From the NCBI RefSeq assembly GCF_001375555.1, contig NZ_CTDZ01000009.1, positions 3,093,758 to 3,157,757 on the forward strand: 64,000 nt of DNA, given 5' to 3'. The notes beneath the pieces were generated by a model. It was not told the origin of the DNA. It saw only the letters and a list, made by a program, of their open reading frames with translations, and did not search any database. Both the position numbers and the translations under genes were made by a program. Shown piece after piece: positions 1-64,000 of the stretch. Within the stretch, counting starts at the first letter, position 1. Each line of letters opens with the position of its first letter. Origin of the DNA: Numidum massiliense. GTDB taxonomy: Bacteria; Bacillota; Bacilli; Thermoactinomycetales; Novibacillaceae.

Positions 1-1999
<1,999 letters not shown>

Positions 2000-2012
2000 A
2001 GGGCAACCCTCC

Positions 2013-5000
2013 CTAGTGTGCGGAGCTTTCTAGATTTAGGTTCAACTTATCCCCTGACTGTTCTTCGTCCTCGTCGAGTTCGCGAATTTCGATTTCCTCT
2101 TCGTCTCCCGAGAGGATTTTCACGTCCATGCCGAGACTTTGCAGCTCTTTAATGAGCACTTTGAACGATTCCGGTACGCCTGGTTCCGGCACGTTCTCAC
2201 CTTTGACGATCGCTTCGTACGTTTTGACGCGTCCGACGACGTCGTCCGACTTGACGGTCAAAATTTCTTGTAGCGTATAGGCAGCACCATACGCTTCCAG
2301 CGCCCACACTTCCATTTCTCCGAAGCGTTGACCGCCGAATTGCGCCTTCCCGCCGAGCGGTTGCTGTGTGACGAGCGAGTACGGTCCAGTCGAGCGGGCG
2401 TGAATTTTGTCGTCGACCATGTGCGCCAGCTTAATCATGTACATGACGCCGACGGTCACGCGGTTTTCGAACGGTTCGCCCGTACGGCCGTCGTACAGGA
2501 CTGTTTTGCCGTCTCGGTTTAACCCCGCTTCTTCGAGCGCGTCGAAGACGTCCTCTTCTGAGGCGCCGTCGAACACGGGCGACATGACGTGAATGCCGAG
2601 CTGTTTAGCCGCCATTCCTAAGTGCGTCTCTAACACCTGTCCGATATTGAGCCGGGACGGAACCCCTAATGGGTTTAACACGATTTCTACCGGTGTGCCA
2701 TCCGGCAAGAACGGCATATCTTCCTCCGGTAAAATGCGCGCGATGACGCCTTTGTTACCGTGGCGCCCAGCCATTTTGTCCCCTTCGGAAACTTTCCGCT
2801 TTTGCGCGATGTAAACGCGGACTAACTGGTTGACACCCGGCGGTAATTCATCGCCGTTTTCACGCGTAAACACTTTGACGTCGACGACGATCCCGTCCGT
2901 ACCGTGCGGGACGCGCAGCGACGTATCGCGCACTTCGCGCGCCTTTTCGCCGAAAATCGCGTGTAGGAGGCGTTCCTCGGCCGTCAGTTCGGTGACGCCT
3001 TTCGGAGTCACTTTGCCTACGAGAATGTCGCCCGACTTTATTTCCGCACCGATGCGGATAATGCCGCGGTCGTCTAGGTTGCGCAAGGCGTCCTCGCCGA
3101 CGTTCGGAATGTCGCGCGTAATTTCTTCCGGCCCGAGCTTCGTGTCGCGCGCTTCTTGCTCGTACTCTTCGATGTGAATCGACGTATACACGTCTTCGCG
3201 CACGAGCTTCTCACTGAGCAAGATCGCGTCTTCGTAGTTGTACCCTTCCCACGTCATAAAAGCGACGACGACGTTTTGTCCGAGGGCGAGCTCGCCCATT
3301 TCCGTCGAAGGGCCGTCAGCGATAATGTCGCCAGCCTCGACGCGTTCACCGACGCGCGCGAGCGGCCGCTGGTTGACACACGTCCCTTGGTTGGAACGAA
3401 TAAATTTGTACAGTTTGTATTTATCGAGGTTTCCTTTAACCTCTTTGCCGTCTACAATGTCGATGTTGCGGATCCAGATCTCGTCGGCGCTCACGCGTTC
3501 GACGATGCCAGGGCGTTTCGCGAGGACACACACACCGGAGTCTTTCGCCGCTTTATACTCCATCCCGGTACCGATAATCGGGGCACGCGGTACGAGTAGC
3601 GGTACCCCTTGCCGCTGCATGTTCGATCCCATCAAGGCGCGGTTCGCATCGTCGTTTTCCAAAAATGGTACACACGCGGTCGCGACCGAAAACACTTGTT
3701 TCGGTGAAACGTCCATGAAGTCGACTCGTTCTTTCGGTACAGTGAGCACATCCTCGCGCAAGCGCACAATCACTTCGTCTTTCACAAACGAGCCGTCTTC
3801 ATTAAGCTCTGCGTTCGCTTGCCCGATAATGTAATTGTCCTCTTCGTCGGCGGTCAGATAGACGATTTCGTCTGTGACGCGACCCGCGTCCTGATCTACC
3901 TTGCGATACGGCGTTTCAATAAAGCCGAACTCGTTGACGCGTGCATACGTAGACAGCGAGTTGATGAGCCCGATGTTCGGACCTTCTGGCGTTTCGATCG
4001 GACACATCCGGCCATAGTGCGAATTGTGCACGTCGCGCACTTCTAGTCCGGCGCGCTCCCGCGTTAACCCACCTGGCCCGAGCGCGCTGAGGCGCCGTTT
4101 GTGCGTAAGTTCCGCAAGCGGGTTCGTCTGATCCATAAATTGTGACAACTGGCTACTGCCGAAAAACTCTTTGATGGAAGCGATCACCGGCCGAATGTTG
4201 ATGAGCGCCTGCGGCGTAATCGCGTTCGTGTCTTGAATCGACATCCGTTCGCGCACGACGCGTTCCATCCGCGACAGACCGATGCGGAATTGGTTCTGCA
4301 GCAATTCCCCGACCGAGCGCAAGCGGCGGTTGCCGAGATGGTCGATGTCGTCAGTCGAGCCGATCCCTTGCAACAAGTTGATAAAATAGTTGATCGAGGC
4401 GACGATGTCTGCAGCGGTAATATGTTTAACCGACTTGCTGACGTCCATGTTGCCGATCACTTTCACAACTTGCCCTTCTTCGAGCGGCGAGTACACTTTA
4501 ATGCCTTGGACGACGATCTCTTCTTCGTCGGACAGTCCGTCCACGATGCCGTAGTTCTCAGCGCCGAGCCCGCCTTCGAGCATTGGAATCAGCTTGTCAA
4601 GTAAGCGACGATCGATGAGTTGCCCCTCTTCGGCGACAATTTCCCCTGTCTCCGGATCAGCAATCGTTTCCGCAAGACGCATATTAAGTAAACGGTTTTT
4701 AATGTGTAACTTTTTATTCACTTTATAGCGGCCGACGTTCGCCAGGTCGTACCGCTTCGGGTCAAAGAAACGCGAGTTGAGCAAGCTTTTCGCGTTTTCG
4801 ACTGTCGGCGGCTCCCCGGGACGCAACCGCTCATATATTTCGATCAACGCTTTTTCCGTAGAATCGGTGTTGTCTTTATCCAACGTAAAACGGATGTACT
4901 CGTCCTCGCCGAGCAACTGAATAATTTCCGCGTCACTCGCAAAGCCGAGCGCACGCAAGAGCGCCGTCACTGGCAGTTTGCGGGTGCGGTCGATGCGCAC

Positions 5001-5540
5001 GTAAATAATGTCTTTCGCATCGGTCTCAAACTCGAGCCACGCACCGCGGTTCGGAATAACGGTCCCCGTATAAGTTTTTTTGCCGTTTTTGTCGACTTTT
5101 GTGTTAAAATAGACACTAGGTGAGCGGACCAACTGGCTGACGATGACGCGCTCGGCTCCGTTGATAATGAAAGTGCCAGTGTCGGTCATGAGCGGAAAAT
5201 CGCCCATGAATACTTCCTGTTCCTTCACTTCACCCGTTTCTTGGTTGATCAAGCGCACTTTAACTCTAAGTGGTGCAGCGTACGTGACATCGCGTTCCCG
5301 CGATTCTTCGACCGAGTATTTCGGCTCACCCAAGCTGTAATCGATAAACTCTAACACTAAATTCCCCGTAAAGTCTTCGATCGGCGAAATCTCTTGGAAC
5401 ATTTCGCGTAAGCCCTCTTTTAAAAACCACTCATAAGAACTTAGCTGAATTTCAATCAAGTTGGGCAACTCGAGGACTTCTTCGATCCTCGCGTAACTCC
5501 TCCGCTGGCGTCTGCCGTATTGTACCAGTTTACCTGTCAA
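2013..5540 (-). CDS. rpoB: RNA polymerase beta subunit
   Basis: This is the beta subunit of RNA polymerase, 1,175 residues, close to the usual Bacillales length of about 1,190. The rifampicin-resistance region around residues 455-490 reads [17 protein letters not shown] then [13 protein letters not shown]. All the usual resistance positions (Q, D, H, S) are wild type, so a rifampicin-sensitive enzyme is expected. I place the start at TTG 5538-5540 ([11 protein letters not shown]), which matches the family N-terminus and follows GAGGGGTGA by 5 bases. A GTG at 5549 is in frame but lies inside that ribosome-binding site. The acidic C-terminal tail ([10 protein letters not shown]) is typical. It has its own promoter just inside the end of rsmC. 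Confidence 0.98.
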
Positions 5541-5700
5541 CACTTTCACCCCTCATGCCCGTTATCACAAAAAAATAAAGTGGGTTGACGTTCTTTGCAT
5601 ACGAAGACTGTATACCCCCATCTTTACCTTTTTTATCCTGTTTATTCATTAACTGTTACAATTTTAACTGAAAAAAGTGATAGTTTATTGGCATTAAAAG

Positions 5701-5729
5701 ATAATATCATAATACAGAAGATGAGTCAA
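5701..5729 (-). promoter_or_regulatory. sigma-A promoter for rpoB-rpoC
   Basis: On the minus strand, -35 TTGACT (5724-5729) and -10 TATTAT (5701-5706) are separated by 17 bp. A TGA immediately before the -10 makes it an extended -10. The -35 overlaps the rsmC stop codon. It would give a leader of about 150 nt before rpoB. Confidence 0.75.
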
Positions 5730-6322
5730 CGTATGCAGCGAATGACGTTGTATCCTTTATGCCGGGAGGCGATGGATACGTCCGCAAAAAGTGTACGCAG
5801 TTTCTTTACGGCAGAAGGTGCTCCCTGCTTTTTTTGGATCACTAACCAAAACTCCCCGCCCTCTCGCAGATGCGCGCTCACTTCGCGCAACAAACGGTAA
5901 ACGGTTCGTTTGCCCGCGCGAATCGGCGGATTGGTCAGCACCCAGTCAAAGGCGCGTCCCGTAAGCTGAGACAACCCGTCACTCTCCAAAACGCTCACGC
6001 CGCTTACGCCGTTCTTCTCTGCGTTCAGGCGACAAAGTTCGATTGCCCGCCGGTTGACATCGATCATCGTGACGCGAGCCTTCGGTGAGGCTACGGCAAC
6101 CGCGATCCCAATCGGCCCGTAACCGCAACCGACATCCAACACATCGCCGCTGAGTGGCAACGGTAAGCTCTCGAGCAACACACGCGTCCCGTAATCGACA
6201 CCAAGCTTCGAAAACACGCCGGAATCCGTCGTAAACGTAAACTCTCGCCCGCCGATTTCGGTATGAAATTCGTGGGTTTTGTGCGCACTTTGCGGATCGC
6301 GGGAGTAGTAATGGTCCCTCAT
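5726..6322 (-). CDS. rsmC: Class I SAM-dependent methyltransferase, RsmC/YbxB family
   Basis: This is a predicted 16S rRNA guanine-N2 methyltransferase of the single-domain YbxB type, 198 residues. The SAM-binding motif DVGCGYGPIG and the catalytic motif NPPIRAGK, typical of N-methylating enzymes on nucleic acid, are both present. It lacks the duplicated N-terminal domain of the E. coli enzyme, as is usual in Bacillales. The start ATG (MRDHYYSRDPQ) matches YbxB; an upstream TTG at 6346 is less likely. Its place between rplL and rpoB is the same as in B. subtilis. Substrate assignment is by family only. Confidence 0.9.
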   Translation of the reverse strand: MRDHYYSRDPQSAHKTHEFHTEIGGREFTFTTDSGVFSKLGVDYGTRVLLESLPLPLSGDVLDVGCGYGPIGIAVAVASPKARVTMIDVNRRAIELCRLNAEKNGVSGVSVLESDGLSQLTGRAFDWVLTNPPIRAGKRTVYRLLREVSAHLREGGEFWLVIQKKQGAPSAVKKLRTLFADVSIASRHKGYNVIRCIR

Positions 6323-6624
6323 GTCGCTTAGAGCCCCCAGGAACAAGCCGACAAAGACTTGTTTAAGAAGTTTTTTATTGCTGGTGAGGTAGTTATCAAT
6401 GAATGGAGTTACATTCCCTTTTTAGCATATGACATCGTCCTTCTATTGTATCACACCTCGGATTTAGGCACTCCGTTGTATGAAGGCAGAGTGCGCCGCA
6501 TAGACGGTGGGATGCACCGTTACCGTTTCTAGCAGGGGTGGCGATGCGCCGTATAAGCGGTACACCCCGCCGTATAAACGACGGGGTGCGCCGTGTAAAC
6601 GATGGGGTGCTACGTGCACACACA
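6323..6624 (-). repeat. rplL-rsmC spacer with degenerate 21-bp repeats and an extended -10 promoter
   Basis: This 302-bp spacer holds no gene. From about 6477 to 6620 the minus strand carries five or six degenerate copies of a 21-bp unit, GCACCCC + A/G + TCGTTTA + C/T + ACGGC. The two copies nearest rplL differ at two positions. One copy forms a CCCCGTCG/CGGCGGGG hairpin with one G-U pair. The last copy ends as a GCACTC/GAGTGC hairpin. At 6445-6450 a TACAAT preceded by TGA looks like an extended -10 promoter for rsmC. There is no U-run, so none of the hairpins is a standard terminator. Confidence 0.6.
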
Positions 6625-6990
6625 TTACTTGAGTTCTACCGTTGCCCCTGCTTCTTCTAACTTACCTTTGATTTCTTCGGCTTCTTCTTTCGAGGCGCCT
6701 TCTTTGACAGCCTTCGGCGCTTCATCGACTAACGCCTTCGCTTCTTTCAGCCCCAAACCAGTAATGGCGCGAACAGCTTTAATGACGTTAATTTTCGATC
6801 CGCCCGGGCTCGTCAAGATGACGTCGAATTCGGTTTGTTCGGCGGCTTGTTCTCCTTCGCCTGCACCGCCGGCGACAGCTACCGGCGCAGCGGCCGTTAC
6901 GCCGAACTCTTCTTCGATTGCCTTAACTAAATCGTTTAATTCGAGTACACTCATACCTTTTATCGCTTCAATGATTTCTTCTTTCGTCAT
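6625..6990 (-). CDS. rplL: Ribosomal protein bL12 (L7/L12)
   Basis: This is the stalk protein that recruits translation factors to the ribosome, 121 residues, standard length. The N-terminal dimerisation helices ([19 protein letters not shown]), the Ala/Gly-rich hinge (residues about 34-48) and the C-terminal factor-binding domain with [12 protein letters not shown] are all in place. It lies 26 bases after rplJ and is co-transcribed with it. A TAACAGGAGG-type ribosome-binding site precedes the ATG. Confidence 0.98.
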
Positions 6991-7016
6991 GTCGTTACCT
7001 CCTGTTTATTGGAAAT

Positions 7017-7529
7017 TTACGCCTCAGCAGCGTCCCCTTGTTCTTGTTGGTCGGCAACAGCTTTAACAGCCAACGCCACGTTGCGGATCGGTGCCTGTAA
7101 CACACTGAGCAACATCGACAACAACCCTTCGTACGACGGCAGTTCGGCTAGTTCTTCGATTTGTTCGACCGTGACGTACTGCCCTTCCAAGATACCGCCT
7201 TTAATTTCGAGCGCCTCATGTTCCTTGGCGAATTTATGCAAAATTTTGGCCGGTTCAACGACGTCGTCGCGACCAAACGTTACCGCGGTCGGTCCGACTA
7301 AATGTTGATCGAGGTCAGTAAACCCCGTTTCCGCAGTCGCGCGGCGCATCATCGTGTTTTTCAACACTTTGTACTCGATGCCCGCGTCGCGCAGCTGTTT
7401 CCGCAGTTCGGTCACTTCAGCGACGTTTAAACCGCGGTAGTCGGCGAGGATCGTCACTTTGCTGTTCTTCAAGTTCTCGACAATGCCAGCGACAACTTTC
7501 TTCTTCTCTTCGATCACAGCTCTCGTCAT
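7017..7529 (-). CDS. rplJ: Ribosomal protein uL10
   Basis: This protein anchors the L7/L12 dimers to 23S rRNA and with them represses its own mRNA. The start ATG at 7529 ([13 protein letters not shown]) follows a perfect GGAGGTG, giving 170 residues. The open frame upstream belongs to the leader and should not be translated. The core motif [21 protein letters not shown] and the C-terminal helix that binds L12 are present. The Ala/Gln-rich end ([13 protein letters not shown]) is ordinary. Confidence 0.97.
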
Positions 7530-7571
7530 GTTTCCACCTCCTGAAATAACAACCTGCAACTCGCGACATAT

Positions 7572-7690
7572 GAAAAGCCTCCGCAAGACATACGGAGGCC
7601 TAATGACTATCTATCACTCGTCCATATGCCTCGGCAGGGCAATCGTTTAAGCCGCGTCGGCCCCTGCAGTCTACAGCATTGATTAAGATG
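7572..7690 (-). promoter_or_regulatory. L10 leader (ribosomal protein autoregulation) with terminator-like stem
   Basis: The minus-strand leader carries the conserved L10-leader pattern: CTGCAGGGGCC, then GATTGCCCTGCCGAGG. It ends in a hairpin AGCCTCCG/CGGAGGC followed by TTTT (7576-7600). In Bacilli this RNA binds the L10(L12)4 complex and stops rplJ-rplL synthesis when the protein is in excess. The match is judged by eye; a covariance-model search would settle its borders. Confidence 0.8.
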
Positions 7691-7748
7691 CGATTGTAAT
7701 AAAACACAGCAACGTCAGTTTACCACAACCCCATCGCCGGGGCAAACG

Positions 7749-8447
7749 TTAACGGGTAGCGAGCGACGACACGTTCACGCGTACGCCTGGTCCCATCGTC
7801 GAAGAGATGGTTACACTGCGCATATACGTTCCTTTTGCTGCTGGCGGTTTCGCCTTCACTAACGTGTCAATCAACGTCTCTAAGTTTTCTTGCAACTTAG
7901 CGGCGTCAAACGACACTTTACCGATCGGCGCGTGGACGTTACCCGCTTTGTCGACGCGGTATTCCACTTTCCCCGCTTTAATTTCGCCTACCGCCTTTGC
8001 CACGTCGAAAGTGACCGTTCCCGTTTTCGGGTTCGGCATAAGCCCTTTCGGCCCGAGAATACGCCCGAGCTTACCGACTTGACTCATCATGTCCGGCGTC
8101 GCCACGACGACATCGAAGTCGAGCCAGCCTTGGCTTACTTTGTCCACCATGTCTTCGTCACCGACGTAATCGGCACCGGCCGCTTCCGCTTCTTTCGCCT
8201 TCTCGCCTTTCGCAAACACTAAAACCGTTTGCGTTTTACCCGTACCGTGCGGTAGCACGACAGCGCCGCGCACTTGTTGGTCAGTGCGCTTCGGATCGAC
8301 GCCGAGGCGAACAGCGAGTTCGACCGTTTCGTCAAACTTAGCCGTCGCAATCTTTTTGACGATCTCAATCGCTTCAGCGGCAGCGTACGTCGCTTCGCGA
8401 TCAAATTGCTTTGCAGCTGCTTCGTATTTCTTACCTTTACCTGCCAA
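7749..8447 (-). CDS. rplA: Ribosomal protein uL1
   Basis: This binds 23S rRNA at the L1 stalk and helps release tRNA from the E site; it is also a translational repressor of its own operon in many bacteria. Length is 232 residues, as expected. The L1 signature [19 protein letters not shown] is intact. The start is a TTG at 8445-8447 ([11 protein letters not shown]) preceded by AAGGAGG. It follows rplK by 63 bases as part of one transcript. Confidence 0.97.
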
Positions 8448-8510
8448 TGTTCTTTCCTCCTTTGTGGTCGTAACGGAAGGATCTTCCTCCCACTTTTATC
8501 GAGATGCGAC

Positions 8511-8936
8511 TTAATCTTCGATCGCAATGCCCATACTTTTAGCCGTTCCTTCAACCATGCGCATCGCCGCTTCGACCGTCGCCGCATTCAAGTCAGCCAT
8601 TTTCGATTCCGCAATTTCCCGAACCTTATCGCGCTTAACGGTGGCAACCTTCTTTTTGTTCGGCTCCCCCGATGCCGTATCGATGCCGCATGCTTTTTTT
8701 AACAGTACGGCGGCCGGTGGAGTCTTCGTTACGAACGTAAACGAACGGTCTTCGAAAACGGTAATTTCCGCAGGGATAATTAGTCCAGCTTGTTCTTGTG
8801 TGCGGGCGTTAAACTCTTTACAAAACGCCATAATGTTAATCCCCGCCGGACCGAGCGCTGTCCCGACAGGCGGTGCTGGATTGGCTTTCCCGGCCGGAAC
8901 TTGCAACTTGATGACCTTGAAAACCTTCTTTGCCAC
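8511..8936 (-). CDS. rplK: Ribosomal protein uL11
   Basis: This is part of the GTPase-associated centre and is needed for RelA activation. Length is 141 residues from a GTG start at 8936 ([20 protein letters not shown]), which sits 6 bases after AAGGAGGTG. A longer in-frame start at 8945 would overlap that ribosome-binding site. The conserved proline-rich N-domain ([16 protein letters not shown]) and the thiostrepton-region C-domain ([15 protein letters not shown]) are present. Confidence 0.97.
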
Positions 8937-9225
8937 GTCACCCACCTCCTTGTGTCAAAATGTGGTAAGCGGGCCAACTGCCCTCCCACTTTGCAAAACG
9001 TACGTAACTGTTCATCGTTTGACGGTGTGATGAGAGGAAAGGGTGAAATAAGGCCCATACTGCTACACCCTTAAACAAAAACAATTTATCACACCTACCA
9101 TGCAATTGCAACACTCACTTTCGCAATTACACGCCAGCCGAACGTGACGCCACACTCAGCCGATCGGTGTGGCTAGTGAACGATGCTAGCGCGCTATCTA
9201 CTACTTGGCGCCAACGTCAACCAGA
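8937..9225 (-). promoter_or_regulatory. rplK leader and promoter
   Basis: This non-coding stretch carries a sigma-A promoter on the minus strand: TTGCAA (9106-9111), a 17-bp spacer and TAAATT (9083-9088). That implies a leader of about 140 nt. In it a GTGGGAGGGCAGTTGGCCCGC segment (about 8970-8992) can fold; L11/L1 operons often carry an L1-binding mimic of 23S rRNA here, which is a possible reading. Confidence 0.5.
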
Positions 9226-9261
9226 TAAAAAAGTGAAACTCGGCTCCTTGTGGGGGCCGAG
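9226..9261 (-). terminator. Intrinsic terminator after nusG
   Basis: The hairpin CTCGGC/GCCGAG (9239-9244 with 9256-9261) is followed on the minus strand by TTTCACTTTTTT. It sits directly after the nusG stop and separates secE-nusG from the rplK operon. Confidence 0.75.
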
Positions 9262-9266
9262 GCGAC

Positions 9267-9815
9267 TTACATTTTTTCCACTTGGGTAAAATCTAACTCA
9301 ACAGGCGTCTCTCTACCGAACATGTTGACGAGCACTTTTACTTTTTGGCGACTCGCATCAACTTCTTCGATCGAGCCGACAAAGTTAGCAAACGGCCCGT
9401 CTTTTACCTTAACCGTCTCCGCAATGTCGAAATCAACTTTCGGCGTTGGCTCGTCGACACCCATTTGTCTCAGTATGGCGTGAACTTCATCCGGCATCAG
9501 GGGGGTTGGCTTGGAACCAGCACCAGAAGAGCCGACGAAACCGGTAACACCCGGTGTGTTGCGCACGACGTACCACGAATCGTCTGTCATGATCATTTCT
9601 ACTAAGACGTAGCCAGGAAACACCTTGCGCTGCACCGTTCGTTTTTTCCCATCTTTGTTTTCCAGCTCTTCTTCCGTCGGCACTAAAACCCGGAAGATCT
9701 TGTCCTGCATCTCCATCGATTCGACGCGTTTCTCCAAGTTGGTCTTCACCTTGTTTTCATATCCGGAGTAAGTGTGAATCACATACCAAAGTTTTTCCAT
9801 GATTCTATCGGACAA
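9267..9815 (-). CDS. nusG: Transcription termination/antitermination factor NusG
   Basis: NusG binds RNA polymerase and modulates pausing and coupling to translation. The NGN domain (KLWYVIHTYSGYENKVK) and the C-terminal KOW domain (VKDGPFANFVGSIEEVD) are complete. The signature RNTPGVTGFVGS is present. Length is 177-182 residues. Two starts are possible: TTG at 9815, five bases after GGGA, or ATG at 9800 (MEKLWYV), which matches the B. subtilis N-terminus but lacks a good ribosome-binding site. It lies 31 bases after secE. Confidence 0.96.
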   Translation of the reverse strand: MSDRIMEKLWYVIHTYSGYENKVKTNLEKRVESMEMQDKIFRVLVPTEEELENKDGKKRTVQRKVFPGYVLVEMIMTDDSWYVVRNTPGVTGFVGSSGAGSKPTPLMPDEVHAILRQMGVDEPTPKVDFDIAETVKVKDGPFANFVGSIEEVDASRQKVKVLVNMFGRETPVELDFTQVEKM

Positions 9816-9846
9816 CGATGTCCCTATTCCCCCTTGTGCGGATCAA

Positions 9847-10071
9847 TTAGCGGACAATTAATTTTACGACTTCAGAAATACCAAAATCCAACACCGCAAA
9901 GTAAATGACAAAAAAGATGAGCGTCACTAACACGACAATCGTGTAGCTCTGCAATTCCTTGCGGGTAGGCCAGCGCACGTTTTTTAGCTCTTTGATTACA
10001 TTTCTAAAAAAACGGCCGATTTTCGATACGCTGTTCTTAATACCAGTCCCCATTCTCGCCACGAACCCCAA
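9847..10071 (-). CDS. secE: Preprotein translocase subunit SecE
   Basis: This is the small membrane subunit of the SecYEG channel, 74 residues. The conserved cytoplasmic motif ELKNVRWPTRKEL precedes one membrane helix (about 46-66: TIVVLVTLIFFVIYFAVLDF). I choose the TTG at 10069-10071, which lies 6 bases after GGAGGGGGTG; a TTG at 10089 would be upstream of that site. It belongs with nusG, as in most Bacilli. Confidence 0.94.
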   Translation of the reverse strand: MGFVARMGTGIKNSVSKIGRFFRNVIKELKNVRWPTRKELQSYTIVVLVTLIFFVIYFAVLDFGISEVVKLIVR

Positions 10072-10168
10072 GCTCGCCACCCCCTCCAACGCCTACAGTC
10101 CACTAGTCAATCAAAAACGTCAACGGTTATTGCAAATCGTTGGAAGTCTCCCGCGGATCCTACCTGTA

Positions 10169-10318
10169 CTACTTCGTTTCCCGATGTAGGGTATGGCGGT
10201 TGTCGCGCGGACAAAACTTCTTAAACTCAATACGTCCAGAATGCGTCCGTTTATTTTTAGTCGTCGTATAGTTTCTCTCACCGCACTCGGTGCAAGCCAG
10301 CGTCACTGTTACTCGCAT
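10169..10318 (-). CDS. rpmG: Ribosomal protein bL33
   Basis: A 49-residue gene: [16 protein letters not shown] at the start and [13 protein letters not shown] at the end, a clear L33. The first metal-binding pair (CTEC) is kept, but the second is reduced to one cysteine (FCPRD), a known L33 variant. The ATG follows GGAGGTGCGCCTC. It precedes secE, the usual order. Its 150-base length explains why it is easily missed. Confidence 0.95.
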
Positions 10319-10390
10319 GAGGCGCACCTCCTTAACTAAAATCATCTGCTCGCGAAATATGTCGCGGAATTAACTATTTATATCCAGAAT

Positions 10391-10420
10391 AATGTATCAC
10401 AAGGTAAGGTAACATGTCAA
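10391..10420 (-). promoter_or_regulatory. sigma-A promoter for rpmG-secE-nusG
   Basis: On the minus strand, perfect -35 TTGACA (10415-10420), an 18-bp spacer, and -10 TACATT (10391-10396) with TGA just before it. It lies about 75 bases upstream of the rpmG start. Confidence 0.7.
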
Positions 10421-10470
10421 CCTAGTAGTAGTGAAAACAACTGGCAGTGCATAACGAGAGTAGACGGTCC

Positions 10471-11145
10471 TCACGGCTGTGCCACCCGATTAAACAGACC
10501 GTCGCGAAGTTCGAGGTAACGTTCTAGCTTCCGCTTGACCCGCTGCAGTGCATTGTCGATCGATTTGACATGACGGTTTAAGTCGAGGGCAATTTCTTGA
10601 TACGTCTGCCCGTCCAAGTAAAGCCGCAGCACTTTTCGTTCCAAGTCGCTTAATATTTCCGACATGCGTACCTCGATATCGTCAAATTCCTCTTGGTTGA
10701 TGAGAAGTTCCTCGGGATCAGCCGCTTTCGTACCACAAATGACGTCGAGTAGCGTGCGATCCGATTCTTCATCGTAAATGGGCTTGTCCAACGAAACGTA
10801 AGAATTAAGTGGAATGTGTTTTTGCCGCGTCGCTGTTTTGATCGCGGTTATCATTTGGCGCGTAATACACAGTTCGGCAAAAGCCTTAAAGGAGGCTAGC
10901 TTGTCCCCGCGAAAATCGCGGATCGACTTGTATAAGCCAATCATTCCTTCTTGGATAATGTCTTCGCGATCCGCACCGATAAGAAAATAAGACCGTGCTT
11001 TCGCCCGTACAAAGTTTTTGTACTTATTGATTAAATACTCCAGTGCGTGGCTGTCGCCAAGTTGCACGCGCTTGACCAATTCCTCGTCCACCATTCGATG
11101 ATAGTCGGTTAGTTGCTCCATTTCTTCGAAGTCAACAACGTTCAC
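10471..11145 (-). CDS. sigH: RNA polymerase sigma factor SigH
   Basis: This is the transition-state sigma factor that turns on early sporulation and competence genes. Length is 224 residues. Region 2 is strikingly conserved (RAKARSYFLIGADREDI and IQEGMIGLYKSIRDF), as is the region 4 helix-turn-helix (YQEIALDLNRHVKSI). I choose GTG 11143-11145 (MNVVDFEEM), which is 5-7 bases after GGGAGGG; the open frame beyond it overlaps the promoter. A sigma-H promoter is visible at spoVG in this window, so the regulator and one target are both present. Confidence 0.97.
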   Translation of the reverse strand: MNVVDFEEMEQLTDYHRMVDEELVKRVQLGDSHALEYLINKYKNFVRAKARSYFLIGADREDIIQEGMIGLYKSIRDFRGDKLASFKAFAELCITRQMITAIKTATRQKHIPLNSYVSLDKPIYDEESDRTLLDVICGTKAADPEELLINQEEFDDIEVRMSEILSDLERKVLRLYLDGQTYQEIALDLNRHVKSIDNALQRVKRKLERYLELRDGLFNRVAQP

Positions 11146-11197
11146 ACCGATCCCTCCCGACCATGAGCTACAGCGGTTACAGCCTGTTAGTAGAAAC

Positions 11198-11227
11198 ATT
11201 ATAACCAAATAGTCATAATTTCGTCAA
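11198..11227 (-). promoter_or_regulatory. sigma-A promoter for sigH
   Basis: On the minus strand, -35 TTGACG (11222-11227), an 18-bp spacer and a perfect -10 TATAAT (11198-11203). It sits between the rae1 stop and the sigH start, so sigH need not depend on read-through from rae1. Confidence 0.8.
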
Positions 11228-11235
11228 CGAATTGG

Positions 11236-11739
11236 TTAATGTTCCCTGCGAATTCGTTCCAGCTCACGTCTCACCTCTTCTGTCAAATCGTGCCCCAAGG
11301 TCATTCGCTCCTGTTTCATCTCCCGCGTTTGTTCGCGCACCCGCCGTTTCGCGTCCACAACCATTTCTAATAGTTCCCGTGCCGAAATGCGTAAGGCGCC
11401 GCGCCCAAACGCGATCCGTTGCTCAGTGTAATCGGAAGTGGCGACAAACACGCGCCTGCCCCCCGCTTCCCCTACTAGCCGTTCAATACATTCGTCAGCC
11501 GTTTCTCCTGCTTCTGTATAGACGACGGTACAATGCGTATGCGTCTCTAATTGTGCCTGTCCACGTATTAAATGCGCGTCAAACACTACTATAACATATT
11601 TACCCGAATACGCGGCGTACTCCTCTAACACTTCTACTAACTTTTCCCGGGCTAACCCAAAATTAAACCTTTTTAACGCTTGTAGCTCCGGCCAAGCACC
11701 GATAATGTTGTATCCGTCGACTACTAACCACTCTTGCAT
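11236..11739 (-). CDS. rae1: Ribosome-associated endoribonuclease Rae1 (YacP, NYN domain)
   Basis: Rae1 cleaves certain mRNAs in the ribosomal A site in B. subtilis. The 167-residue protein is a PIN-like NYN domain: N-terminal WLVVDGYNIIGAW, a central VVFDAH, and VATSDYTEQ supply the acidic active-site residues. The Arg/Glu-rich C-terminus is typical. It starts 4 bases after the rlmB stop and closes the cysE-cysS-mrnC-rlmB-rae1 run. Confidence 0.93.
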   Translation of the reverse strand: MQEWLVVDGYNIIGAWPELQALKRFNFGLAREKLVEVLEEYAAYSGKYVIVVFDAHLIRGQAQLETHTHCTVVYTEAGETADECIERLVGEAGGRRVFVATSDYTEQRIAFGRGALRISARELLEMVVDAKRRVREQTREMKQERMTLGHDLTEEVRRELERIRREH

Positions 11740-11743
11740 CGCC

Positions 11744-12475
11744 TTAAGCCCGCTTCCGTAACACTTCGTACATTAGGAGACCCGCTGCCACTGACGCGTT
11801 TAACGAGTTGACTTTCCCCTTAAGCGGCAAGTGTACTAAGTGGTCACAACTTTCCCGCACGAGGCGACTGATCCCTTTACCCTCGCTGCCGATGACGAGA
11901 ACGGTCGGCACCGTATAGTCGACGTCGGTATACGCTTGTTTAGCTGCCGCCTCCGCACCAGTCACCCACATCCCGAGCTGTTTTAAGTCGGCGATCGTCC
12001 GCGCTAAATTCGTCACGCGGACGACGGGCACGTGCGCAACTGCTCCGGCTGACGTTTTGGCGACAGTAGCGGTCAACCCGACCGCGCGCCGTTTTGGAAT
12101 GATGACGGCGTGCACACCAGCAGCATCCGCTGTACGTAAAATGGAGCCGAGGTTGTGCGGATCTTCTACACCGTCCAACACGACGAGAAACGGCACCTCG
12201 CCGCGTGTTTGCACGCGTGTGAGCACCTCGGAAAGCTCACTGTAGTGCCAAGCGGCAACTGTCGCCACCACCCCCTGATGGACGGCGCCTTTCGTTAATT
12301 GGTCGAGCTTTTGCCGCTTCACCCGTTGTACGACGATCCCGCGCTCTTTCGCGAGCTGCACAATTTGTGCAATCCCCTGCTGCTTCACCCCTTCCGCGAG
12401 CCAAATTTTTTCGAGCGGCTGCGTGGCGACTAACGCTTCCCGCACCGCATTTTTGCCGGCAATCCATTCACTCAT
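11744..12475 (-). CDS. rlmB: 23S rRNA (guanosine-2'-O-)-methyltransferase RlmB
   Basis: This SpoU/TrmH-type knotted methyltransferase modifies 23S rRNA. Length is 243 residues. An N-terminal substrate-binding domain is followed by the three SpoU motifs: NLGSILRTADAAG, VIGSEGKGISRL and LPLKGKVNSLNASVA. The ATG at 12475 ([11 protein letters not shown]) lies 6 bases after GGGGGTG. Its first bases overlap the end of mrnC, so the two are translationally linked. Confidence 0.95.
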   Translation of the reverse strand: MSEWIAGKNAVREALVATQPLEKIWLAEGVKQQGIAQIVQLAKERGIVVQRVKRQKLDQLTKGAVHQGVVATVAAWHYSELSEVLTRVQTRGEVPFLVVLDGVEDPHNLGSILRTADAAGVHAVIIPKRRAVGLTATVAKTSAGAVAHVPVVRVTNLARTIADLKQLGMWVTGAEAAAKQAYTDVDYTVPTVLVIGSEGKGISRLVRESCDHLVHLPLKGKVNSLNASVAAGLLMYEVLRKRA

Positions 12476-13010
12476 TCGTTTCACCCCCTTTACCGTCGAG
12501 CGTTTTGAAGACGAGTACCATTAACTGTTCGATCCGTCGCAGCTGATCGGTCACATACAAGTAGCCGATAAGCGCTTCTACTGCCGTACTCTCGCGGTAA
12601 GTACGTACAGGCGTATTTTTCGGCACGGTTTTCGCCTTCGCGTTTTTTCCGCGGCGCACGTGGGATCGTTCCTCATCCGTTAGGAGTGGCAGTAACACTT
12701 GGAGAGCGGCCGCTTGCGATTTTGCGGACACATAGCGGATCGACTCCCGCTGCAATTCGTGCGGCTTTACGATACCGCGCGCGAGCAAGTGATTGCGCGC
12801 GTACAGTTCCCACACGGCATCGCCGACGTAGGCGAGGGAGAGGGCGTGGTCGACGCGCAGCGGGCGTTCGCGGTCAACTGCCACGACTCCAAACTTCGGC
12901 GGGTCGAGAGACTTTGGCGAGCCGTTCGCGCCACCGCCTGTGGCATAACTGCTGGCTTCCCCACGGTTGTCCATGTCGTTTGCCGTACCGTGCCTCATTT
13001 GCGCCGCCAC
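12468..13010 (-). CDS. mrnC: Mini-ribonuclease III
   Basis: Mini-III is the RNase III-like enzyme that trims 23S rRNA ends. It has the RNase III catalytic fold without a dsRNA-binding domain. The metal-binding motifs [20 protein letters not shown] and [13 protein letters not shown] are present. At 180 residues it is longer than the B. subtilis protein (about 143) because of a 40-50 residue N-terminal segment. That segment overlaps the cysS end by 16 bases; the ATG at 12998 or 12974 could be the true start. Confidence 0.93.
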
Positions 13011-14392
13011 CGTACCCCTTGTGGGGTATCCTCCAAGGCGATTCCTTCGGCCGATAGCTGATCGCGAATTTCGTCGGCTCGGGCAAAGTCACGCCTTTTG
13101 CGCGCGGCGTCGCGTTCAGCGATGAGCGCTTCGACTTGCTCGTCGAGTAACAGTTCTTCCCCTTCTAACAAGCCCAAGATATCTCCCGCGTACAGCGCAA
13201 ACCAGTCGAGGTAAGCGGCGACCGATTCGCGGTAAACGACGGGGCGACGGAGTAATTCATTCGCTGCCCGCACCGCTTCGAACACGACGGCAATCCCATT
13301 CGCCGTATTGAAGTCGTCGTCCATTGCCGCGTGGAACTGTTCCGTGAGCCCCTCGAGCGCCTCTGTAACGTCGGCCTCCACTTTTTCCGCGCGCGCTGTT
13401 TCTAAGCGGTGCTGTAAGTTAGTGACTGCGTGTTGAATCCGTTCGAGAGCGTGCTCAGCCTGTTCGATTAAGTCGCGGCTGAAGTTAAGCGGCTGACGGT
13501 AGTGCGCCGACAACAACAAGTAGCGAACAGCGAGTGCCGGATACTCGTCGAGCATATTTTTGACGAGCACGAAGTTGCCGAGAGACTTCGACATTTTTTC
13601 GTTATCGATGTTGACGAACCCGTTGTGCAGCCAATAGCTGGCGAACGGTTTCCCCGTCAACGCTTCGCTCTGCGCAATTTCGTTCTCGTGATGTGGGAAC
13701 ATCAAATCGCTGCCACCGGCGTGGATGTCGATCGAGTCGCCTAAGTACTTGCGGCTCATCACCGAGCATTCAATGTGCCAGCCGGGCCGCCCTTTTCCCC
13801 ATGGGCTGTCCCACGCAATTTCTCCCGGCTTAGCCGGCTTCCACAAGACGAAATCGAGCGGGTCTTCTTTCTTCTCTGTCACGGCGACGCGAGCACCTGC
13901 GCGCAATTCGTCGAGCGACTGGTGGGACAACTTGCCGTAATCGGCCTTGTGACGCGCGCGGTAGTAGACGTTCCCGTCCCGTTCATAGGCAGCCCCTTTC
14001 CGTACGAGTTGTTGCACACTAGCGATAATTTCCTCAATCTCTTCGGTGACGCGCGGATGGACGTCGGCGCGATGGACTCCTAAGCGGTCAGCGACGTCAA
14101 AGTACGCCGCGATGTAGCGATCGCCGACCTCCAGCACGGTCAACCCTTCTTCGTTGGCGACGCGAATCATTTTATCGTCCACGTCGGTAAAGTTCTGCAC
14201 ATAGGTCACACTGTATCCGCGGTAAGTTAAATAGCGCCGCACGACGTCATACAGTACGAACACGCGTGCATTGCCGATGTGAATGTGATTGTACACTGTC
14301 GGCCCGCAGACGTACATACGCACCTTTTGCGGCTCAAGTGTCTTCAGTTCCTCCTTCTTCCTAGTCAACGTGTTGAACAACTTTACGGTCAT
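12995..14392 (-). CDS. cysS: Cysteinyl-tRNA synthetase
   Basis: This class I enzyme charges tRNA-Cys. Length is 465 residues, as expected. The HIGH motif ([10 protein letters not shown]), the zinc ligands ([25 protein letters not shown]) and the KMSKS loop ([10 protein letters not shown]) are all intact. It lies 88 bases after cysE and shares the upstream cysteine T-box, so its synthesis should rise when uncharged tRNA-Cys accumulates. Confidence 0.98.
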
Positions 14393-14480
14393 CGTTTACT
14401 TCCCCTTCCTTCCGTCAATCGTACACTACTTTCGCGTAAGTTTGCTTAATATTAGCCTCCGGTGTGCCGTACGCACTCCC

Positions 14481-15188
14481 CTATGCGCGGCACGTTTCTT
14501 CCTCCTCTACACGATGCGCTGCTTTCTCTTCGCAACAGGCGTGCATTTCCGCTTGCAAGGCAGCCAGCTCACTTCTTAGCTGCACAATTTCCCGCTCCAT
14601 CCACCGCAACCGATCGCTGACTGGATCGGGTAAATTCGTCTGATCGAAGTCGCTCGGTACACGTTCGCCGTCGCGGCGCACGACTCGCCCCGGTACGCCG
14701 ACGACCGTTGCATTAGGTGGTACTTCCTTTAGCACCACGGAGCCAGCACCGATTTTCGCGCAGCGCCCGATGCGAAACGCCCCGAGTACTTTTGCCCCGG
14801 ACGCGATGAGGACTCCGTCCTCGATCGTCGGGTGCCGCTTCCCTTTTTCTTTTCCGGTACCGCCGAGCGTCACGCCTTGATACAACGTCACGTCGTTGCC
14901 GATCTCGCACGTTTCCCCGATGACGACGCCCATGCCGTGGTCAATAAATACTCGCTGACCGATCGTCGCCCCCGGGTGAATCTCAATTCCCGTAAAAAAG
15001 CGACTCAACTGGGAAATGATGCGCGCGAGCAACAGTAGTTTGCGTTTGTACAATGCGTGAGCGATGCGATGTGCCCAAATAGCGTGCAACCCGGAGTACG
15101 TCAGCACGACTTCAAACTTGTTGCGTGCCGCCGGGTCGCGCTCCAACACGACGTTGACATCGTTTTTTATCGTTTGCCAAAATGCCAT
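14481..15188 (-). CDS. cysE: Serine O-acetyltransferase
   Basis: This makes O-acetylserine, the precursor that CysK turns into cysteine. The left-handed beta-helix of hexapeptide repeats is clear ([29 protein letters not shown]), with the active-site histidines in FIDHGMG and [10 protein letters not shown]. The ATG at 15188 ([10 protein letters not shown]) follows GGGGG by 9 bases. The C-terminal 50 residues (coiled, ending in [16 protein letters not shown]) are not part of the catalytic domain. Confidence 0.96.
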
Positions 15189-15280
15189 TGTCACCATCCC
15201 CCAAGCAGGCCGCTCCGAATAAGGCGACCGTTATTTACCGCTCACTTCGCTACAAAAAGCTTTTCGTACGTTAGTGTGTA

Positions 15281-15560
15281 CGAAAAGACCGCCTCTCATA
15301 GCCTTCAGCTACAGAGACGGTCTTTTTGTGTCCGCGGTTCCACTCTGCTTGAGTCTTTTGCCACGCAAAAGACTCCCCTCATCATTCCCGGTAACGGCGG
15401 GATCCGGTAAGAGCCTACACTGCGAAGTGCAGCTTTAGCTCCCAACTCCCAGGTGCATCGCGACTAACGACAAACTAGGACGGCTTTCAGCCGGTGACCG
15501 CCTTCTCTGTCAGTTCGTCGTGTCTTTAGTCGCCTCTCCTGTTCATCGTCTGTCCATCGC
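15281..15560 (-). promoter_or_regulatory. Cysteine T-box riboswitch upstream of cysE-cysS
   Basis: All parts of a T-box are readable on the minus strand. Stem I is closed by CAGG/CCTG and GCGACTAA/TTAGTCGC. Between these helices the 3' side of the specifier loop is GA-TGC-A, so the specifier is UGC for cysteine (15455-15457). The distal loop has the usual GGCTGAAAGCC. The T-box sequence GTGGAACCGCGG lies at 15332-15344. A terminator stem AAAGACCG.../...CGGTCTTT follows (15283-15327). Uncharged tRNA-Cys should favour read-through into cysE. Confidence 0.93.
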
Positions 15561-15620
15561 TATTCTTATATGCCACGTGAACCTTAAAAGGTAAGTTCAT
15601 AAAACAATCCATTCGTTCTC

Positions 15621-17117
15621 TTATTTTGCAACGGTTTGTGCGTAATTGTCAATGAGCCACTGTAAGCGAGCTAGCACTTTTTCCCGCCCGATTAGCGCAA
15701 GCGACTCACCCAAATCGGGACCGTGCACACTGCCGGTGAGTGCAGCGCGTACAGGCATGAACAGTTTTTTCCCTTTTTGCCCGGTCGCTTTTTGCGTCGC
15801 CTTCATCGCTTGTTTAAACGCCTTAGGCGTAAAGGAGTCGAGACTGTTTAGCTGCCGCTGCAGTTCCTGGAGCACGTCTAGCACGTGCTCCTCTATAAGA
15901 ACTTCTTTCGCTTCCTCGCCGTAGTTGAGCTGCTGCTGAAAGAACAATTCCGCGAGCTCGACAATTTCCGCTCCGTACTTCAACTGTTCTTGGTACAAGG
16001 TGACGAGCCGCCGCACCCATTCGTCCTCTTTCGCCGTACGCTCGGCCGCGATCAGCCCTGCCGCTTCTAAGTGCGGGGTGCACAAGGCGACGACGTCGTC
16101 TAAGTCCGCCGCTTTAATGTAGTGGTTGTTCAGCCAATTCAACTTATCCGGATCGAACACGGCGGGCGCCTTCGAAAGGCGATCCAGTGAAAAGAGCTCA
16201 GCAAGCTGTTCGCGCGAAAAAACCTCTTCTTCGCTATGTTCTCCCGGTGGCGACCACCCGAGTAGCGCGAGAAAGTTGACGATCGCTTGCGGCAAATAGC
16301 CTAGCTGCCGGTATTGATCGACAAACTGTACGATCGACTCGTCCCGCTTGCTCATTTTTTGCCGCTCGCGGTTTAAAATAAGCGATAAGTGGGCAAAGTG
16401 CGGCACGGGAAACCCGAGTGCCTCGTACAACAATATTTGCAGCGGCGTATTGGATAAATGCTCTTCGCCGCGAATGACGTGGGTAATTTTCATTAACGCG
16501 TCGTCGACGGTGACGGCGAAGTTGTACATCGGACGCCCGTCGGCGCGCGCAATGACAAAGTCGCCGATCCCGTCCGACTCAAACGTCACCCGTCCGCGCA
16601 CGAGATCGTCGACGACGATCGTCTGTCCGGCCGGCACGCGAAAGCGAGTGACAGGCTTACGCCCTTCTGCCTCGAACTGTTGCCGCTCCGCTGCGCTCAA
16701 ATGGCGACAACGCCCGGAGTAGCGCGGCATCTCCCCGCGCTTAAGTTGGGCTTCGCGCGCTTCGTCTAACTCTTCTTTCGTACAGTAACACGGATATGTC
16801 TTCCCCTCATCCGCTAAGCGCTGCAAATACGTCTCGTACGTGTCTAGCCGTTCCATCGAGCGGTACGGGCCGTACGGACCGCCAACGTCGACACTTTCGT
16901 CCCACGCGATGCCGAGCCACTGTAAATTCGCCAGTTGCTCCTCTTCCGCGCCGGCGACGTTCCGTTCTTGATCCGTATCCTCGATGCGGACAATAAATTT
17001 TCCATCCGTCTTTTTGGCCAACAAGTAACAGAATAACGCCGTGCGCGCACCGCCAATGTGTAAATGACCTGTCGGACTCGGCGCATACCGCGTCCGTACG
17101 ACGTTCGTCCCTTCCAT
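15621..17117 (-). CDS. gltX: Glutamyl-tRNA synthetase
   Basis: This charges tRNA-Glu, and in most Firmicutes tRNA-Gln as well, before amidation by GatCAB. Length is 498 residues. The HIGH motif is HLHIGGAR near residue 20 and the KMSKS-type loop is [10 protein letters not shown]. The zinc-binding-like [11 protein letters not shown] segment is present. The ATG ([17 protein letters not shown]) lies 68 bases after ispF, so it probably joins the ispD-ispF transcript and ends near the T-box. Confidence 0.98.
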
Positions 17118-17185
17118 TGCTCAACCGTCACCTTCCTGTCTAACTGGATCGTATCTAACTAAATCGTATCTAACCGGATCGCAAG

Positions 17186-17665
17186 TTATCGTTTTTCGAG
17201 CGCGACGACAGCGAGAGCGGCAATCCCTTCACTCCGCCCGACGAACCCTAACCATTCCGTCGTCGTCGCCTTTATGTTCAATTGCGCCTCGCTACAGTCG
17301 AGGGCAGCGGCGAGTACACGCTTCATCGCTGCGAGGTGTGGCGCCATTTTCGGCGCTTGCGCAATAATCGTCGCATCTAAGTTGCCGAGGCGATACCCTT
17401 GTTCCTCTACTGAGTGCCACACGCGCCGCAGCAGCTCGACGCTGTCCGCGTCTTTGTACGCTGCGTCCGTATCGGGAAAATGCTTGCCGATATCCCCTAG
17501 GCTACAAGCACCTAAAATAGCGTCTGTCACGGCGTGCGTCAACACGTCTGCGTCAGAATGACCCGTTAAACCGCGTTCGTACGGAATGTGTACCCCGCCG
17601 ATTACGAGCGGGCGGCCAGCGGCAAATTGATGTACGTCAAAACCTTGTCCTACTCTCACCGTCAC
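17186..17665 (-). CDS. ispF: 2-C-methyl-D-erythritol 2,4-cyclodiphosphate synthase
   Basis: This is the fifth step of the MEP isoprenoid pathway. Length is 159 residues. The metal ligands lie in GFDVHQF and [15 protein letters not shown], and the substrate motif [11 protein letters not shown] is present. Its first base overlaps the last base of ispD (17665), so the two are translationally coupled. With ispE near the other end of the window, three MEP genes are found here. Confidence 0.97.
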
Positions 17666-18354
17666 TACTCCTCCGGCCTTCGTTTATGTAAGATTGTCTC
17701 CGCAATGTACACGTCCTCGGGCGTCGTCAGCTTAATGTTGTCGTAATCGCCGCGGACGACGTACACGTCTCTCCCCATGCGTTCCATGAGCATTGCGTCG
17801 TCCGTCACGTCAATCCCGAGCGCCGCCGCTTGTTCGTGTGCCCGCTGTAGTTCAGCCGTACAAAACGCTTGCGGTGTCTGTACGGCCCACAACTGTTCCC
17901 GGGGCGGCGTCGATTCGACAAAGCCTTCCGCGTTCACTTTTTTTATCGTATCTTTCACCGGTACTGCTAACACAGCTGCCCCGTACGTGCGCATACTGGC
18001 GATTAAGTCGGCAACAACCACCTCGGTAACGAACGGTCTGGCGCCGTCGTGTACTAACACCCATTCCGCCCTAATTCGGGCGAGGCCACAGCGCGTACTC
18101 TCCTGACGCGTCTCTCCTCCGGCGACGATGTCTGATACTTTCGTTAAGTTGTATGCGCGACAAAGAGCCTGACACCTTGCCAAATCCTCTTCGCCCGTCA
18201 CGAGAACGACGTGCGCAATGTTCGCCATGCGTTCAAAAACTTGCAGTGTGTGCACGAGAAGTGGCCGGTCACCGAGTGGGATGAACTGTTTATTGTAACC
18301 TCTCCCCATCCGCTTCCCTTGCCCGGCCGCCACAACAACTACACCGACGTCCAC
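17665..18354 (-). CDS. ispD: 2-C-methyl-D-erythritol 4-phosphate cytidylyltransferase
   Basis: This attaches CMP to MEP in isoprenoid synthesis. Length is 229 residues. The nucleotide-binding loop [12 protein letters not shown] is at the N-terminus, followed by VHDGARPFV and the catalytic lysine region [10 protein letters not shown] strong terminator lies upstream, so it must have its own promoter within 18355-18410, although I cannot pick it out. Confidence 0.97.
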
Positions 18355-18410
18355 GAATAATCCCCTTCACCATTGCATACGTATTTCCTGCCATCGCGCG
18401 CGATGACGTG

Positions 18411-18446
18411 TAAAAAAGGCTTCACCTTAAGAGAAGCCTTTTTACG
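18411..18446 (-). terminator. Intrinsic terminator after yacL
   Basis: Hairpin AAAAAGGCTTC/GAAGCCTTTTTT. It has A/T tracts on both sides and could work in both directions. It separates yacL from ispD. Confidence 0.85.
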
Positions 18447-18528
18447 GATGATACACTTATCATACGAAAATATCCCGTACAAGTAAACTGTTGGTCACGC
18501 GAGTAGATCGCGTGTTTACAACGCGTGT

Positions 18529-19617
18529 TTACAACGCTTTTTCCAGCAATTTTGGTTTAGCAAAAATCATGCGCCCCGCCGACGTTTGCAGGACAGAGGT
18601 CACGAGTACGCTAATCGTCTTTCCGATGTAGTCACGTCCGCCTTCGACGACGATCATCGTACCGTCATCGAGGTAGGCGACCCCTTGTCCGTGTTCTTTC
18701 CCGTCTTTAATGACTTGTACTTGAATTTCTTCACCGGGCAACACGATCGGTTTGACCGCATTCGCCAAGTCGTTAATGTTTAACACCGGTACTTGCTGCA
18801 ATTCACACACTTTGTTTAAGTTGAAGTCGTTCGTGACCACTTTCCCCTTCAATACTTTCGCCAGCTTGACAAGTTTACTGTCGACTTCTTGAATGTCTTC
18901 GAAGTCGCCTTCGTAAATGAGCACTTTCACTTTCAGCTCTTTTTGAATCTTATTGAGGATATCTAAGCCGCGGCGGCCGCGATTTCGCTTTAATACGTCG
19001 GAAGAGTCGGCGATGTGTTGCAGTTCCTCGAGCACAAAGCCCGGAATGACCAACGTACCTTCGAGAAAACCTGTCCGGCATATGTCGGCGATCCTCCCGT
19101 CTATGATGACGCTCGTGTCCAACACTTTATATTCGTGCTCACGGCCTTCCTTCTTCCCTTTTTCCTTCTCGCGACTGCCTTTACCGATGGATAGAACCGA
19201 CATAAAATCGTCGCGTTTCTTATAACCAATGCGAAATCCGAGGTAACCGAAAATGGCCGAGACGACGAAAGGGAGCACCGAAGCTAACAGCGCAATCGGT
19301 AGCTTAGAGATGGAAGGACCAAGCAAGTAAGCGACAATTAAACCGATAATTAAACCTAAAGCACCGGCAAGCACGTCTCCTGACGGCATCTTCAAGAGAC
19401 GATCCTCACTGCGCAGCATCCATTTAACGATTTCTTCAGACAGGTTCTTAGTTGCAAAAAAGATGATAATAGCGCCCAACGCCGCACCGATGTATTCCGG
19501 GAAAGGTACTTCGCCTATATTGAGCAACTTTTCCAACATAACAAACAGTTTTGGAGCGATGTAATATCCGAGAACCGCTCCTGCGATCGTAAATACAGCT
19601 TGAAAGACTCGTTTCAT
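18529..19617 (-). CDS. yacL: PIN/TRAM domain membrane protein YacL
   Basis: A 362-residue protein with an N-terminal membrane part and a C-terminal putative nuclease. Four hydrophobic segments lie at about residues 5-25, 40-60, 82-105 and 110-130. They are followed by a PIN domain starting at VLDTSVIIDGRIADI, which carries acidic metal-binding residues, and a TRAM-like RNA-binding domain at the end. The exact role in the cell is not established. The ATG at 19617 lies 9 bases after AGGAGGTG. A TATAAT (19642-19647) with a weak -35 lies just upstream. Confidence 0.92.
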   Translation of the reverse strand: MKRVFQAVFTIAGAVLGYYIAPKLFVMLEKLLNIGEVPFPEYIGAALGAIIIFFATKNLSEEIVKWMLRSEDRLLKMPSGDVLAGALGLIIGLIVAYLLGPSISKLPIALLASVLPFVVSAIFGYLGFRIGYKKRDDFMSVLSIGKGSREKEKGKKEGREHEYKVLDTSVIIDGRIADICRTGFLEGTLVIPGFVLEELQHIADSSDVLKRNRGRRGLDILNKIQKELKVKVLIYEGDFEDIQEVDSKLVKLAKVLKGKVVTNDFNLNKVCELQQVPVLNINDLANAVKPIVLPGEEIQVQVIKDGKEHGQGVAYLDDGTMIVVEGGRDYIGKTISVLVTSVLQTSAGRMIFAKPKLLEKAL

Positions 19618-19741
19618 AAAACGATTCACCTCCTTTTACTAATTATAGCCAACTCTGCGGAAAGTAAACCACAGAATCGGTAAATAACGAGTCGAAAAAC
19701 GGCATTTATTGCTTAACCACCCGATGAAATGCGGGAGGTTG

Positions 19742-20233
19742 TCACTCCGAATTTTTTTGGCCGACGGTATCGTCCACCAGCGAACACATCTGCTCTTCTT
19801 CCATGTCTTTCGCCAATACGAGCTCGCTAATGAGAATGCGCTTCGCTGTGTCTAACATTTTTCGTTCACCTGTCGACAACCCTTTACCGTGATCGCGCGA
19901 CATGAGTGAACGAACGACGTCCGCCAATTCGTATATGTCACCGCTCCTCATTTTGTCGAGGTTGATGCGGAAACGATGATTCCAGTTCGCAACCGATAGG
20001 TCATCTTCACCCTTTAAGAATTCGATGACGCGGTTAGCTGATTGCTCATCGACGACGCCTCTCAGACCGACGCTGTTCACACTGCTCATCGGCAAGAGAG
20101 CTTTAATGTTCCCTACGGGAAGATGCATGACATAGTACTGCTTTTTCTCCCCGAGGATCTCTTTTTCTTCAATCGCTTCGATGATTCCAGCTCCGTGCAT
20201 CGGATAAACGACCTTATCGCCCACCTTAAACAA
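19742..20233 (-). CDS. carD: CarD/CdnL-type RNA polymerase-binding factor
   Basis: CarD-family proteins bind the beta subunit and stabilise open promoter complexes. Length is 163 residues. The N-terminal RNA polymerase-interaction domain starts with MFKVGDKVVYPMHGAGIIEA, and a helical DNA-contacting domain follows (ANWNHRFRINLDKM, DVVRSLMSRDHGKGLS). I choose TTG 20231-20233, five bases after GGAGGTG. The gene lies between pssA and yacL, as in related Bacilli. Confidence 0.93.
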   Translation of the reverse strand: MFKVGDKVVYPMHGAGIIEAIEEKEILGEKKQYYVMHLPVGNIKALLPMSSVNSVGLRGVVDEQSANRVIEFLKGEDDLSVANWNHRFRINLDKMRSGDIYELADVVRSLMSRDHGKGLSTGERKMLDTAKRILISELVLAKDMEEEQMCSLVDDTVGQKNSE

Positions 20234-20263
20234 ACGCGCCACCTCCACGGAAAATATACTTTC

Positions 20264-20292
20264 AAAGTAACACACACAGCGGGAGATGTCAA
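20264..20292 (-). promoter_or_regulatory. sigma-A promoter for carD
   Basis: A perfect -35 TTGACA (20287-20292), a 17-bp spacer and a weak -10 TACTTT (20264-20269) on the minus strand. A weak -10 at a gene whose product stabilises open complexes is noteworthy but may be coincidence. Confidence 0.6.
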
Positions 20293-20616
20293 TTGTTTTA
20301 AAAAGATTAATCGTAGCATATCCCTACGAGTGCCGTCAATACATTTTTTCTAACAAAAAATCGGCCTGCGGAAAGCGATGATCACCTTTTTAAATAATTT
20401 AAGAGTAGATGACTATAAATATCTGGTTATTTCTATCATCTCCTCCTAAATAAGGGCGCGAATAAGGTTATGTTGATAATTTTACTTTCACGCTAATTGA
20501 TGAAACTGCAGTGCCTTCGCTTGCACATATGCGCAAAAGTAGGCAGCCAAAAAAACATCTCTACCTTAATCAACGGAATAATTTTTGTAAAGGTTCCACC
20601 TTTTTCACGCCAACCC
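20293..20616. other. AT-rich intergenic stretch without a recognisable gene
   Basis: About 320 bases between the pssA terminator and the carD promoter, clearly more AT-rich than the genes around it. On the minus strand a good AGGAGG precedes an 8-codon frame (ATG at 20439, stop at 20413), too short to support as a gene. A short AAAGGT/ACCTTT hairpin lies near 20590-20604. I see no conserved RNA motif. Confidence 0.4.
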
Positions 20617-20645
20617 CAAAAAAAATGGACCCGTGCAGGTCCAAC
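20617..20645 (-). terminator. Intrinsic terminator after pssA
   Basis: Hairpin GGACC/GGTCC (20627-20631 with 20638-20642) followed on the minus strand by ATTTTTTTT. It ends the radA-disA-pssA transcript. Confidence 0.85.
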
Positions 20646-20654
20646 GTAAACAAA

Positions 20655-21362
20655 CTAGTAATGAATGTCCGATTCCATCGAATGGTCATCGCCTTTGTGC
20701 TTGCGTACGTTTTTCGTAATCCCCCAAATGGCGTACGCAAACAACGGAATGAACACGAGCTTCGGAAATTCACTCGGAAATTTAATCGCCAAAAACACGG
20801 CGAGTGCGATGACGATCGGCCCGAGCCAAAACACTTGTTTCGGTACACCGACTTTTTTGAAATTCGGATACTTCAGCGAACTAACCATTAAATAAGCGAG
20901 TGCCAGCATCCCGAAGATGAGGATGAGTGGACTGGCGACGACTTCTTTGTACAGTGCCATCGTCGCGAGCACGCCCCCGGCAGCTGTAATTGGCAACCCG
21001 ACAAAATAGCCCGGCGTCCCTTTCACGACGTTAAACCGCGCCAAGCGCAAGGCACCGCAAGCCGGAAAAGCAGCTGCCACGACCCAGCCGATAAAGCCGT
21101 ACGGCTGCAAAATGGCAATATACATAATAACTGCAGGGGCAACGCCGAAAGTGACGATATCACATAATGAATCCAACTCTTTACCGAACTCGCTCTCCGC
21201 ATTTAAGAGGCGCGCAACTTTACCGTCCAACCCATCAAACAACATCCCGGCAATAACAGTGATCGCCGCATATTGCCACTGGTCGTTAAACGCGAGAAAA
21301 AGGGCAACCATCCCTAAAAACAAATTGCCGATCGTAAACATGTTAGGTAACATCCGGATCAT
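20655..21362 (-). CDS. pssA: CDP-diacylglycerol-serine O-phosphatidyltransferase
   Basis: This makes phosphatidylserine from CDP-diacylglycerol at the membrane. Length is 235 residues with several hydrophobic segments. The CDP-alcohol phosphotransferase signature (DG-x2-AR-x8-G-x3-D-x3-D) is seen from about residue 40: FDGLDGKVARLL then GKELDSLCD. The ATG at 21362 (MIRMLPNMFTIGNLFLG) follows AAGGAGGTG. An upstream frame overlapping disA is unlikely to be translated. Its place directly after disA puts lipid synthesis in the same transcript as a c-di-AMP enzyme. Confidence 0.95.
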   Translation of the reverse strand: MIRMLPNMFTIGNLFLGMVALFLAFNDQWQYAAITVIAGMLFDGLDGKVARLLNAESEFGKELDSLCDIVTFGVAPAVIMYIAILQPYGFIGWVVAAAFPACGALRLARFNVVKGTPGYFVGLPITAAGGVLATMALYKEVVASPLILIFGMLALAYLMVSSLKYPNFKKVGVPKQVFWLGPIVIALAVFLAIKFPSEFPKLVFIPLFAYAIWGITKNVRKHKGDDHSMESDIHY

Positions 21363-21375
21363 TTGTTTCACCTCC

Positions 21376-22455
21376 TTAAATATGACGGTCGACAAAAACT
21401 TGTTCTTGAATGCGTTTCAAGCCATCCTTGATCATACGCGCACGCACTTCGCCGATGCCGTCTACTTCGTCCAACTGTTCAGCCGTCGCGACAACGATCT
21501 TCGCCAAACTAGAAAATTTGCGGATCAAGTTTTCGACGACTGTCTGCGGCAGACGCGGAATTTTATGCAATAAGCGATAGCCGCGCGGCGCGACTGCCGC
21601 TTCTTCGACGTTGTCAATGCCGGTAAAGCCGATGATGCGCACAATGTGATTTTTGTCCAACAGTTCGTCGGAAGCTAATCCCCTCAGGCGCGTGAGCACT
21701 TTGTCGGTCGGCCGCTCCCCCGGATGGTTCACGTAATCTTTGATCAGCCACCGTTCTTCCGCTTCGACGCCGGCAACGAGCTCCTCGACTTGCATGCGAA
21801 TGAGACGCCCTTCCGTCCCTAACTCGTTAATGTATTGTTCAATTTCGTTTTTTATGCGTAGCACTTGTTCGAAGCGCTGAATCACCTTAGCGACGTCGTG
21901 TAACGTGACGAGATTTTCAAATTCGAGCGCCGACAAGTTCGTCATCGACTGATCGAGTACCGATTTGTACTTCTCCAACGTCTGTACAGCTTGGTTCGCT
22001 TTCGTCAGGATGACGCCGATATCTTTTAGCGCGTAGCGAAACTGTCCTTTGTACAACGTGATGACGTGGCGCCGTTGTGAAATCGAAATGACGAGTTTTC
22101 CCGTCTGTTTGGCCACCCGCTCCGCTGTTTGGTGGCGGATCCCCGTCTCTGCCGAATGAATCGCCGCATTCGGGTTTAAATGGGTGTTCGCGTACAAAAT
22201 GCGTTTCGCGTCACCTGATAAGATGATCCCGCCGTCCATTTTTGCCAATTCGTACAAGTACGCCGGTGAAAACGGACAATCGATGTGAAATCCGCCGCCA
22301 ATCACCTTTTCCATCTCATCGTCGTAACCGATGACGATGAGTGCCCCTGTCATGGCGCGGAGGACGTTATCTAAACCGTCTCGCAAGTCAGTGCCCGGGG
22401 CGACGAGGCGCAACACGTTACTCTTCTCGCGATCGTGCGCTGTTTCCTCAGGCAA
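21376..22455 (-). CDS. disA: DNA integrity scanning protein DisA with altered cyclase motifs
   Basis: DisA is an octameric DNA-scanning diadenylate cyclase that makes c-di-AMP. The protein is 359 residues and collinear with B. subtilis DisA: an N-terminal DAC domain, a linker helix bundle, and a C-terminal HhH DNA-binding domain ([20 protein letters not shown]). Two signature motifs differ from the family: DGA reads DGG (residues 74-76, D kept) and RHR reads RHQ (107-109). Both codons are clear in the sequence. I choose TTG 22453-22455, seven bases after GGGGGG. It overlaps the end of radA by 8 bases. Fold and context are certain; full cyclase activity is not. Confidence 0.95.
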
Positions 22456-23827
22456 ACACATTCCCCCCAAACGCGACTTCCATCGCCTCTTCTACCGAAC
22501 GTACGCCGCACAGTTCAATGTCTGTGGGCGGTTCCCACCCGCCGATGTTTTTTTGCGGAACGATGACGCGCTGGAACCCTAGTTTCGCCGCTTCGTGTAC
22601 GCGCTGTTCGATGCGTGTGACGGCGCGAATTTCTCCTGTCAGTCCGACTTCGCCGACGAACACATCGTGTGGTGAACTCGGGGTATCGCGAAAACTAGAG
22701 GCGATGCTGAGGGCGATGCCTAAGTCGACCGCCGGTTCGTCGAGCCGTACCCCTCCGGCGACGTTGACGTACGCGTCTTGATTTTGTAAAAATAGGCCGA
22801 TTCGCTTCTCCAACACAGCGATGAGTAAGGAGACGCGCTGATAGTCGACTCCCGTCGCCATGCGGCGCGGTGTAGCGAACGCGGTGGGGGTGACGAGTGC
22901 CTGTAGTTCGACGAGTACGGGCCGCGTCCCTTCTAAACTAGCGACGACGACCGATCCAGCCACTTTCTCGGGCCGCTCAGATAAAAATAGCTCGGACGGA
23001 TTTTCTACTTCGGAGAGCCCCGCCGCTTTCATCTCAAACAAGCCGATTTCGTTCGTCGACCCGAAGCGGTTTTTCACGGCGCGCACGATGCGGTACGTCG
23101 AGAAGCGTTCGCCCTCGAAATAGAGCACACAATCGACCATGTGCTCTAACAAGCGCGGTCCCGCGATTGCCCCTTCTTTCGTCACGTGGCCGACAATAAT
23201 GACGGCGATCCCCCGCAACTTCGCGATGCGCATGAGATGCGCCGTACACTCCCGCACTTGGGCGACACTGCCTGGCGCCGATGTGACGTCGGGGTGATAG
23301 ACGGTTTGAATCGAATCGATGACGACGAGGGTGGGGAGACTGTCCTCAATAAGCTGCTCGACGTGCGGCAAACTCGTCTCGGTCGCCACGTACAGCCGCT
23401 CGTTTAACGCGCCAATGCGGTCAGCGCGCAGTTTCAGCTGCTTCACCGATTCCTCGCCTGAGACGTACAGTACTTTTTGCTCGCGAACGGTCAACTCGTA
23501 CGAAGCTTGCAGTAACAACGTCGATTTCCCGATCCCCGGATCGCCGCCGACGAGAATGAGCGATCCAGGAACTAACCCGCCGCCGAGTACGCGGTTCAGT
23601 TCTTTAATCCCCGTATTGAAGCGGGGTTCATCGCCGGATACAAGCGATGTGATCGGCTTCGCGGCTGCCGCTTTCCCACCGCGGGCGCTGCGTGACAGCG
23701 CGCGCCCGTCCGGTTCCCGCTCTTCGACGAGCGTGTTCCACGCCCCGCACCCGGGACATTTCCCTAGCCATTTCGGTGCGATTAAGCCACACTGTTGACA
23801 GACGAATTTCGTTTTAACTTTCGCCAT
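22448..23827 (-). CDS. radA: DNA repair protein RadA
   Basis: RadA is a RecA-like ATPase that helps branch migration during recombination. Length is 459 residues. In order: a zinc finger (CQQCG and CPGCG), Walker [10 protein letters not shown] near residue 97, the RadA-specific KNRFG motif, and a C-terminal Lon-protease-like domain. In B. subtilis RadA also restrains DisA; here the two genes overlap and are co-translated, which fits that link. Confidence 0.97.
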
Positions 23828-23958
23828 TCACCGCCCCCCAGTCACCGGTTAGCACTGTCCACTCTTGAAGCAGTCTACTATATATACGTATTCACTTTGA
23901 AACAAGTTTCATTTTTTCTAATGACAATAGAAATGTGTGACGACATTTTTACACCTTC

Positions 23959-23964
23959 ATTATA
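23959..23964 (-). promoter_or_regulatory. Extended -10 promoter for radA-disA-pssA
   Basis: A perfect TATAAT preceded by TGA (extended -10) on the minus strand, with no good -35 at the usual distance. It would give a leader of about 125 nt before radA. Upstream of it (24030-24062) lies a CCCCTC/GAGGGG hairpin, probably the end of the clpC transcript although no U-run follows. The rest of the 355-bp gap holds no gene. Confidence 0.6.
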
Positions 23965-24182
23965 TCACAGCCCTACAAAAGACAGTATGTCGCTATTTGG
24001 GTTTGCAGGGAACGCCGGGAAAGGAAGCCCATTTTATAGCAATGCCCCCTCGTGCGAATGCGCAGGAGGGGACTCAACTGTTTAGTGTATAACTGCTTTC
24101 TGTTATCTGTTAACAATGTTTTGCGAGAACGAGCGCCGGGGCTGCGAAGGGCGGTGTACCACATGTCACTCGCAATTTATAC

Positions 24183-26633
24183 TCAAGGTTGCGGCTGTGC
24201 CGACGGGCTACTATCTGTCTTTTGCACAGTGAGCTGGTCGTCTTGGACGTCGATCGCCACTGTATCGCCTTTTTTAACCGTAGCTTTCAACAATTCCTCT
24301 GACAGGCGGTCTTCAATGTGCTTCTGGATGGCGCGCCGGAGTGGCCGGGCACCGTACGCCTGATCGAAGCCTGTCTTCGCGAGCCACTTCTCAGCTGCGT
24401 CGCTAAGCTTAAAGTGAATGTCCTGCTCGGCGAGCCGCTTCCGCACTTGCTCGGCCATGAGCGTGACGATTTCTTGAATGTGCGCTTCGTTTAAGGAGTG
24501 GAAAACGATCACTTCATCGACGCGGTTTAAAAATTCCGGGCGGAAATGGTTCTTCAGTTCTTCCAGCACCTTGCTCTTCATATCGTCGTGACCGTCGTCG
24601 TTGTTGACAGCAAAGCCGAGTGATTTGTTTTTCCGGAGCGACTGAGCGCCCACGTTGGAGGTCATAATGACGACCGTGTTGCGGAAGTCGACCGTCCGCC
24701 CTTTTCCGTCCGTCAAACGCCCGTCTTCTAACACTTGCAGTAAAATGTTAAACACATCCGGATGCGCTTTTTCAATTTCGTCGAGCAATACGACCGCGTA
24801 CGGTTTGCGCCGCACTTTCTCCGTCAACTGTCCACCCTCTTCATAGCCGACGTATCCAGGAGGCGCCCCAACTAACCGCGCTGTCGTATGCTTCTCCATG
24901 TATTCCGACATATCTAAACGGACGAGAGCTTCTTCGTCACCGAAGAGCGCCTCGGCGAGGGCGCGACTCAGTTCCGTCTTCCCGACGCCAGTCGGCCCGA
25001 GGAAAATAAACGAACCGATCGGCCGCTTCGGATCTTTCAGGCCGGCGCGCGCACGGCGGATCGCCCGCGACACCGCTTTGACTGCCTCTTCTTGGCCGAT
25101 GACGCGTTGGTGTAAAATTTGTTCCATTTTTAGCAGCCGTTCCGACTCTGCTTCGGCAATTTTTTTCACCGGTATGCCGGTCCAACTCGCGCAAATTTCG
25201 GCAATGTCGTCACCGGTCACTTCCGAATCGTCCCGCCCTTGATCTTGTTTCCATTTGGCGCGCGTCACATCTAGCTTTTCGCGCAGTTTTTGCTCGTCGT
25301 CGCGTAAGCGCGCCGCTTTTTCAAACTCTTGACTTTGGACGGCGGCGTCTTTTTCTTTGCGAATGGCCTCTAACTGTTGCTCCATCTCTTTCAAGTTCGG
25401 CGGCATCGTGTAAGAACGCAAGCGTACTTTTGACGCCGCTTCGTCGACGAGGTCAATCGCTTTGTCCGGCAAGTAGCGGTCCGTAATGTAGCGATCAGAC
25501 AGTTTTACCGCCTGCTCGATCGCTTCGTCTGTTATTTTCACGCGGTGGTGTGCTTCGTAGCGGTCGCGCAACCCTTTTAATATGAGGATCGCTTCGTCCG
25601 GCGTCGGCGGTTCCACCGTGATCGGTTGGAAACGGCGTTCGAGGGCGGCGTCTTTTTCAATATGTTTGCGGTACTCGTCTAACGTCGTCGCCCCGATACA
25701 CTGTAGTTCGCCCCGCGCCAGCGCCGGTTTGAGAATGTTTGAAGCGTCGATCGCTCCTTCGGCTCCGCCGGCGCCGATTAACGTATGCAATTCGTCGATG
25801 AACAAAATGATGTTACTCGCCTGCCGAATCTCATCCATAATTTTCTTCAAGCGGTCTTCGAATTCGCCGCGGTATTTCGTCCCGGCGACGACGGTGCCCA
25901 TATCGAGCGTCATTACCCGCTTGTCACGCAGTATTTCCGGGATTTCGTTGTCGACGATTTTTTGCGCTAACCCTTCGGCGATCGCCGTCTTACCGACGCC
26001 TGGTTCCCCGATGAGCACAGGGTTGTTTTTCGTACGACGGCTAAGCACTTGAATGACGCGTTCGATTTCTTTACTGCGCCCGATGACCGGGTCGACGTCA
26101 CCTTCCTTGGCGGTAGCGGTCAGATCGCGCGCCAAACTGTCAAGTGTCGGCGTGTTCGCGTTGTTGCTCCGCCCTGCTTGATTCGAAGCGACGGCCTCGT
26201 TTGAACCTAACAGTTGCAACACTTGTTGCCGCGCTTTATTGAGACTGACTCCTAAGTTGTTCAGCACGCGGGCAGCGACACCTTCCCCTTCGCGAATGAG
26301 GCCGAGCAAGATGTGTTCCGTTCCGACATACGTGTGACCGAGCTTGCGCGCTTCGTCCATCGATAGTTCCATCACTTTTTTTGCGCGCGGCGTGTAGGCT
26401 GGCGTACCCAGTTGTTCTCCCCCGCGGCCGATGAGCGCCTCGACTTCGTTATGGATTTTTTCTAAATTTAGGCCTAGGCCGATGAGTGCCTTGGCGGCAA
26501 TCCCTTCACCTTCCCGCACTAGGCCGAGTAAAATGTGCTCCGTACCGATGTTGTTGTGTCCGAGCCGCGCGGCTTCGTCCTGCGCGAGCGCGAGAACTTT
26601 TTGCGCGCGCTCTGTCAATCGACCAAACATCAT
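24183..26633 (-). CDS. clpC: ATP-dependent Clp protease ATPase subunit ClpC
   Basis: ClpC unfolds substrates, including arginine-phosphorylated proteins marked by McsB, for ClpP. Length is 816 residues. In order: two Clp-N repeats ([30 protein letters not shown]), AAA module 1 with Walker A GEPGVGKT, a UVR-containing M-domain coiled coil (about 410-480), and AAA module 2 with GPTGVGKT and pore loop GYVGY. The ATG at 26633 ([10 protein letters not shown]) follows AAAGGAGTG. The last residues (SSPSAQPQP) are a short unstructured tail. Confidence 0.98.
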
Positions 26634-26746
26634 ACACAAACACTCCTTTTATCGTTATCGTTAACTCTTTATACGGCATGCCTATTAGCGTGCCTTGCAT
26701 TACGTACCGTACGAGCGTCTGACTAGCACTTGAACTCCTAAGGTCG

Positions 26747-27823
26747 TCAATCTTCACCATTACCGCGACCGAGGCGCTCGCGAATCAAACTGGCGCGGCA
26801 CACGTCCCGTTCGTCCGTGTCGAGTTGTCGACCGGAGATGTGTTGCAAAAAGCCTGGCTGCGTCTGCACTATCAGTTCATTTAATATCGTTGCCGAAATG
26901 CCGCTCACTAAACCGAGATCGATCCCTAAACGCAGATCAGACAAACGGCGCATCGCCTCTTTACTGTCGACGACGCGAGCGTGAGCCAAAACGCCGAGTG
27001 ACCGCTGCACGCGGTCTTCCAACTTTACGCGCACCTCGTGCATTAACTGTTCGCGCGCGCGTTGCTCGTGGTGAACGAGTTGTAGCGCGACGCTGGAGAT
27101 TTTATCGACAATTTCTGTTTCCGACTGTCCTAACGTCACTTGATTCGATATTTGAAATAAACTGCCCACCGCCTCACTACCTTCACCGTATATGCCTCTG
27201 ACAGCGAGTCCCACTTGTGTGACCGCCGGAAGGATGCGATTAATTTGCTGTGTCATGACGAGTGCCGGAAGATGCATCATCACCGATGCGCGGACACCTG
27301 TACCGACATTCGTCGGGCAGCTCGTTAAATAGCCTAACGTTTCGTCAAAAGCGTAGTCGAGCCGTTCTTCAAAAAAATCGTCAATGCGACTAGCTAGCGC
27401 CCACGCTTCCTTCAGTTGCAACCCGGGGAATAAACATTGAATGCGCAAGTGGTCTTCCGCGTTGACCATCACACTAACCGCTTCGTCGCCGCTTAAAACG
27501 ACGGCCCCGTGACGCGATTCGTCGGCAAGCGCTGGGCTAACGAGATGCTTTTCAACTAACACCCGCTGTTGCAGCGGCGTGAGGTCGTCCATGTGCAGCA
27601 ATTCCGCTCCCACAAGATGCTCCGTTTGTGGCAATTGGGCGAGTGTTTGCTCGGTGCGCGTCACGACTTCCGCCGCTTGTGAGGCAGTCGCCAACATCGG
27701 AAACGGAAGGTCCGAAATGTTTCGCGCGATGCGCACGCGACTACTGATGACGATGTCTGAATGCGGGCCTTTTCCTTTCATCCACTCACTGACTGGATTG
27801 TTCATAAACCGTTGTAAAGACAA
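26747..27823 (-). CDS. mcsB: Protein-arginine kinase McsB
   Basis: McsB phosphorylates arginines on CtsR and damaged proteins, tagging them for ClpCP. It is related to phosphagen kinases. The 358-residue protein keeps the ATP-binding arginines (ISSRVRIARN near residue 28), the catalytic loop LTSCPTNVGTGVRAS and the C-terminal domain. The start is a TTG at 27823 (MSLQRFMNNPVSEW), eight bases after GGGGGG. It follows mcsA by 12 bases in the ctsR operon. Confidence 0.96.
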   Translation of the reverse strand: MSLQRFMNNPVSEWMKGKGPHSDIVISSRVRIARNISDLPFPMLATASQAAEVVTRTEQTLAQLPQTEHLVGAELLHMDDLTPLQQRVLVEKHLVSPALADESRHGAVVLSGDEAVSVMVNAEDHLRIQCLFPGLQLKEAWALASRIDDFFEERLDYAFDETLGYLTSCPTNVGTGVRASVMMHLPALVMTQQINRILPAVTQVGLAVRGIYGEGSEAVGSLFQISNQVTLGQSETEIVDKISSVALQLVHHEQRAREQLMHEVRVKLEDRVQRSLGVLAHARVVDSKEAMRRLSDLRLGIDLGLVSGISATILNELIVQTQPGFLQHISGRQLDTDERDVCRASLIRERLGRGNGED

Positions 27824-27835
27824 AACCGATCCCCC

Positions 27836-28351
27836 CTACTGATCCCGCTCGAGCTCGCGAATGCGGTCGCGAACGTGCGCCGCTTCCTCGAACTCCTCTT
27901 TGGCAACTAGTTGTGCAAGCCTCTGTTTTAGCTCACTCAATTCGCGACGTCGTTTTAAATGTTCGCCCCTGCGGGCTGGCAATTTTCCGCTGTGCTGGGT
28001 ATTACCGTGTACGCGGCGAATGAGCGGCTCTAAGACAGGCTCAAAATAGTGGTAACAGTCACTGCACCCGAAGCGGCCGATTTTACTAAACTGCTGGTAA
28101 GTCATCCCGCACGTTTCACAGCGCAACTGCCCTGAGTCACCGGTCCGCGGCCTATTATCGGCGTCAAAAAAATCCGTATTTAACATACCTGCTAGCAAGT
28201 TATGAATGGAAAAGCCGTTATGCCAGTCAGGCAGAAACTCCCCTTTTTCCTTAGCGCACGGTTCACAAATGTGAAACTCCGTCTTCTCCCCGTTAACGAT
28301 TTTCGTAAAGTGCAATGTCGCCGGTCGCTTTCCACATTCTTGACAAAGCAT
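27836..28351 (-). CDS. mcsA: McsA, zinc-finger activator of McsB
   Basis: McsA binds and activates the McsB kinase. Length is 171 residues. Two treble-clef-like zinc modules are seen as CQECGKRPA, CEPCAKE, then CETCGMTY and CSDCYHYF. The C-terminal UVR domain (LKQRLAQLVAKEEFEEAA) mediates contacts with ClpC. The ATG lies 4 bases after ctsR. Confidence 0.96.
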   Translation of the reverse strand: MLCQECGKRPATLHFTKIVNGEKTEFHICEPCAKEKGEFLPDWHNGFSIHNLLAGMLNTDFFDADNRPRTGDSGQLRCETCGMTYQQFSKIGRFGCSDCYHYFEPVLEPLIRRVHGNTQHSGKLPARRGEHLKRRRELSELKQRLAQLVAKEEFEEAAHVRDRIRELERDQ

Positions 28352-28355
28352 GCAC

Positions 28356-28829
28356 TTATCCCCTTTCTGTGCGCACCACTAAGCTCCTAATGAATGCCAA
28401 CATGATGTTGGCGCGTAGTTGGTCGCGAATCGGTGTCGGCACTTTAATGACTTCTCGCGAGATCGCGGCTCGCATCAGATGCGCTTCACGCGTGGTCACC
28501 ATATCTTGTTCGTACAGCTGTTCGATCACACCTTCTGCTGCCGTCTCCGTTATGCTGCCCCCGATTAATTTTACGATGTTGTCGTACCACGCTTTCGGGC
28601 ACGTCCACTCTATTTTGGAGATGCGGATGTAGCCACCGCCTCCCCGTTTGCTCTCTACGTGATAACCTTGTTCTACGGTAAAGCGCGTACTGATGACGTA
28701 ATTAATTTGCGATGGCACGCACTGAAACATTTTGGCGAGTTCGCTGCGTTGGATCTCGAGAGAACCGTCACCGCACTGCGCGAGTATTTGCTTGATGTGC
28801 TGCTCGATGATGTCCGAAATATTCGCCAT
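28356..28829 (-). CDS. ctsR: Transcriptional repressor CtsR
   Basis: CtsR represses class III heat-shock genes and itself. Length is 157 residues. The winged helix-turn-helix domain (FQCVPSQINYVISTRFT) and the glycine-rich wing (ESKRGGGGYIRI), which acts as the heat sensor in the family, are both intact. The binding sites are visible directly upstream at its own promoter, so autoregulation is expected. Confidence 0.97.
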   Translation of the reverse strand: MANISDIIEQHIKQILAQCGDGSLEIQRSELAKMFQCVPSQINYVISTRFTVEQGYHVESKRGGGGYIRISKIEWTCPKAWYDNIVKLIGGSITETAAEGVIEQLYEQDMVTTREAHLMRAAISREVIKVPTPIRDQLRANIMLAFIRSLVVRTERG

Positions 28830-28840
28830 ATCCCGCCTCC

Positions 28841-28863
28841 GTTGACCTTGACTAACTTTGACC
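28841..28863 (-). promoter_or_regulatory. CtsR operator
   Basis: On the minus strand the heptads GGTCAAA and AGTCAAG (28857-28863 and 28847-28853) are separated by three bases, the exact spacing of CtsR boxes. A third, partial GGTCAAC follows directly. The site lies between the -10 and the ctsR start. Confidence 0.85.
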
Positions 28864-28873
28864 TTATGTCTTT

Positions 28874-28902
28874 ATTATATAAAGTGTGCCGCCGTTTGAC
28901 AA
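28874..28902 (-). promoter_or_regulatory. sigma-A promoter for ctsR-mcsA-mcsB-clpC
   Basis: -35 TTGTCA (28897-28902), a 17-bp spacer, and perfect -10 TATAAT (28874-28879) on the minus strand, directly before the CtsR operator. Confidence 0.85.
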
Positions 28903-28965
28903 GTGGCGGAGGCCAATTTATTTCTTATATTGCCCTAACCAGGTGGTGCGATATACAAAATTTCA

Positions 28966-29012
28966 AAAAAAACTTGGTTCCGCCACGACGGCGAAACCAA
29001 GTTTTTGAAAAG
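28966..29012 (-). terminator. Intrinsic terminator upstream of ctsR
   Basis: A long hairpin AAACTTGGTTtCGCC/GGCGgAACCAAGTTT followed on the minus strand by a run of T. It ends the NlpC/P60 transcript after about 170 nt of structured 3' region. Confidence 0.9.
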
Positions 29013-29177
29013 TAGTTGTTCGAAAGGCCCCGATATGATGACTGTCGTTTATGGTGCTACCATCAGTCGCTTCTCGAACAATTACTTGCACGCCTGTCGG
29101 AACATCCCCATGGTGCTTCCGACAGTTGTATCATTAGTGAAAGGTCTCTTCACTCACCGATCACGGTTCGTTAACGT
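29013..29177 (-). ncRNA. Structured 3' region of the NlpC/P60 transcript, function unknown
   Basis: Between the stop codon and the terminator the minus-strand RNA can form three stems in a row. These are AGTGAA/TTCACT, then a perfect 9-bp CTGTCGGAA/TTCCGACAG (29092-29124), then an 8-bp TTGTTCGA/TCGAACAA (29024-29084). The last encloses a nested GACTG/CAGTC and ATGGT-AGC-ACCAT. The word GCACCAT recurs in two of the stems. I do not recognise the element; it may be a 3' UTR, a processed small RNA, or an RNA gene of its own. Confidence 0.45.
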
Positions 29178-30440
29178 CTAATGCAGCTTTTTCGTCCCCA
29201 TATAATGGCTTCCCCAGTATGGGCCGTAGACGTTGCTAATTTCTACACCGGAACTTGCGGAGTGAATGAACAAGTTACCGCCGATGTAAATACCCGCGTG
29301 AGTGGCACCTGGAGCACTATACGTGCTATGGAAGAAGACGACGTCCCCTTGTTTTTTCTTGGATACGCGCTTCCCTTTGTTCCACATCGCTTGAGTCGTG
29401 CGCGGTAAGTGTACGCCCTGCTTTTTGTACACGTAAAGGAGAAAGCCGCTGCAATCAAAGCCGCCCGGTGATGTCCCGCCCCAACGGTAGGGAGTGCCGA
29501 GATGCCGCTTTGCCTCTTTAACGAGCTTTTTCGTGTTGAGTCCTTTTTTCTTCTTCGGTGCTTTCTTGCTCTTCTTTTTCTTTTTAACTGGCTTTACTTT
29601 CCCTTTCACCGCATCGTTCACTTTCTTAATCGTCTGCGGACCAGCGACGCCAGTCACTTTCATACCGTAAGCCCACTGAAAGTCTTTGACAGCTTTCTGT
29701 GTCACTGTGCCGTAATAGCCAGTCACACCGACTTTAAAGTAGCCGAGTTTTTTTAGCTTCTTTTGCAAGTCAGTAACGGCTTTACCAGTTGAACCGATGC
29801 GCAGCGTCTTAACTTTTTTTGCTGGCTTCTTTGCCGACTTTTTGGTAGTTTTCTTGGCTGGCTTTTTCTTCGCCTTTTTCGCCTTAGCCGCTTTATTGAT
29901 CTTAGCAATCGTTTTTGACCCTGCGATTCCGTTTGCCTTTAGCTTGTGCTTCTTCTGGAATGCCTTCACGGCATTCTTAGTGATTGGGCCGTAGTAACCA
30001 GTGACGTTCGTTTTAAAGTAGCCGAGTCTTTTCAACTTCGACTGAAGATCCTTTACTTTCTTACCGCTCATTCCTTGGCGCAGCGTCTTCGCCTTTTTGG
30101 AACTGCCCGACGCTTTAGAGGTAACTGCTTTACCTTTTTTTACACCTAGCGCTCGGAACGTACGCTTGTCGACGACGCCGCTCGCCTTAACCTTATGGGC
30201 GCGTTGAAAGTCTTTCACGGCTTTCGTCGTAATCGGCCCAAAGTAGCCCGTCGACTTTTTGTACTTGAAATAGCCTTTCTTCTTCAACTTGTCCTGCAGC
30301 TGCTTCACATCTTTATGACTCATGCCTTCCCGGAGCGTTTGATCCCCGAGTGCGGCATAACTGTTCAGGGGTACTGCGAATAGCGCGACCCCAAGTGTCA
30401 ATGCTAAGAGACGCTTCATAAAGGTTTGGAAGCGTGACAC
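29178..30440 (-). CDS. Secreted NlpC/P60 peptidoglycan hydrolase with three PG-binding repeats
   Basis: A 420-residue secreted cell-wall enzyme. A signal peptide (about residues 8-29, FMKRLLALTLGVALFAVPL) is followed by three PG_binding_1 repeats at about 36-97, 117-182 and 211-277. Each ends in a G-YFGPIT or G-YYGPIT-type motif. They are joined by Lys/Ala-rich linkers, and the NlpC/P60 domain occupies the last 120 residues. The catalytic triad appears as DCSGFLLY, HAGIYIG and the following HSAS. It probably cuts D-Glu-DAP peptide bonds. The start is GTG 30440, after GGGGAGGT. It occupies the position where B. subtilis has rRNA operons, between lysS and ctsR. Confidence 0.93.
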   Translation of the reverse strand: MSRFQTFMKRLLALTLGVALFAVPLNSYAALGDQTLREGMSHKDVKQLQDKLKKKGYFKYKKSTGYFGPITTKAVKDFQRAHKVKASGVVDKRTFRALGVKKGKAVTSKASGSSKKAKTLRQGMSGKKVKDLQSKLKRLGYFKTNVTGYYGPITKNAVKAFQKKHKLKANGIAGSKTIAKINKAAKAKKAKKKPAKKTTKKSAKKPAKKVKTLRIGSTGKAVTDLQKKLKKLGYFKVGVTGYYGTVTQKAVKDFQWAYGMKVTGVAGPQTIKKVNDAVKGKVKPVKKKKKSKKAPKKKKGLNTKKLVKEAKRHLGTPYRWGGTSPGGFDCSGFLLYVYKKQGVHLPRTTQAMWNKGKRVSKKKQGDVVFFHSTYSAPGATHAGIYIGGNLFIHSASSGVEISNVYGPYWGSHYMGTKKLH

Positions 30441-30795
30441 TAATGTTTACCTCCCCTTACTCTTTCATCTGTGTATTCGATGATCCCCTTATCCGCAAGA
30501 TGTAGTCTATGTGTATACATGCCCTTGTCGGAATGTCTGTCCGCTACCCTCCTTTCGCTTTGCTATTGCACCTGTTGTATAGCACCTTGCTGTATATTAC
30601 CAACAATAACACACTTGCGGACAAAATTGGTAGAGTTATTTTTTCGCCTCAGTCACCACCTCCTTATTCACACGTACTTGCTCTAGCTAGTGTCAACGAG
30701 GTGTCTGGCGTGAAATGAGCATTCAAACAGGCTAACGTCGCTCGGGAAAAAAAAGTTTCAACACGTGTAAAAAAACCGTTCCAGAGGGCAATTGA
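30441..30795 (-). promoter_or_regulatory. Leader of the NlpC/P60 gene with a long-range helix
   Basis: There is no protein gene here. On the minus strand TTGTCCGCAAG (30614-30624) can pair with CTTGCGGATAA (30489-30499), giving 11 pairs with one G-U and enclosing 114 nt. Inside it TGCTAT/ATAGCA forms a 6-bp hairpin. Near 30650-30665 an AAGGAGGTG precedes a 6-codon frame (GTG ACT GAG GCG AAA AAA TAA). The whole looks like a regulatory leader, but I cannot match it to a known riboswitch class, including the c-di-AMP one common at such genes. Confidence 0.4.
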
Positions 30796-30834
30796 AACAT
30801 CCCCTTCTGCATGGACAGAAGGGGATGTTTTTTT
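30796..30834 (-). terminator. Hairpin terminator after lysS
   Basis: A 13-bp perfect stem ACATCCCCTTCTG/CAGAAGGGGATGT with a 6-base loop. The longer T tract is on the plus strand, so it may work in both directions. It ends the fol-lysS transcript. Confidence 0.75.
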
Positions 30835-30847
30835 GTCACACCGTTTT

Positions 30848-32356
<1,509 letters not shown>

Positions 32357-32466
32357 TTAACGGCAGCCGCATCGCGAATAAGAGAACCCGACGGCTATGG
32401 CCCCCGGGGGTTCACTCGCACATAATATTTTAGTTATACCACAAAAAGTATTGCTTTCACAGGACG

Positions 32467-32688
32467 CTACCGCTCGTACTCGTCCCCCGAGGGGAGTAGT
32501 TCTTCCACGGTAATATGCAGCACCGTCGCGATTTGCGCTAACAGTTGCTGGCTAGCTGTTCGCGTCCCTCGCTCGACGGCACCGACAATGGCTACTGACA
32601 TGCCTAACTCGTCAGCCAACTGTTGCTGCGTATACCCCTTTAACCGACGGAAAGCCCGAATTCGGCGGCCAATGATAATGTGGCACAC
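32467..32688 (-). CDS. Small Xre-family helix-turn-helix regulator (YazB-like)
   Basis: A 73-residue protein that is almost entirely one HTH domain: IGRRIRAFRRLKGYTQQQL then ADELGMSVAIVGAVERG. It is a probable DNA-binding regulator of unknown target. The GTG at 32688 follows AAGGGGT by about 7 bases. The gene overlaps the end of folK by 49 bases. B. subtilis has the similar small gene yazB at the same place, which supports this start and its membership of the folate operon. Confidence 0.8.
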   Translation of the reverse strand: MCHIIIGRRIRAFRRLKGYTQQQLADELGMSVAIVGAVERGTRTASQQLLAQIATVLHITVEELLPSGDEYER

Positions 32689-33173
32689 AGCGTTACCCCT
32701 TCTTTCCCTCCGACGTTTTGGACGTGTTCGGACACGGACTCCGCTGTTCCGGGTAAGACTAGTTCAGGTGCGAGCTCCGAAAGCGGCAGTAAAGCGAAGG
32801 CCCGTTCCTTCATGCGCGGGTGCGGTACTGTTAACCGCTCTGTCTGTACGATCCCCGTCCCGTAAAGCAAGATGTCAATATCTAACGTGCGCGGTCCCCA
32901 GCGTACCGTGCGTTCCCGCTGCCATTTTTTTTCGATCGCTTGCGTTACGTCGAGTAACGCTTCTGCAGCGAGCGTCGTATCGACTGCGACGACTGTATTT
33001 AAAAATTCCCCTTGCGCCGTATACCCGACTGGCTTCGTTTCGTACACAGAAGCGATCGCCGCTAACTGAATGTACGGATGCCTTTGCAAGTCCCCGATCG
33101 CACCGCGCAAAAAGCCGATCCGATCGCCGAGATTTGAACCAAGACCTAAGTAAGTGCGTACATATTCACTCAT
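32640..33173 (-). CDS. folK: 2-amino-4-hydroxy-6-hydroxymethyldihydropteridine pyrophosphokinase
   Basis: HPPK transfers pyrophosphate to the pterin in folate synthesis. Length is 177 residues. The ATP and pterin motifs are clear: LGLGSNLGDR at the start, GEFLNTVVAV, RWGPRTLDIDILLYG, and VPHPRMKERAFALLPL. The ATG overlaps the stop of folB in an ATGA arrangement (33170-33173), which indicates coupled translation. About 20 residues at the C-terminus, beyond the conserved domain, overlap the small Xre gene. Confidence 0.96.
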   Translation of the reverse strand: MSEYVRTYLGLGSNLGDRIGFLRGAIGDLQRHPYIQLAAIASVYETKPVGYTAQGEFLNTVVAVDTTLAAEALLDVTQAIEKKWQRERTVRWGPRTLDIDILLYGTGIVQTERLTVPHPRMKERAFALLPLSELAPELVLPGTAESVSEHVQNVGGKEGVTLCATLSLAAEFGLSVG

Positions 33174-33688
33174 TCTTTACCGACACCGCACGTATCGCTC
33201 GTTTGTCGCCTTTTACTTACACTACGTGCACAGCTAGGTGCGTCCGTACGCACTTTGCCCGTACGGCGCACACTAGCTTCCACGCTACACGTCGCCTGCT
33301 CACTACCGCTAGACCCGTTGCAGTCGTACTCGCTTCGCTGCCTTGTGATTTCTACGCCTACCGCGCGAAGGTGACCAGGAATCGGGGGATCAGGCTTCAT
33401 CAGGCGGATTGTAATGTCTGTTACGGGAAACGCGGCAAATAGCCGCTTCACGATTTGTTCCGCCAACGCTTCGACGAGCTTTACAGGCGCACCTTCTACT
33501 TCTCGGCGCACGACTTCGTATACTTCTGCATAATTGACTGTTTGCTGTAAGTCGTCGCTCTGCCCCGCTGCTCTTAAATCGAGGCCTAACTGTAAATCGA
33601 CGGTAAACCGTTGGCCGAGCCGATTCTCCTCTGGAAAAGCCCCGTGGTAGGCATAAAACGTCATTTCCCGTAAAAACACTTTATCCAT
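33170..33688 (-). CDS. folB: Dihydroneopterin aldolase with long C-terminal tail
   Basis: FolB converts dihydroneopterin to the hydroxymethyl pterin used by FolK. The first 118 residues are a full FolB: DKVFLREMTFYAYHGAFPEE, then VKLVEALAEQIV and IRLMKPDPPIPGHL with the catalytic lysine. The usual protein ends near here (about 120 residues). Here a 50-60 residue tail rich in Ser, Arg, Thr and Cys follows (EYDCNGSSGSEQATCS onward). It stays open until the stop overlaps the folK ATG, so it is probably translated. Confidence 0.93.
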   Translation of the reverse strand: MDKVFLREMTFYAYHGAFPEENRLGQRFTVDLQLGLDLRAAGQSDDLQQTVNYAEVYEVVRREVEGAPVKLVEALAEQIVKRLFAAFPVTDITIRLMKPDPPIPGHLRAVGVEITRQRSEYDCNGSSGSEQATCSVEASVRRTGKVRTDAPSCARSVSKRRQTSDTCGVGKE

Positions 33689-33691
33689 ACG

Positions 33692-34822
33692 TCATCCTCC
33701 CAGTGGCTGTACGAGTACATCGGTCATGCGGCAGACGCGTACCATTTCCTGCACGTCGTGCACGCGGACGATGCGGCACCCTTTGGCAATGCCGACAGAC
33801 ACGGTCGCACCCGTCCCTTCAACGCGTTGGTCGACAGGAAGTGAGAGCGCCTCACCGATCAGCGATTTGCGCGATGTCCCGAGCAAGACAGGGTAACCGA
33901 GCGCTACAATTTGTTCTAACTGCTGCATCACTTGCACGTTGTGTTCATACGTTTTTGCAAACCCGATTCCCGGGTCGAGAATGAGTTGATCCTCGTTTAC
34001 GCCTGCCGCACGTGCGATCGCCACGCTTTCGCGCAAGTCGTCGATTACTTCGTACATAAACGGCCGCCGTTCATCGTAGTCGATCCGCTCCCGATTGTGC
34101 ATGACGACAGCCGGAACGCCGTAACGGGCGACGATAGTTGCCATCTTCGGGTCGCGCTTAAAGCCCCACACGTCGTTGACGATATGGGCTCCGCTCGCAA
34201 GAGCAGCTTCCGCCACTTCGGCTTTGTACGTGTCGACAGAAATTGGCACGTCCAGTTCGCGCGCTAACCGCTTGACGATCGGCAACACGCGCGCCTTTTC
34301 TTCTTCGGCTGAAACGAAAGCAGCCCCTTCCCCGTACACACCTGCCGGTCGCGTAGACTCCCCGCCGACGTCGATCATGTCCGCCCCAGCGGCGACAAGG
34401 GCGCGCGCGTGCTCGAGCGCAGTTTCCTCTTGCCGGTAACGGCCGCCATCGGAAAAGGAATCAGGTGTCACATTGAGGATGCCCATAACGAGCGTTCGCT
34501 CGTGCCAAGGAAGGAACCACTTGCCGACTTTGAGCGGCTTGTGCGGCCACCCGTTCCCCGTGCGCGCAAGCACATTTAACACCGCCTGTTGCCAAGGGGC
34601 GAGCGTCTCTTGCCAGCGGGTAACGGCCGCGCGAATTTCCGGCACTGTGCCAGAGAGGACGAGTTGGCGTGGCGATTCCTGCCATTCCGCCCCTATGTTC
34701 GTCCCTTGGGCGACGCTGGCACGGGCTATGTGCGGAAAACCTTCCACCGCGAGCGATACGAATGCTGTTTCAGATGCAAGCGGCGAGGGAATAGATTGTA
34801 ACACGTACACGTTTGCTTCCAT
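33692..34822 (-). CDS. folP: Dihydropteroate synthase with N-terminal extension
   Basis: This joins the pterin to p-aminobenzoate, the sulfonamide target. The catalytic TIM barrel starts near residue 108 and has all motifs: GILNVTPDSFSDGG, DVGGESTRPA, SVDTYKAE, NDVWGFK, DPGIGFAK and GTSRKS. In front lie about 105 extra residues not present in B. subtilis Sul (about 285 residues); similar long forms are known in other Firmicutes. The ATG follows AAAGGAGG. The pabA, pabB and pabC genes that precede sul in B. subtilis are missing. Confidence 0.95.
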   Translation of the reverse strand: MEANVYVLQSIPSPLASETAFVSLAVEGFPHIARASVAQGTNIGAEWQESPRQLVLSGTVPEIRAAVTRWQETLAPWQQAVLNVLARTGNGWPHKPLKVGKWFLPWHERTLVMGILNVTPDSFSDGGRYRQEETALEHARALVAAGADMIDVGGESTRPAGVYGEGAAFVSAEEEKARVLPIVKRLARELDVPISVDTYKAEVAEAALASGAHIVNDVWGFKRDPKMATIVARYGVPAVVMHNRERIDYDERRPFMYEVIDDLRESVAIARAAGVNEDQLILDPGIGFAKTYEHNVQVMQQLEQIVALGYPVLLGTSRKSLIGEALSLPVDQRVEGTGATVSVGIAKGCRIVRVHDVQEMVRVCRMTDVLVQPLGG

Positions 34823-35030
34823 TAGGTGGCCTCCTTTTCTTTTATTATGACGTTTAACAGCGATTTAGTTTGCCCGGTTTACAAGGCGTATGACCATGTG
34901 TTTAACCGTTTTTTCCTCTGCTGCACGCTGTACAAGCTAATCTATTTTAGTGTACTACATATCTTACTAGCTGACTACGATGCCCACAGTCAAGACCTGA
35001 TCGTTCGCCATGCAAAATACCCTTAAACAC

Positions 35031-35065
35031 GAAAAAAGGAGCACTGTCACCAACGTGCTCCTTAC
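35031..35065 (-). terminator. Intrinsic terminator after cysK
   Basis: Hairpin AAGGAGCAC/GTGCTCCTT followed by a T-run on the minus strand. It separates cysK from the folate operon; the 207 bp between it and folP must hold the fol promoter, but no clear -35/-10 pair stands out. Confidence 0.88.
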
Positions 35066-35098
35066 GTGGATCTTACGCGCTTCACCATGGGCGATCGT

Positions 35099-36028
35099 TC
35101 AATTTTCTTCAAACTGAAAGAGCGGGGTACTCAAGTACCGCTCACCGTTACTCGGAACGACAGCGACGACTTTTTTACCCTTGCCGAGTTTTTTCGCGAT
35201 TTGCAAAGCAGCACTAACAGCGGCCCCTGACGAAATACCGCCCAAAATGCCTTCCTCGCGTGCGAGGCGACGCGCCCAGTAAAACGAATCACTGTTGCTT
35301 ACGGCGACGATTTGGTCGTACACGTCCGTATCGAGAATGTCGGGTACGAATCCGGCCCCAATCCCTTGAATTTTGTGCGGACCTGGGTTGCCACCGGATA
35401 AAACAGGAGAGTCCTCCGGTTCGACCGCGACGATTGTCACGCTGGGGATGTGCTGTTTTAGTACTTGCCCGACGCCAGTAACCGTCCCACCTGTCCCGAC
35501 TCCGGCGACAAAAGCGTCGAGCTTGCCGCCCGTTTGCTTGAGCAATTCCTCGGCAGTCGTTTCCCGGTGAGCTTGTACGTTGGCGGGATTTTTAAATTGC
35601 TGCGGTACAAAACAGTCTGGGTGCTCGCGGGCGATTTCTTCCGCTTTGCGGATCGCGCCACCCATTCCTTCCGATCCCGGCGTCAAGACGATTTCCGCAC
35701 CGTACGCACGTAATAAATTTCGCCGTTCCACACTCATCGTCTCCGGCATGACGAGGATCGCGCGGTAACCTTTCGCCGCCGCGACCATCGCTAAGCCGAT
35801 CCCCGTATTGCCGCTCGTCGGTTCTAGGATAGTTGCACCTGGCTTCAGTTTACCTTCCCGTTCCGCCGCCTCGACCATACTAATCGCGATCCGGTCTTTC
35901 ACACTGCTCCCCGGATTGAAAAACTCTAACTTTAAATAAACGTCTGCGTCGTCTTTACCTACAAGCCGGTTTAATTTGACGAGTGGTGTTTCCCCGATTA
36001 ATTCAGTAATAGTGTTCGCTACGCGCAT
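35099..36028 (-). CDS. cysK: Cysteine synthase A (O-acetylserine sulfhydrylase)
   Basis: This PLP enzyme makes cysteine from O-acetylserine and sulfide. Length is 309 residues. The PLP lysine is in [11 protein letters not shown], the substrate loop is [13 protein letters not shown], the phosphate-binding loop is [12 protein letters not shown], and GISSGAAV is present. With cysE and its T-box in the same window, the last two steps of cysteine synthesis are both encoded here, under separate control. A possible operator lies at its promoter. Confidence 0.97.
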
Positions 36029-36042
36029 ACCGTCAACCCCCC

Positions 36043-36109
36043 TATTCCTATCGAATCAGTAGGATATTACCTTCATCCCTATAATAGCAATGGCACATGC
36101 TGCTGTCAA
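36043..36109 (-). promoter_or_regulatory. sigma-A promoter and possible operator for cysK
   Basis: -35 TTGACA (36104-36109), a 17-bp spacer and -10 TATTAT (36081-36086) on the minus strand. Just after the likely +1 lies an inverted repeat ATCCTA/TAGGAT-type (36043-36066: TATCCTA, a 10-base centre, then TAGGAATA). In B. subtilis cysK is repressed by CymR; this repeat could be a binding site for such a factor, which is inference. Confidence 0.7.
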
Positions 36110-36154
36110 CGAGTTGTTGCCCATATATGTTGTCCCTTGTAGGAGTTACTCTTA

Positions 36155-36922
36155 TCACGATACGTTGCGCTCGTAAATGAGACGAAGCCCTTCTAAGATG
36201 AGGAGCGGACGGTGTTCATCGATCGTCTCCGTATCCGCGTATATGAGTTCCGCTAACCCTCCCGTGGCGACCACGGTGGCCTCATTGGAGGCCAGCTCCT
36301 GCAAGCGATGGACAATACCGTCTACAAGCCCGATGTAACCGTAGTATACCCCAGATTGCATCGCTTTTATCGTATTTTTTCCTAACAAATGCGTCGGTTT
36401 GACGACTTCAAATTTCGCTAATTGATCAGCCTGATTAACGAGTGCCTCAGTGGATATCCCGAGGCCGGGGGCAATTAAACCGCCCAAATATTGTTCGCGG
36501 TCATTCACTAAGCCAAACGTCGTCGCGGTGCCAAAATCGACGACGATCGACGGTCCGCTGTACAAATGGTTCGCGGCAACGGCTGTGACGATGCGATCTG
36601 TTCCTATTTCTTTCGGATTTTCCGCTTTAATGTTCAACCCCGTCTTTACACCGGGACCGACGACAAGAGGCTCTAAGTGCCAATAGTGGCGCACCATCCG
36701 CTCGAACACAATTGTAACGGATGGGACGACGGAGACGATCGCTACGCCGCGGATCGCACGCTCAGCGAGACCGCTAGCTGCCAAAAGCTGTCGGAGGATG
36801 ACCGCATACTCATCCGCTGTCGCGAGCCGGTTCGTATGGATGCGCCAGTATCGCTTGAGCTGCCGTTCCACATAAATGCCGAGTAAAATGTTCGTGTTTC
36901 CGATATCGATCGCGAGTAACAT
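36155..36922 (-). CDS. coaX: Type III pantothenate kinase
   Basis: First step of coenzyme A synthesis. Length is 255 residues. The ASKHA-fold motifs are seen: AIDIGNTNILLG (phosphate 1), GTDRIVTAVAAN, VVDFGTATTFGLV (phosphate 2) and VATGGLAELI (adenosine). The gene stands between the ftsH terminator and the cysK promoter. In B. subtilis hslO and yacD follow coaX; neither is present here. Confidence 0.96.
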   Translation of the reverse strand: MLLAIDIGNTNILLGIYVERQLKRYWRIHTNRLATADEYAVILRQLLAASGLAERAIRGVAIVSVVPSVTIVFERMVRHYWHLEPLVVGPGVKTGLNIKAENPKEIGTDRIVTAVAANHLYSGPSIVVDFGTATTFGLVNDREQYLGGLIAPGLGISTEALVNQADQLAKFEVVKPTHLLGKNTIKAMQSGVYYGYIGLVDGIVHRLQELASNEATVVATGGLAELIYADTETIDEHRPLLILEGLRLIYERNVS

Positions 36923-37050
36923 CGCTACACCTACTTTCTGTCTACCCGTCTGTCGACGTTTACCTCATTAGCATAGCAGTTTTACGCGCGGTAAAAAAGC
37001 ACCACACCGTGCCCGCCACTACCCCGTCAGTATCGCAGCGGACACGAAAG

Positions 37051-37095
37051 GAAAAAACACCTAGGTTGCCCCGTTGCTTCAACCTAGGTGTTCGT
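37051..37095 (-). terminator. Intrinsic terminator after ftsH
   Basis: A 13-bp stem AACACCTAGGTTG/CAACCTAGGTGTT followed by TTTTTT on the minus strand. It divides the tilS-hpt-ftsH group from coaX. Confidence 0.92.
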
Positions 37096-37164
37096 TGTTT
37101 ATGTTTACGACTGTTGCTGTCTGGACAATAAGAACCTTTGCCCGTTCACGCGCCATCGTCCGTG

Positions 37165-39111
37165 TTACGCCTTGTCGTGATCATCCTTATTCGGAGTGTT
37201 GAGACTGTCCGTCATGTCTGCCAACCAATCGTCTTCTTGAGCGGTCTCATCTTTCTTCCCGTGAATCTGTACTTTTACTTTCGAGTCAACTTCGGGAACG
37301 CCCAACTTGCCGTGTTCAATCAACTGTTTAATTTCCTCGGCGTCGAGCGTCTCCTTCACGAGAAGCGTCTGCGCAATGATTTCTAAGTGGTCGCGGTGTT
37401 CTGTAAGCAAGTCAGTACAACGCTGATAACAACTGCGAATCGTGTCTTGCATTTCTTTGTCGATTTCGTACGCAATCGCGTCGCTGTAGTTTTGCTCGTG
37501 ACCGATATCCCGGCCTAAAAACACTTGTCCTTGCGAACGGCCGAACTGCATCGGGCCGAGACGATCGCTCATTCCGAACTCGGTAATCATTCGCCGGACG
37601 AGTTCGGTCGCGCGCTCGAAGTCGTTGTGTGCACCGGTACTAATTTCCCCTAACACAATTTCTTCCGCGACGCGCCCGCCGAGTAAACCGATCACCTTTT
37701 CCATTAGCTCCGTCTTCGTCATAAAGTAACGGTCTTCTTTCGGTAACATAACCGTGTACCCGCCGGCACTGCCGCGCGGGACGACTGTCACTTTATGCAC
37801 CATGTCGGCGTGTTCGAGGTGGTAGCCGACGACTGTATGCCCAGCTTCGTGATAGGCAACAATTTTCTTTTCTATGTCGCTTATGATGCGACTCTTTTTC
37901 GCCGGTCCGGCAATGACGCGGTCAATCGCTTCCTCGACTTCGTCTTTCGTTATTTGTTTTTTACTCCGGCGAGCCGTTAGTAACGCCGCCTCGTTTAACA
38001 AGTTTTCCAGGTCGGCGCCAGTAAAGCCAGGCGTGCGCTGCGCAAACACCGATAAATCGACATCGTCTGCCAACGGCTTGTTGCGCGCGTGTACTTTCAA
38101 CACCGCTTCCCGTCCGGCGACGTCTGGGCGGTCAACCGTAATTTGCCGGTCAAAGCGCCCTGGTCTGAGCAAGGCGGGATCGAGGATGTCCGGCCGGTTC
38201 GTCGCCGCCATAATGATAATCCCTTCGTTGGCGCCGAAGCCGTCCATTTCGACGAGTAATTGGTTTAACGTCTGTTCCCGCTCGTCGTGGCCACCGCCTA
38301 AACCTGCACCGCGTTGCCGACCGACGGCGTCAATTTCGTCGATAAATATAATACAAGGAGAATTCTTTTTGGCGTTCTCAAATAAGTCGCGTACCCGCGA
38401 AGCACCGACCCCGACAAACATTTCGACAAAGTCGGAACCGCTAATGCTAAAGAACGGCACACCTGCTTCACCCGCTACGGCACGTGCCAAGAGCGTTTTT
38501 CCTGTACCGGGCGGTCCAACGAGCAACACGCCTTTCGGAATACGCGCCCCAACGCTAGAAAACTTGCGCGGGTCTTTTAAGAAGTCGACAACCTCGACAA
38601 GCTCGGTCTTTTCCTCGTCCGCTCCTGCGACATCGTCAAACGTCACCTTTTTCTTCTCTTCGTTGTACAGTTTCGCTTTGCTTTTTCCAAAATTCATCAC
38701 TTTGCCGCCGCCGCCCTGTGCTTGGTTAAGCACAAAGAAAAAGAGGGCAAAGAGGATTAAAAACGGGATGATGGACGTAAAGAAGGTGAACCAAAGCGAC
38801 TGGCCTTCTTCCGCTTCAAACTTGACCTTCACCCCGGCCTTTTCCAATTCAGGAATGACCCTATCATTATAGTAAGGAGCTCGCGTTTTAAAGCTGGTTT
38901 TGCCGCCCACATACTTTCCTTCGATAAGGTAGGTACCACCGTCAGGACGAACAGTAATATCTTGGAGTTTCCCATTTAATAATTGTTGGCGATACTCATT
39001 GTACTCGATCTGCTTCGTATCTTGTCCGTTGGCTACAAACAAATTCATTAGCCCTACGACAACGAGCAGCAAAATAATATATATTCCGGCTTGCCGGAAA
39101 AACCGACTCAT
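37165..39111 (-). CDS. ftsH: ATP-dependent zinc metalloprotease FtsH
   Basis: This membrane-anchored AAA protease degrades misfolded and regulatory membrane proteins. Length is 648 residues. Two membrane helices (about 9-26 and 107-127) flank an extracytoplasmic domain. They are followed by Walker A GPPGTGKT, Walker [10 protein letters not shown], the arginine-finger region [10 protein letters not shown], and zinc motif HEAGH near residue 420. The C-terminal tail is acidic and hydrophilic. It starts at an ATG after GAGGAGG. Confidence 0.98.
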
Positions 39112-39142
39112 CCCTTACCTCCTCTCAAACGCAACATCTTTT

Positions 39143-39171
39143 ATTTTAACACACCGTTTCGCCTGTCACAA
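39143..39171 (-). promoter_or_regulatory. sigma-A promoter for ftsH
   Basis: -35 TTGTGA (39166-39171), a 17-bp spacer, -10 TAAAAT (39143-39148) on the minus strand, in the 64-bp gap between hpt and ftsH. ftsH can therefore be expressed apart from tilS-hpt. Confidence 0.65.
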
Positions 39172-39175
39172 TACG

Positions 39176-39715
39176 TTACTCCTTATATATTTCTGACTTC
39201 AATACGCCGATATAAGGTAAGTTTCGGTACTTTTCGGCGTAGTCGAGACCGTAACCGACGACGAACTCGTCTGGTACTTGCACGCCGATATAATCGGGTT
39301 CGAAATCGTTCGACCGTCGCTCGACTTTATTGAGTAACGTCACAACTTTGATCGACCTCGCGTGACGTCGTTTGAGCATATCCATCAAATACGTCAATGT
39401 CAACCCCGTGTCAATGATGTCTTCGACGATTAATATGTGCCGCCCTTCCACTGACACCTCGAGGTCTTTAATAATGCGTACGTCACCGGACGATTGCGTC
39501 GCTGAACCGTAACTGGAGACAGCCATAAAGTCGATCTCTAACGGAATTTCCATACGACGTATTAAGTCCGCCATAAACGGTGTCGCACCTTTAAGCACAC
39601 AAATAACGAGTGGATTTTTTCCCCGGTAATCCTCACTTAGTCGCTGGCCGAGATCGCTGACGATCTTTGCGATGTTCTCCTCAGTGAACAAGATTTCCCG
39701 GATATCGTCATGCAT
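39176..39715 (-). CDS. hpt: Hypoxanthine-guanine phosphoribosyltransferase
   Basis: Purine salvage enzyme, 179 residues from ATG 39715 ([15 protein letters not shown]), five bases after AGGGGGC. The longer upstream frame overlaps tilS and is not expected to be translated. The PRPP-binding motif is [14 protein letters not shown]; the flexible loop [12 protein letters not shown] and the C-terminal [21 protein letters not shown] are typical of bacterial HPRT. Confidence 0.97.
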
Positions 39716-39731
39716 ACAAAGCCCCCTACCT

Positions 39732-41135
39732 CTACATATGTAATGAATGCGCAGTATGAAAAAATAAGTAAATGCGCTGCTTGGTCCCCGCCGAAACGAG
39801 CGCTTTTTGTGAGCGTCTAAGCTCCGGAATCCACAAGATGTCCGCCTCGTCGGTAACAATCGGCCACCAACTACGCACGTCTCTCCCGACTTTCTCGTCG
39901 ATAAAAAGCGTCTTTACCCGCTTTTTGCCGCTCATTCCTTTAATATGTATACGGTCGCCTGGCAGGCGCGTGCGCACGTATAGTTTTCCGGTTATGTGTT
40001 CCGCGTCAAAAACTGCCCATCGCATCCCCCATTCGCAAGTTTCAATGTCATCCGATGTAACGACAGCTGTCAAGTAAGTGTCGTACGGTGCTGGCACACG
40101 CGTCACACCGGGAACGTTGAGCAGGGTACAATCGCCTTCTGAAGCGGAGGGTTCTTTTCGCCTCCTGAACCGGATAAAGTTGTAGTCGCGAACCGCCTCC
40201 CATTCTCCGGGGAGATCGTGCTGCGCCGACGGTGAGTCACGGTATGTTAACAGGCGGATTTGTTCAATGTGTACCCATGAACGAATCGAAAGATAACTTA
40301 ATATTAGTTGAACGACTCGCCTTTGTAAAGCTAGGTTTAACGTGTGAAACTCGGGGATCGACAAGACGCATTCAGTGGTGCCCCGTTTTACAATCACCTG
40401 ATCTGCCGCTTCCTTAGTCCAATTGTCCCACATTACCTCTTCCGCTGCCAACTGTTCACTTAATTGTAACATTCCCGTCTTAATCTGTGGATTATACTGT
40501 TCCAGCACCGGAATAAGTTCTAACCGCACGCGGTTGCGTACATAATTAGTCGAGTGATTGCTCGAATCGTCGCGGGGCGCGAGCTTCGCCTCGCGGCAAA
40601 AGGCTTCAATTGTTGTCCGCCACGTACGCCAAAGCGGGCGGACAATGTCAATGCCCTCCCACGTACGCTTAACGGGAATACCTACTAAGCCCGCAGTGCC
40701 CGATCCGCGCAAAAATCTCATAAGTACTGTTTCCGCTTGATCGTCCGCATGGTGCCCGAGCGCCAGTTTCGTTGCGCCGACACGCGCTGCAACGTCGCGA
40801 AACACGTCGTAGCGGAGACGTCTCGCTACTTCCTGTAAATTCCCACCGTTTTCTTGCAAATGACGTCGCACATCGACCGACCGTACATAACAGGCAACGT
40901 CGCGGTCGCGGCAAAACTGGGCGACAAATTGGGCATCTGCTATCGCTTCTTCGCCACGCAACTGATGATTGACATGGACAGCGACGATTTGCCATTCATA
41001 GGCGGCAGACAAGTGGCGCAGCCCTTCCAGCAACGCGAGCGAATCCGGCCCGCCGGAAACGCCGACGACGATGCAATCCCCTGTTTGCAATAACGCGTAT
41101 TCGCGAATAGTCGCCTCCATTTGTTTTATGAACAC
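39732..41135 (-). CDS. tilS: tRNA(Ile)-lysidine synthase
   Basis: TilS converts C34 of tRNA-Ile(CAU) to lysidine. About 467 residues. The PP-loop [17 protein letters not shown] and the second N-type ATPase motif [21 protein letters not shown] are present; the C-terminal domain ([17 protein letters not shown]) contacts tRNA. The start is uncertain: GTG 41135 lies 8 bases after AAGGTGG, and the frame remains open to 41162. It is the first gene of tilS-hpt-ftsH. Confidence 0.95.
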
Positions 41136-41552
41136 GAACAATACCACCTTCACCCGGATCAACCGCTATGCAGCTTTGCAACTTTACGCTACATCGAGGA
41201 AGTACACATTCTACATTTTCACAGCTAATTATAGCATATACACCTTCCACTGCGCGATAAGTAAGCTTTCTTCTTCAACCGTATCTCGGCATGCGTAAGC
41301 AGCCGCATTATTTCCAAGGAAATAATGCGGAGCCGATAGATGTTATACATGGGGGTGCGACCTTCTGAGGCCGCACCCGCGAATTTCCCCTTGTTCAACT
41401 CCATCGCTGTATGAACATATCTTTTTAAACGAACATGCCCATTAAGGGTGATTGCATACGTCCTTGCTTGTACCTTTTGTACCTTATATCATCGCAGTTT
41501 ACTTCAGTGTCGCACCGCTTGCTAACCAGTCGCTAGTCGCTGCCGCTACTAA
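41136..41552 (-). other. spoIIE-tilS spacer: extended -10 promoter and two strong hairpins
   Basis: There is no gene in these 417 bases; B. subtilis has yabS and yabT here. On the minus strand a perfect TATAAT preceded by TGC (41228-41233) is a likely tilS promoter. A perfect 13-bp inverted repeat with a 2-base loop lies at 41303-41330 (CCGCATTATTTCC/GGAAATAATGCGG). A second stem, GGGTGCG/CGCACCC with inner CCT/AGG, lies at 41353-41378. Neither is followed by a T-run. Confidence 0.6.
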
Positions 41553-44027
41553 TTAATGTTGTGGTGCTTCATGGCGCGATAGCCTTGGCATGCCCGGGAT
41601 CGCGATTGTTTGCCAATCGGGAAGCGAATGATCGATTTTAGCGACGACAACGGTCATGTCATCTTCAATCGCCCCATCTTGCTCACGCACCATTTTTTCT
41701 AGGAGGACGTCAGCCACCCCTTGCGGTTCCTGCGTTTTTATTTCGCCGATGGCACGCTTGAACCATTCCTCTTTATGGACTGTAACCTCTAACGCATCGT
41801 ACACCCCGTCCGTCATCATGACGAGAACGTCCCCAGGCAATAGTTGCTCGTGTACAGTATCGACGTCAATATCTTGTAAAATACCGAGCGGAAGATTACT
41901 CGCCGTCACACATATGACTTCGTTCCCCCGTTTGATGAAACTCGGAGCTGAACCGATTTTGAGAAATGTCGTCCGCGCGGTATCTAAATCGATGAGTGCT
42001 AAGTCGATCGTCGCGAACATTTCGTCCGTTGAGCGTATTCCGAGGATCGCGTTTACCGTCTTGGCAGCGATGCGCTCCTCCATCCCCGATTGTAGCAACT
42101 GCCCGAGCAGTTTTAACGCTGCTTGGCTTTCCTCTCGCGCCCGCACCCCATTACCCATCCCGTCGCTTATCGCGACCGCATACTTGCCCGTTCCTAAGTT
42201 TGAATAACTGTAACTGTCCCCCGATAGCCAGCCACCCCCTTTGGCCGCTGCCGCGACGCCTGCCTGCACGTCGAAGTTTTGCGCCGATCCGAACGCCACC
42301 GTTTGTACGCCTTCTGTACGGTCACTAGCCCCTTCCCGCGTATACACGGTAATGTGCTCACCGATGACATCTGTTAACAGCGGGGCAATAACTTTACGGC
42401 TGCTGTCCAAATAGTCGTTTTCCGGTAACGTCACTTCTACCTCGACATTTCCCTCATCTAAACTGATGACGTCAATGCGATCGATGGCGAGCCCTAAGTC
42501 TTCTAGCGCCGTTTGTATTTGCTCCTCCTGTGCGGAAAGCACCTCTGTTTCCCGGCGAATTTCTCCCGCCCAGTTAAGCATCACTTGTGACATGCCGGAC
42601 AACTGCTCAGCGACGATTTGCTGTGTCTCGCGCAAGCGCTCTTGCCAATATAAATCGTACTGATACGTATCGTATTGCTTCTTGATACGTGCCATTATCC
42701 GCTCGCTTCTAATACAGTGTGCATCCCATTCTTTCGGCACACGGATGTGACCTTTATTCCCTTCCAGTTCCACCAAAGCGATCAGATCGGTCAACCCAGT
42801 GTACGTCTGTACAAACTTCGGTCCCCAACATTCGTCGTACTTACGACATCGGCTGCACGCTGTGTCTGATAACGTATCGACAAACTGCTGTAAATACGCC
42901 TCATCTTGTTGCGGCCTATTGTATTTGTCCGAGAAGCTATGTGACAACTCAGTAAACACGTGTGAAAATTGTTCCACTTTTTTCGCCGTCAAATCGCGGA
43001 CGCGGCGCGCATACTCGTGTTGGCTTTGCACGTTTTCCGTCGTGCCAGGTATATAGCGCGACAATGTGTGCGCGAACGTACTCGGCGTGAGTAAAAACAA
43101 GAGCACTGCGAGCGCCGACTCCTGGATCGTCGTCCACCATAACGTGTTCATACCGGCATATAACGCTAAAATGGACGTTCCGATGAAAAAGCCGACTGCG
43201 ACACCCAACTTTTTCCCTTCGCGGAACAGACCGGAAAGTAACCCCGTAAAGGCGAGTAGACTAATTTCCCACATCGCTTGTTGGTTGGAAAGACTGAGGA
43301 TCATTCCGATGACGACGCCGACTGTCGCTCCGAGCATCCCACCTCCTACGAGGGCGAAAAGAAGAATGAAGTAGCGGGAAAAAATGTGCTCGACCGATAA
43401 CCCTCCGATTGTCCATCCCGTCATCCCGGTCATTACCGTCGCGAGCAAAATGACAAGGCTCACGATCTCCTCCGGCTTCATCGTAAATTGGCGCCGTTTG
43501 TTCGTAATGAGGGGAAGCGATTGGACAAAGATGAAGGTCAGCAGTACGCCGATCACGACTTCAATCGCCGCGAGCACACCGTCGTAAAATGTCCAGCCCG
43601 TAAACCCGAGACGCACACTCGCCGCGACGAGCAAGGTGCAAAATACGATTAACGGTACGTAGTTGACGCTTTTAAACTTGAACTGCTCCGTTCCTTTTTG
43701 CAACAGGAAAAACAACGCAAACAACGTCGTCAGCCACGCTAAGTGATTGCCGTCCACCGTACTCGCACCGATGAGGAGAAACACAACTACCGGAAGTAAG
43801 CGGTTCCGTTTTAAATAGTACACGACAGCTAAGAAGGGTAAGGCAAAAGGTGACACTTGATCTAAAATGACTGCCCGTCCGAGTAAGAAACTGATCGCGA
43901 GTAGCAAGAGGTCCCAGCGTTTCAGGGCGACAAAGGACATTTGACGTGCTGTTCCCCTTATTTTTGGCCACTTGATCAATTTTTTACCCGTGTTTACGAC
44001 TTGTCGCCCGAGCGAGAATGATCGCAT
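41553..44027 (-). CDS. spoIIE: Stage II sporulation protein E (PP2C phosphatase)
   Basis: SpoIIE dephosphorylates SpoIIAA to activate sigma-F in the forespore and also acts at the polar septum. Length is 824 residues. About ten membrane helices fill the first 320 residues (LGRAVILDQVSPFALPFLA is typical). A central regulatory domain follows, then the PP2C domain with metal-binding aspartates in AVAISDGMGNG, VMMTDGVYDAL and IEDDMTVVVAKI. The ATG at 44027 (MRSFSLGRQ) follows AAAGGAGATG. Its promoter architecture is also recognisable. Confidence 0.97.
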   Translation of the reverse strand: MRSFSLGRQVVNTGKKLIKWPKIRGTARQMSFVALKRWDLLLLAISFLLGRAVILDQVSPFALPFLAVVYYLKRNRLLPVVVFLLIGASTVDGNHLAWLTTLFALFFLLQKGTEQFKFKSVNYVPLIVFCTLLVAASVRLGFTGWTFYDGVLAAIEVVIGVLLTFIFVQSLPLITNKRRQFTMKPEEIVSLVILLATVMTGMTGWTIGGLSVEHIFSRYFILLFALVGGGMLGATVGVVIGMILSLSNQQAMWEISLLAFTGLLSGLFREGKKLGVAVGFFIGTSILALYAGMNTLWWTTIQESALAVLLFLLTPSTFAHTLSRYIPGTTENVQSQHEYARRVRDLTAKKVEQFSHVFTELSHSFSDKYNRPQQDEAYLQQFVDTLSDTACSRCRKYDECWGPKFVQTYTGLTDLIALVELEGNKGHIRVPKEWDAHCIRSERIMARIKKQYDTYQYDLYWQERLRETQQIVAEQLSGMSQVMLNWAGEIRRETEVLSAQEEQIQTALEDLGLAIDRIDVISLDEGNVEVEVTLPENDYLDSSRKVIAPLLTDVIGEHITVYTREGASDRTEGVQTVAFGSAQNFDVQAGVAAAAKGGGWLSGDSYSYSNLGTGKYAVAISDGMGNGVRAREESQAALKLLGQLLQSGMEERIAAKTVNAILGIRSTDEMFATIDLALIDLDTARTTFLKIGSAPSFIKRGNEVICVTASNLPLGILQDIDVDTVHEQLLPGDVLVMMTDGVYDALEVTVHKEEWFKRAIGEIKTQEPQGVADVLLEKMVREQDGAIEDDMTVVVAKIDHSLPDWQTIAIPGMPRLSRHEAPQH

Positions 44028-44064
44028 GTACGTCCATCTCCTTTGTTTTGGGTAAGTGGCTCTT

Positions 44065-44130
44065 ATTATACAAGGGCGCATGAACATAATTTGTCAAAAA
44101 AACTGACAGCACAAACTTTTTTTCCGACAA
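44065..44130 (-). promoter_or_regulatory. spoIIE promoter, Spo0A-type with 21-bp spacer
   Basis: Perfect -35 TTGACA (44092-44097) and perfect -10 TATAAT (44065-44070) on the minus strand are 21 bp apart instead of 17. This unusual spacing is the hallmark of Spo0A-activated sigma-A promoters such as B. subtilis spoIIE and spoIIG. Upstream, TTGTCGGA (44123-44130) differs at one position from the 0A box TTGTCGAA. Confidence 0.85.
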
Positions 44131-44164
44131 TGTTCGGGCAGGCCACTTTTCCGCCTTACAACGC

Positions 44165-44190
44165 AAAAAACTCAGTCCCTGGCACTGAGC
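44165..44190 (-). terminator. Intrinsic terminator after the DUF402 gene
   Basis: Hairpin CTCAGT/ACTGAG followed by TTTTTT on the minus strand, just upstream of the spoIIE control region. Confidence 0.85.
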
Positions 44191-44330
44191 TTCTTTACTT
44201 GCTACTGTTAAATTGTCCGTCGATTTTATGGAGGATAGGCTGTTTCTTGTCGACTACAGCGATATTCCGACAAATGGTTACACAATTTTAAATAAACATC
44301 TCGTTGCTTTACATCAAGTGAAAGTGTGCC

Positions 44331-44795
44331 TCAAAGTGGGTACATCGTCGCTTCAGCGACGAACGATGGAATGAGTTGGCGTTTTTTTTGCAGCTGAATC
44401 ATGTGATGTAAAATGTGTAAGGCATACACTTGCTGTTTTCGTTTAAGTTCCCCTTTGTCGATGGAAGTGGCGAATTCATCAATGTCGAGCACATCGTAAC
44501 TGCCATCGGGGTAAACGATCAGATCGAGCAGCAAATCGACCATCACGTAATGCATGTCGCTCAGGCGCTTCATTTCCATAATGTCACAGTAATAGTATAT
44601 AAAATCGCCCTTCTTATTAAACACTTTGGAAATGGTATACCCTTGATCCACCATATAATACGTCAAAAAGATGCGTTTGCCGTCCGGGTTCGGGTATTGC
44701 GTAGCAAAGCAATTCGGACCGCGCCACGCGCGTACGAGTTCCGTATACGTTTTGTTTAGCGTTGTAAACTTAATTTTCTTGATCGTTACATCCAC
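44331..44795 (-). CDS. DUF402-family protein, possible nucleoside phosphatase
   Basis: A 154-residue cytoplasmic protein of the DUF402 fold. The family core is visible: FLTYYMVDQGYTISKVFN, DFIYYYCDIME, then the acidic VDLLLDLIVYPDGSYDVLDIDEF, which in characterised members (nucleoside tri/diphosphate phosphatases) binds metal. I choose GTG 44795 (MDVTIKKIKF), five bases after AGGAGGGG. A tRNA-Met terminator lies upstream and its own terminator downstream, so it may be a single-gene unit. The substrate is unknown. Confidence 0.8.
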   Translation of the reverse strand: MDVTIKKIKFTTLNKTYTELVRAWRGPNCFATQYPNPDGKRIFLTYYMVDQGYTISKVFNKKGDFIYYYCDIMEMKRLSDMHYVMVDLLLDLIVYPDGSYDVLDIDEFATSIDKGELKRKQQVYALHILHHMIQLQKKRQLIPSFVAEATMYPL

Positions 44796-44880
44796 CGAAT
44801 CCCCTCCTCTAGTAGACATTTTTTCCTTTTAGTCGCTCTTTAAACGAAACATGCCACGTAATTTGTTTTAAAACAGTGAT

Positions 44881-44903
44881 AAAAAAAACGCCACGCGGCG
44901 TGT
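44881..44903 (-). terminator. Intrinsic terminator after tRNA-Met
   Basis: Hairpin ACGCC/GGCGT followed by TTTTTTTT on the minus strand, about 60 bases after the tRNA. A weaker GATGC/GCATC hairpin with TTTTTT (about 44923-44947) lies in between. Confidence 0.8.
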
Positions 44904-44964
44904 ACAAAAATACCGATCCCCCCAAAAAATTGCGATGCGTGCATCTCGTCGGGAATCGGTTGTG

Positions 44965-45041
44965 TGGTGGCGGCAGGGAGAGTCGAACTCCCGACCTCAC
45001 GGGTATGAACCGTACGCTCTAGCCAGCTGAGCTACACCGCC
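44965..45041 (-). tRNA. trnM: tRNA-Met, anticodon CAT (elongator type)
   Basis: A 77-base tRNA with encoded CCA. Acceptor stem GGCGGTG/TGCCGCC-type pairs, D arm GCTCAGCTGGCTAGAGC, anticodon stem-loop CGGTTCATACCCG with CAT in the loop, T arm GGGAGTTCGACTCTCCC. The first acceptor pair is a normal G-C, so it is an elongator and not an initiator. C34 modification to lysidine (by TilS in this window) would instead make it an Ile tRNA, but the body matches the B. subtilis tRNA-Met found near yabR. No tRNA-Glu follows. Confidence 0.95.
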
Positions 45042-45143
45042 GTATTGAGCAAACTAAACACTGTGTGGCGTCCACGACTGTCGTGTCTTCCTGGTCGTCG
45101 TCGTGTCCGCCAATATTGTACAGCCGTATGTCAGCAATGCCGC

Positions 45144-45536
45144 TTAACCTCTACGGGCTCCGCGACCGCCTCGTTTGCCTTCTGTATGACGACGAAGTGA
45201 TGTTAGACGATCCTCGCTATCTTTCATAAAGCGGCTTAATTTGTCTTCGAATGAACGATCTCGTCTCGGGCTCCGACGGTCAGTTTTTGGTGGTCGATCT
45301 TGCGCTTTGCGAATGGACAAGCCAATTTTACCGTTATCGTCGACGTTCATTACTTTGACAGTAACTGTATCGCCGACCGACAAGTGATCCTTGACGTCCT
45401 TTACGTATTGATCCGCGACTTCAGAAATGTGCACAAGCCCAGTTTTACCACCTGGCAGCTCCACAAATGCTCCGAAATGGGTGATCCCTGTCACCTTTCC
45501 TTCATATTTGCTGCCCACATCAATTGTCATGAACAA
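45144..45536 (-). CDS. yabR: S1 RNA-binding domain protein YabR
   Basis: A 130-residue protein: an S1 domain (GSKYEGKVTGITHFGAFVEL, GLVHISEVADQYV) and a basic tail (RRSPRRDRSFEDKLSRF ending in GKRGGRGARRG), both as in B. subtilis YabR. It probably binds RNA on the ribosome or polysomes; the role is not settled. Two starts are close: TTG 45536, six bases after AAGGAGG, or ATG 45530 (MTIDVGSKYEG) by homology. It is followed by tRNA-Met. Confidence 0.92.
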   Translation of the reverse strand: MFMTIDVGSKYEGKVTGITHFGAFVELPGGKTGLVHISEVADQYVKDVKDHLSVGDTVTVKVMNVDDNGKIGLSIRKAQDRPPKTDRRSPRRDRSFEDKLSRFMKDSEDRLTSLRRHTEGKRGGRGARRG

Positions 45537-45668
45537 AAACGTCCTCCTTAAAAAGTGCGCAGGACCCGGATCCCACTTTCGCAGTGTTCGTTAAAACGCT
45601 TTAATGCCCACATTCTTTTTGTGCGACGTGCGTTCCAGATACCTTATTAATGCATAGTTGTACGGTTA

Positions 45669-45696
45669 ATTATAACCGAGTTTAAAAAAAAGTCAA
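45669..45696 (-). promoter_or_regulatory. sigma-A promoter for yabR
   Basis: -35 TTGACT (45691-45696), a 16-bp spacer and perfect -10 TATAAT (45669-45674) on the minus strand, directly after the divIC stop. An AACC/GGTT stem followed by T8 overlaps it and may end the yabP-divIC transcript. Confidence 0.75.
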
Positions 45697-45703
45697 CCGC
45701 CGG

Positions 45704-46150
45704 TTAAGGTGCATAGTCGAAGATTATCTCTCCTTCACCGCTCATATATAAATGTTTACGCGCATACTCAGCAATATACTGGGGATCTTTTAAAAGTTTC
45801 ACTTCCTCTTGCAATTTTTCGTTGTGTTTTTTTGCCCGTTTTAGCTGTTCATGCGCCCCGACGAGTTCTTCCTGACTCTTCGCTAGATTCCCTTCAATCA
45901 CAAACAACTGAATGGCGGCCCAGGCGAAAAAAACGACGCAGACCGACAGCCAGACTGTGAGCCGACGTTTCGCTCCTCCCGACCCGCGTTTCGGTTTTGC
46001 CAGCGGAACGTTTGCTGGCGGTGTCGCCTGTCTCTCGCGGCTCGGACGGTTACCTTTGTTACCTTTATGCCGGTCACTGTTCCCCCCGTTGTTATTCGCG
46101 ATCGGGTCAAACCGTACGACGGAGGATTCTCTTTTTCTATTTTTTCTCAT
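45704..46150 (-). CDS. divIC: Cell division protein DivIC (FtsB-like)
   Basis: DivIC joins FtsL and DivIB in the division complex. Length is 148 residues. A basic, Asn/Gly/Pro-rich cytoplasmic head (1-62) is followed by one membrane helix (about 64-86, RLTVWLSVCVVFFAWAAI). An extracellular coiled coil (EELVGAHEQLKRAKKHNEKL) and the conserved end (DPQYIAEYARKHLYM...GEIIF) complete it. The head is longer than in B. subtilis. It follows yabQ by 19 bases. Confidence 0.94.
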   Translation of the reverse strand: MRKNRKRESSVVRFDPIANNNGGNSDRHKGNKGNRPSRERQATPPANVPLAKPKRGSGGAKRRLTVWLSVCVVFFAWAAIQLFVIEGNLAKSQEELVGAHEQLKRAKKHNEKLQEEVKLLKDPQYIAEYARKHLYMSGEGEIIFDYAP

Positions 46151-46169
46151 CGCTGTTCACTCCGATGCA

Positions 46170-46661
46170 TCATTTTCTCCGTAATAAGACATTCTTCACC
46201 TGTTGCCATTTTCCTGCTAAAACCTGTAGTAGCTTTGCGGCAAACGTGATGCGCAGTAAAAACTTGACGATTGTCCAACAGAAAAGGGCAATGGACGTAA
46301 GAGGTATCCAAATGAGCACTCGCAACACATTGACAAACAGCCGCGTAAGTTGCTGTACGATTTGAATAACGACTAGCAACACCGCAATCGTCGTCCGACT
46401 GAACCACAAATAATACAAGCCGATTCCGAAGAACAACGTTAGCAACATATAAAAACGCAGGTCGCCCCAAGTGCTCCACAGGAGGACTCCGAAGATCCAA
46501 CAGGCGGCAAGCACCCAATAACACAAATCGACGATCGCGACGACCCAACCAGTTATGCGCAACTTTCCCTTTAACACGCGATACAAGTCAAGGGCACTGC
46601 CTAAAAGGAGTCCCGATCCGAGCATGGCGGCGAGCGCCTGCCACTGGGGATACGCGTTCAC
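46170..46661 (-). CDS. yabQ: Spore cortex biosynthesis protein YabQ
   Basis: YabQ is a membrane protein needed for spore cortex formation. The 163 residues are mostly hydrophobic, with about four or five helices: AMLGSGLLLGSALDLYRVL, VVAIVDLCYWVLAACWI, FYMLLTLFFGIGLYYLWF and a last pair. The conserved LDLYR early motif is present. The GTG start overlaps the yabP stop (46658-46661), so translation is coupled. Confidence 0.92.
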   Translation of the reverse strand: MNAYPQWQALAAMLGSGLLLGSALDLYRVLKGKLRITGWVVAIVDLCYWVLAACWIFGVLLWSTWGDLRFYMLLTLFFGIGLYYLWFSRTTIAVLLVVIQIVQQLTRLFVNVLRVLIWIPLTSIALFCWTIVKFLLRITFAAKLLQVLAGKWQQVKNVLLRRK

Positions 46662-46948
46662 CGAAACAACTTGCTAAAGAACCCTTTAGCTAGCTCCCGC
46701 GTCTGTGTGCCTTCGTCTAAGTACCCGATGTCGTACAGTGCACCTTCGATGGCCACCTTCCCTTGTTCGAGATTCAACGTCTTTATATGCAAATCTTTTC
46801 CACGAATTGCCAAGTAACCGCACTCTGTGTTTAGTAAAAACTCTTCACTGTCAAAACTTTCGACATTGACGACCCCGCTCACTTCGAGTGAATTGCGGTT
46901 GAGCATGACGATTTCGTGCGTCGTGCGATATTGCTGCTCCGCCATCAT
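46658..46948 (-). CDS. yabP: Spore protein YabP
   Basis: YabP is a small sporulation protein of the YabP/YqfC family, required in the mother cell with YabQ. Length is 96 residues from ATG 46948, nine bases after AAAAGGGGG. The family core HEIVMLNRNSLEVSGVVNVE and GYLAIRGKDLHIKTLNLEQG is plain. In B. subtilis the gene is under sigma-E; a CATATCAT near 46970 resembles a sigma-E -10, but I found no matching -35. Confidence 0.93.
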   Translation of the reverse strand: MMAEQQYRTTHEIVMLNRNSLEVSGVVNVESFDSEEFLLNTECGYLAIRGKDLHIKTLNLEQGKVAIEGALYDIGYLDEGTQTRELAKGFFSKLFR

Positions 46949-47004
46949 AGCATGTACCCCCTTTTGGTACATGATATGGACGGCTATTTCTGTTTAGAAC
47001 AAAC

Positions 47005-47042
47005 AAAAAGGAACTACCGCACACGCTCGTCGATAGTTCGCT
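47005..47042 (-). terminator. Intrinsic terminator after rqcP
   Basis: Hairpin CGAACTA/TAGTTCC-type with a CTTTTTG tail on the minus strand, between rqcP and yabP. It separates the vegetative mazG-hup-rqcP genes from the sporulation genes. Confidence 0.65.
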
Positions 47043-47054
47043 ATCACTCCGCTA

Positions 47055-47330
47055 CTAACCCTTAACCCCAGCATCGCTCGAACGTTCCTCGGAAAGCAAC
47101 GTATACATGTTCGCCGCTTCTTCTTTGCGAGACGTTTCCTGCAAATGTTCGATGCGAGCAGTTACTGTTTTTTGACCGAAACGAATCGTCAGTTCATCGC
47201 CGATGGCCACGTTAGCACTCGCTTTGGCCGGTTGACCGTTTATACTGACGCGCCTTTGGTCACACACTTCCTTCGCTAACGTACGGCGTTTAATGAGGCG
47301 GGATACTTTCAGAAATTTATCGAGGCGCAT
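47055..47330 (-). CDS. rqcP: S4-domain ribosome quality control factor RqcP
   Basis: RqcP (YabO) works with RqcH on stalled 50S subunits to add C-terminal alanine tails. Length is 91 residues. The S4 RNA-binding fold is at the start: MRLDKFLKVSRLIKRRTLAKEVCD and VSINGQPAKAS. The C-terminal extension (ETSRKEEAANMYTLLSEE) is typical. Its ATG shares one base with the hup stop (47330). Confidence 0.95.
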   Translation of the reverse strand: MRLDKFLKVSRLIKRRTLAKEVCDQRRVSINGQPAKASANVAIGDELTIRFGQKTVTARIEHLQETSRKEEAANMYTLLSEERSSDAGVKG

Positions 47331-47602
47331 TATTTCAACGCTTCTTTTAATTTGTTTCCGGCGCGGAAGGCAGGTACCGTCATCTCCGGAATTTCGATCG
47401 GTTCACCCGTTTTCGGATTGCGCCCTGTACGCCCGGCGCGCGTGCGCGTCTCAAACGTGCCAAAACCGATCAATTGTACTTTTTCCCCCGCCTTTAACGT
47501 CTCACATATTTCGTCTAAAATCGTATTTAAGACGTTTTCCGCTTCTTTTTTTGTCATGCTGTTTTTACTGGCAATGCGGTTAATCAGCTCTTGCTTCGTC
47601 AT
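47330..47602 (-). CDS. hup: Histone-like DNA-binding protein HU
   Basis: HU bends and compacts DNA. Length is 90 residues, starting MTKQELINRIASKNSMTKKE; the DNA-binding arm signature GFGTFETRTRAGRTGRNP with PKTGEPI is intact. It sits between mazG and rqcP, whereas B. subtilis carries hbs elsewhere next to mtrAB. The arrangement mazG-hup-rqcP is known in other Firmicutes. Confidence 0.97.
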   Translation of the reverse strand: MTKQELINRIASKNSMTKKEAENVLNTILDEICETLKAGEKVQLIGFGTFETRTRAGRTGRNPKTGEPIEIPEMTVPAFRAGNKLKEALK

Positions 47603-47741
47603 CGTTTTCTCCTCCCAAAATTGACTACTGCTATAGTTATTCGCGCACTAGTGCCGAACTCCTGCTAGACACGGCAACTTTTTAGCACACTTGTCGTGTA
47701 GCCGCTCGATTTCGGAGCAACTAATCCATTATCGTTTACTG

Positions 47742-49304
47742 CTAATGCGCTGCTTCAGCTTTCTTTACAGTTTGCCACAAACGCTCCTGTTCGCTAGGTG
47801 AAAGCTCGCTAAAGGTGCGGCCTTCCTCTCGCGCAAGTTTAGTCATCGCGTCGTAGCGCGCAATGAATTTGTCGTTCGCCCGCCGTAGCGCAAGCTCAGG
47901 ATCGACGTCTAAAAAGCGTGCCAAGTTAGCTGCGGCAAACAACAAGTCCCCTACTTCTAACTCTACCTCTTCTGGACTAGCTGTCAAACATTCTACGAGC
48001 TCTTCGCGCACTTTCTCCGCGACGGGGCGAATGTCGTTCCAGTCGAATCCGGTTTCGGCGGCCCGCTTTTGCAACGTTTCCGCCCGCGTGAGCGTCGGCA
48101 GTTCCCGCGGCAAGGAAACAGCAATACTACGCATCCCTTTGCTTTCTCTCTCTGTAGGGGTTCTACCGGGCCCAGCTGCTTCAGCGAAAGATCGCCCCTC
48201 TGTTTTCGTACGCTTTTCGCCTCGCTGTAGAGCTTCCATCTCTTTTTCCGCCTGCTTAATCACTTGCCAATTACGACGGACGTCAGCCACGTCAGCGGCG
48301 GACTCCCCTGCGAAGACGTGTGGATGACGGCGAATCATTTTCGCACTAATTGAGGCAACAACGTCATCGATCGCAAAGGTCTCCGCTTCGGCGGCAATTT
48401 GTGCGTGTAAGACGACCTGTAACAAGACGTCGCCGAGCTCGTCACACATTTTGTCCGCATCGCCTTCATGCACCGCCTCGAGAAATTCCGCCGTTTCCTC
48501 AAGTAAGTATTTGCGTAAGCTTTCGTGGGTTTGCTGCTGGTCCCACGGACATCCGTCCGGCCCACGCAACACGCTAATTATACGCACGAGGTCGCGGAAA
48601 TCCCGCTCTATGTACACGTCGTCCGGCACGGGGGGAACAGCGACAACGCTGAGCGAACTGACGGGGAAGCCGTGATCGAGTTCGTACAGCGGCACGCGCT
48701 TAATGTGCTCTTGGCCGGCGATCCCGAGATTGTGGGCGACGATTACTGCTGTGTTGTCGGGGTACCGTTCCATTAACGTCAACTTCACGTCCGAGGCGGT
48801 TAACTGATCGTACACTTGGGCAATGACAGTAAAAAGGCGCGGATTGCACGCGTCTGCGGTAAGTGTCAGCGCATCTAGCAGTTGGAACCCGTCGATCGGG
48901 TCGACGTTAAGACGCGTGAAAATCGCCTCCAAAAAGCTGCGGCCCCCTTTTACCTCAACGGGGATCCCCGCGGTCTCCCCGCGTGCAATAAGCATCTGTG
49001 TCGTCTGTTCCGCTACCATCGGGTGTCCGGGGACGGCGTACACGATCTCGTCCACCTCTGCTGCAGCGAACAAACGCGCGACAATTTCCTCGTACACGTC
49101 GGCAAATTGCGCGTGCTGTTCATATGCGTCGTCGAACGCGGTAAAACGCAACCCTTCCCGCTCTAAGTACGCCACGACTGGATGCCGCGCCGTGCGCAAA
49201 AAGATGTGGGTTGCCTGTTGCAACGTCCGCCACACCTCTAGCGTCAAGTCACTTTCGTCGCCACTGCCGAGCCCGACAATTGTCAGCGAACCTTTCTCCC
49301 TCAC
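47742..49304 (-). CDS. mazG: Tetrapyrrole methylase-like / MazG nucleotide pyrophosphohydrolase fusion (YabN)
   Basis: A 520-residue fusion. Residues 1-220 are a tetrapyrrole (corrin/porphyrin) methylase-like domain (SLTIVGLGSGDESDL, VYAVPGHPMVAEQT). The rest carries two MazG units with their acidic metal motifs: LLEETAEFLEAV with DELGDVLLQVVLH, then REELVECL with EVGDLLFAAANLARF. MazG hydrolyses NTPs, possibly damaged ones; the role of the methylase part is unknown. Between the units lies a Gly/Pro/Arg-rich insert (AAGPGRTPTERESKG). Confidence 0.94.
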   Translation of the reverse strand: MREKGSLTIVGLGSGDESDLTLEVWRTLQQATHIFLRTARHPVVAYLEREGLRFTAFDDAYEQHAQFADVYEEIVARLFAAAEVDEIVYAVPGHPMVAEQTTQMLIARGETAGIPVEVKGGRSFLEAIFTRLNVDPIDGFQLLDALTLTADACNPRLFTVIAQVYDQLTASDVKLTLMERYPDNTAVIVAHNLGIAGQEHIKRVPLYELDHGFPVSSLSVVAVPPVPDDVYIERDFRDLVRIISVLRGPDGCPWDQQQTHESLRKYLLEETAEFLEAVHEGDADKMCDELGDVLLQVVLHAQIAAEAETFAIDDVVASISAKMIRRHPHVFAGESAADVADVRRNWQVIKQAEKEMEALQRGEKRTKTEGRSFAEAAGPGRTPTERESKGMRSIAVSLPRELPTLTRAETLQKRAAETGFDWNDIRPVAEKVREELVECLTASPEEVELEVGDLLFAAANLARFLDVDPELALRRANDKFIARYDAMTKLAREEGRTFSELSPSEQERLWQTVKKAEAAH

Positions 49305-49432
49305 CTGTATGACCTCCTGAAATTTCGCGATATGTGCCAGCGGCTGGATCCCCGTGACCTTACCTAAACAAACGAGAGTCCCCGAACGTCAGTTACATTC
49401 ATCAAATAACTTCCGTCCATTACGAGACGCCC

Positions 49433-51064
49433 TTACTTCAATAACCGCAACCTCTCCAGTAGCGGAATCGCCCGGCGACCGAGTGACGGCACTGACTGTA
49501 AATCTTCGCGGCTAATCGCCCCTGAGCGGAACAAGGCGAGCGCGTACACAACAGCTCCGACGACGAGTGCCACGCACACGGTGCCGAGCATCGCGATCCT
49601 CTCGGAACTAATGAAACCGAGGAATAAAGCGCGCGACGCACGCATCGATGTGTACACCGCCACCGCCATTAGCGCCACCGGCAACAACGGCTTTATATAA
49701 TCGCGCCACGCAATGCGCAAATGGACGTGTTTCACCAAAGACACGTAGTTTAAAAACGCGGCGAACGCATAAGCGATAACCGTGGCAATCGCCGCCCCCG
49801 TAATGCCGAGCGGCCCGATGAGCAGAAGGTTGAGAAGTACTTTCACTCCGACCCCGAGGAGCAAGTTGCGCGCTGGCAGTAATACGAGCCCTACCCCCTG
49901 CAAAATGCCAGCCGATGTCATATTCAACGTCGAAAATACGGTGGCAAAGGCGAGCACGGCGAGCGTCCCCGAACCGCTGTCGTTCGTATAAATCATAATG
50001 TTCGTCGGCACGATAATGACCGCTAAACCGACCGAAGCGGGCAACCCGAACATGTACGTGAGCCGCAAGGCTAAGTCAGAGCGGTGCTGCACGAGATCCA
50101 AACGGTTTTTCGCAACGGCTTCCGCAACCGCCGGGACGATCGACAGTGTCACCGCCGTAGCGAAGGAAACGGCAAATTGGATGAGCGAATCCCCGCGGTC
50201 ATAAATACCTTTTAATTGGGCGGCGGACTCCTTACTCAACCCACCGGCTATTTCTAGCATATTGGCGACGGTAAACGAATCGGCTAAGCCAAACAGCGGT
50301 AAGACAAGTGCCCCTAAGCAAATCGGCAGCGCATAGTACAAAATGCGCTTCACAATTTTGAACGTGGACTCCTGTGCTGAGGGCATGTCAAACGTCGTCG
50401 CCGTTACGGCAATTTCCCGTTGCATTTGTTCGTTACGGTGCCAATAAATCAGTAAGGTGATTAATCCGGCGATCGCCCCAGTAACTGCACCGAACACAGC
50501 ACCGGCACCGGCGTACACGACGCCCATGCCGCTAGCCATAAACCAATACGCCAGTGTGACGATCGTAATGACGCGCACAATTTGCTCCACCACTTGCGAC
50601 ATCGCTGTCGGCACCATGTTTTGATGCCCTTGGAAATAGCCGCGAATGACAGACATGACGGGAACGATGAGCAGCGCAAAGGACACACTCTTTATCGGCA
50701 GCGTCAACAATTCGGCATTCCCCATCCACGCCGCAATGCGCGGCGCGCCGAAAAAGAGGACACAAAAAAATAATACGCCTGTCCCGCTTAGAACGACGGC
50801 TGAGACGCGGAACACGCGCTTCGCCCCGAACGGATCCCCGAGCGTCAACCGTTCGGAAACGATTTTGGATACAGCGATATTAAAACCGGCTGTCGCCAGG
50901 ACGAGAATTGTTGAATATAGAGGGTACACCTGTTGATAGATGAACAACCCGGTGTCGCCGGTAATGTTTTGATACGGTACTTTATATATTAATCCGAGAA
51001 ATCGCGTAAAAAAAGCGGCAGCTGCCAAAATAGCAGCACCTTTGACGAATGACTGTGCTTTCAT
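49433..51064 (-). CDS. MurJ/SpoVB-type polysaccharide flippase (YabM)
   Basis: An integral membrane protein of the MATE-like MVF superfamily, 543 residues with about 14 helices; it starts KAQSFVKGAAILAAAAFFTRF. Members flip lipid-linked sugars; SpoVB moves cortex precursors and MurJ moves lipid II. It is closest in position to B. subtilis yabM, next to spoVT and mazG. The ATG at 51064 lies after GGGAGGAG. Exact substrate cannot be read from sequence. Confidence 0.92.
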   Translation of the reverse strand: MKAQSFVKGAAILAAAAFFTRFLGLIYKVPYQNITGDTGLFIYQQVYPLYSTILVLATAGFNIAVSKIVSERLTLGDPFGAKRVFRVSAVVLSGTGVLFFCVLFFGAPRIAAWMGNAELLTLPIKSVSFALLIVPVMSVIRGYFQGHQNMVPTAMSQVVEQIVRVITIVTLAYWFMASGMGVVYAGAGAVFGAVTGAIAGLITLLIYWHRNEQMQREIAVTATTFDMPSAQESTFKIVKRILYYALPICLGALVLPLFGLADSFTVANMLEIAGGLSKESAAQLKGIYDRGDSLIQFAVSFATAVTLSIVPAVAEAVAKNRLDLVQHRSDLALRLTYMFGLPASVGLAVIIVPTNIMIYTNDSGSGTLAVLAFATVFSTLNMTSAGILQGVGLVLLPARNLLLGVGVKVLLNLLLIGPLGITGAAIATVIAYAFAAFLNYVSLVKHVHLRIAWRDYIKPLLPVALMAVAVYTSMRASRALFLGFISSERIAMLGTVCVALVVGAVVYALALFRSGAISREDLQSVPSLGRRAIPLLERLRLLK

Positions 51065-51128
51065 GCTGCTCCTCCCTTTAACGGAACGCGTTACAAGCCA
51101 AACCATTATACCACATTGCGACATCCAT

Positions 51129-51157
51129 GAAAAAAGCAGGCCAAAATAAACCTGCTA
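51129..51157 (-). terminator. Intrinsic terminator after spoVT
   Basis: Hairpin AGCAGG/CCTGCT followed by TTTTT on the minus strand. Confidence 0.85.
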
Positions 51158-51264
51158 CAAAACAGACATTTTTGTCGCCAATACATTTACTCCCGTCATT
51201 TACACCCGTACGAAAACAGGGACAACGTTTTTACAATCTTACAATCTGTTTCCATAAAGGGCAG

Positions 51265-51801
51265 TTATTGTTCCATTTGTTTCCCCAAAAATCCGGCTGC
51301 CGTTTCCGCTGTTTTCATCTCCAAATCCCCCATACTGCCTTCTTTACTGAGCATGACGACGGCGCCGATTGGGTCGCCGCCAGCAATAATCGGTGCGGCG
51401 ACGTACGATTGCACTTTGTCTGGAACATCGCGTACAATTTCTACATCGACAGCATTTTTTTCAATTGATGTCCGCCTGCCCTCCATCGCGTCCTCAATGA
51501 TACGGCCGATCGGTTTATCCAAATACTCTTTTTTCGACGCACCGGCTACGGCGATGTACGTGTCGCGGTCACAAATTAAGGTGACGTGTTGCAAGCTTTC
51601 AAACAGCGATTCGGCGTACTCGCGAGCAAAATCCCCCAGCTCTCCGATCGGGGAATATTTTTTTAAAATGACTTCACCGTCACGATCGACAAATATTTCC
51701 AGCGGATCCCCTTCGCGAATGCGCAACGTGCGGCGAATTTCTTTCGGGATGACGACTCGCCCCAAATCGTCGATGCGCCGTACAATACCTGTTGCTTTCA
51801 T
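51265..51801 (-). CDS. spoVT: Stage V sporulation transcription factor SpoVT
   Basis: SpoVT tunes sigma-G-dependent genes in the forespore. Length is 178 residues. The N-terminal AbrB-type swapped-hairpin DNA-binding domain (TGIVRRIDDLGRVVIPKEIR, REGDPLEIFVDRDGEV) is followed by a C-terminal GAF-like domain (AAPIIAGGDPIGAVVMLS). It is almost collinear with the B. subtilis protein. A sigma-G-like promoter is visible upstream. Confidence 0.97.
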   Translation of the reverse strand: MKATGIVRRIDDLGRVVIPKEIRRTLRIREGDPLEIFVDRDGEVILKKYSPIGELGDFAREYAESLFESLQHVTLICDRDTYIAVAGASKKEYLDKPIGRIIEDAMEGRRTSIEKNAVDVEIVRDVPDKVQSYVAAPIIAGGDPIGAVVMLSKEGSMGDLEMKTAETAAGFLGKQMEQ

Positions 51802-51861
51802 GTAGATAATGCCTCGCTTTCTGTATGTTGATCACCTTTGATCACCTTGGAAATGTAACCA

Positions 51862-51891
51862 TAGTATTCAACCGACCCCGGCATAATATGC
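51862..51891 (-). promoter_or_regulatory. sigma-G-like promoter for spoVT
   Basis: -35 GCATA (51887-51891, consensus GYATR), an 18-bp spacer and -10 AATACTA (51862-51868, consensus CATNHTA with the first base off) on the minus strand. spoVT is a sigma-G gene in B. subtilis. Between it and the start lies a tandem AAGGTGATCA repeat. Confidence 0.6.
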
Positions 51892-51907
51892 GTTTCCCCA
51901 TCCGATC

Positions 51908-51953
51908 AAAAAAAAAACCTAGGCCTCGGGACGGCCTAGGTTTATGCACATGT
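51908..51953 (-). terminator. Intrinsic terminator after the SurA/PrsA-like gene
   Basis: Hairpin AAACCTAGGCC/GGCCTAGGTTT followed by a long T-run on the minus strand. Confidence 0.93.
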
Positions 51954-51965
51954 CATGTGCTCTGT

Positions 51966-53048
51966 TTACGATTTTTTCGCGTCCTTCTTCTTCGCGTCCT
52001 TCTTACCGACTTGATCGACCTTCAAATCTTTCTGCACGTAGTTGCGGTAATGCTCGTCTGCCAGTTCCCGCTTCACGAGCTGCTTGGCCTCGTCGGCCTT
52101 CAACGTTTGACGCTCCAATACTTCAATGATGTGGTACCCGAATTGCGTCTTCACCGGCTCGCTAACGGTCTTTAGTTTCAAGTCGCGCGCTGCCTTAGCA
52201 AAGTCTTGATCTAAGTTCCCGGCGAGTGGCGTGAGTTCATCTCCGAGCGAACCACCCGTTTCTTTGGATCCGGGGTCGTCCGAATACTCTTTCGCCAGTT
52301 TGGCGAAGTCGCCGCCTTTGTCAAGCTTTTGCTTCACTTCTTCGACCCGTTTCTTTGCCTTTTTGTCGTCTCGCTTTTCGTTCACTTGAACTAAAATGTG
52401 GCGTATTTTCGCACTGTACAGACGTAAGTCTTTATCTTCTTTCCATTTATCGTAACCGGCGTTGACGTCTTTGTCAGCCAGTTGTTTACTTAAGTGTTCA
52501 TCTAATTTAATGCTGTTTAAAATAAACGCGTGCAAATCTTTTTCCGTGAAGCCCTTTTCCTTCAAAAACGCTTCGTAGTCTTGTGGCTTGTCCTTTTTAT
52601 CCTTGTTATCGCCCTCTTGTTTTACCGACTCCTCGAAAAACTTGCGTTGGTTGTCAATCGCTTTGTCCGCTTCGTCGGTCATTTTTTTCGTTACTTTCAC
52701 TTGTTCGGCAATCGATTTTTGCGCGGCGAATTCCTGCAGCAGTTGCTCCTGCATTTCCGGTTGGTCCTTAAACATCATGACTTGTTGATTGAGCGAGGCC
52801 AAAATGTTAATGAAACGGTTCAGCTCCCCTTCGGTCACTTCCCCTTTCGTCAGCCCTTCGTACTTAGCAATTACCTTTTTACTCTTCGTGTCGAGCGGTC
52901 CGGCTTGCTGTTCAACTTTTTCTTCCTTCTTCTTGTCCTTTGCTTTCTCCTTCTTGTCCGCTTTTTGATCGCCACAGCCGACAGAGACGAGGCTGACAAG
53001 GGCGAGAATAGCGACCAACCATATGAAACGCCGTTTAGTTCGCGGCAT
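51966..53048 (-). CDS. SurA/PrsA-like peptidyl-prolyl isomerase lipoprotein
   Basis: A 360-residue predicted lipoprotein that folds secreted proteins outside the membrane. The lipobox is LVSVGCGDQ with the cysteine near residue 25. A very Lys-rich linker follows, then a SurA-N-like helical region, then one parvulin domain (KIRHILVQVNEKRDDKK, FAKLAKEYSDDPGSKE, FGYHIIEV). It ends in a Lys/Asp repeat (KKDAKKKDAKKS). The ATG at 53048 follows AGGAGAGGTG and overlaps mfd by 14 bases. B. subtilis lacks a foldase gene here; other sporeformers have one. Confidence 0.92.
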   Translation of the reverse strand: MPRTKRRFIWLVAILALVSLVSVGCGDQKADKKEKAKDKKKEEKVEQQAGPLDTKSKKVIAKYEGLTKGEVTEGELNRFINILASLNQQVMMFKDQPEMQEQLLQEFAAQKSIAEQVKVTKKMTDEADKAIDNQRKFFEESVKQEGDNKDKKDKPQDYEAFLKEKGFTEKDLHAFILNSIKLDEHLSKQLADKDVNAGYDKWKEDKDLRLYSAKIRHILVQVNEKRDDKKAKKRVEEVKQKLDKGGDFAKLAKEYSDDPGSKETGGSLGDELTPLAGNLDQDFAKAARDLKLKTVSEPVKTQFGYHIIEVLERQTLKADEAKQLVKRELADEHYRNYVQKDLKVDQVGKKDAKKKDAKKS

Positions 53049-56000
53049 GCTGCACCTCTCCTTTCGCGTTTGCCAACGACTCACATTGTATCAAAAAACG
53101 TTCTAACATTGCTAGCCTTTCCTCCGCCTTCAACCCTTTTAATTTAAATTCACAGCGAATATCTTTACCCGGTATGAGGCGAATGCGATTTTTATAAAGC
53201 TGCGCTAACTTTATCAGCTTGCGTCCCTCGATATTTGTAGCCTGGAATTTCATGTTTACTTGCTCGCCTTTTTGCTTAATAACAGTAATATCACAAGCTT
53301 TGGCATACATTTTTAGACGCGATAAATAAAGTAAGTGGTGTACCGGTTGCGGTGGTTCGCCGAAGCGGTCAACCATTTCTTCCTCAATTTCTTTGACGTC
53401 GTCTAGCGTGTCAATCCCGCGGACGCGCTTGTAAAACTCTACTTTTTGCCTTTCGTCGGCGATGTAGTCTTGCGGAATATACGCGTCGATCTTCAATTCC
53501 ACGTCTGGATCCACTTTTTCTTGCGGCGCTTCGCCCTTTAAGTCTTCGATCGCGTCTTTCAACATTTGACTATACAAGTCAAAGCCGACCGAAGCGATAT
53601 GTCCGTGCTGCTCTGCACCGAGTAAGTTGCCGGCACCGCGAATGGACAAATCGCGCATCGCAATTTTAAAGCCAGAACCGAGTTCAGTAAACTCGCGGAT
53701 CGCCCCGAGCCGCTTTTCGGCTTCTTCGGACAACACTTTGCCGTGCTGATACGTGAAGTAGGCGTACGCAATGCGGCTCGAACGGCCGACGCGCCCCCGC
53801 AACTGGTACAGTTGTGACAAGCCCATCGCGTCTGCGTTATAAATGATGAGTGTGTTCACGTTCGGAATGTCGACGCCGGTTTCAATAATCGACGTACTCA
53901 CTAACACGTCGTATTCCCCGTCGAGGAAGTCGAGCATCACCCGTTCCAGTTCCAGTTCCGACATTTGCCCGTGGGCGACGGCGATGCGGGCATCGGGGAC
54001 GAGAGCGGATATTTGGTCGGCCATCGTCTGAATGTTGCTGACGCGGTTGTACAAGAAGTACACTTGTCCGCCGCGTGCCAGCTCCCGCTCAATCGCTTCG
54101 CGTACGAGCGTCGGACTGTATTCGACGACGTACGTCTGTACCGGAAAACGGTTTTCTGGCGGCGTCTCGATGAGCGACAAGTCGCGCACGCCTAACATCG
54201 ACATGTGCAGCGTCCGCGGAATCGGCGTCGCCGTTAACGTCATCGCGTCGACGTTGTGCCGCAGTTTTTTTATTTTTTCTTTGTGCTTCACTCCGAAACG
54301 CTGCTCTTCGTCGACGACGAGCAGTCCTAAATCTCGGAACTCAACGTCTTTCGACAGTAAGCGGTGCGTGCCGATGACGATGTCAACCGTGCCGTTTTTT
54401 AGTCCTTTAATCGTTTCCCGCTGCTCTTTGCGCGTGCGAAAGCGACTGAGTACTTGAATATTGATCGGAAAGTCGGCGAACCGCTCGCGAAACGTCTCGT
54501 AATGCTGCTGTGCTAAAATCGTCGTCGGGACGAGTACGGCTGTTTGCTTGCCGTCCATGACCGCTTTAAAAGCGGCGCGAATCGCTACTTCGGTCTTGCC
54601 GTAACCGACGTCGCCGCAGACGAGACGATCCATCGGCACAGCAGATTCCATATCTTTATACACTTCGTCGATCGCCCGCTGTTGGTCCGGCGTCTCCTCG
54701 TACGCGAACAACGCTTCAAATTCGCGCACGTACGGCACTTCGGCCGGAAATTGATGACCTTTCGTCGCTTGCCGCTTGGCGTACAGTTTGATCAGGTCGT
54801 TCGCGATGTCTTCCACCGACGATTTGACCTTGTTTTTCACTTTACTCCATTCGCTACCGCCCAAGCTGTACACTTTCGGCGTCTTTTCTTCACTGCCGAC
54901 GTATTTTTGTATGAGGTCGATTTGTTCGACTGGTACGTACAGCGTGTCGTTGCCCGCATAGCGAACATTTAAATAGTCTTTATGCAAACCAGCCACTTGC
55001 AGCGTTTCTATGCCTAAATATTTACCGATCCCGTGGTTAACGTGGACAACGTAGTCGCCCGGTTTTAAATCTTGGTAATGTTTAATTCGCTCCGTATTAC
55101 TCATTTTGGCGACGCGGCGCGCACGGCGCTGCTTCTGAGTAAACACTTCACCCTCAGTGACGACGACGAGACGGATGCTCGGCAGCTCGAACCCGTTGTG
55201 CAAGTGCCCGATTAACACACTCGGACGCGGTGGAACCGTGTGGATACGGTGTTCAAGGATGTCGACGTCCATCTTGTAATCGCCGAGGACGCGTGCTAAC
55301 CGTTCTGCCCGCTCGCGGTTCGACGCGAGAAAGACGACGCGGTGATTCGTCTTTTGCCAGCGGTCCCACTCTGTCTTCAGCACGTGCATTTGCCCGTGAA
55401 ACTGCTGCATCGCCCGCGTCAACACGTTGACGATATTTTGCGGATTCGTGTTCGGCACCTGCCGCACAAACATCGTCAAATGAATTTTCGGCTGTTTTAA
55501 CTCGGTTAATAACTGTTCGTAGCGCAAGGACATTTCGAGGTCGGGTAGCAATTTCCCCTGTTTTAATAACGTCGTCTCCCATTCGGCTTCCTCGTGTTCC
55601 AACTGTTTCGCCGTTTCTTGTATGCGCGCGGGATCGTCAAATAGGAGTACCGTATCTTGCGGCATGTACGTCGTCAAATTTGCACTGTCCTCATACAACA
55701 GTGACATATATTTATACAGTTCTCGATCGGCGACCCCTTGCTTCATCCGTTCGATTTCGGCGCCGATTGCCTCTAGTAATTCTTCTTGCAATTTCGGATC
55801 TTTCACCCGACGGAGACGCTCGTCAAGTCGTTTTTGTAACTGTTCACTCCCTTGATACAGCGTGTCTGCTGTGGCGAACAACTCGCGCGCCGGTGGGAGC
55901 GTCACGCGCTCTCGGCGTTCCTGCGACCGCTGGCTATCGACATCAAATTCGCGAATCGTATCGATTTCGTCGTCAAACCATTCGATGCGCAGCGGCCGCG

Positions 56001-56565
56001 CAAACGAGGGGGGAAACACGTCGACGATGCCACCCCGTACACTGAACTCCCCGCCATGTTCCACTTTGTCAACGCGTTCGTAACCGGTCGCAACGAGCCG
56101 CGCGGAAAGGTCGTCGATCGTAACGATCTCCGCCTCGGCGAGCGTCACGTGCGCGTCGCGGAAGACGCGAGCCGGAATAAATTTTTTGCGCAGCCCGACG
56201 TAAGGCACGACGAGGATGCCGCGAAAGCCGCGGCTGAGGGCACTGAGGACGCCGATCCGTTCACCGCCATTCGCCTGTTCACTCATGGCCATCTCGGCGG
56301 CGATCAGTTCGTTGGCCGGATACAACAAGACGTCGTCTTCGGATAAGAACTCTAACAAGTCCTCGACAAGTCGCTGCGCCTGATTTAAATTGTGCGTGAT
56401 GAACACGATCGGCCGCCGCAGTTCTCGATACACGGCTGCCGCGTACAACGCGCGCGCCGAACCGCCGAGCCCGGCGACGAGTTGTTCGCTAAGGCCGTTC
56501 GCTACGCCTTGCACCGTCGATTGCACGTCCTTATCTTCGGCGAAACGAGTAATTAGTGCATCCAA
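53035..56565 (-). CDS. mfd: Transcription-repair coupling factor Mfd
   Basis: Mfd removes stalled RNA polymerase from damaged DNA and recruits UvrA. Length is 1,176 residues. In order: UvrB-like N-terminal domains, the CarD-like RNA polymerase-interacting domain (GDYVVHVNHGIGKYLGIE, about 495-560), and the RecG-like translocase with Walker A CGDVGYGKTEVA, DEEQ box and LTATPIPRTLHMSML. The last region is the C-terminal D7 domain. The start is a TTG at 56565 after AAGGAGG. Confidence 0.98.
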   Translation of the reverse strand: MDALITRFAEDKDVQSTVQGVANGLSEQLVAGLGGSARALYAAAVYRELRRPIVFITHNLNQAQRLVEDLLEFLSEDDVLLYPANELIAAEMAMSEQANGGERIGVLSALSRGFRGILVVPYVGLRKKFIPARVFRDAHVTLAEAEIVTIDDLSARLVATGYERVDKVEHGGEFSVRGGIVDVFPPSFARPLRIEWFDDEIDTIREFDVDSQRSQERRERVTLPPARELFATADTLYQGSEQLQKRLDERLRRVKDPKLQEELLEAIGAEIERMKQGVADRELYKYMSLLYEDSANLTTYMPQDTVLLFDDPARIQETAKQLEHEEAEWETTLLKQGKLLPDLEMSLRYEQLLTELKQPKIHLTMFVRQVPNTNPQNIVNVLTRAMQQFHGQMHVLKTEWDRWQKTNHRVVFLASNRERAERLARVLGDYKMDVDILEHRIHTVPPRPSVLIGHLHNGFELPSIRLVVVTEGEVFTQKQRRARRVAKMSNTERIKHYQDLKPGDYVVHVNHGIGKYLGIETLQVAGLHKDYLNVRYAGNDTLYVPVEQIDLIQKYVGSEEKTPKVYSLGGSEWSKVKNKVKSSVEDIANDLIKLYAKRQATKGHQFPAEVPYVREFEALFAYEETPDQQRAIDEVYKDMESAVPMDRLVCGDVGYGKTEVAIRAAFKAVMDGKQTAVLVPTTILAQQHYETFRERFADFPINIQVLSRFRTRKEQRETIKGLKNGTVDIVIGTHRLLSKDVEFRDLGLLVVDEEQRFGVKHKEKIKKLRHNVDAMTLTATPIPRTLHMSMLGVRDLSLIETPPENRFPVQTYVVEYSPTLVREAIERELARGGQVYFLYNRVSNIQTMADQISALVPDARIAVAHGQMSELELERVMLDFLDGEYDVLVSTSIIETGVDIPNVNTLIIYNADAMGLSQLYQLRGRVGRSSRIAYAYFTYQHGKVLSEEAEKRLGAIREFTELGSGFKIAMRDLSIRGAGNLLGAEQHGHIASVGFDLYSQMLKDAIEDLKGEAPQEKVDPDVELKIDAYIPQDYIADERQKVEFYKRVRGIDTLDDVKEIEEEMVDRFGEPPQPVHHLLYLSRLKMYAKACDITVIKQKGEQVNMKFQATNIEGRKLIKLAQLYKNRIRLIPGKDIRCEFKLKGLKAEERLAMLERFLIQCESLANAKGEVQHAAN

Positions 56566-56750
56566 GGGCGATCCTCCTTTCTGTTTCTCCTAATCTATAA
56601 ACTTAACACACGCATGTTTAAAAGGTTGCTCACGCGTTAACAATCTACAGGTTACTTTCACCTAAATAAGCTTGCGTCCACCCCAATTGGCATAGGCATA
56701 CGCCGTTGCCACCGTTAACCGTGCGTGGCAACGTTTAAGTACGCATAGCA

Positions 56751-56785
56751 AAAAGAGGCCCTGGCGTCCAGGCCTAGGCCTTATT
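56751..56785 (-). terminator. Intrinsic terminator after fin
   Basis: Hairpin AGGCCTGG/CCAGGGCCT (one bulge) followed by CTTTTT on the minus strand, between fin and mfd. Confidence 0.8.
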
Positions 56786-56793
56786 CCCACAGT

Positions 56794-57024
56794 TTATTGT
56801 AACAAATTGGTTGGAGCCAGTTCAGGGTGTTTCTCGACAGCTTCTTTACAGTAGTCACAAATCACGTGAACAGTCATATTTCCAACCGGATCATACGTTA
56901 TTATATCTTTACGTTCGGAAGCGGTCAAGGCGTGAAGGCCTAGCTGCTCCTCGCTGATCGCGGTAACGTCAAGCGCGCCGAGTGATGTTTTGCAATAGCG
57001 GCAAATATAGTGGATTGCCATCAT
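56794..57024 (-). CDS. fin: Anti-sigma-F factor Fin
   Basis: Fin (YabK) inhibits sigma-F and helps the switch to sigma-G in the forespore. Length is 76 residues. Two zinc-binding pairs frame it (CRYCKTSLG and CDYCKEAVE), with the core QLGLHALTASERKDII between. The start is either of two adjacent ATGs after ACAGGAGG. It lies between pth and mfd, as in B. subtilis, and its own promoter is readable. Confidence 0.94.
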   Translation of the reverse strand: MMAIHYICRYCKTSLGALDVTAISEEQLGLHALTASERKDIITYDPVGNMTVHVICDYCKEAVEKHPELAPTNLLQ

Positions 57025-57057
57025 GTATATGCCTCCTGTAACGGCTATATCACTCGT

Positions 57058-57087
57058 AGTATCGCCTGAAAGGCGACCGTTTTATAC
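57058..57087 (-). promoter_or_regulatory. sigma-F promoter for fin
   Basis: -35 GTATA (57083-57087) and -10 GGCGATACT (57058-57066), 16 bp apart on the minus strand, match the sigma-F consensus GYWTA-N16-GGNNANNNT at every fixed position. The overlapping GATACTA is one base from a sigma-G -10. The promoter lies inside the pth terminator stem. Confidence 0.8.
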
Positions 57088-57110
57088 AGGAAGGCCGCCT
57101 TTTTACTGGT
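57064..57110 (-). terminator. Intrinsic terminator after pth
   Basis: Hairpin AAAGGCGgCC/GGtCGCCTTT with a short T tail on the minus strand. The 3' arm shares bases with the fin promoter. Confidence 0.7.
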
Positions 57111-57113
57111 GTG

Positions 57114-57680
57114 TCATTTTTTTGCGTTAAATTTGTTCATCGCCTGTAAAAAATTCGCTTGCAGCCAGAAGTCGACAGCTGCAGCAGCATCCTCGACAGC
57201 TGTAGCGACGACATCCTGTTCCTCTTTAGCGAAGGTCGACAACACGTAGTCGGCCGTCGCCATAAACGGTGCGGGGCGCCCGATGCCGATACGGATGCGT
57301 TTGAACTGATCGGTTCCGAGGTGTTGCACGATTGAACGCATCCCGTTGTGCCCGCCAGCACTCCCTTTTAAACGTAAACGGATTTTACCGGGCGGCAAAT
57401 CGAGGTCGTCGTAAACGACGACTAAATCTTCCGCGGTAAGGCCGTAAAAGTCGAGCGCTGGACGTACCGCTTCACCAGACAAATTCATGTACGTCTGCGG
57501 CATGAGCAGGACGACTTTCTCTCCGTGCACACGGCCTTCGCCGCAGAAGGCATGCCATTTTTTCTTCGTTACGGGGATACCCCATCGATCGCTTAACTGA
57601 TCGATAACGAAAAATCCGACATTGTGCCGCGTCCCTGCGTATTTTCTGCCAGGGTTGCCCAAGCCGACAATTAGCTTCAC
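57114..57680 (-). CDS. pth: Peptidyl-tRNA hydrolase
   Basis: Pth frees tRNA from prematurely released peptidyl-tRNA. Length is 188 residues. The catalytic residues are in place: Asn in LIVGLGNPGRKY, His in TRHNVGFFVID, Asp in VVYDDLDLPPGKIR; AGGHNGMRSI is also conserved. The ATG is at 57680. The B. subtilis gene is also known as spoVC because of a sporulation defect. Confidence 0.97.
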   Translation of the reverse strand: MKLIVGLGNPGRKYAGTRHNVGFFVIDQLSDRWGIPVTKKKWHAFCGEGRVHGEKVVLLMPQTYMNLSGEAVRPALDFYGLTAEDLVVVYDDLDLPPGKIRLRLKGSAGGHNGMRSIVQHLGTDQFKRIRIGIGRPAPFMATADYVLSTFAKEEQDVVATAVEDAAAAVDFWLQANFLQAMNKFNAKK

Positions 57681-57723
57681 TCGCTACACACTCCTATAAA
57701 ACATCCTTAAGATGATTTTATCA

Positions 57724-57767
57724 TAAAAAAACACCCCTTCGCAGCTGGGGAACGCAAAGGAGTGTAA
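57724..57767 (-). terminator. Intrinsic terminator after ctc
   Basis: Hairpin ACACTCCTTTGC/GCGAAGGGGTGT-type followed by TTTTTTT on the minus strand. Confidence 0.85.
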
Positions 57768-57779
57768 ATGAGCAATCCT

Positions 57780-58418
57780 TTATTCCGGTGAACCGTCGTC
57801 CGTCGTGTTTTCTACTAGTTTCGGAGCTTCGGGAGCATCTGCATCGTCCGCATCTTCCGCGTCCTCCATTACTGGTGCAACGACACTAATGACGACTTCT
57901 TCCGGATTCGTCAACACTTCGACACCTTCGGGAATTTCTAGCTGGGCGACATTAATACTGTCGCCGATGCTGAGGTCATCTATCGAACAAGTGATCACGT
58001 CAGGACGTGCATCAGGTAAGGTACGCACTTCTAAGGCGCGCAAACCGTGCTGCAACACCCCGCCGTCTTTGACACCGCGCGCTTCCCCGACGAGCTCGAT
58101 GACGACTTCACTATCTACCGGTTCGTCCATGCGAATCGTTTGAAAGTCGAGATGCGTGAGCGTGCGTTTGAGTGGATCTTTTTGCACCTCACTCACCATC
58201 ACTTTGTAAGCCTGTCCACCGGCAACTTCCAAATCGAGGATTGCAAAATCCCCTTCGTCGCGTAAAACTTTATCCATTTCCATCGCATCGACAGCGATTG
58301 CCGCCCCGTTCGTATCTTTCCCGTAGACGATCGCTGGAACTTTACCCGCCTTGCGCAATTTCCTTAATACTGATTTTGGTTTGGTCTCACGCGTTTCGGC
58401 GCGAATCACAACAGCCAT
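57780..58418 (-). CDS. ctc: Ribosomal protein bL25 / general stress protein Ctc
   Basis: It binds 5S rRNA; in B. subtilis Ctc is induced by sigma-B and stress. Length is 212 residues. The N-terminal L25 domain (KSVLRKLRKAGKVPAIVYG) and the C-terminal TL5-like domain (LEVRTLPDARPDVITCSI, DLSIGDSINV) are followed by an acidic tail (EDAEDADDADAPEAPK). It lies 62 bases after prs. I see no clear sigma-B promoter in the gap. Confidence 0.95.
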   Translation of the reverse strand: MAVVIRAETRETKPKSVLRKLRKAGKVPAIVYGKDTNGAAIAVDAMEMDKVLRDEGDFAILDLEVAGGQAYKVMVSEVQKDPLKRTLTHLDFQTIRMDEPVDSEVVIELVGEARGVKDGGVLQHGLRALEVRTLPDARPDVITCSIDDLSIGDSINVAQLEIPEGVEVLTNPEEVVISVVAPVMEDAEDADDADAPEAPKLVENTTDDGSPE

Positions 58419-58480
58419 AGTTTGTATGCCTCCTCATCATAATACTATACCCACCGGGTTGAAAAGGCAAACAGTAGCGC

Positions 58481-59431
58481 TTAATCAAACAGTTTGCTCA
58501 CCGACATCTCTTCGTGCACGCGAATAATCGCCTCACCGATCAGCGGTGCGACGGACAGTGTATGAACATTGTCCAACTGCTTGTGCGCCGGTAGCGGGAT
58601 CGTGTTCGTAATGACGAGTTCGCGAATGCGGGAGTTTTTCAGCCGCTCGATCGCCGGACCCGATAAGACGGAATGCGTGCCGCAGGCGTACACATCGAGC
58701 GCCCCGTGGTCGATTAACGCGTTCGCCGCGAGCGTCATCGTCCCCGCCGTGTCAATAATGTCGTCGATAATAATTGCCGTTCGTCCCCGGACGTCTCCGA
58801 CGATGTTCATCACTTCCGCCACGTTCGGCTGCGGACGTCGTTTGTCGATAATCGCCAGTGGTGCTTTTAAATGATCGGCCAGGCGGCGCGCCCGCGTCAC
58901 CCCGCCGTGGTCGGGCGAAACGACGACGACGTCCTGTAGTTGTTTGTTGCGGAAGTATTCGGCGAGGATCGGCACGCCGAGTAATTGATCGACCGGAATG
59001 TCAAAGAACCCTTGAATTTGTGTCGCGTGTAAATCCATCGTAATCATCCGGTCAGCGCCGGCCGTCTCGATGAGGTTAGCGACTAACTTCGCGGTAATCG
59101 GATCGCGAGCGCGCGCTTTCCGATCTTGCCGTGCGTACCCGTAGTACGGAATGACGACGTTAATCGTTTTCGCCGACGCACGTTTCAGGGCATCGACCAT
59201 GACGAGTAACTCCATGAGGTGTTGGTTGACCGGTGCACACGTCGATTGAATGACGTACACGTCCCCGCCCCGCACACTCTCGTTCACAGTGACCCGCGTC
59301 TCTCCGTCACTAAACGCGGTAACTGACCCGTCACCTAAAGATACCCCGATGTGATCGGCTATTTCTTGAGCAAGCTGTTGATTCGAATTGCAACTAAACA
59401 GTTTCAATTTCGGATAGTGACACTCAGTCAT
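58481..59431 (-). CDS. prs: Ribose-phosphate pyrophosphokinase
   Basis: Makes PRPP for purine, pyrimidine, His and Trp synthesis; PRPP is also the ligand of PurR in this window. Length is 316 residues. Motifs: [10 protein letters not shown], the ATP loop [36 protein letters not shown] and the PRPP-binding [12 protein letters not shown]. The ATG at 59431 ([12 protein letters not shown]) overlaps the glmU stop by 8 bases. Confidence 0.98.
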
Positions 59432-60839
59432 TACTATTATTCCCCCGCATTTTTTCACTTAGTTTACGCACTTTTTCGCTTAGTTTTCTCGCATACTCTG
59501 TTTTCGTCGTTTGGCGCTCGCGGGCGATAGCAAACGCATCGTCCGGGACGTCGGCGGTAATCGTCGAGCCTGCGGCAACGTAAGCACCGTCCCCGATGTG
59601 CACTGGAGCAATGACATTCGCATTACACCCGATAAACGCACGATCGCCGACGACCGTACGCCATTTGTTTTGCCCGTCGTAGTTGACGGTGATCGCGCCG
59701 CAGCCGACATTCACCCCTTGCCCGATCTCGGCGTCGCCGACGTAGCTTAGATGAGGTATTTTCGTATCGGCACCGACGACGGCATTTTTCACTTCGACAA
59801 AGTCACCGATTTTAACGCGCGGACCGATGTCGCTTTGTGGTCGTACGTAGGCGTACGGACCGACTGTCGCCTCCTCAGCGACAACACTTTCGACAAGCGT
59901 CGCGTTTTCGATCGTTACGCGGTCGGCAATACGGCAGTCCCTTATATCGGCCTGGGGGCCGATCACACAGTCTTCGCCAATGACCGTCTGCCCGCGCAAA
60001 ACCGTTCCCGGATAGATGACTGTGTCCATCCCGATGGCGACATCTGCTTCGATATATGTGTTCGCCGGGTCGATGACGGTCACGCCGTTTGCCATGTGCT
60101 CCCTTAAGGTACGCGCTCTAAAAATAGCTTCTGCTTCCGCTAGTTGCACGCGGTTGTTAATGCCGACTGTCTCGCTCGCGTCGTCGACACAAAAGGCGCT
60201 AATGGACTGCCCTTCGCTTCGTAACACTTGCAGCACGTCGGGCAAATAGTATTCGCCTTGCGCATTGTCGTTATCTACTTGTTTTAAGGCCGCGAACAAG
60301 TGGGCGTTGTCGAAGCAAAACGTCCCTGTATTAATTTCTTTTATACTCCGCTCTTTCGTCGTTGCGTCTTTATGTTCTACGACGCGCTCGACATCGCCGT
60401 TCGCCGCGCGGCACACGCGGCCGTAACCTGAAGAATCGTCTACAATCGCAGTAAGCATCGACGCTGCGGCACCGCTTGCCGCAAAACGTTGTAAAAATGC
60501 GCGATAGGTCTCTACCGTAATGAGCGGGTTATCCCCGTTAATCACGAGTGTAGTCCCCGCTTTCCCTTCCAACAGAGACGCCGTTTGCATAACGGCATGT
60601 GCCGTACCTAGTTGCTTTTGTTGCACGGCGTAACGGACGCGGTTCCCCAAATAAGCTTGCACAGCTTCCGCGCCGCAGCCGACGACGGCAACGATGTCCT
60701 CTACACCCAATTGTGCCAATGTGTCGACAATATGTGCCACCATCGGCTTCCCGCCGATTTGGTGTAGCACTTTATGGGTTTTGGACTTCATCCGCGTCCC
60801 TTTTCCGGCAGCCAATATAACGGCGTACGTGTGTGACAC
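59424..60839 (-). CDS. glmU: Bifunctional UDP-GlcNAc pyrophosphorylase / glucosamine-1-P acetyltransferase
   Basis: GlmU makes UDP-GlcNAc for peptidoglycan. Length is 471 residues. The N-terminal uridyltransferase carries [20 protein letters not shown]; the C-terminal left-handed beta-helix contains [13 protein letters not shown] and [16 protein letters not shown] choose GTG 60839 ([14 protein letters not shown]), ten bases after GAGGGGG; the longer frame runs past that site. The C-terminus ends in a doubled heptad ([14 protein letters not shown]). Confidence 0.97.
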
Positions 60840-60938
60840 TCGCCATCCGCCCCCTCTTTTTTTTTCATAATGACTATATCCTAACTCGTTCCCCTTTGCA
60901 ACAAGGCCCTTTTTCCACCTGCGCAAAATAGGCGGTAC

Positions 60939-60986
60939 ATAAAAAAACCCTCCGCTCTAGTGAAACCTTTGCGAAGGGGTGTAAAA
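60939..60986 (-). terminator. Intrinsic terminator after spoVG
   Basis: Hairpin ACCCCTTCGC/GCGGAGGGT with one T-G pair, followed by TTTTTTT on the minus strand. Confidence 0.8.
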
Positions 60987-61030
60987 AGATGAGTAAATAC
61001 AGATCATTGCCTTCCGCTATTCACGCGTCG

Positions 61031-61339
61031 TTATTCGCTCGTCGTAACCGCTACTTCTAAGTTTGCTGTTTCGCTAGACTCTACCGCTGCCGCTTGTTCA
61101 TATTCAGCGAGCACGGCGGTTTGAATCTTGCCGCGCGTCTCGGAACAAATCGGATGCGCGATGTCCCGAAACTGACCATCCGGCGTTCGCTTGCTCGGCA
61201 TGGCAACGAACAACCCGTTGTTGCCGTCAATGACGCGGATATCGTGTACGACAAATTCGTTGTCAATCGTAATCGAGGCAATCGCTTTCATCCTTCCACT
61301 CGTCTTAACGCGGCGCAATCTGACATCGGTGACTTGCAC
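61031..61339 (-). CDS. spoVG: SpoVG, RNA/DNA-binding sporulation and septation regulator
   Basis: SpoVG is a small nucleic-acid-binding regulator that affects septation and sporulation. Length is 102 residues. The family core [39 protein letters not shown] and FRDIAHPI is fully conserved; the C-terminal Ala/Glu/Thr tail is variable. The start is GTG 61339 after AAGGATGG. Its sigma-H promoter is visible upstream. Confidence 0.97.
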
Positions 61340-61389
61340 GTTAATTCCACCATCCTTTTTCTGTTGTTAGCAATGTTGCTACATGATGT

Positions 61390-61414
61390 ATTCAACAAAG
61401 ATGGTGAAAATCCT
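61390..61414 (-). promoter_or_regulatory. sigma-H promoter for spoVG
   Basis: On the minus strand AGGATTT (61408-61414) and GAAT (61390-61393) are separated by 14 bases, the same boxes and spacing as the classic B. subtilis spoVG sigma-H promoter. Confidence 0.85.
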
Positions 61415-61463
61415 GCAAATATATGCCAAAAACTTTTCTTTTTTTGTTGTTATGTTAGCCTTT

Positions 61464-61838
61464 TTATGTGAGCGCGACGATGAGCTCGATTTCGATGTCT
61501 ACGCCTTTCGGTAATGCTGCAACTTGCACACACGAGCGAGCCGGTGCATGTCCTTGAAAAAAGTCACCGTACAACTCGTTCACACGTGCGAAATTGGTCA
61601 AGTCAGTTAAAAAAACGGTCGCTTTCACGACTTGCTGAACGGTTGCACCCGCTTCATCGAGCACCGCCTGCAAGTTTTGTAACACTTGTTTCGTCTGTAC
61701 CTCAATGTCGCCAGTAACTCGTTCACCGTCTTTCGTCAGTGGGATTTGCCCCGAGGTGAACAAGAAGTTCCCACATTTCACCGCTTGGGAATACGGACCA
61801 ATCGCTGCCGGTGCTTGTTCTGTCGCAATAAATTCCAT
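61464..61838 (-). CDS. ridA: RidA/YabJ family reactive enamine/imine deaminase
   Basis: RidA hydrolyses reactive 2-aminoacrylate and related imines from PLP enzymes. Length is 124 residues. Typical motifs: AAIGPYSQAVKCGNFLFTSGQ, the arginine in ARSCVQVAALPKG and the closing VDIEIELIVAL. In B. subtilis YabJ is needed for full PurR regulation; here too it follows purR directly. Confidence 0.96.
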   Translation of the reverse strand: MEFIATEQAPAAIGPYSQAVKCGNFLFTSGQIPLTKDGERVTGDIEVQTKQVLQNLQAVLDEAGATVQQVVKATVFLTDLTNFARVNELYGDFFQGHAPARSCVQVAALPKGVDIEIELIVALT

Positions 61839-61926
61839 CGTTTGTTTCCTCCCTTGGTTATTGAGTTCGTGTCATTTAGTTCCTTGCATGCGTAAGTGTA
61901 AAGTGTCTCCCCAACAGTAGTGTTGC

Positions 61927-62742
61927 TTATTCGGAAAAATAATTTCCGCGCACGACAGTCACACAGTGTTTCTCCGGGTCGACTTCGGTTAAGGTAGCTA
62001 AGGAGACGACTCCGTCCACGAGGCGCTCTTCCGCTAACAAGTCGACAAAGATGCCGACGCCGACGACTTCTGCGCGAAATTCGGCCAACAAGTCTTTAAT
62101 TCCCCGTACCGTTCCACCTGCTTTCATAAAATCGTCAATGACGAGGACACGAGAACCTTCCGGAAGGTTCCGCCGCGCGAGGGACATCGTTTGGATGCGC
62201 TTGGAAGAACCAGAGACGTAATTAATGCTGACAGCTGATCCTTCGATTACACGGCTATCTCTACGAGCAATGACGACGGGCACGTCGAGATAATGCGCTG
62301 TAGCGTAGGCGAGTGGGATCCCTTTGGTTGCAACGGTCAGTACGGCGTCGATCGGTTGAGTAAAATGAGAAGCGAACATCAATCCCAAACAGTTTACGGT
62401 TGCCGGCTGACCGAGAATATCGGACATGTACAAATACCCGCCCGGTAAGATCCGTTCGGCTTGGGCCAGTTGGTCGCATATGGCGTCGATTGTCGCCGCT
62501 GCCGCTTCGCGGGAAATAGTCGGGATATAGTGAACCCCACCTGCCGCCCCCGCGATCGTTTGCAACTCGCCGTAACCGTCTTCTTGAAACACTTCTTGAA
62601 TAATTGCCAAATCCTCACTCAAGGACGACTTTGCCGCCCCGTATTGCTCAGCAAACCGCGAAAGGGATATTACTTGTCGCGGACTAGCCAGCAACTGGCG
62701 GGTCATGCCGACTAGACGCGCACTTCGCTTTCTTTTCTTCAT
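61927..62742 (-). CDS. purR: Purine operon repressor PurR
   Basis: PurR binds PurBoxes upstream of purine genes and is released by PRPP. Length is 271 residues. An N-terminal winged helix (RLVGMTRQLLASPRQVISL, AAKSSLSEDLAIIQEVF) is fused to a PRT domain with the PRPP motif VLVIDDFMKAGGTVRG. I choose the second of two adjacent ATGs (62742), five bases after GGAGG. The neighbouring prs makes its ligand. Confidence 0.97.
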   Translation of the reverse strand: MKKRKRSARLVGMTRQLLASPRQVISLSRFAEQYGAAKSSLSEDLAIIQEVFQEDGYGELQTIAGAAGGVHYIPTISREAAAATIDAICDQLAQAERILPGGYLYMSDILGQPATVNCLGLMFASHFTQPIDAVLTVATKGIPLAYATAHYLDVPVVIARRDSRVIEGSAVSINYVSGSSKRIQTMSLARRNLPEGSRVLVIDDFMKAGGTVRGIKDLLAEFRAEVVGVGIFVDLLAEERLVDGVVSLATLTEVDPEKHCVTVVRGNYFSE

Positions 62743-62781
62743 CATATCCTCCACAGAACCGAATGTTATGGAGTTAATATA

Positions 62782-63648
62782 TCATTTTTGTACGCCTTCC
62801 CGCAACATACGCACTGCATACACGTCGTTACAAAAGCCGCGTAACGCGTTAACGACGCGGTTAACACGCGTGTCCTGGTTCAGCAGAGCAAAAACTGTCG
62901 GTCCGCTTCCCGACATAAGCGCCATATCGACACCAAACCTCAGCAAACAATTTTTGTACGCTTTAACTTCGGGGTGTTGTGCCATCGTCACACTTTCGAG
63001 GACGTTACACGAAAACTTGCACATCGCCTCGTAATTTTGTTCGCGCAGCGCCTGAACCATTAGTGGCGTGCGGGGGTGGTCGCGGATGTCCTCAACCTGC
63101 AGCGTTTGGAAGACTTCTTTCGTCGAGACACTTATCGGAGGCTTAGCGAGTACGACCCAACAAGGCGGCGGTGGGGGTAGTTGCTGCAATTTTTCGCCCC
63201 TGCCTCGTGCGAGCGCTGTTCCGCCATAAAGGCAAAACGGCACGTCCGAACCAATTTCCGCACCGATTACCGCAAGCTCGTCCAGCGTCAACCCGAGGTG
63301 CCACAAGCGATTTAAACCGCGCAGTGTCGCTGCAGCGTCACTACTACCGCCAGCGAGGCCAGCCGCAATCGGAATTTTCTTTTGGATATAGATCGATACG
63401 CCTTGCGAAATGCCGTAGCGTTCTTTTAGTCGAGCCGCAGCCAAATAGGCTAAATTCCGCTCATCGGAAGGAAGTACACCTGATGAACTGGCAACATGGA
63501 TGGCCGAATGTGCCGTTTCACACAAATCGATCCGGTCGGCGAGGTCGATCGTCGTCATAACCATTTCCAGTTCGTGAAAACCGTCACTCCGCTTGTTGAG
63601 TACGTCTAAACTGAGGTTGATTTTTGCCGGCGCCTTTTCTGATATCAT
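62782..63648 (-). CDS. ispE: 4-diphosphocytidyl-2-C-methyl-D-erythritol kinase
   Basis: Fourth step of the MEP pathway. Length is 288 residues from ATG 63648 ([16 protein letters not shown]), after GAGGAGG; the longer frame crosses the sspF terminator and is rejected. GHMP-kinase motifs: [14 protein letters not shown], the ATP loop [20 protein letters not shown], and [11 protein letters not shown]. Confidence 0.97.
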
Positions 63649-63703
63649 CTGCCTGCCCTCCTCATACCCGCTCATTTTATCATTTATTGCGGGATTAGTG
63701 GAA

Positions 63704-63735
63704 GGAAAAAAGCTAAGGGGGGACCCCCTTAGCTC
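63704..63735 (-). terminator. Intrinsic terminator after sspF
   Basis: Hairpin AGCTAAGGGGG/CCCCTTAGCT followed by TTTTTT on the minus strand. Confidence 0.93.
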
Positions 63736-63748
63736 GTGTCCCACAACC

Positions 63749-63925
63749 TTACTCCTCGCGCGCGGCTAACCTTTCTTCGGCGAGTTGGATCGCGCGCTTG
63801 ACCATATTTCCGGCGTCGCGCGTCGTAATCCCACCCCAACCTTCGCGTTGTACGACATCGTAAAATCCGAGGTCCTTCGCCAATTCTTCTTTAAACGCTG
63901 CGGACATAATCGATCGCCGTGCCAT
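63749..63925 (-). CDS. sspF: Small acid-soluble spore protein SspF (alpha/beta-type)
   Basis: A 58-residue spore DNA-binding protein. It starts [20 protein letters not shown] and continues [19 protein letters not shown] and [15 protein letters not shown], closely matching B. subtilis SspF, which also lies just upstream of ispE. These proteins coat and protect spore DNA. The ATG lies 7 bases after AAGGGGG. The promoter cannot be resolved so close to the window edge; a TGCATACACTA about 45 bases upstream is the only sigma-G-like trace. Confidence 0.93.
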
Positions 63926-64000
63926 GTTGTAGCCCCCTTGGACGATGGTGATGAGACACCGTTAGTGTATGCAACGCGCGCTGTTTTTAAAGACCTGAAA

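Follow-up and report, generated by a model that had tools for sequence, protein, structure and literature searches.

A probably lineage-specific, hairpin-rich 3' untranslated region of an NlpC/P60 mRNA in Numidum massiliense

We report that the mRNA of an NlpC/P60 gene (nlpC) of N. massiliense probably has a lineage-specific, hairpin-rich 3' untranslated region (3' UTR). The interval lies behind the stop codon, its predicted fold is stabler than the folds of shuffled sequences, a strong terminator comes next, and no recognisable copy is present in the genomes searched. The exact sequence can probably vary freely, which is common in 3' UTRs of closely related organisms. Positions are given for the window, i.e. 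the whole 64-kb stretch of DNA that was analysed, unless another stretch or genome is named.

Position and predicted fold of the 3' interval

The nlpC open reading frame (29178-30440, minus strand) encodes three PG_binding_1 domains and a C-terminal NLPC_P60 domain as judged by Pfam, and ends in the stop codon TAG (29180-29178). Behind it, on the same strand, follow an interval of 171 nt (29177-29007) and an intrinsic terminator (29006-28968) with 17-nt arms that are 94% complementary, a loop of 5 and then a T run, i.e. the arrangement of a 3' UTR with an intrinsic terminator (stop codon, interval, hairpin and U run). This terminator is absent from the output of a stricter terminator pattern scan. 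Downstream of it, also on the minus strand, are a promoter-like site (28902-28874; TTGTCA, 17 nt, TATAAT; 11 of 12 consensus bases) and ctsR (28829-28356; Pfam CtsR and CtsR_C), so that all these elements follow one another on one strand, from the nlpC gene to ctsR. The three genes downstream of ctsR carry a UVR motif, an ATP:guanido phosphotransferase domain and Clp ATPase domains (Pfam), respectively, and going by the usual order we take them to be mcsA, mcsB and clpC. A segment just upstream of and around the ctsR promoter-like site (28903-28923) is 76% complementary over 21 nt to the nlpC terminator arm at 28966-28986. The interval itself contains three short open frames, with 23, 23 and 42 codons, none preceded by a clear ribosome-binding site as judged by eye.

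The helix coordinates were taken from the minimum free energy (MFE) prediction for the minus strand of 29009-29177. In this prediction the interval begins with a weak hairpin of 4 bp (29167-29156) and a first larger hairpin of 7 bp including one G-U pair (29154-29136). The second hairpin (29125-29094) has a perfect 9-bp stem and four inner pairs, contains the word GCACCAT (29110-29116) and is surrounded by five weak pairs (29133-29087). The third is a long helix of 16 pairs (4+10+2; 29086-29011), which encloses the nested helices GACUG/CAGUC and AUGGU/ACCAU (29068-29040) as well as a further GCACCAT (29051-29057); viewed as an inverted repeat it has 19-nt arms that are 84% complementary. A long-range pairing between the 5' arm of the second hairpin and the 3' arm of the third was rejected, being about 12 kcal/mol worse (-41.0 vs -53.2 for the MFE structure).

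An earlier, sequence-only reading had placed the stretch between the NlpC/P60 gene and a strong terminator and had described three successive helices, the third with two nested ones, and the word GCACCAT in two of the helices. These features are all borne out on the minus strand; the helix read as 6 bp is predicted to have 7 bp with one G-U pair, and the one read as 9 bp is the perfect stem of the second hairpin.

Both copies of GCACCAT lie within a 17-nt direct repeat of which 14 positions are identical. The repeat was picked with knowledge of the sequence; none of 150 shuffles of the stretch contained one as good. In the MFE structure some bases of the word are paired in each hairpin, but not the same ones. 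In the whole window it occurs 10 times vs 5.8 expected, an enrichment that is not clear given that 7 of 100 shuffles had as many.

With the terminator excluded (29009-29177), only four of 1000 dinucleotide shuffles were as stable as the native sequence (two of 200 in a smaller run). Specifically, the stretch of the second hairpin (29085-29135) was matched by none of 1000 dinucleotide shuffles and that of the third (29008-29092) by eight of 1000; for the first 51 nt (29127-29177) the number was 167 of 1000, and the stretch of the first hairpin is therefore unremarkable. When 320 minus-strand segments of 169 nt in the 64 kb were compared (40 shuffles each), the one starting at 29001 had the third-lowest z-score; of the two ranking above it, one overlaps a T-box leader and the other starts at 20401. 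The latter (20401-20569, minus strand) has the lowest z-score of the 320 (-4.44) and falls in the gap that precedes a CarD-family gene (19742-20275). On the plus strand, 29013-29177 folds about as well as on the minus strand (z -2.58; 2 of 200 shuffles), and folding by itself is thus no proof of strand.

Our modelling accordingly gives a predicted fold that is stabler than composition predicts, for a stretch that was picked by eye from many, and the shuffles carry no information on what it does. This choice by eye is the starting point of the reading in which the stretch has no function and is just one, only moderately unusual, of many intergenic stretches. It can point to the seven of 320 segments in the 64 kb with z-scores of -2.87 or lower, one of which overlaps the T-box leader; the rank of the segment at 29001 and the failure of any of 1000 shuffles to match the second hairpin speak against it, and we regard it as extremely improbable.

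Search for homologues

The family is represented by two genomes in the collection. The other one (G001) keeps nlpC directly before ctsR, with an NlpC protein that is 47% identical and a CtsR that is 71% identical, but its nlpC stop codon is followed by approximately 43 nt, predicted to form one small hairpin, and then by a terminator-like hairpin. In a pairwise alignment with this G001 interval no counterpart of the second or third hairpin was found. Moreover, BLAST of the interval against 60 other relatives gave no match at an E-value of 0.001, and in its own genome the remaining matches were to the terminator palindrome or were fragments of 14-25 bp with E-values of at least 0.2.

A covariance model, which was built from the single sequence, found only the interval itself in its own genome at E-values up to 10, and two weak matches (E 0.28 and 0.75) in 40 other relatives under stricter filters. 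Applied to the window together with one further stretch (L069), the model returned, apart from the interval, one match on the plus strand at 28970-29085 (E 5.6e-6) and two matches at chance level (E 1.8 and 8.8). The plus-strand match overlaps the terminator and the third hairpin, as expected of near-palindromes, and was rejected.

A wider draw from the class comprised 398 genomes, including the genome itself and some relatives already searched, with two candidates scored per genome. Short BLAST matches at E-values of 0.01 or below were obtained in five of the 397 other genomes. The three of these that were inspected fall inside stop-to-stop frames of 224, 287 and 495 codons, are thus probably coding and were set aside; the best match in the draw has an E-value of 8.2e-5 for one genome, corresponding to about 0.03 over all. 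A scan of viral contigs with the pattern of the second hairpin gave no match, and neither did a scan of named genomes for NlpC; the corresponding CtsR scan gave three distant loci.

An Rfam search, which had been suggested together with the sequence-only reading, yielded no family at threshold for 28880-29300 (Rfam 15; gathering score and relaxed E-value). The highest of seven sub-threshold matches was 23S-methyl with 19.6 bits vs 50, and the scan at gathering score is not fully sensitive, having missed the T-box leader in the window.

These searches bear on the reading in which the second and third hairpins (together about 115 nt) are what remains of a small DNA element, mobile or duplicated, that was inserted between the stop codon and the terminator. 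Without both hairpins the 3' UTR would be about as long as that of G001, the third hairpin is an inverted repeat (see above), and the 17-nt repeat is common to both. However, a dispersed repeat or MITE would have more than one genomic copy, and the stretch is present once in its own genome; no copy was found at an E-value of 0.001 in the 60 other relatives, and no target duplication is evident by eye. We consider such an insertion very unlikely.

The preferred reading, a lineage-specific 3' UTR, fits the lack of conservation, as would any other lineage-specific element equally. In Staphylococcus the 3' UTRs of orthologous genes are mostly unconserved, with sequence conservation lost around the stop codon, and the same holds for most orthologous mRNAs in Enterobacteriaceae and Bacillus, according to the review PMC7821165 (section 12). 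Since the stretch behaves likewise, its non-conservation speaks neither for nor against a function.

Long and structured 3' ends in the same genome

How usual such 3' ends are was surveyed in the window and 20 stretches of 20 kb (464 kb altogether) with scripted, crude gene and terminator calls. The median distance from stop codon to hairpin at the 65 terminator-like sites behind genes was 65 nt. At 16 of the 65 it was 168 nt or more; the nlpC site is among these 16 and counts as 176 nt because a shorter core hairpin was used, and among the others are the T-box leader, a site following a tRNA and one or more intragenic sites. The claim of the sequence-only reading that 3' UTRs are otherwise short therefore stands for most sites, as judged by the median, but not for all. 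Two things weigh against regarding the stretch as an ordinary 3' UTR, namely that at least half of the sampled terminator-like sites are much nearer to the stop codon, and that the second and third hairpins and the 17-nt repeat exceed what was seen in shuffles.

The 28 survey intervals of 60-340 nt were all folded for z-scores, and four of them scored below the nlpC interval (z -2.77). Two of the four are overlapping intervals behind codY (z -7.03, for an interval that takes in the first terminator, and -3.69), one is the T-box leader (-3.70) and one is an interval of 84 nt (-3.14). The T-box leader (15310-15555, minus strand) precedes a gene at 14481-15197 with hexapeptide-transferase repeats in Pfam, which presumably is cysE; its score of 69.9 bits is below the Rfam gathering score of 93, and it is therefore missed by a standard Rfam scan. 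In another stretch (L080), a 26-nt inverted repeat with 24 pairs (7843-7901) lies behind an ISL3-family transposase gene (7927-9237, minus strand; Pfam DDE_Tnp_ISL3).

In the same genome, the 3' end of codY (stretch L090, 14893-15051, minus strand; CodY identified by Pfam) is hairpin-rich and 121 nt long. Like the nlpC 3' end it has a long outer helix around a 9-bp hairpin with a strong terminator next, and the stem GGTTNCGCC is common to the two terminators. The codY terminator has the stem GGTTCCGCC/GGCGGAACC, and a second terminator-like hairpin comes after it (L090, minus strand; G000, C9). Genome-wide, the GGTTNCGCC terminator stem was found only at the codY and nlpC sites, the control pattern giving 0 matches, and we take the shared stem to be a coincidence. 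A common origin of the two 3' ends was considered and rejected, since the alignment score was reached by 334 of 1000 shuffles with the terminators and by 865 of 1000 without them; the two are built alike, but their sequence similarity does not exceed chance.

In G001 the codY 3' end has approximately 81 nt before a terminator-like hairpin and is somewhat structured (z -2.25), and no counterpart of the codY 3' hairpins was found in the alignment with that genome. CodY matches in G001 are located on C1 at 450548-451363, 755810-756615 and 3113460-3113663; they comprise one near-full-length match (84%), a second copy in three pieces and one piece of 70 residues, and a TAG inside the near-full-length match precedes the ATG of a 258-aa open reading frame.

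Possible roles of the 3' interval

In S. aureus, 3' UTRs of more than 100 nt have been described for about one third of the mapped mRNAs, and the 3' UTR of icaR base-pairs with the Shine-Dalgarno region of the same mRNA, as reported in PMC3868564. The nlpC stretch resembles long structured 3' UTRs of Gram-positive mRNAs such as icaR in having more than 100 nt from stop codon to intrinsic terminator. It differs from icaR in lacking such excess pairing: with the 5' region of the gene, equally good pairing was obtained for 39 of 200 shuffles (30400-30720), and for 59 of 200 in the start region (30425-30475), by a duplex measure that strings together many short segments and is ill suited to judging a single short seed.

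The pairing result bears directly on the reading of the stretch as a cis-regulatory 3' UTR, either bound by an RNA-binding protein or pairing with the 5' region of the same mRNA, as for icaR. Its length and structure resemble those of regulatory 3' UTRs in kind and GCACCAT occurs twice in it, yet the pairing with the 5' region is no better than for shuffles and the structural context of GCACCAT differs between its two copies. We judge this reading quite unlikely.

No sigma-A-type promoter was found on the minus strand before the stretch in scans of 28700-30700 for sigma-70-type sites, which likewise found none for nlpC itself. A 3'-UTR-derived small RNA can have a promoter of its own inside the end of the gene or arise by processing, and the scans are weak evidence against such an RNA. 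In the reading considered here it would be freed by RNase cleavage of the nlpC mRNA as the last 120-200 nt with the terminator and would use the GCACCAU words as seeds. With known RNAs of this kind the nlpC stretch would share the mRNA 3' end and the terminator, and its stable predicted body, strong terminator and repeated word in two hairpins are in keeping with such an origin. Two GGUGC sites (30586 and 30572), complementary to the first five bases of the word, lie in a 321-nt region that surrounds the nlpC start and extends upstream of it; this is a slight point in favour, as 21 of 500 shuffles had as many. On the other hand, some bases of the word are paired in each hairpin, not the same ones in the two, the word is not clearly enriched in the window, and the stretch differs from 3'-UTR-derived small RNAs in that no convincing homologue was found in the genomes searched. 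We consider a small RNA unlikely, and it would be highly improbable in its most specific form, i.e. a recently evolved 3'-derived small RNA, confined to this species, with two GCACCAU hairpins that bind GGUGC sites such as the two in its own nlpC leader. If that form were true, binding between GCACCAU and GGUGC in the nlpC leader would mean that a cell-wall hydrolase regulates its own expression. Taken together, the tests run gave no support to the 3'-derived small RNA or the protein target that the sequence-only reading had proposed, a processed small RNA is compatible with all of them, and we leave the matter undecided.

For the lineage-specific 3' UTR that we favour, the transcript would run from the nlpC gene through the interval and end at the terminator. 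Together with the terminator, the stacked hairpins may then shield the 3' end of the mRNA from 3'-to-5' exonucleases; hairpins such as those of intrinsic terminators inhibit PNPase, according to PMC7821165. Moreover, terminator and hairpins might stop transcription of nlpC from entering the ctsR operon, for which a separate promoter-like site is present. A stable fold in a single genome, with no relatives in which its pairing can be compared, is indistinguishable from ordinary 3' UTR structure. If functional, the interval would be another fast-changing structured 3' UTR, here on the mRNA of a cell-wall hydrolase beside the ctsR stress operon.
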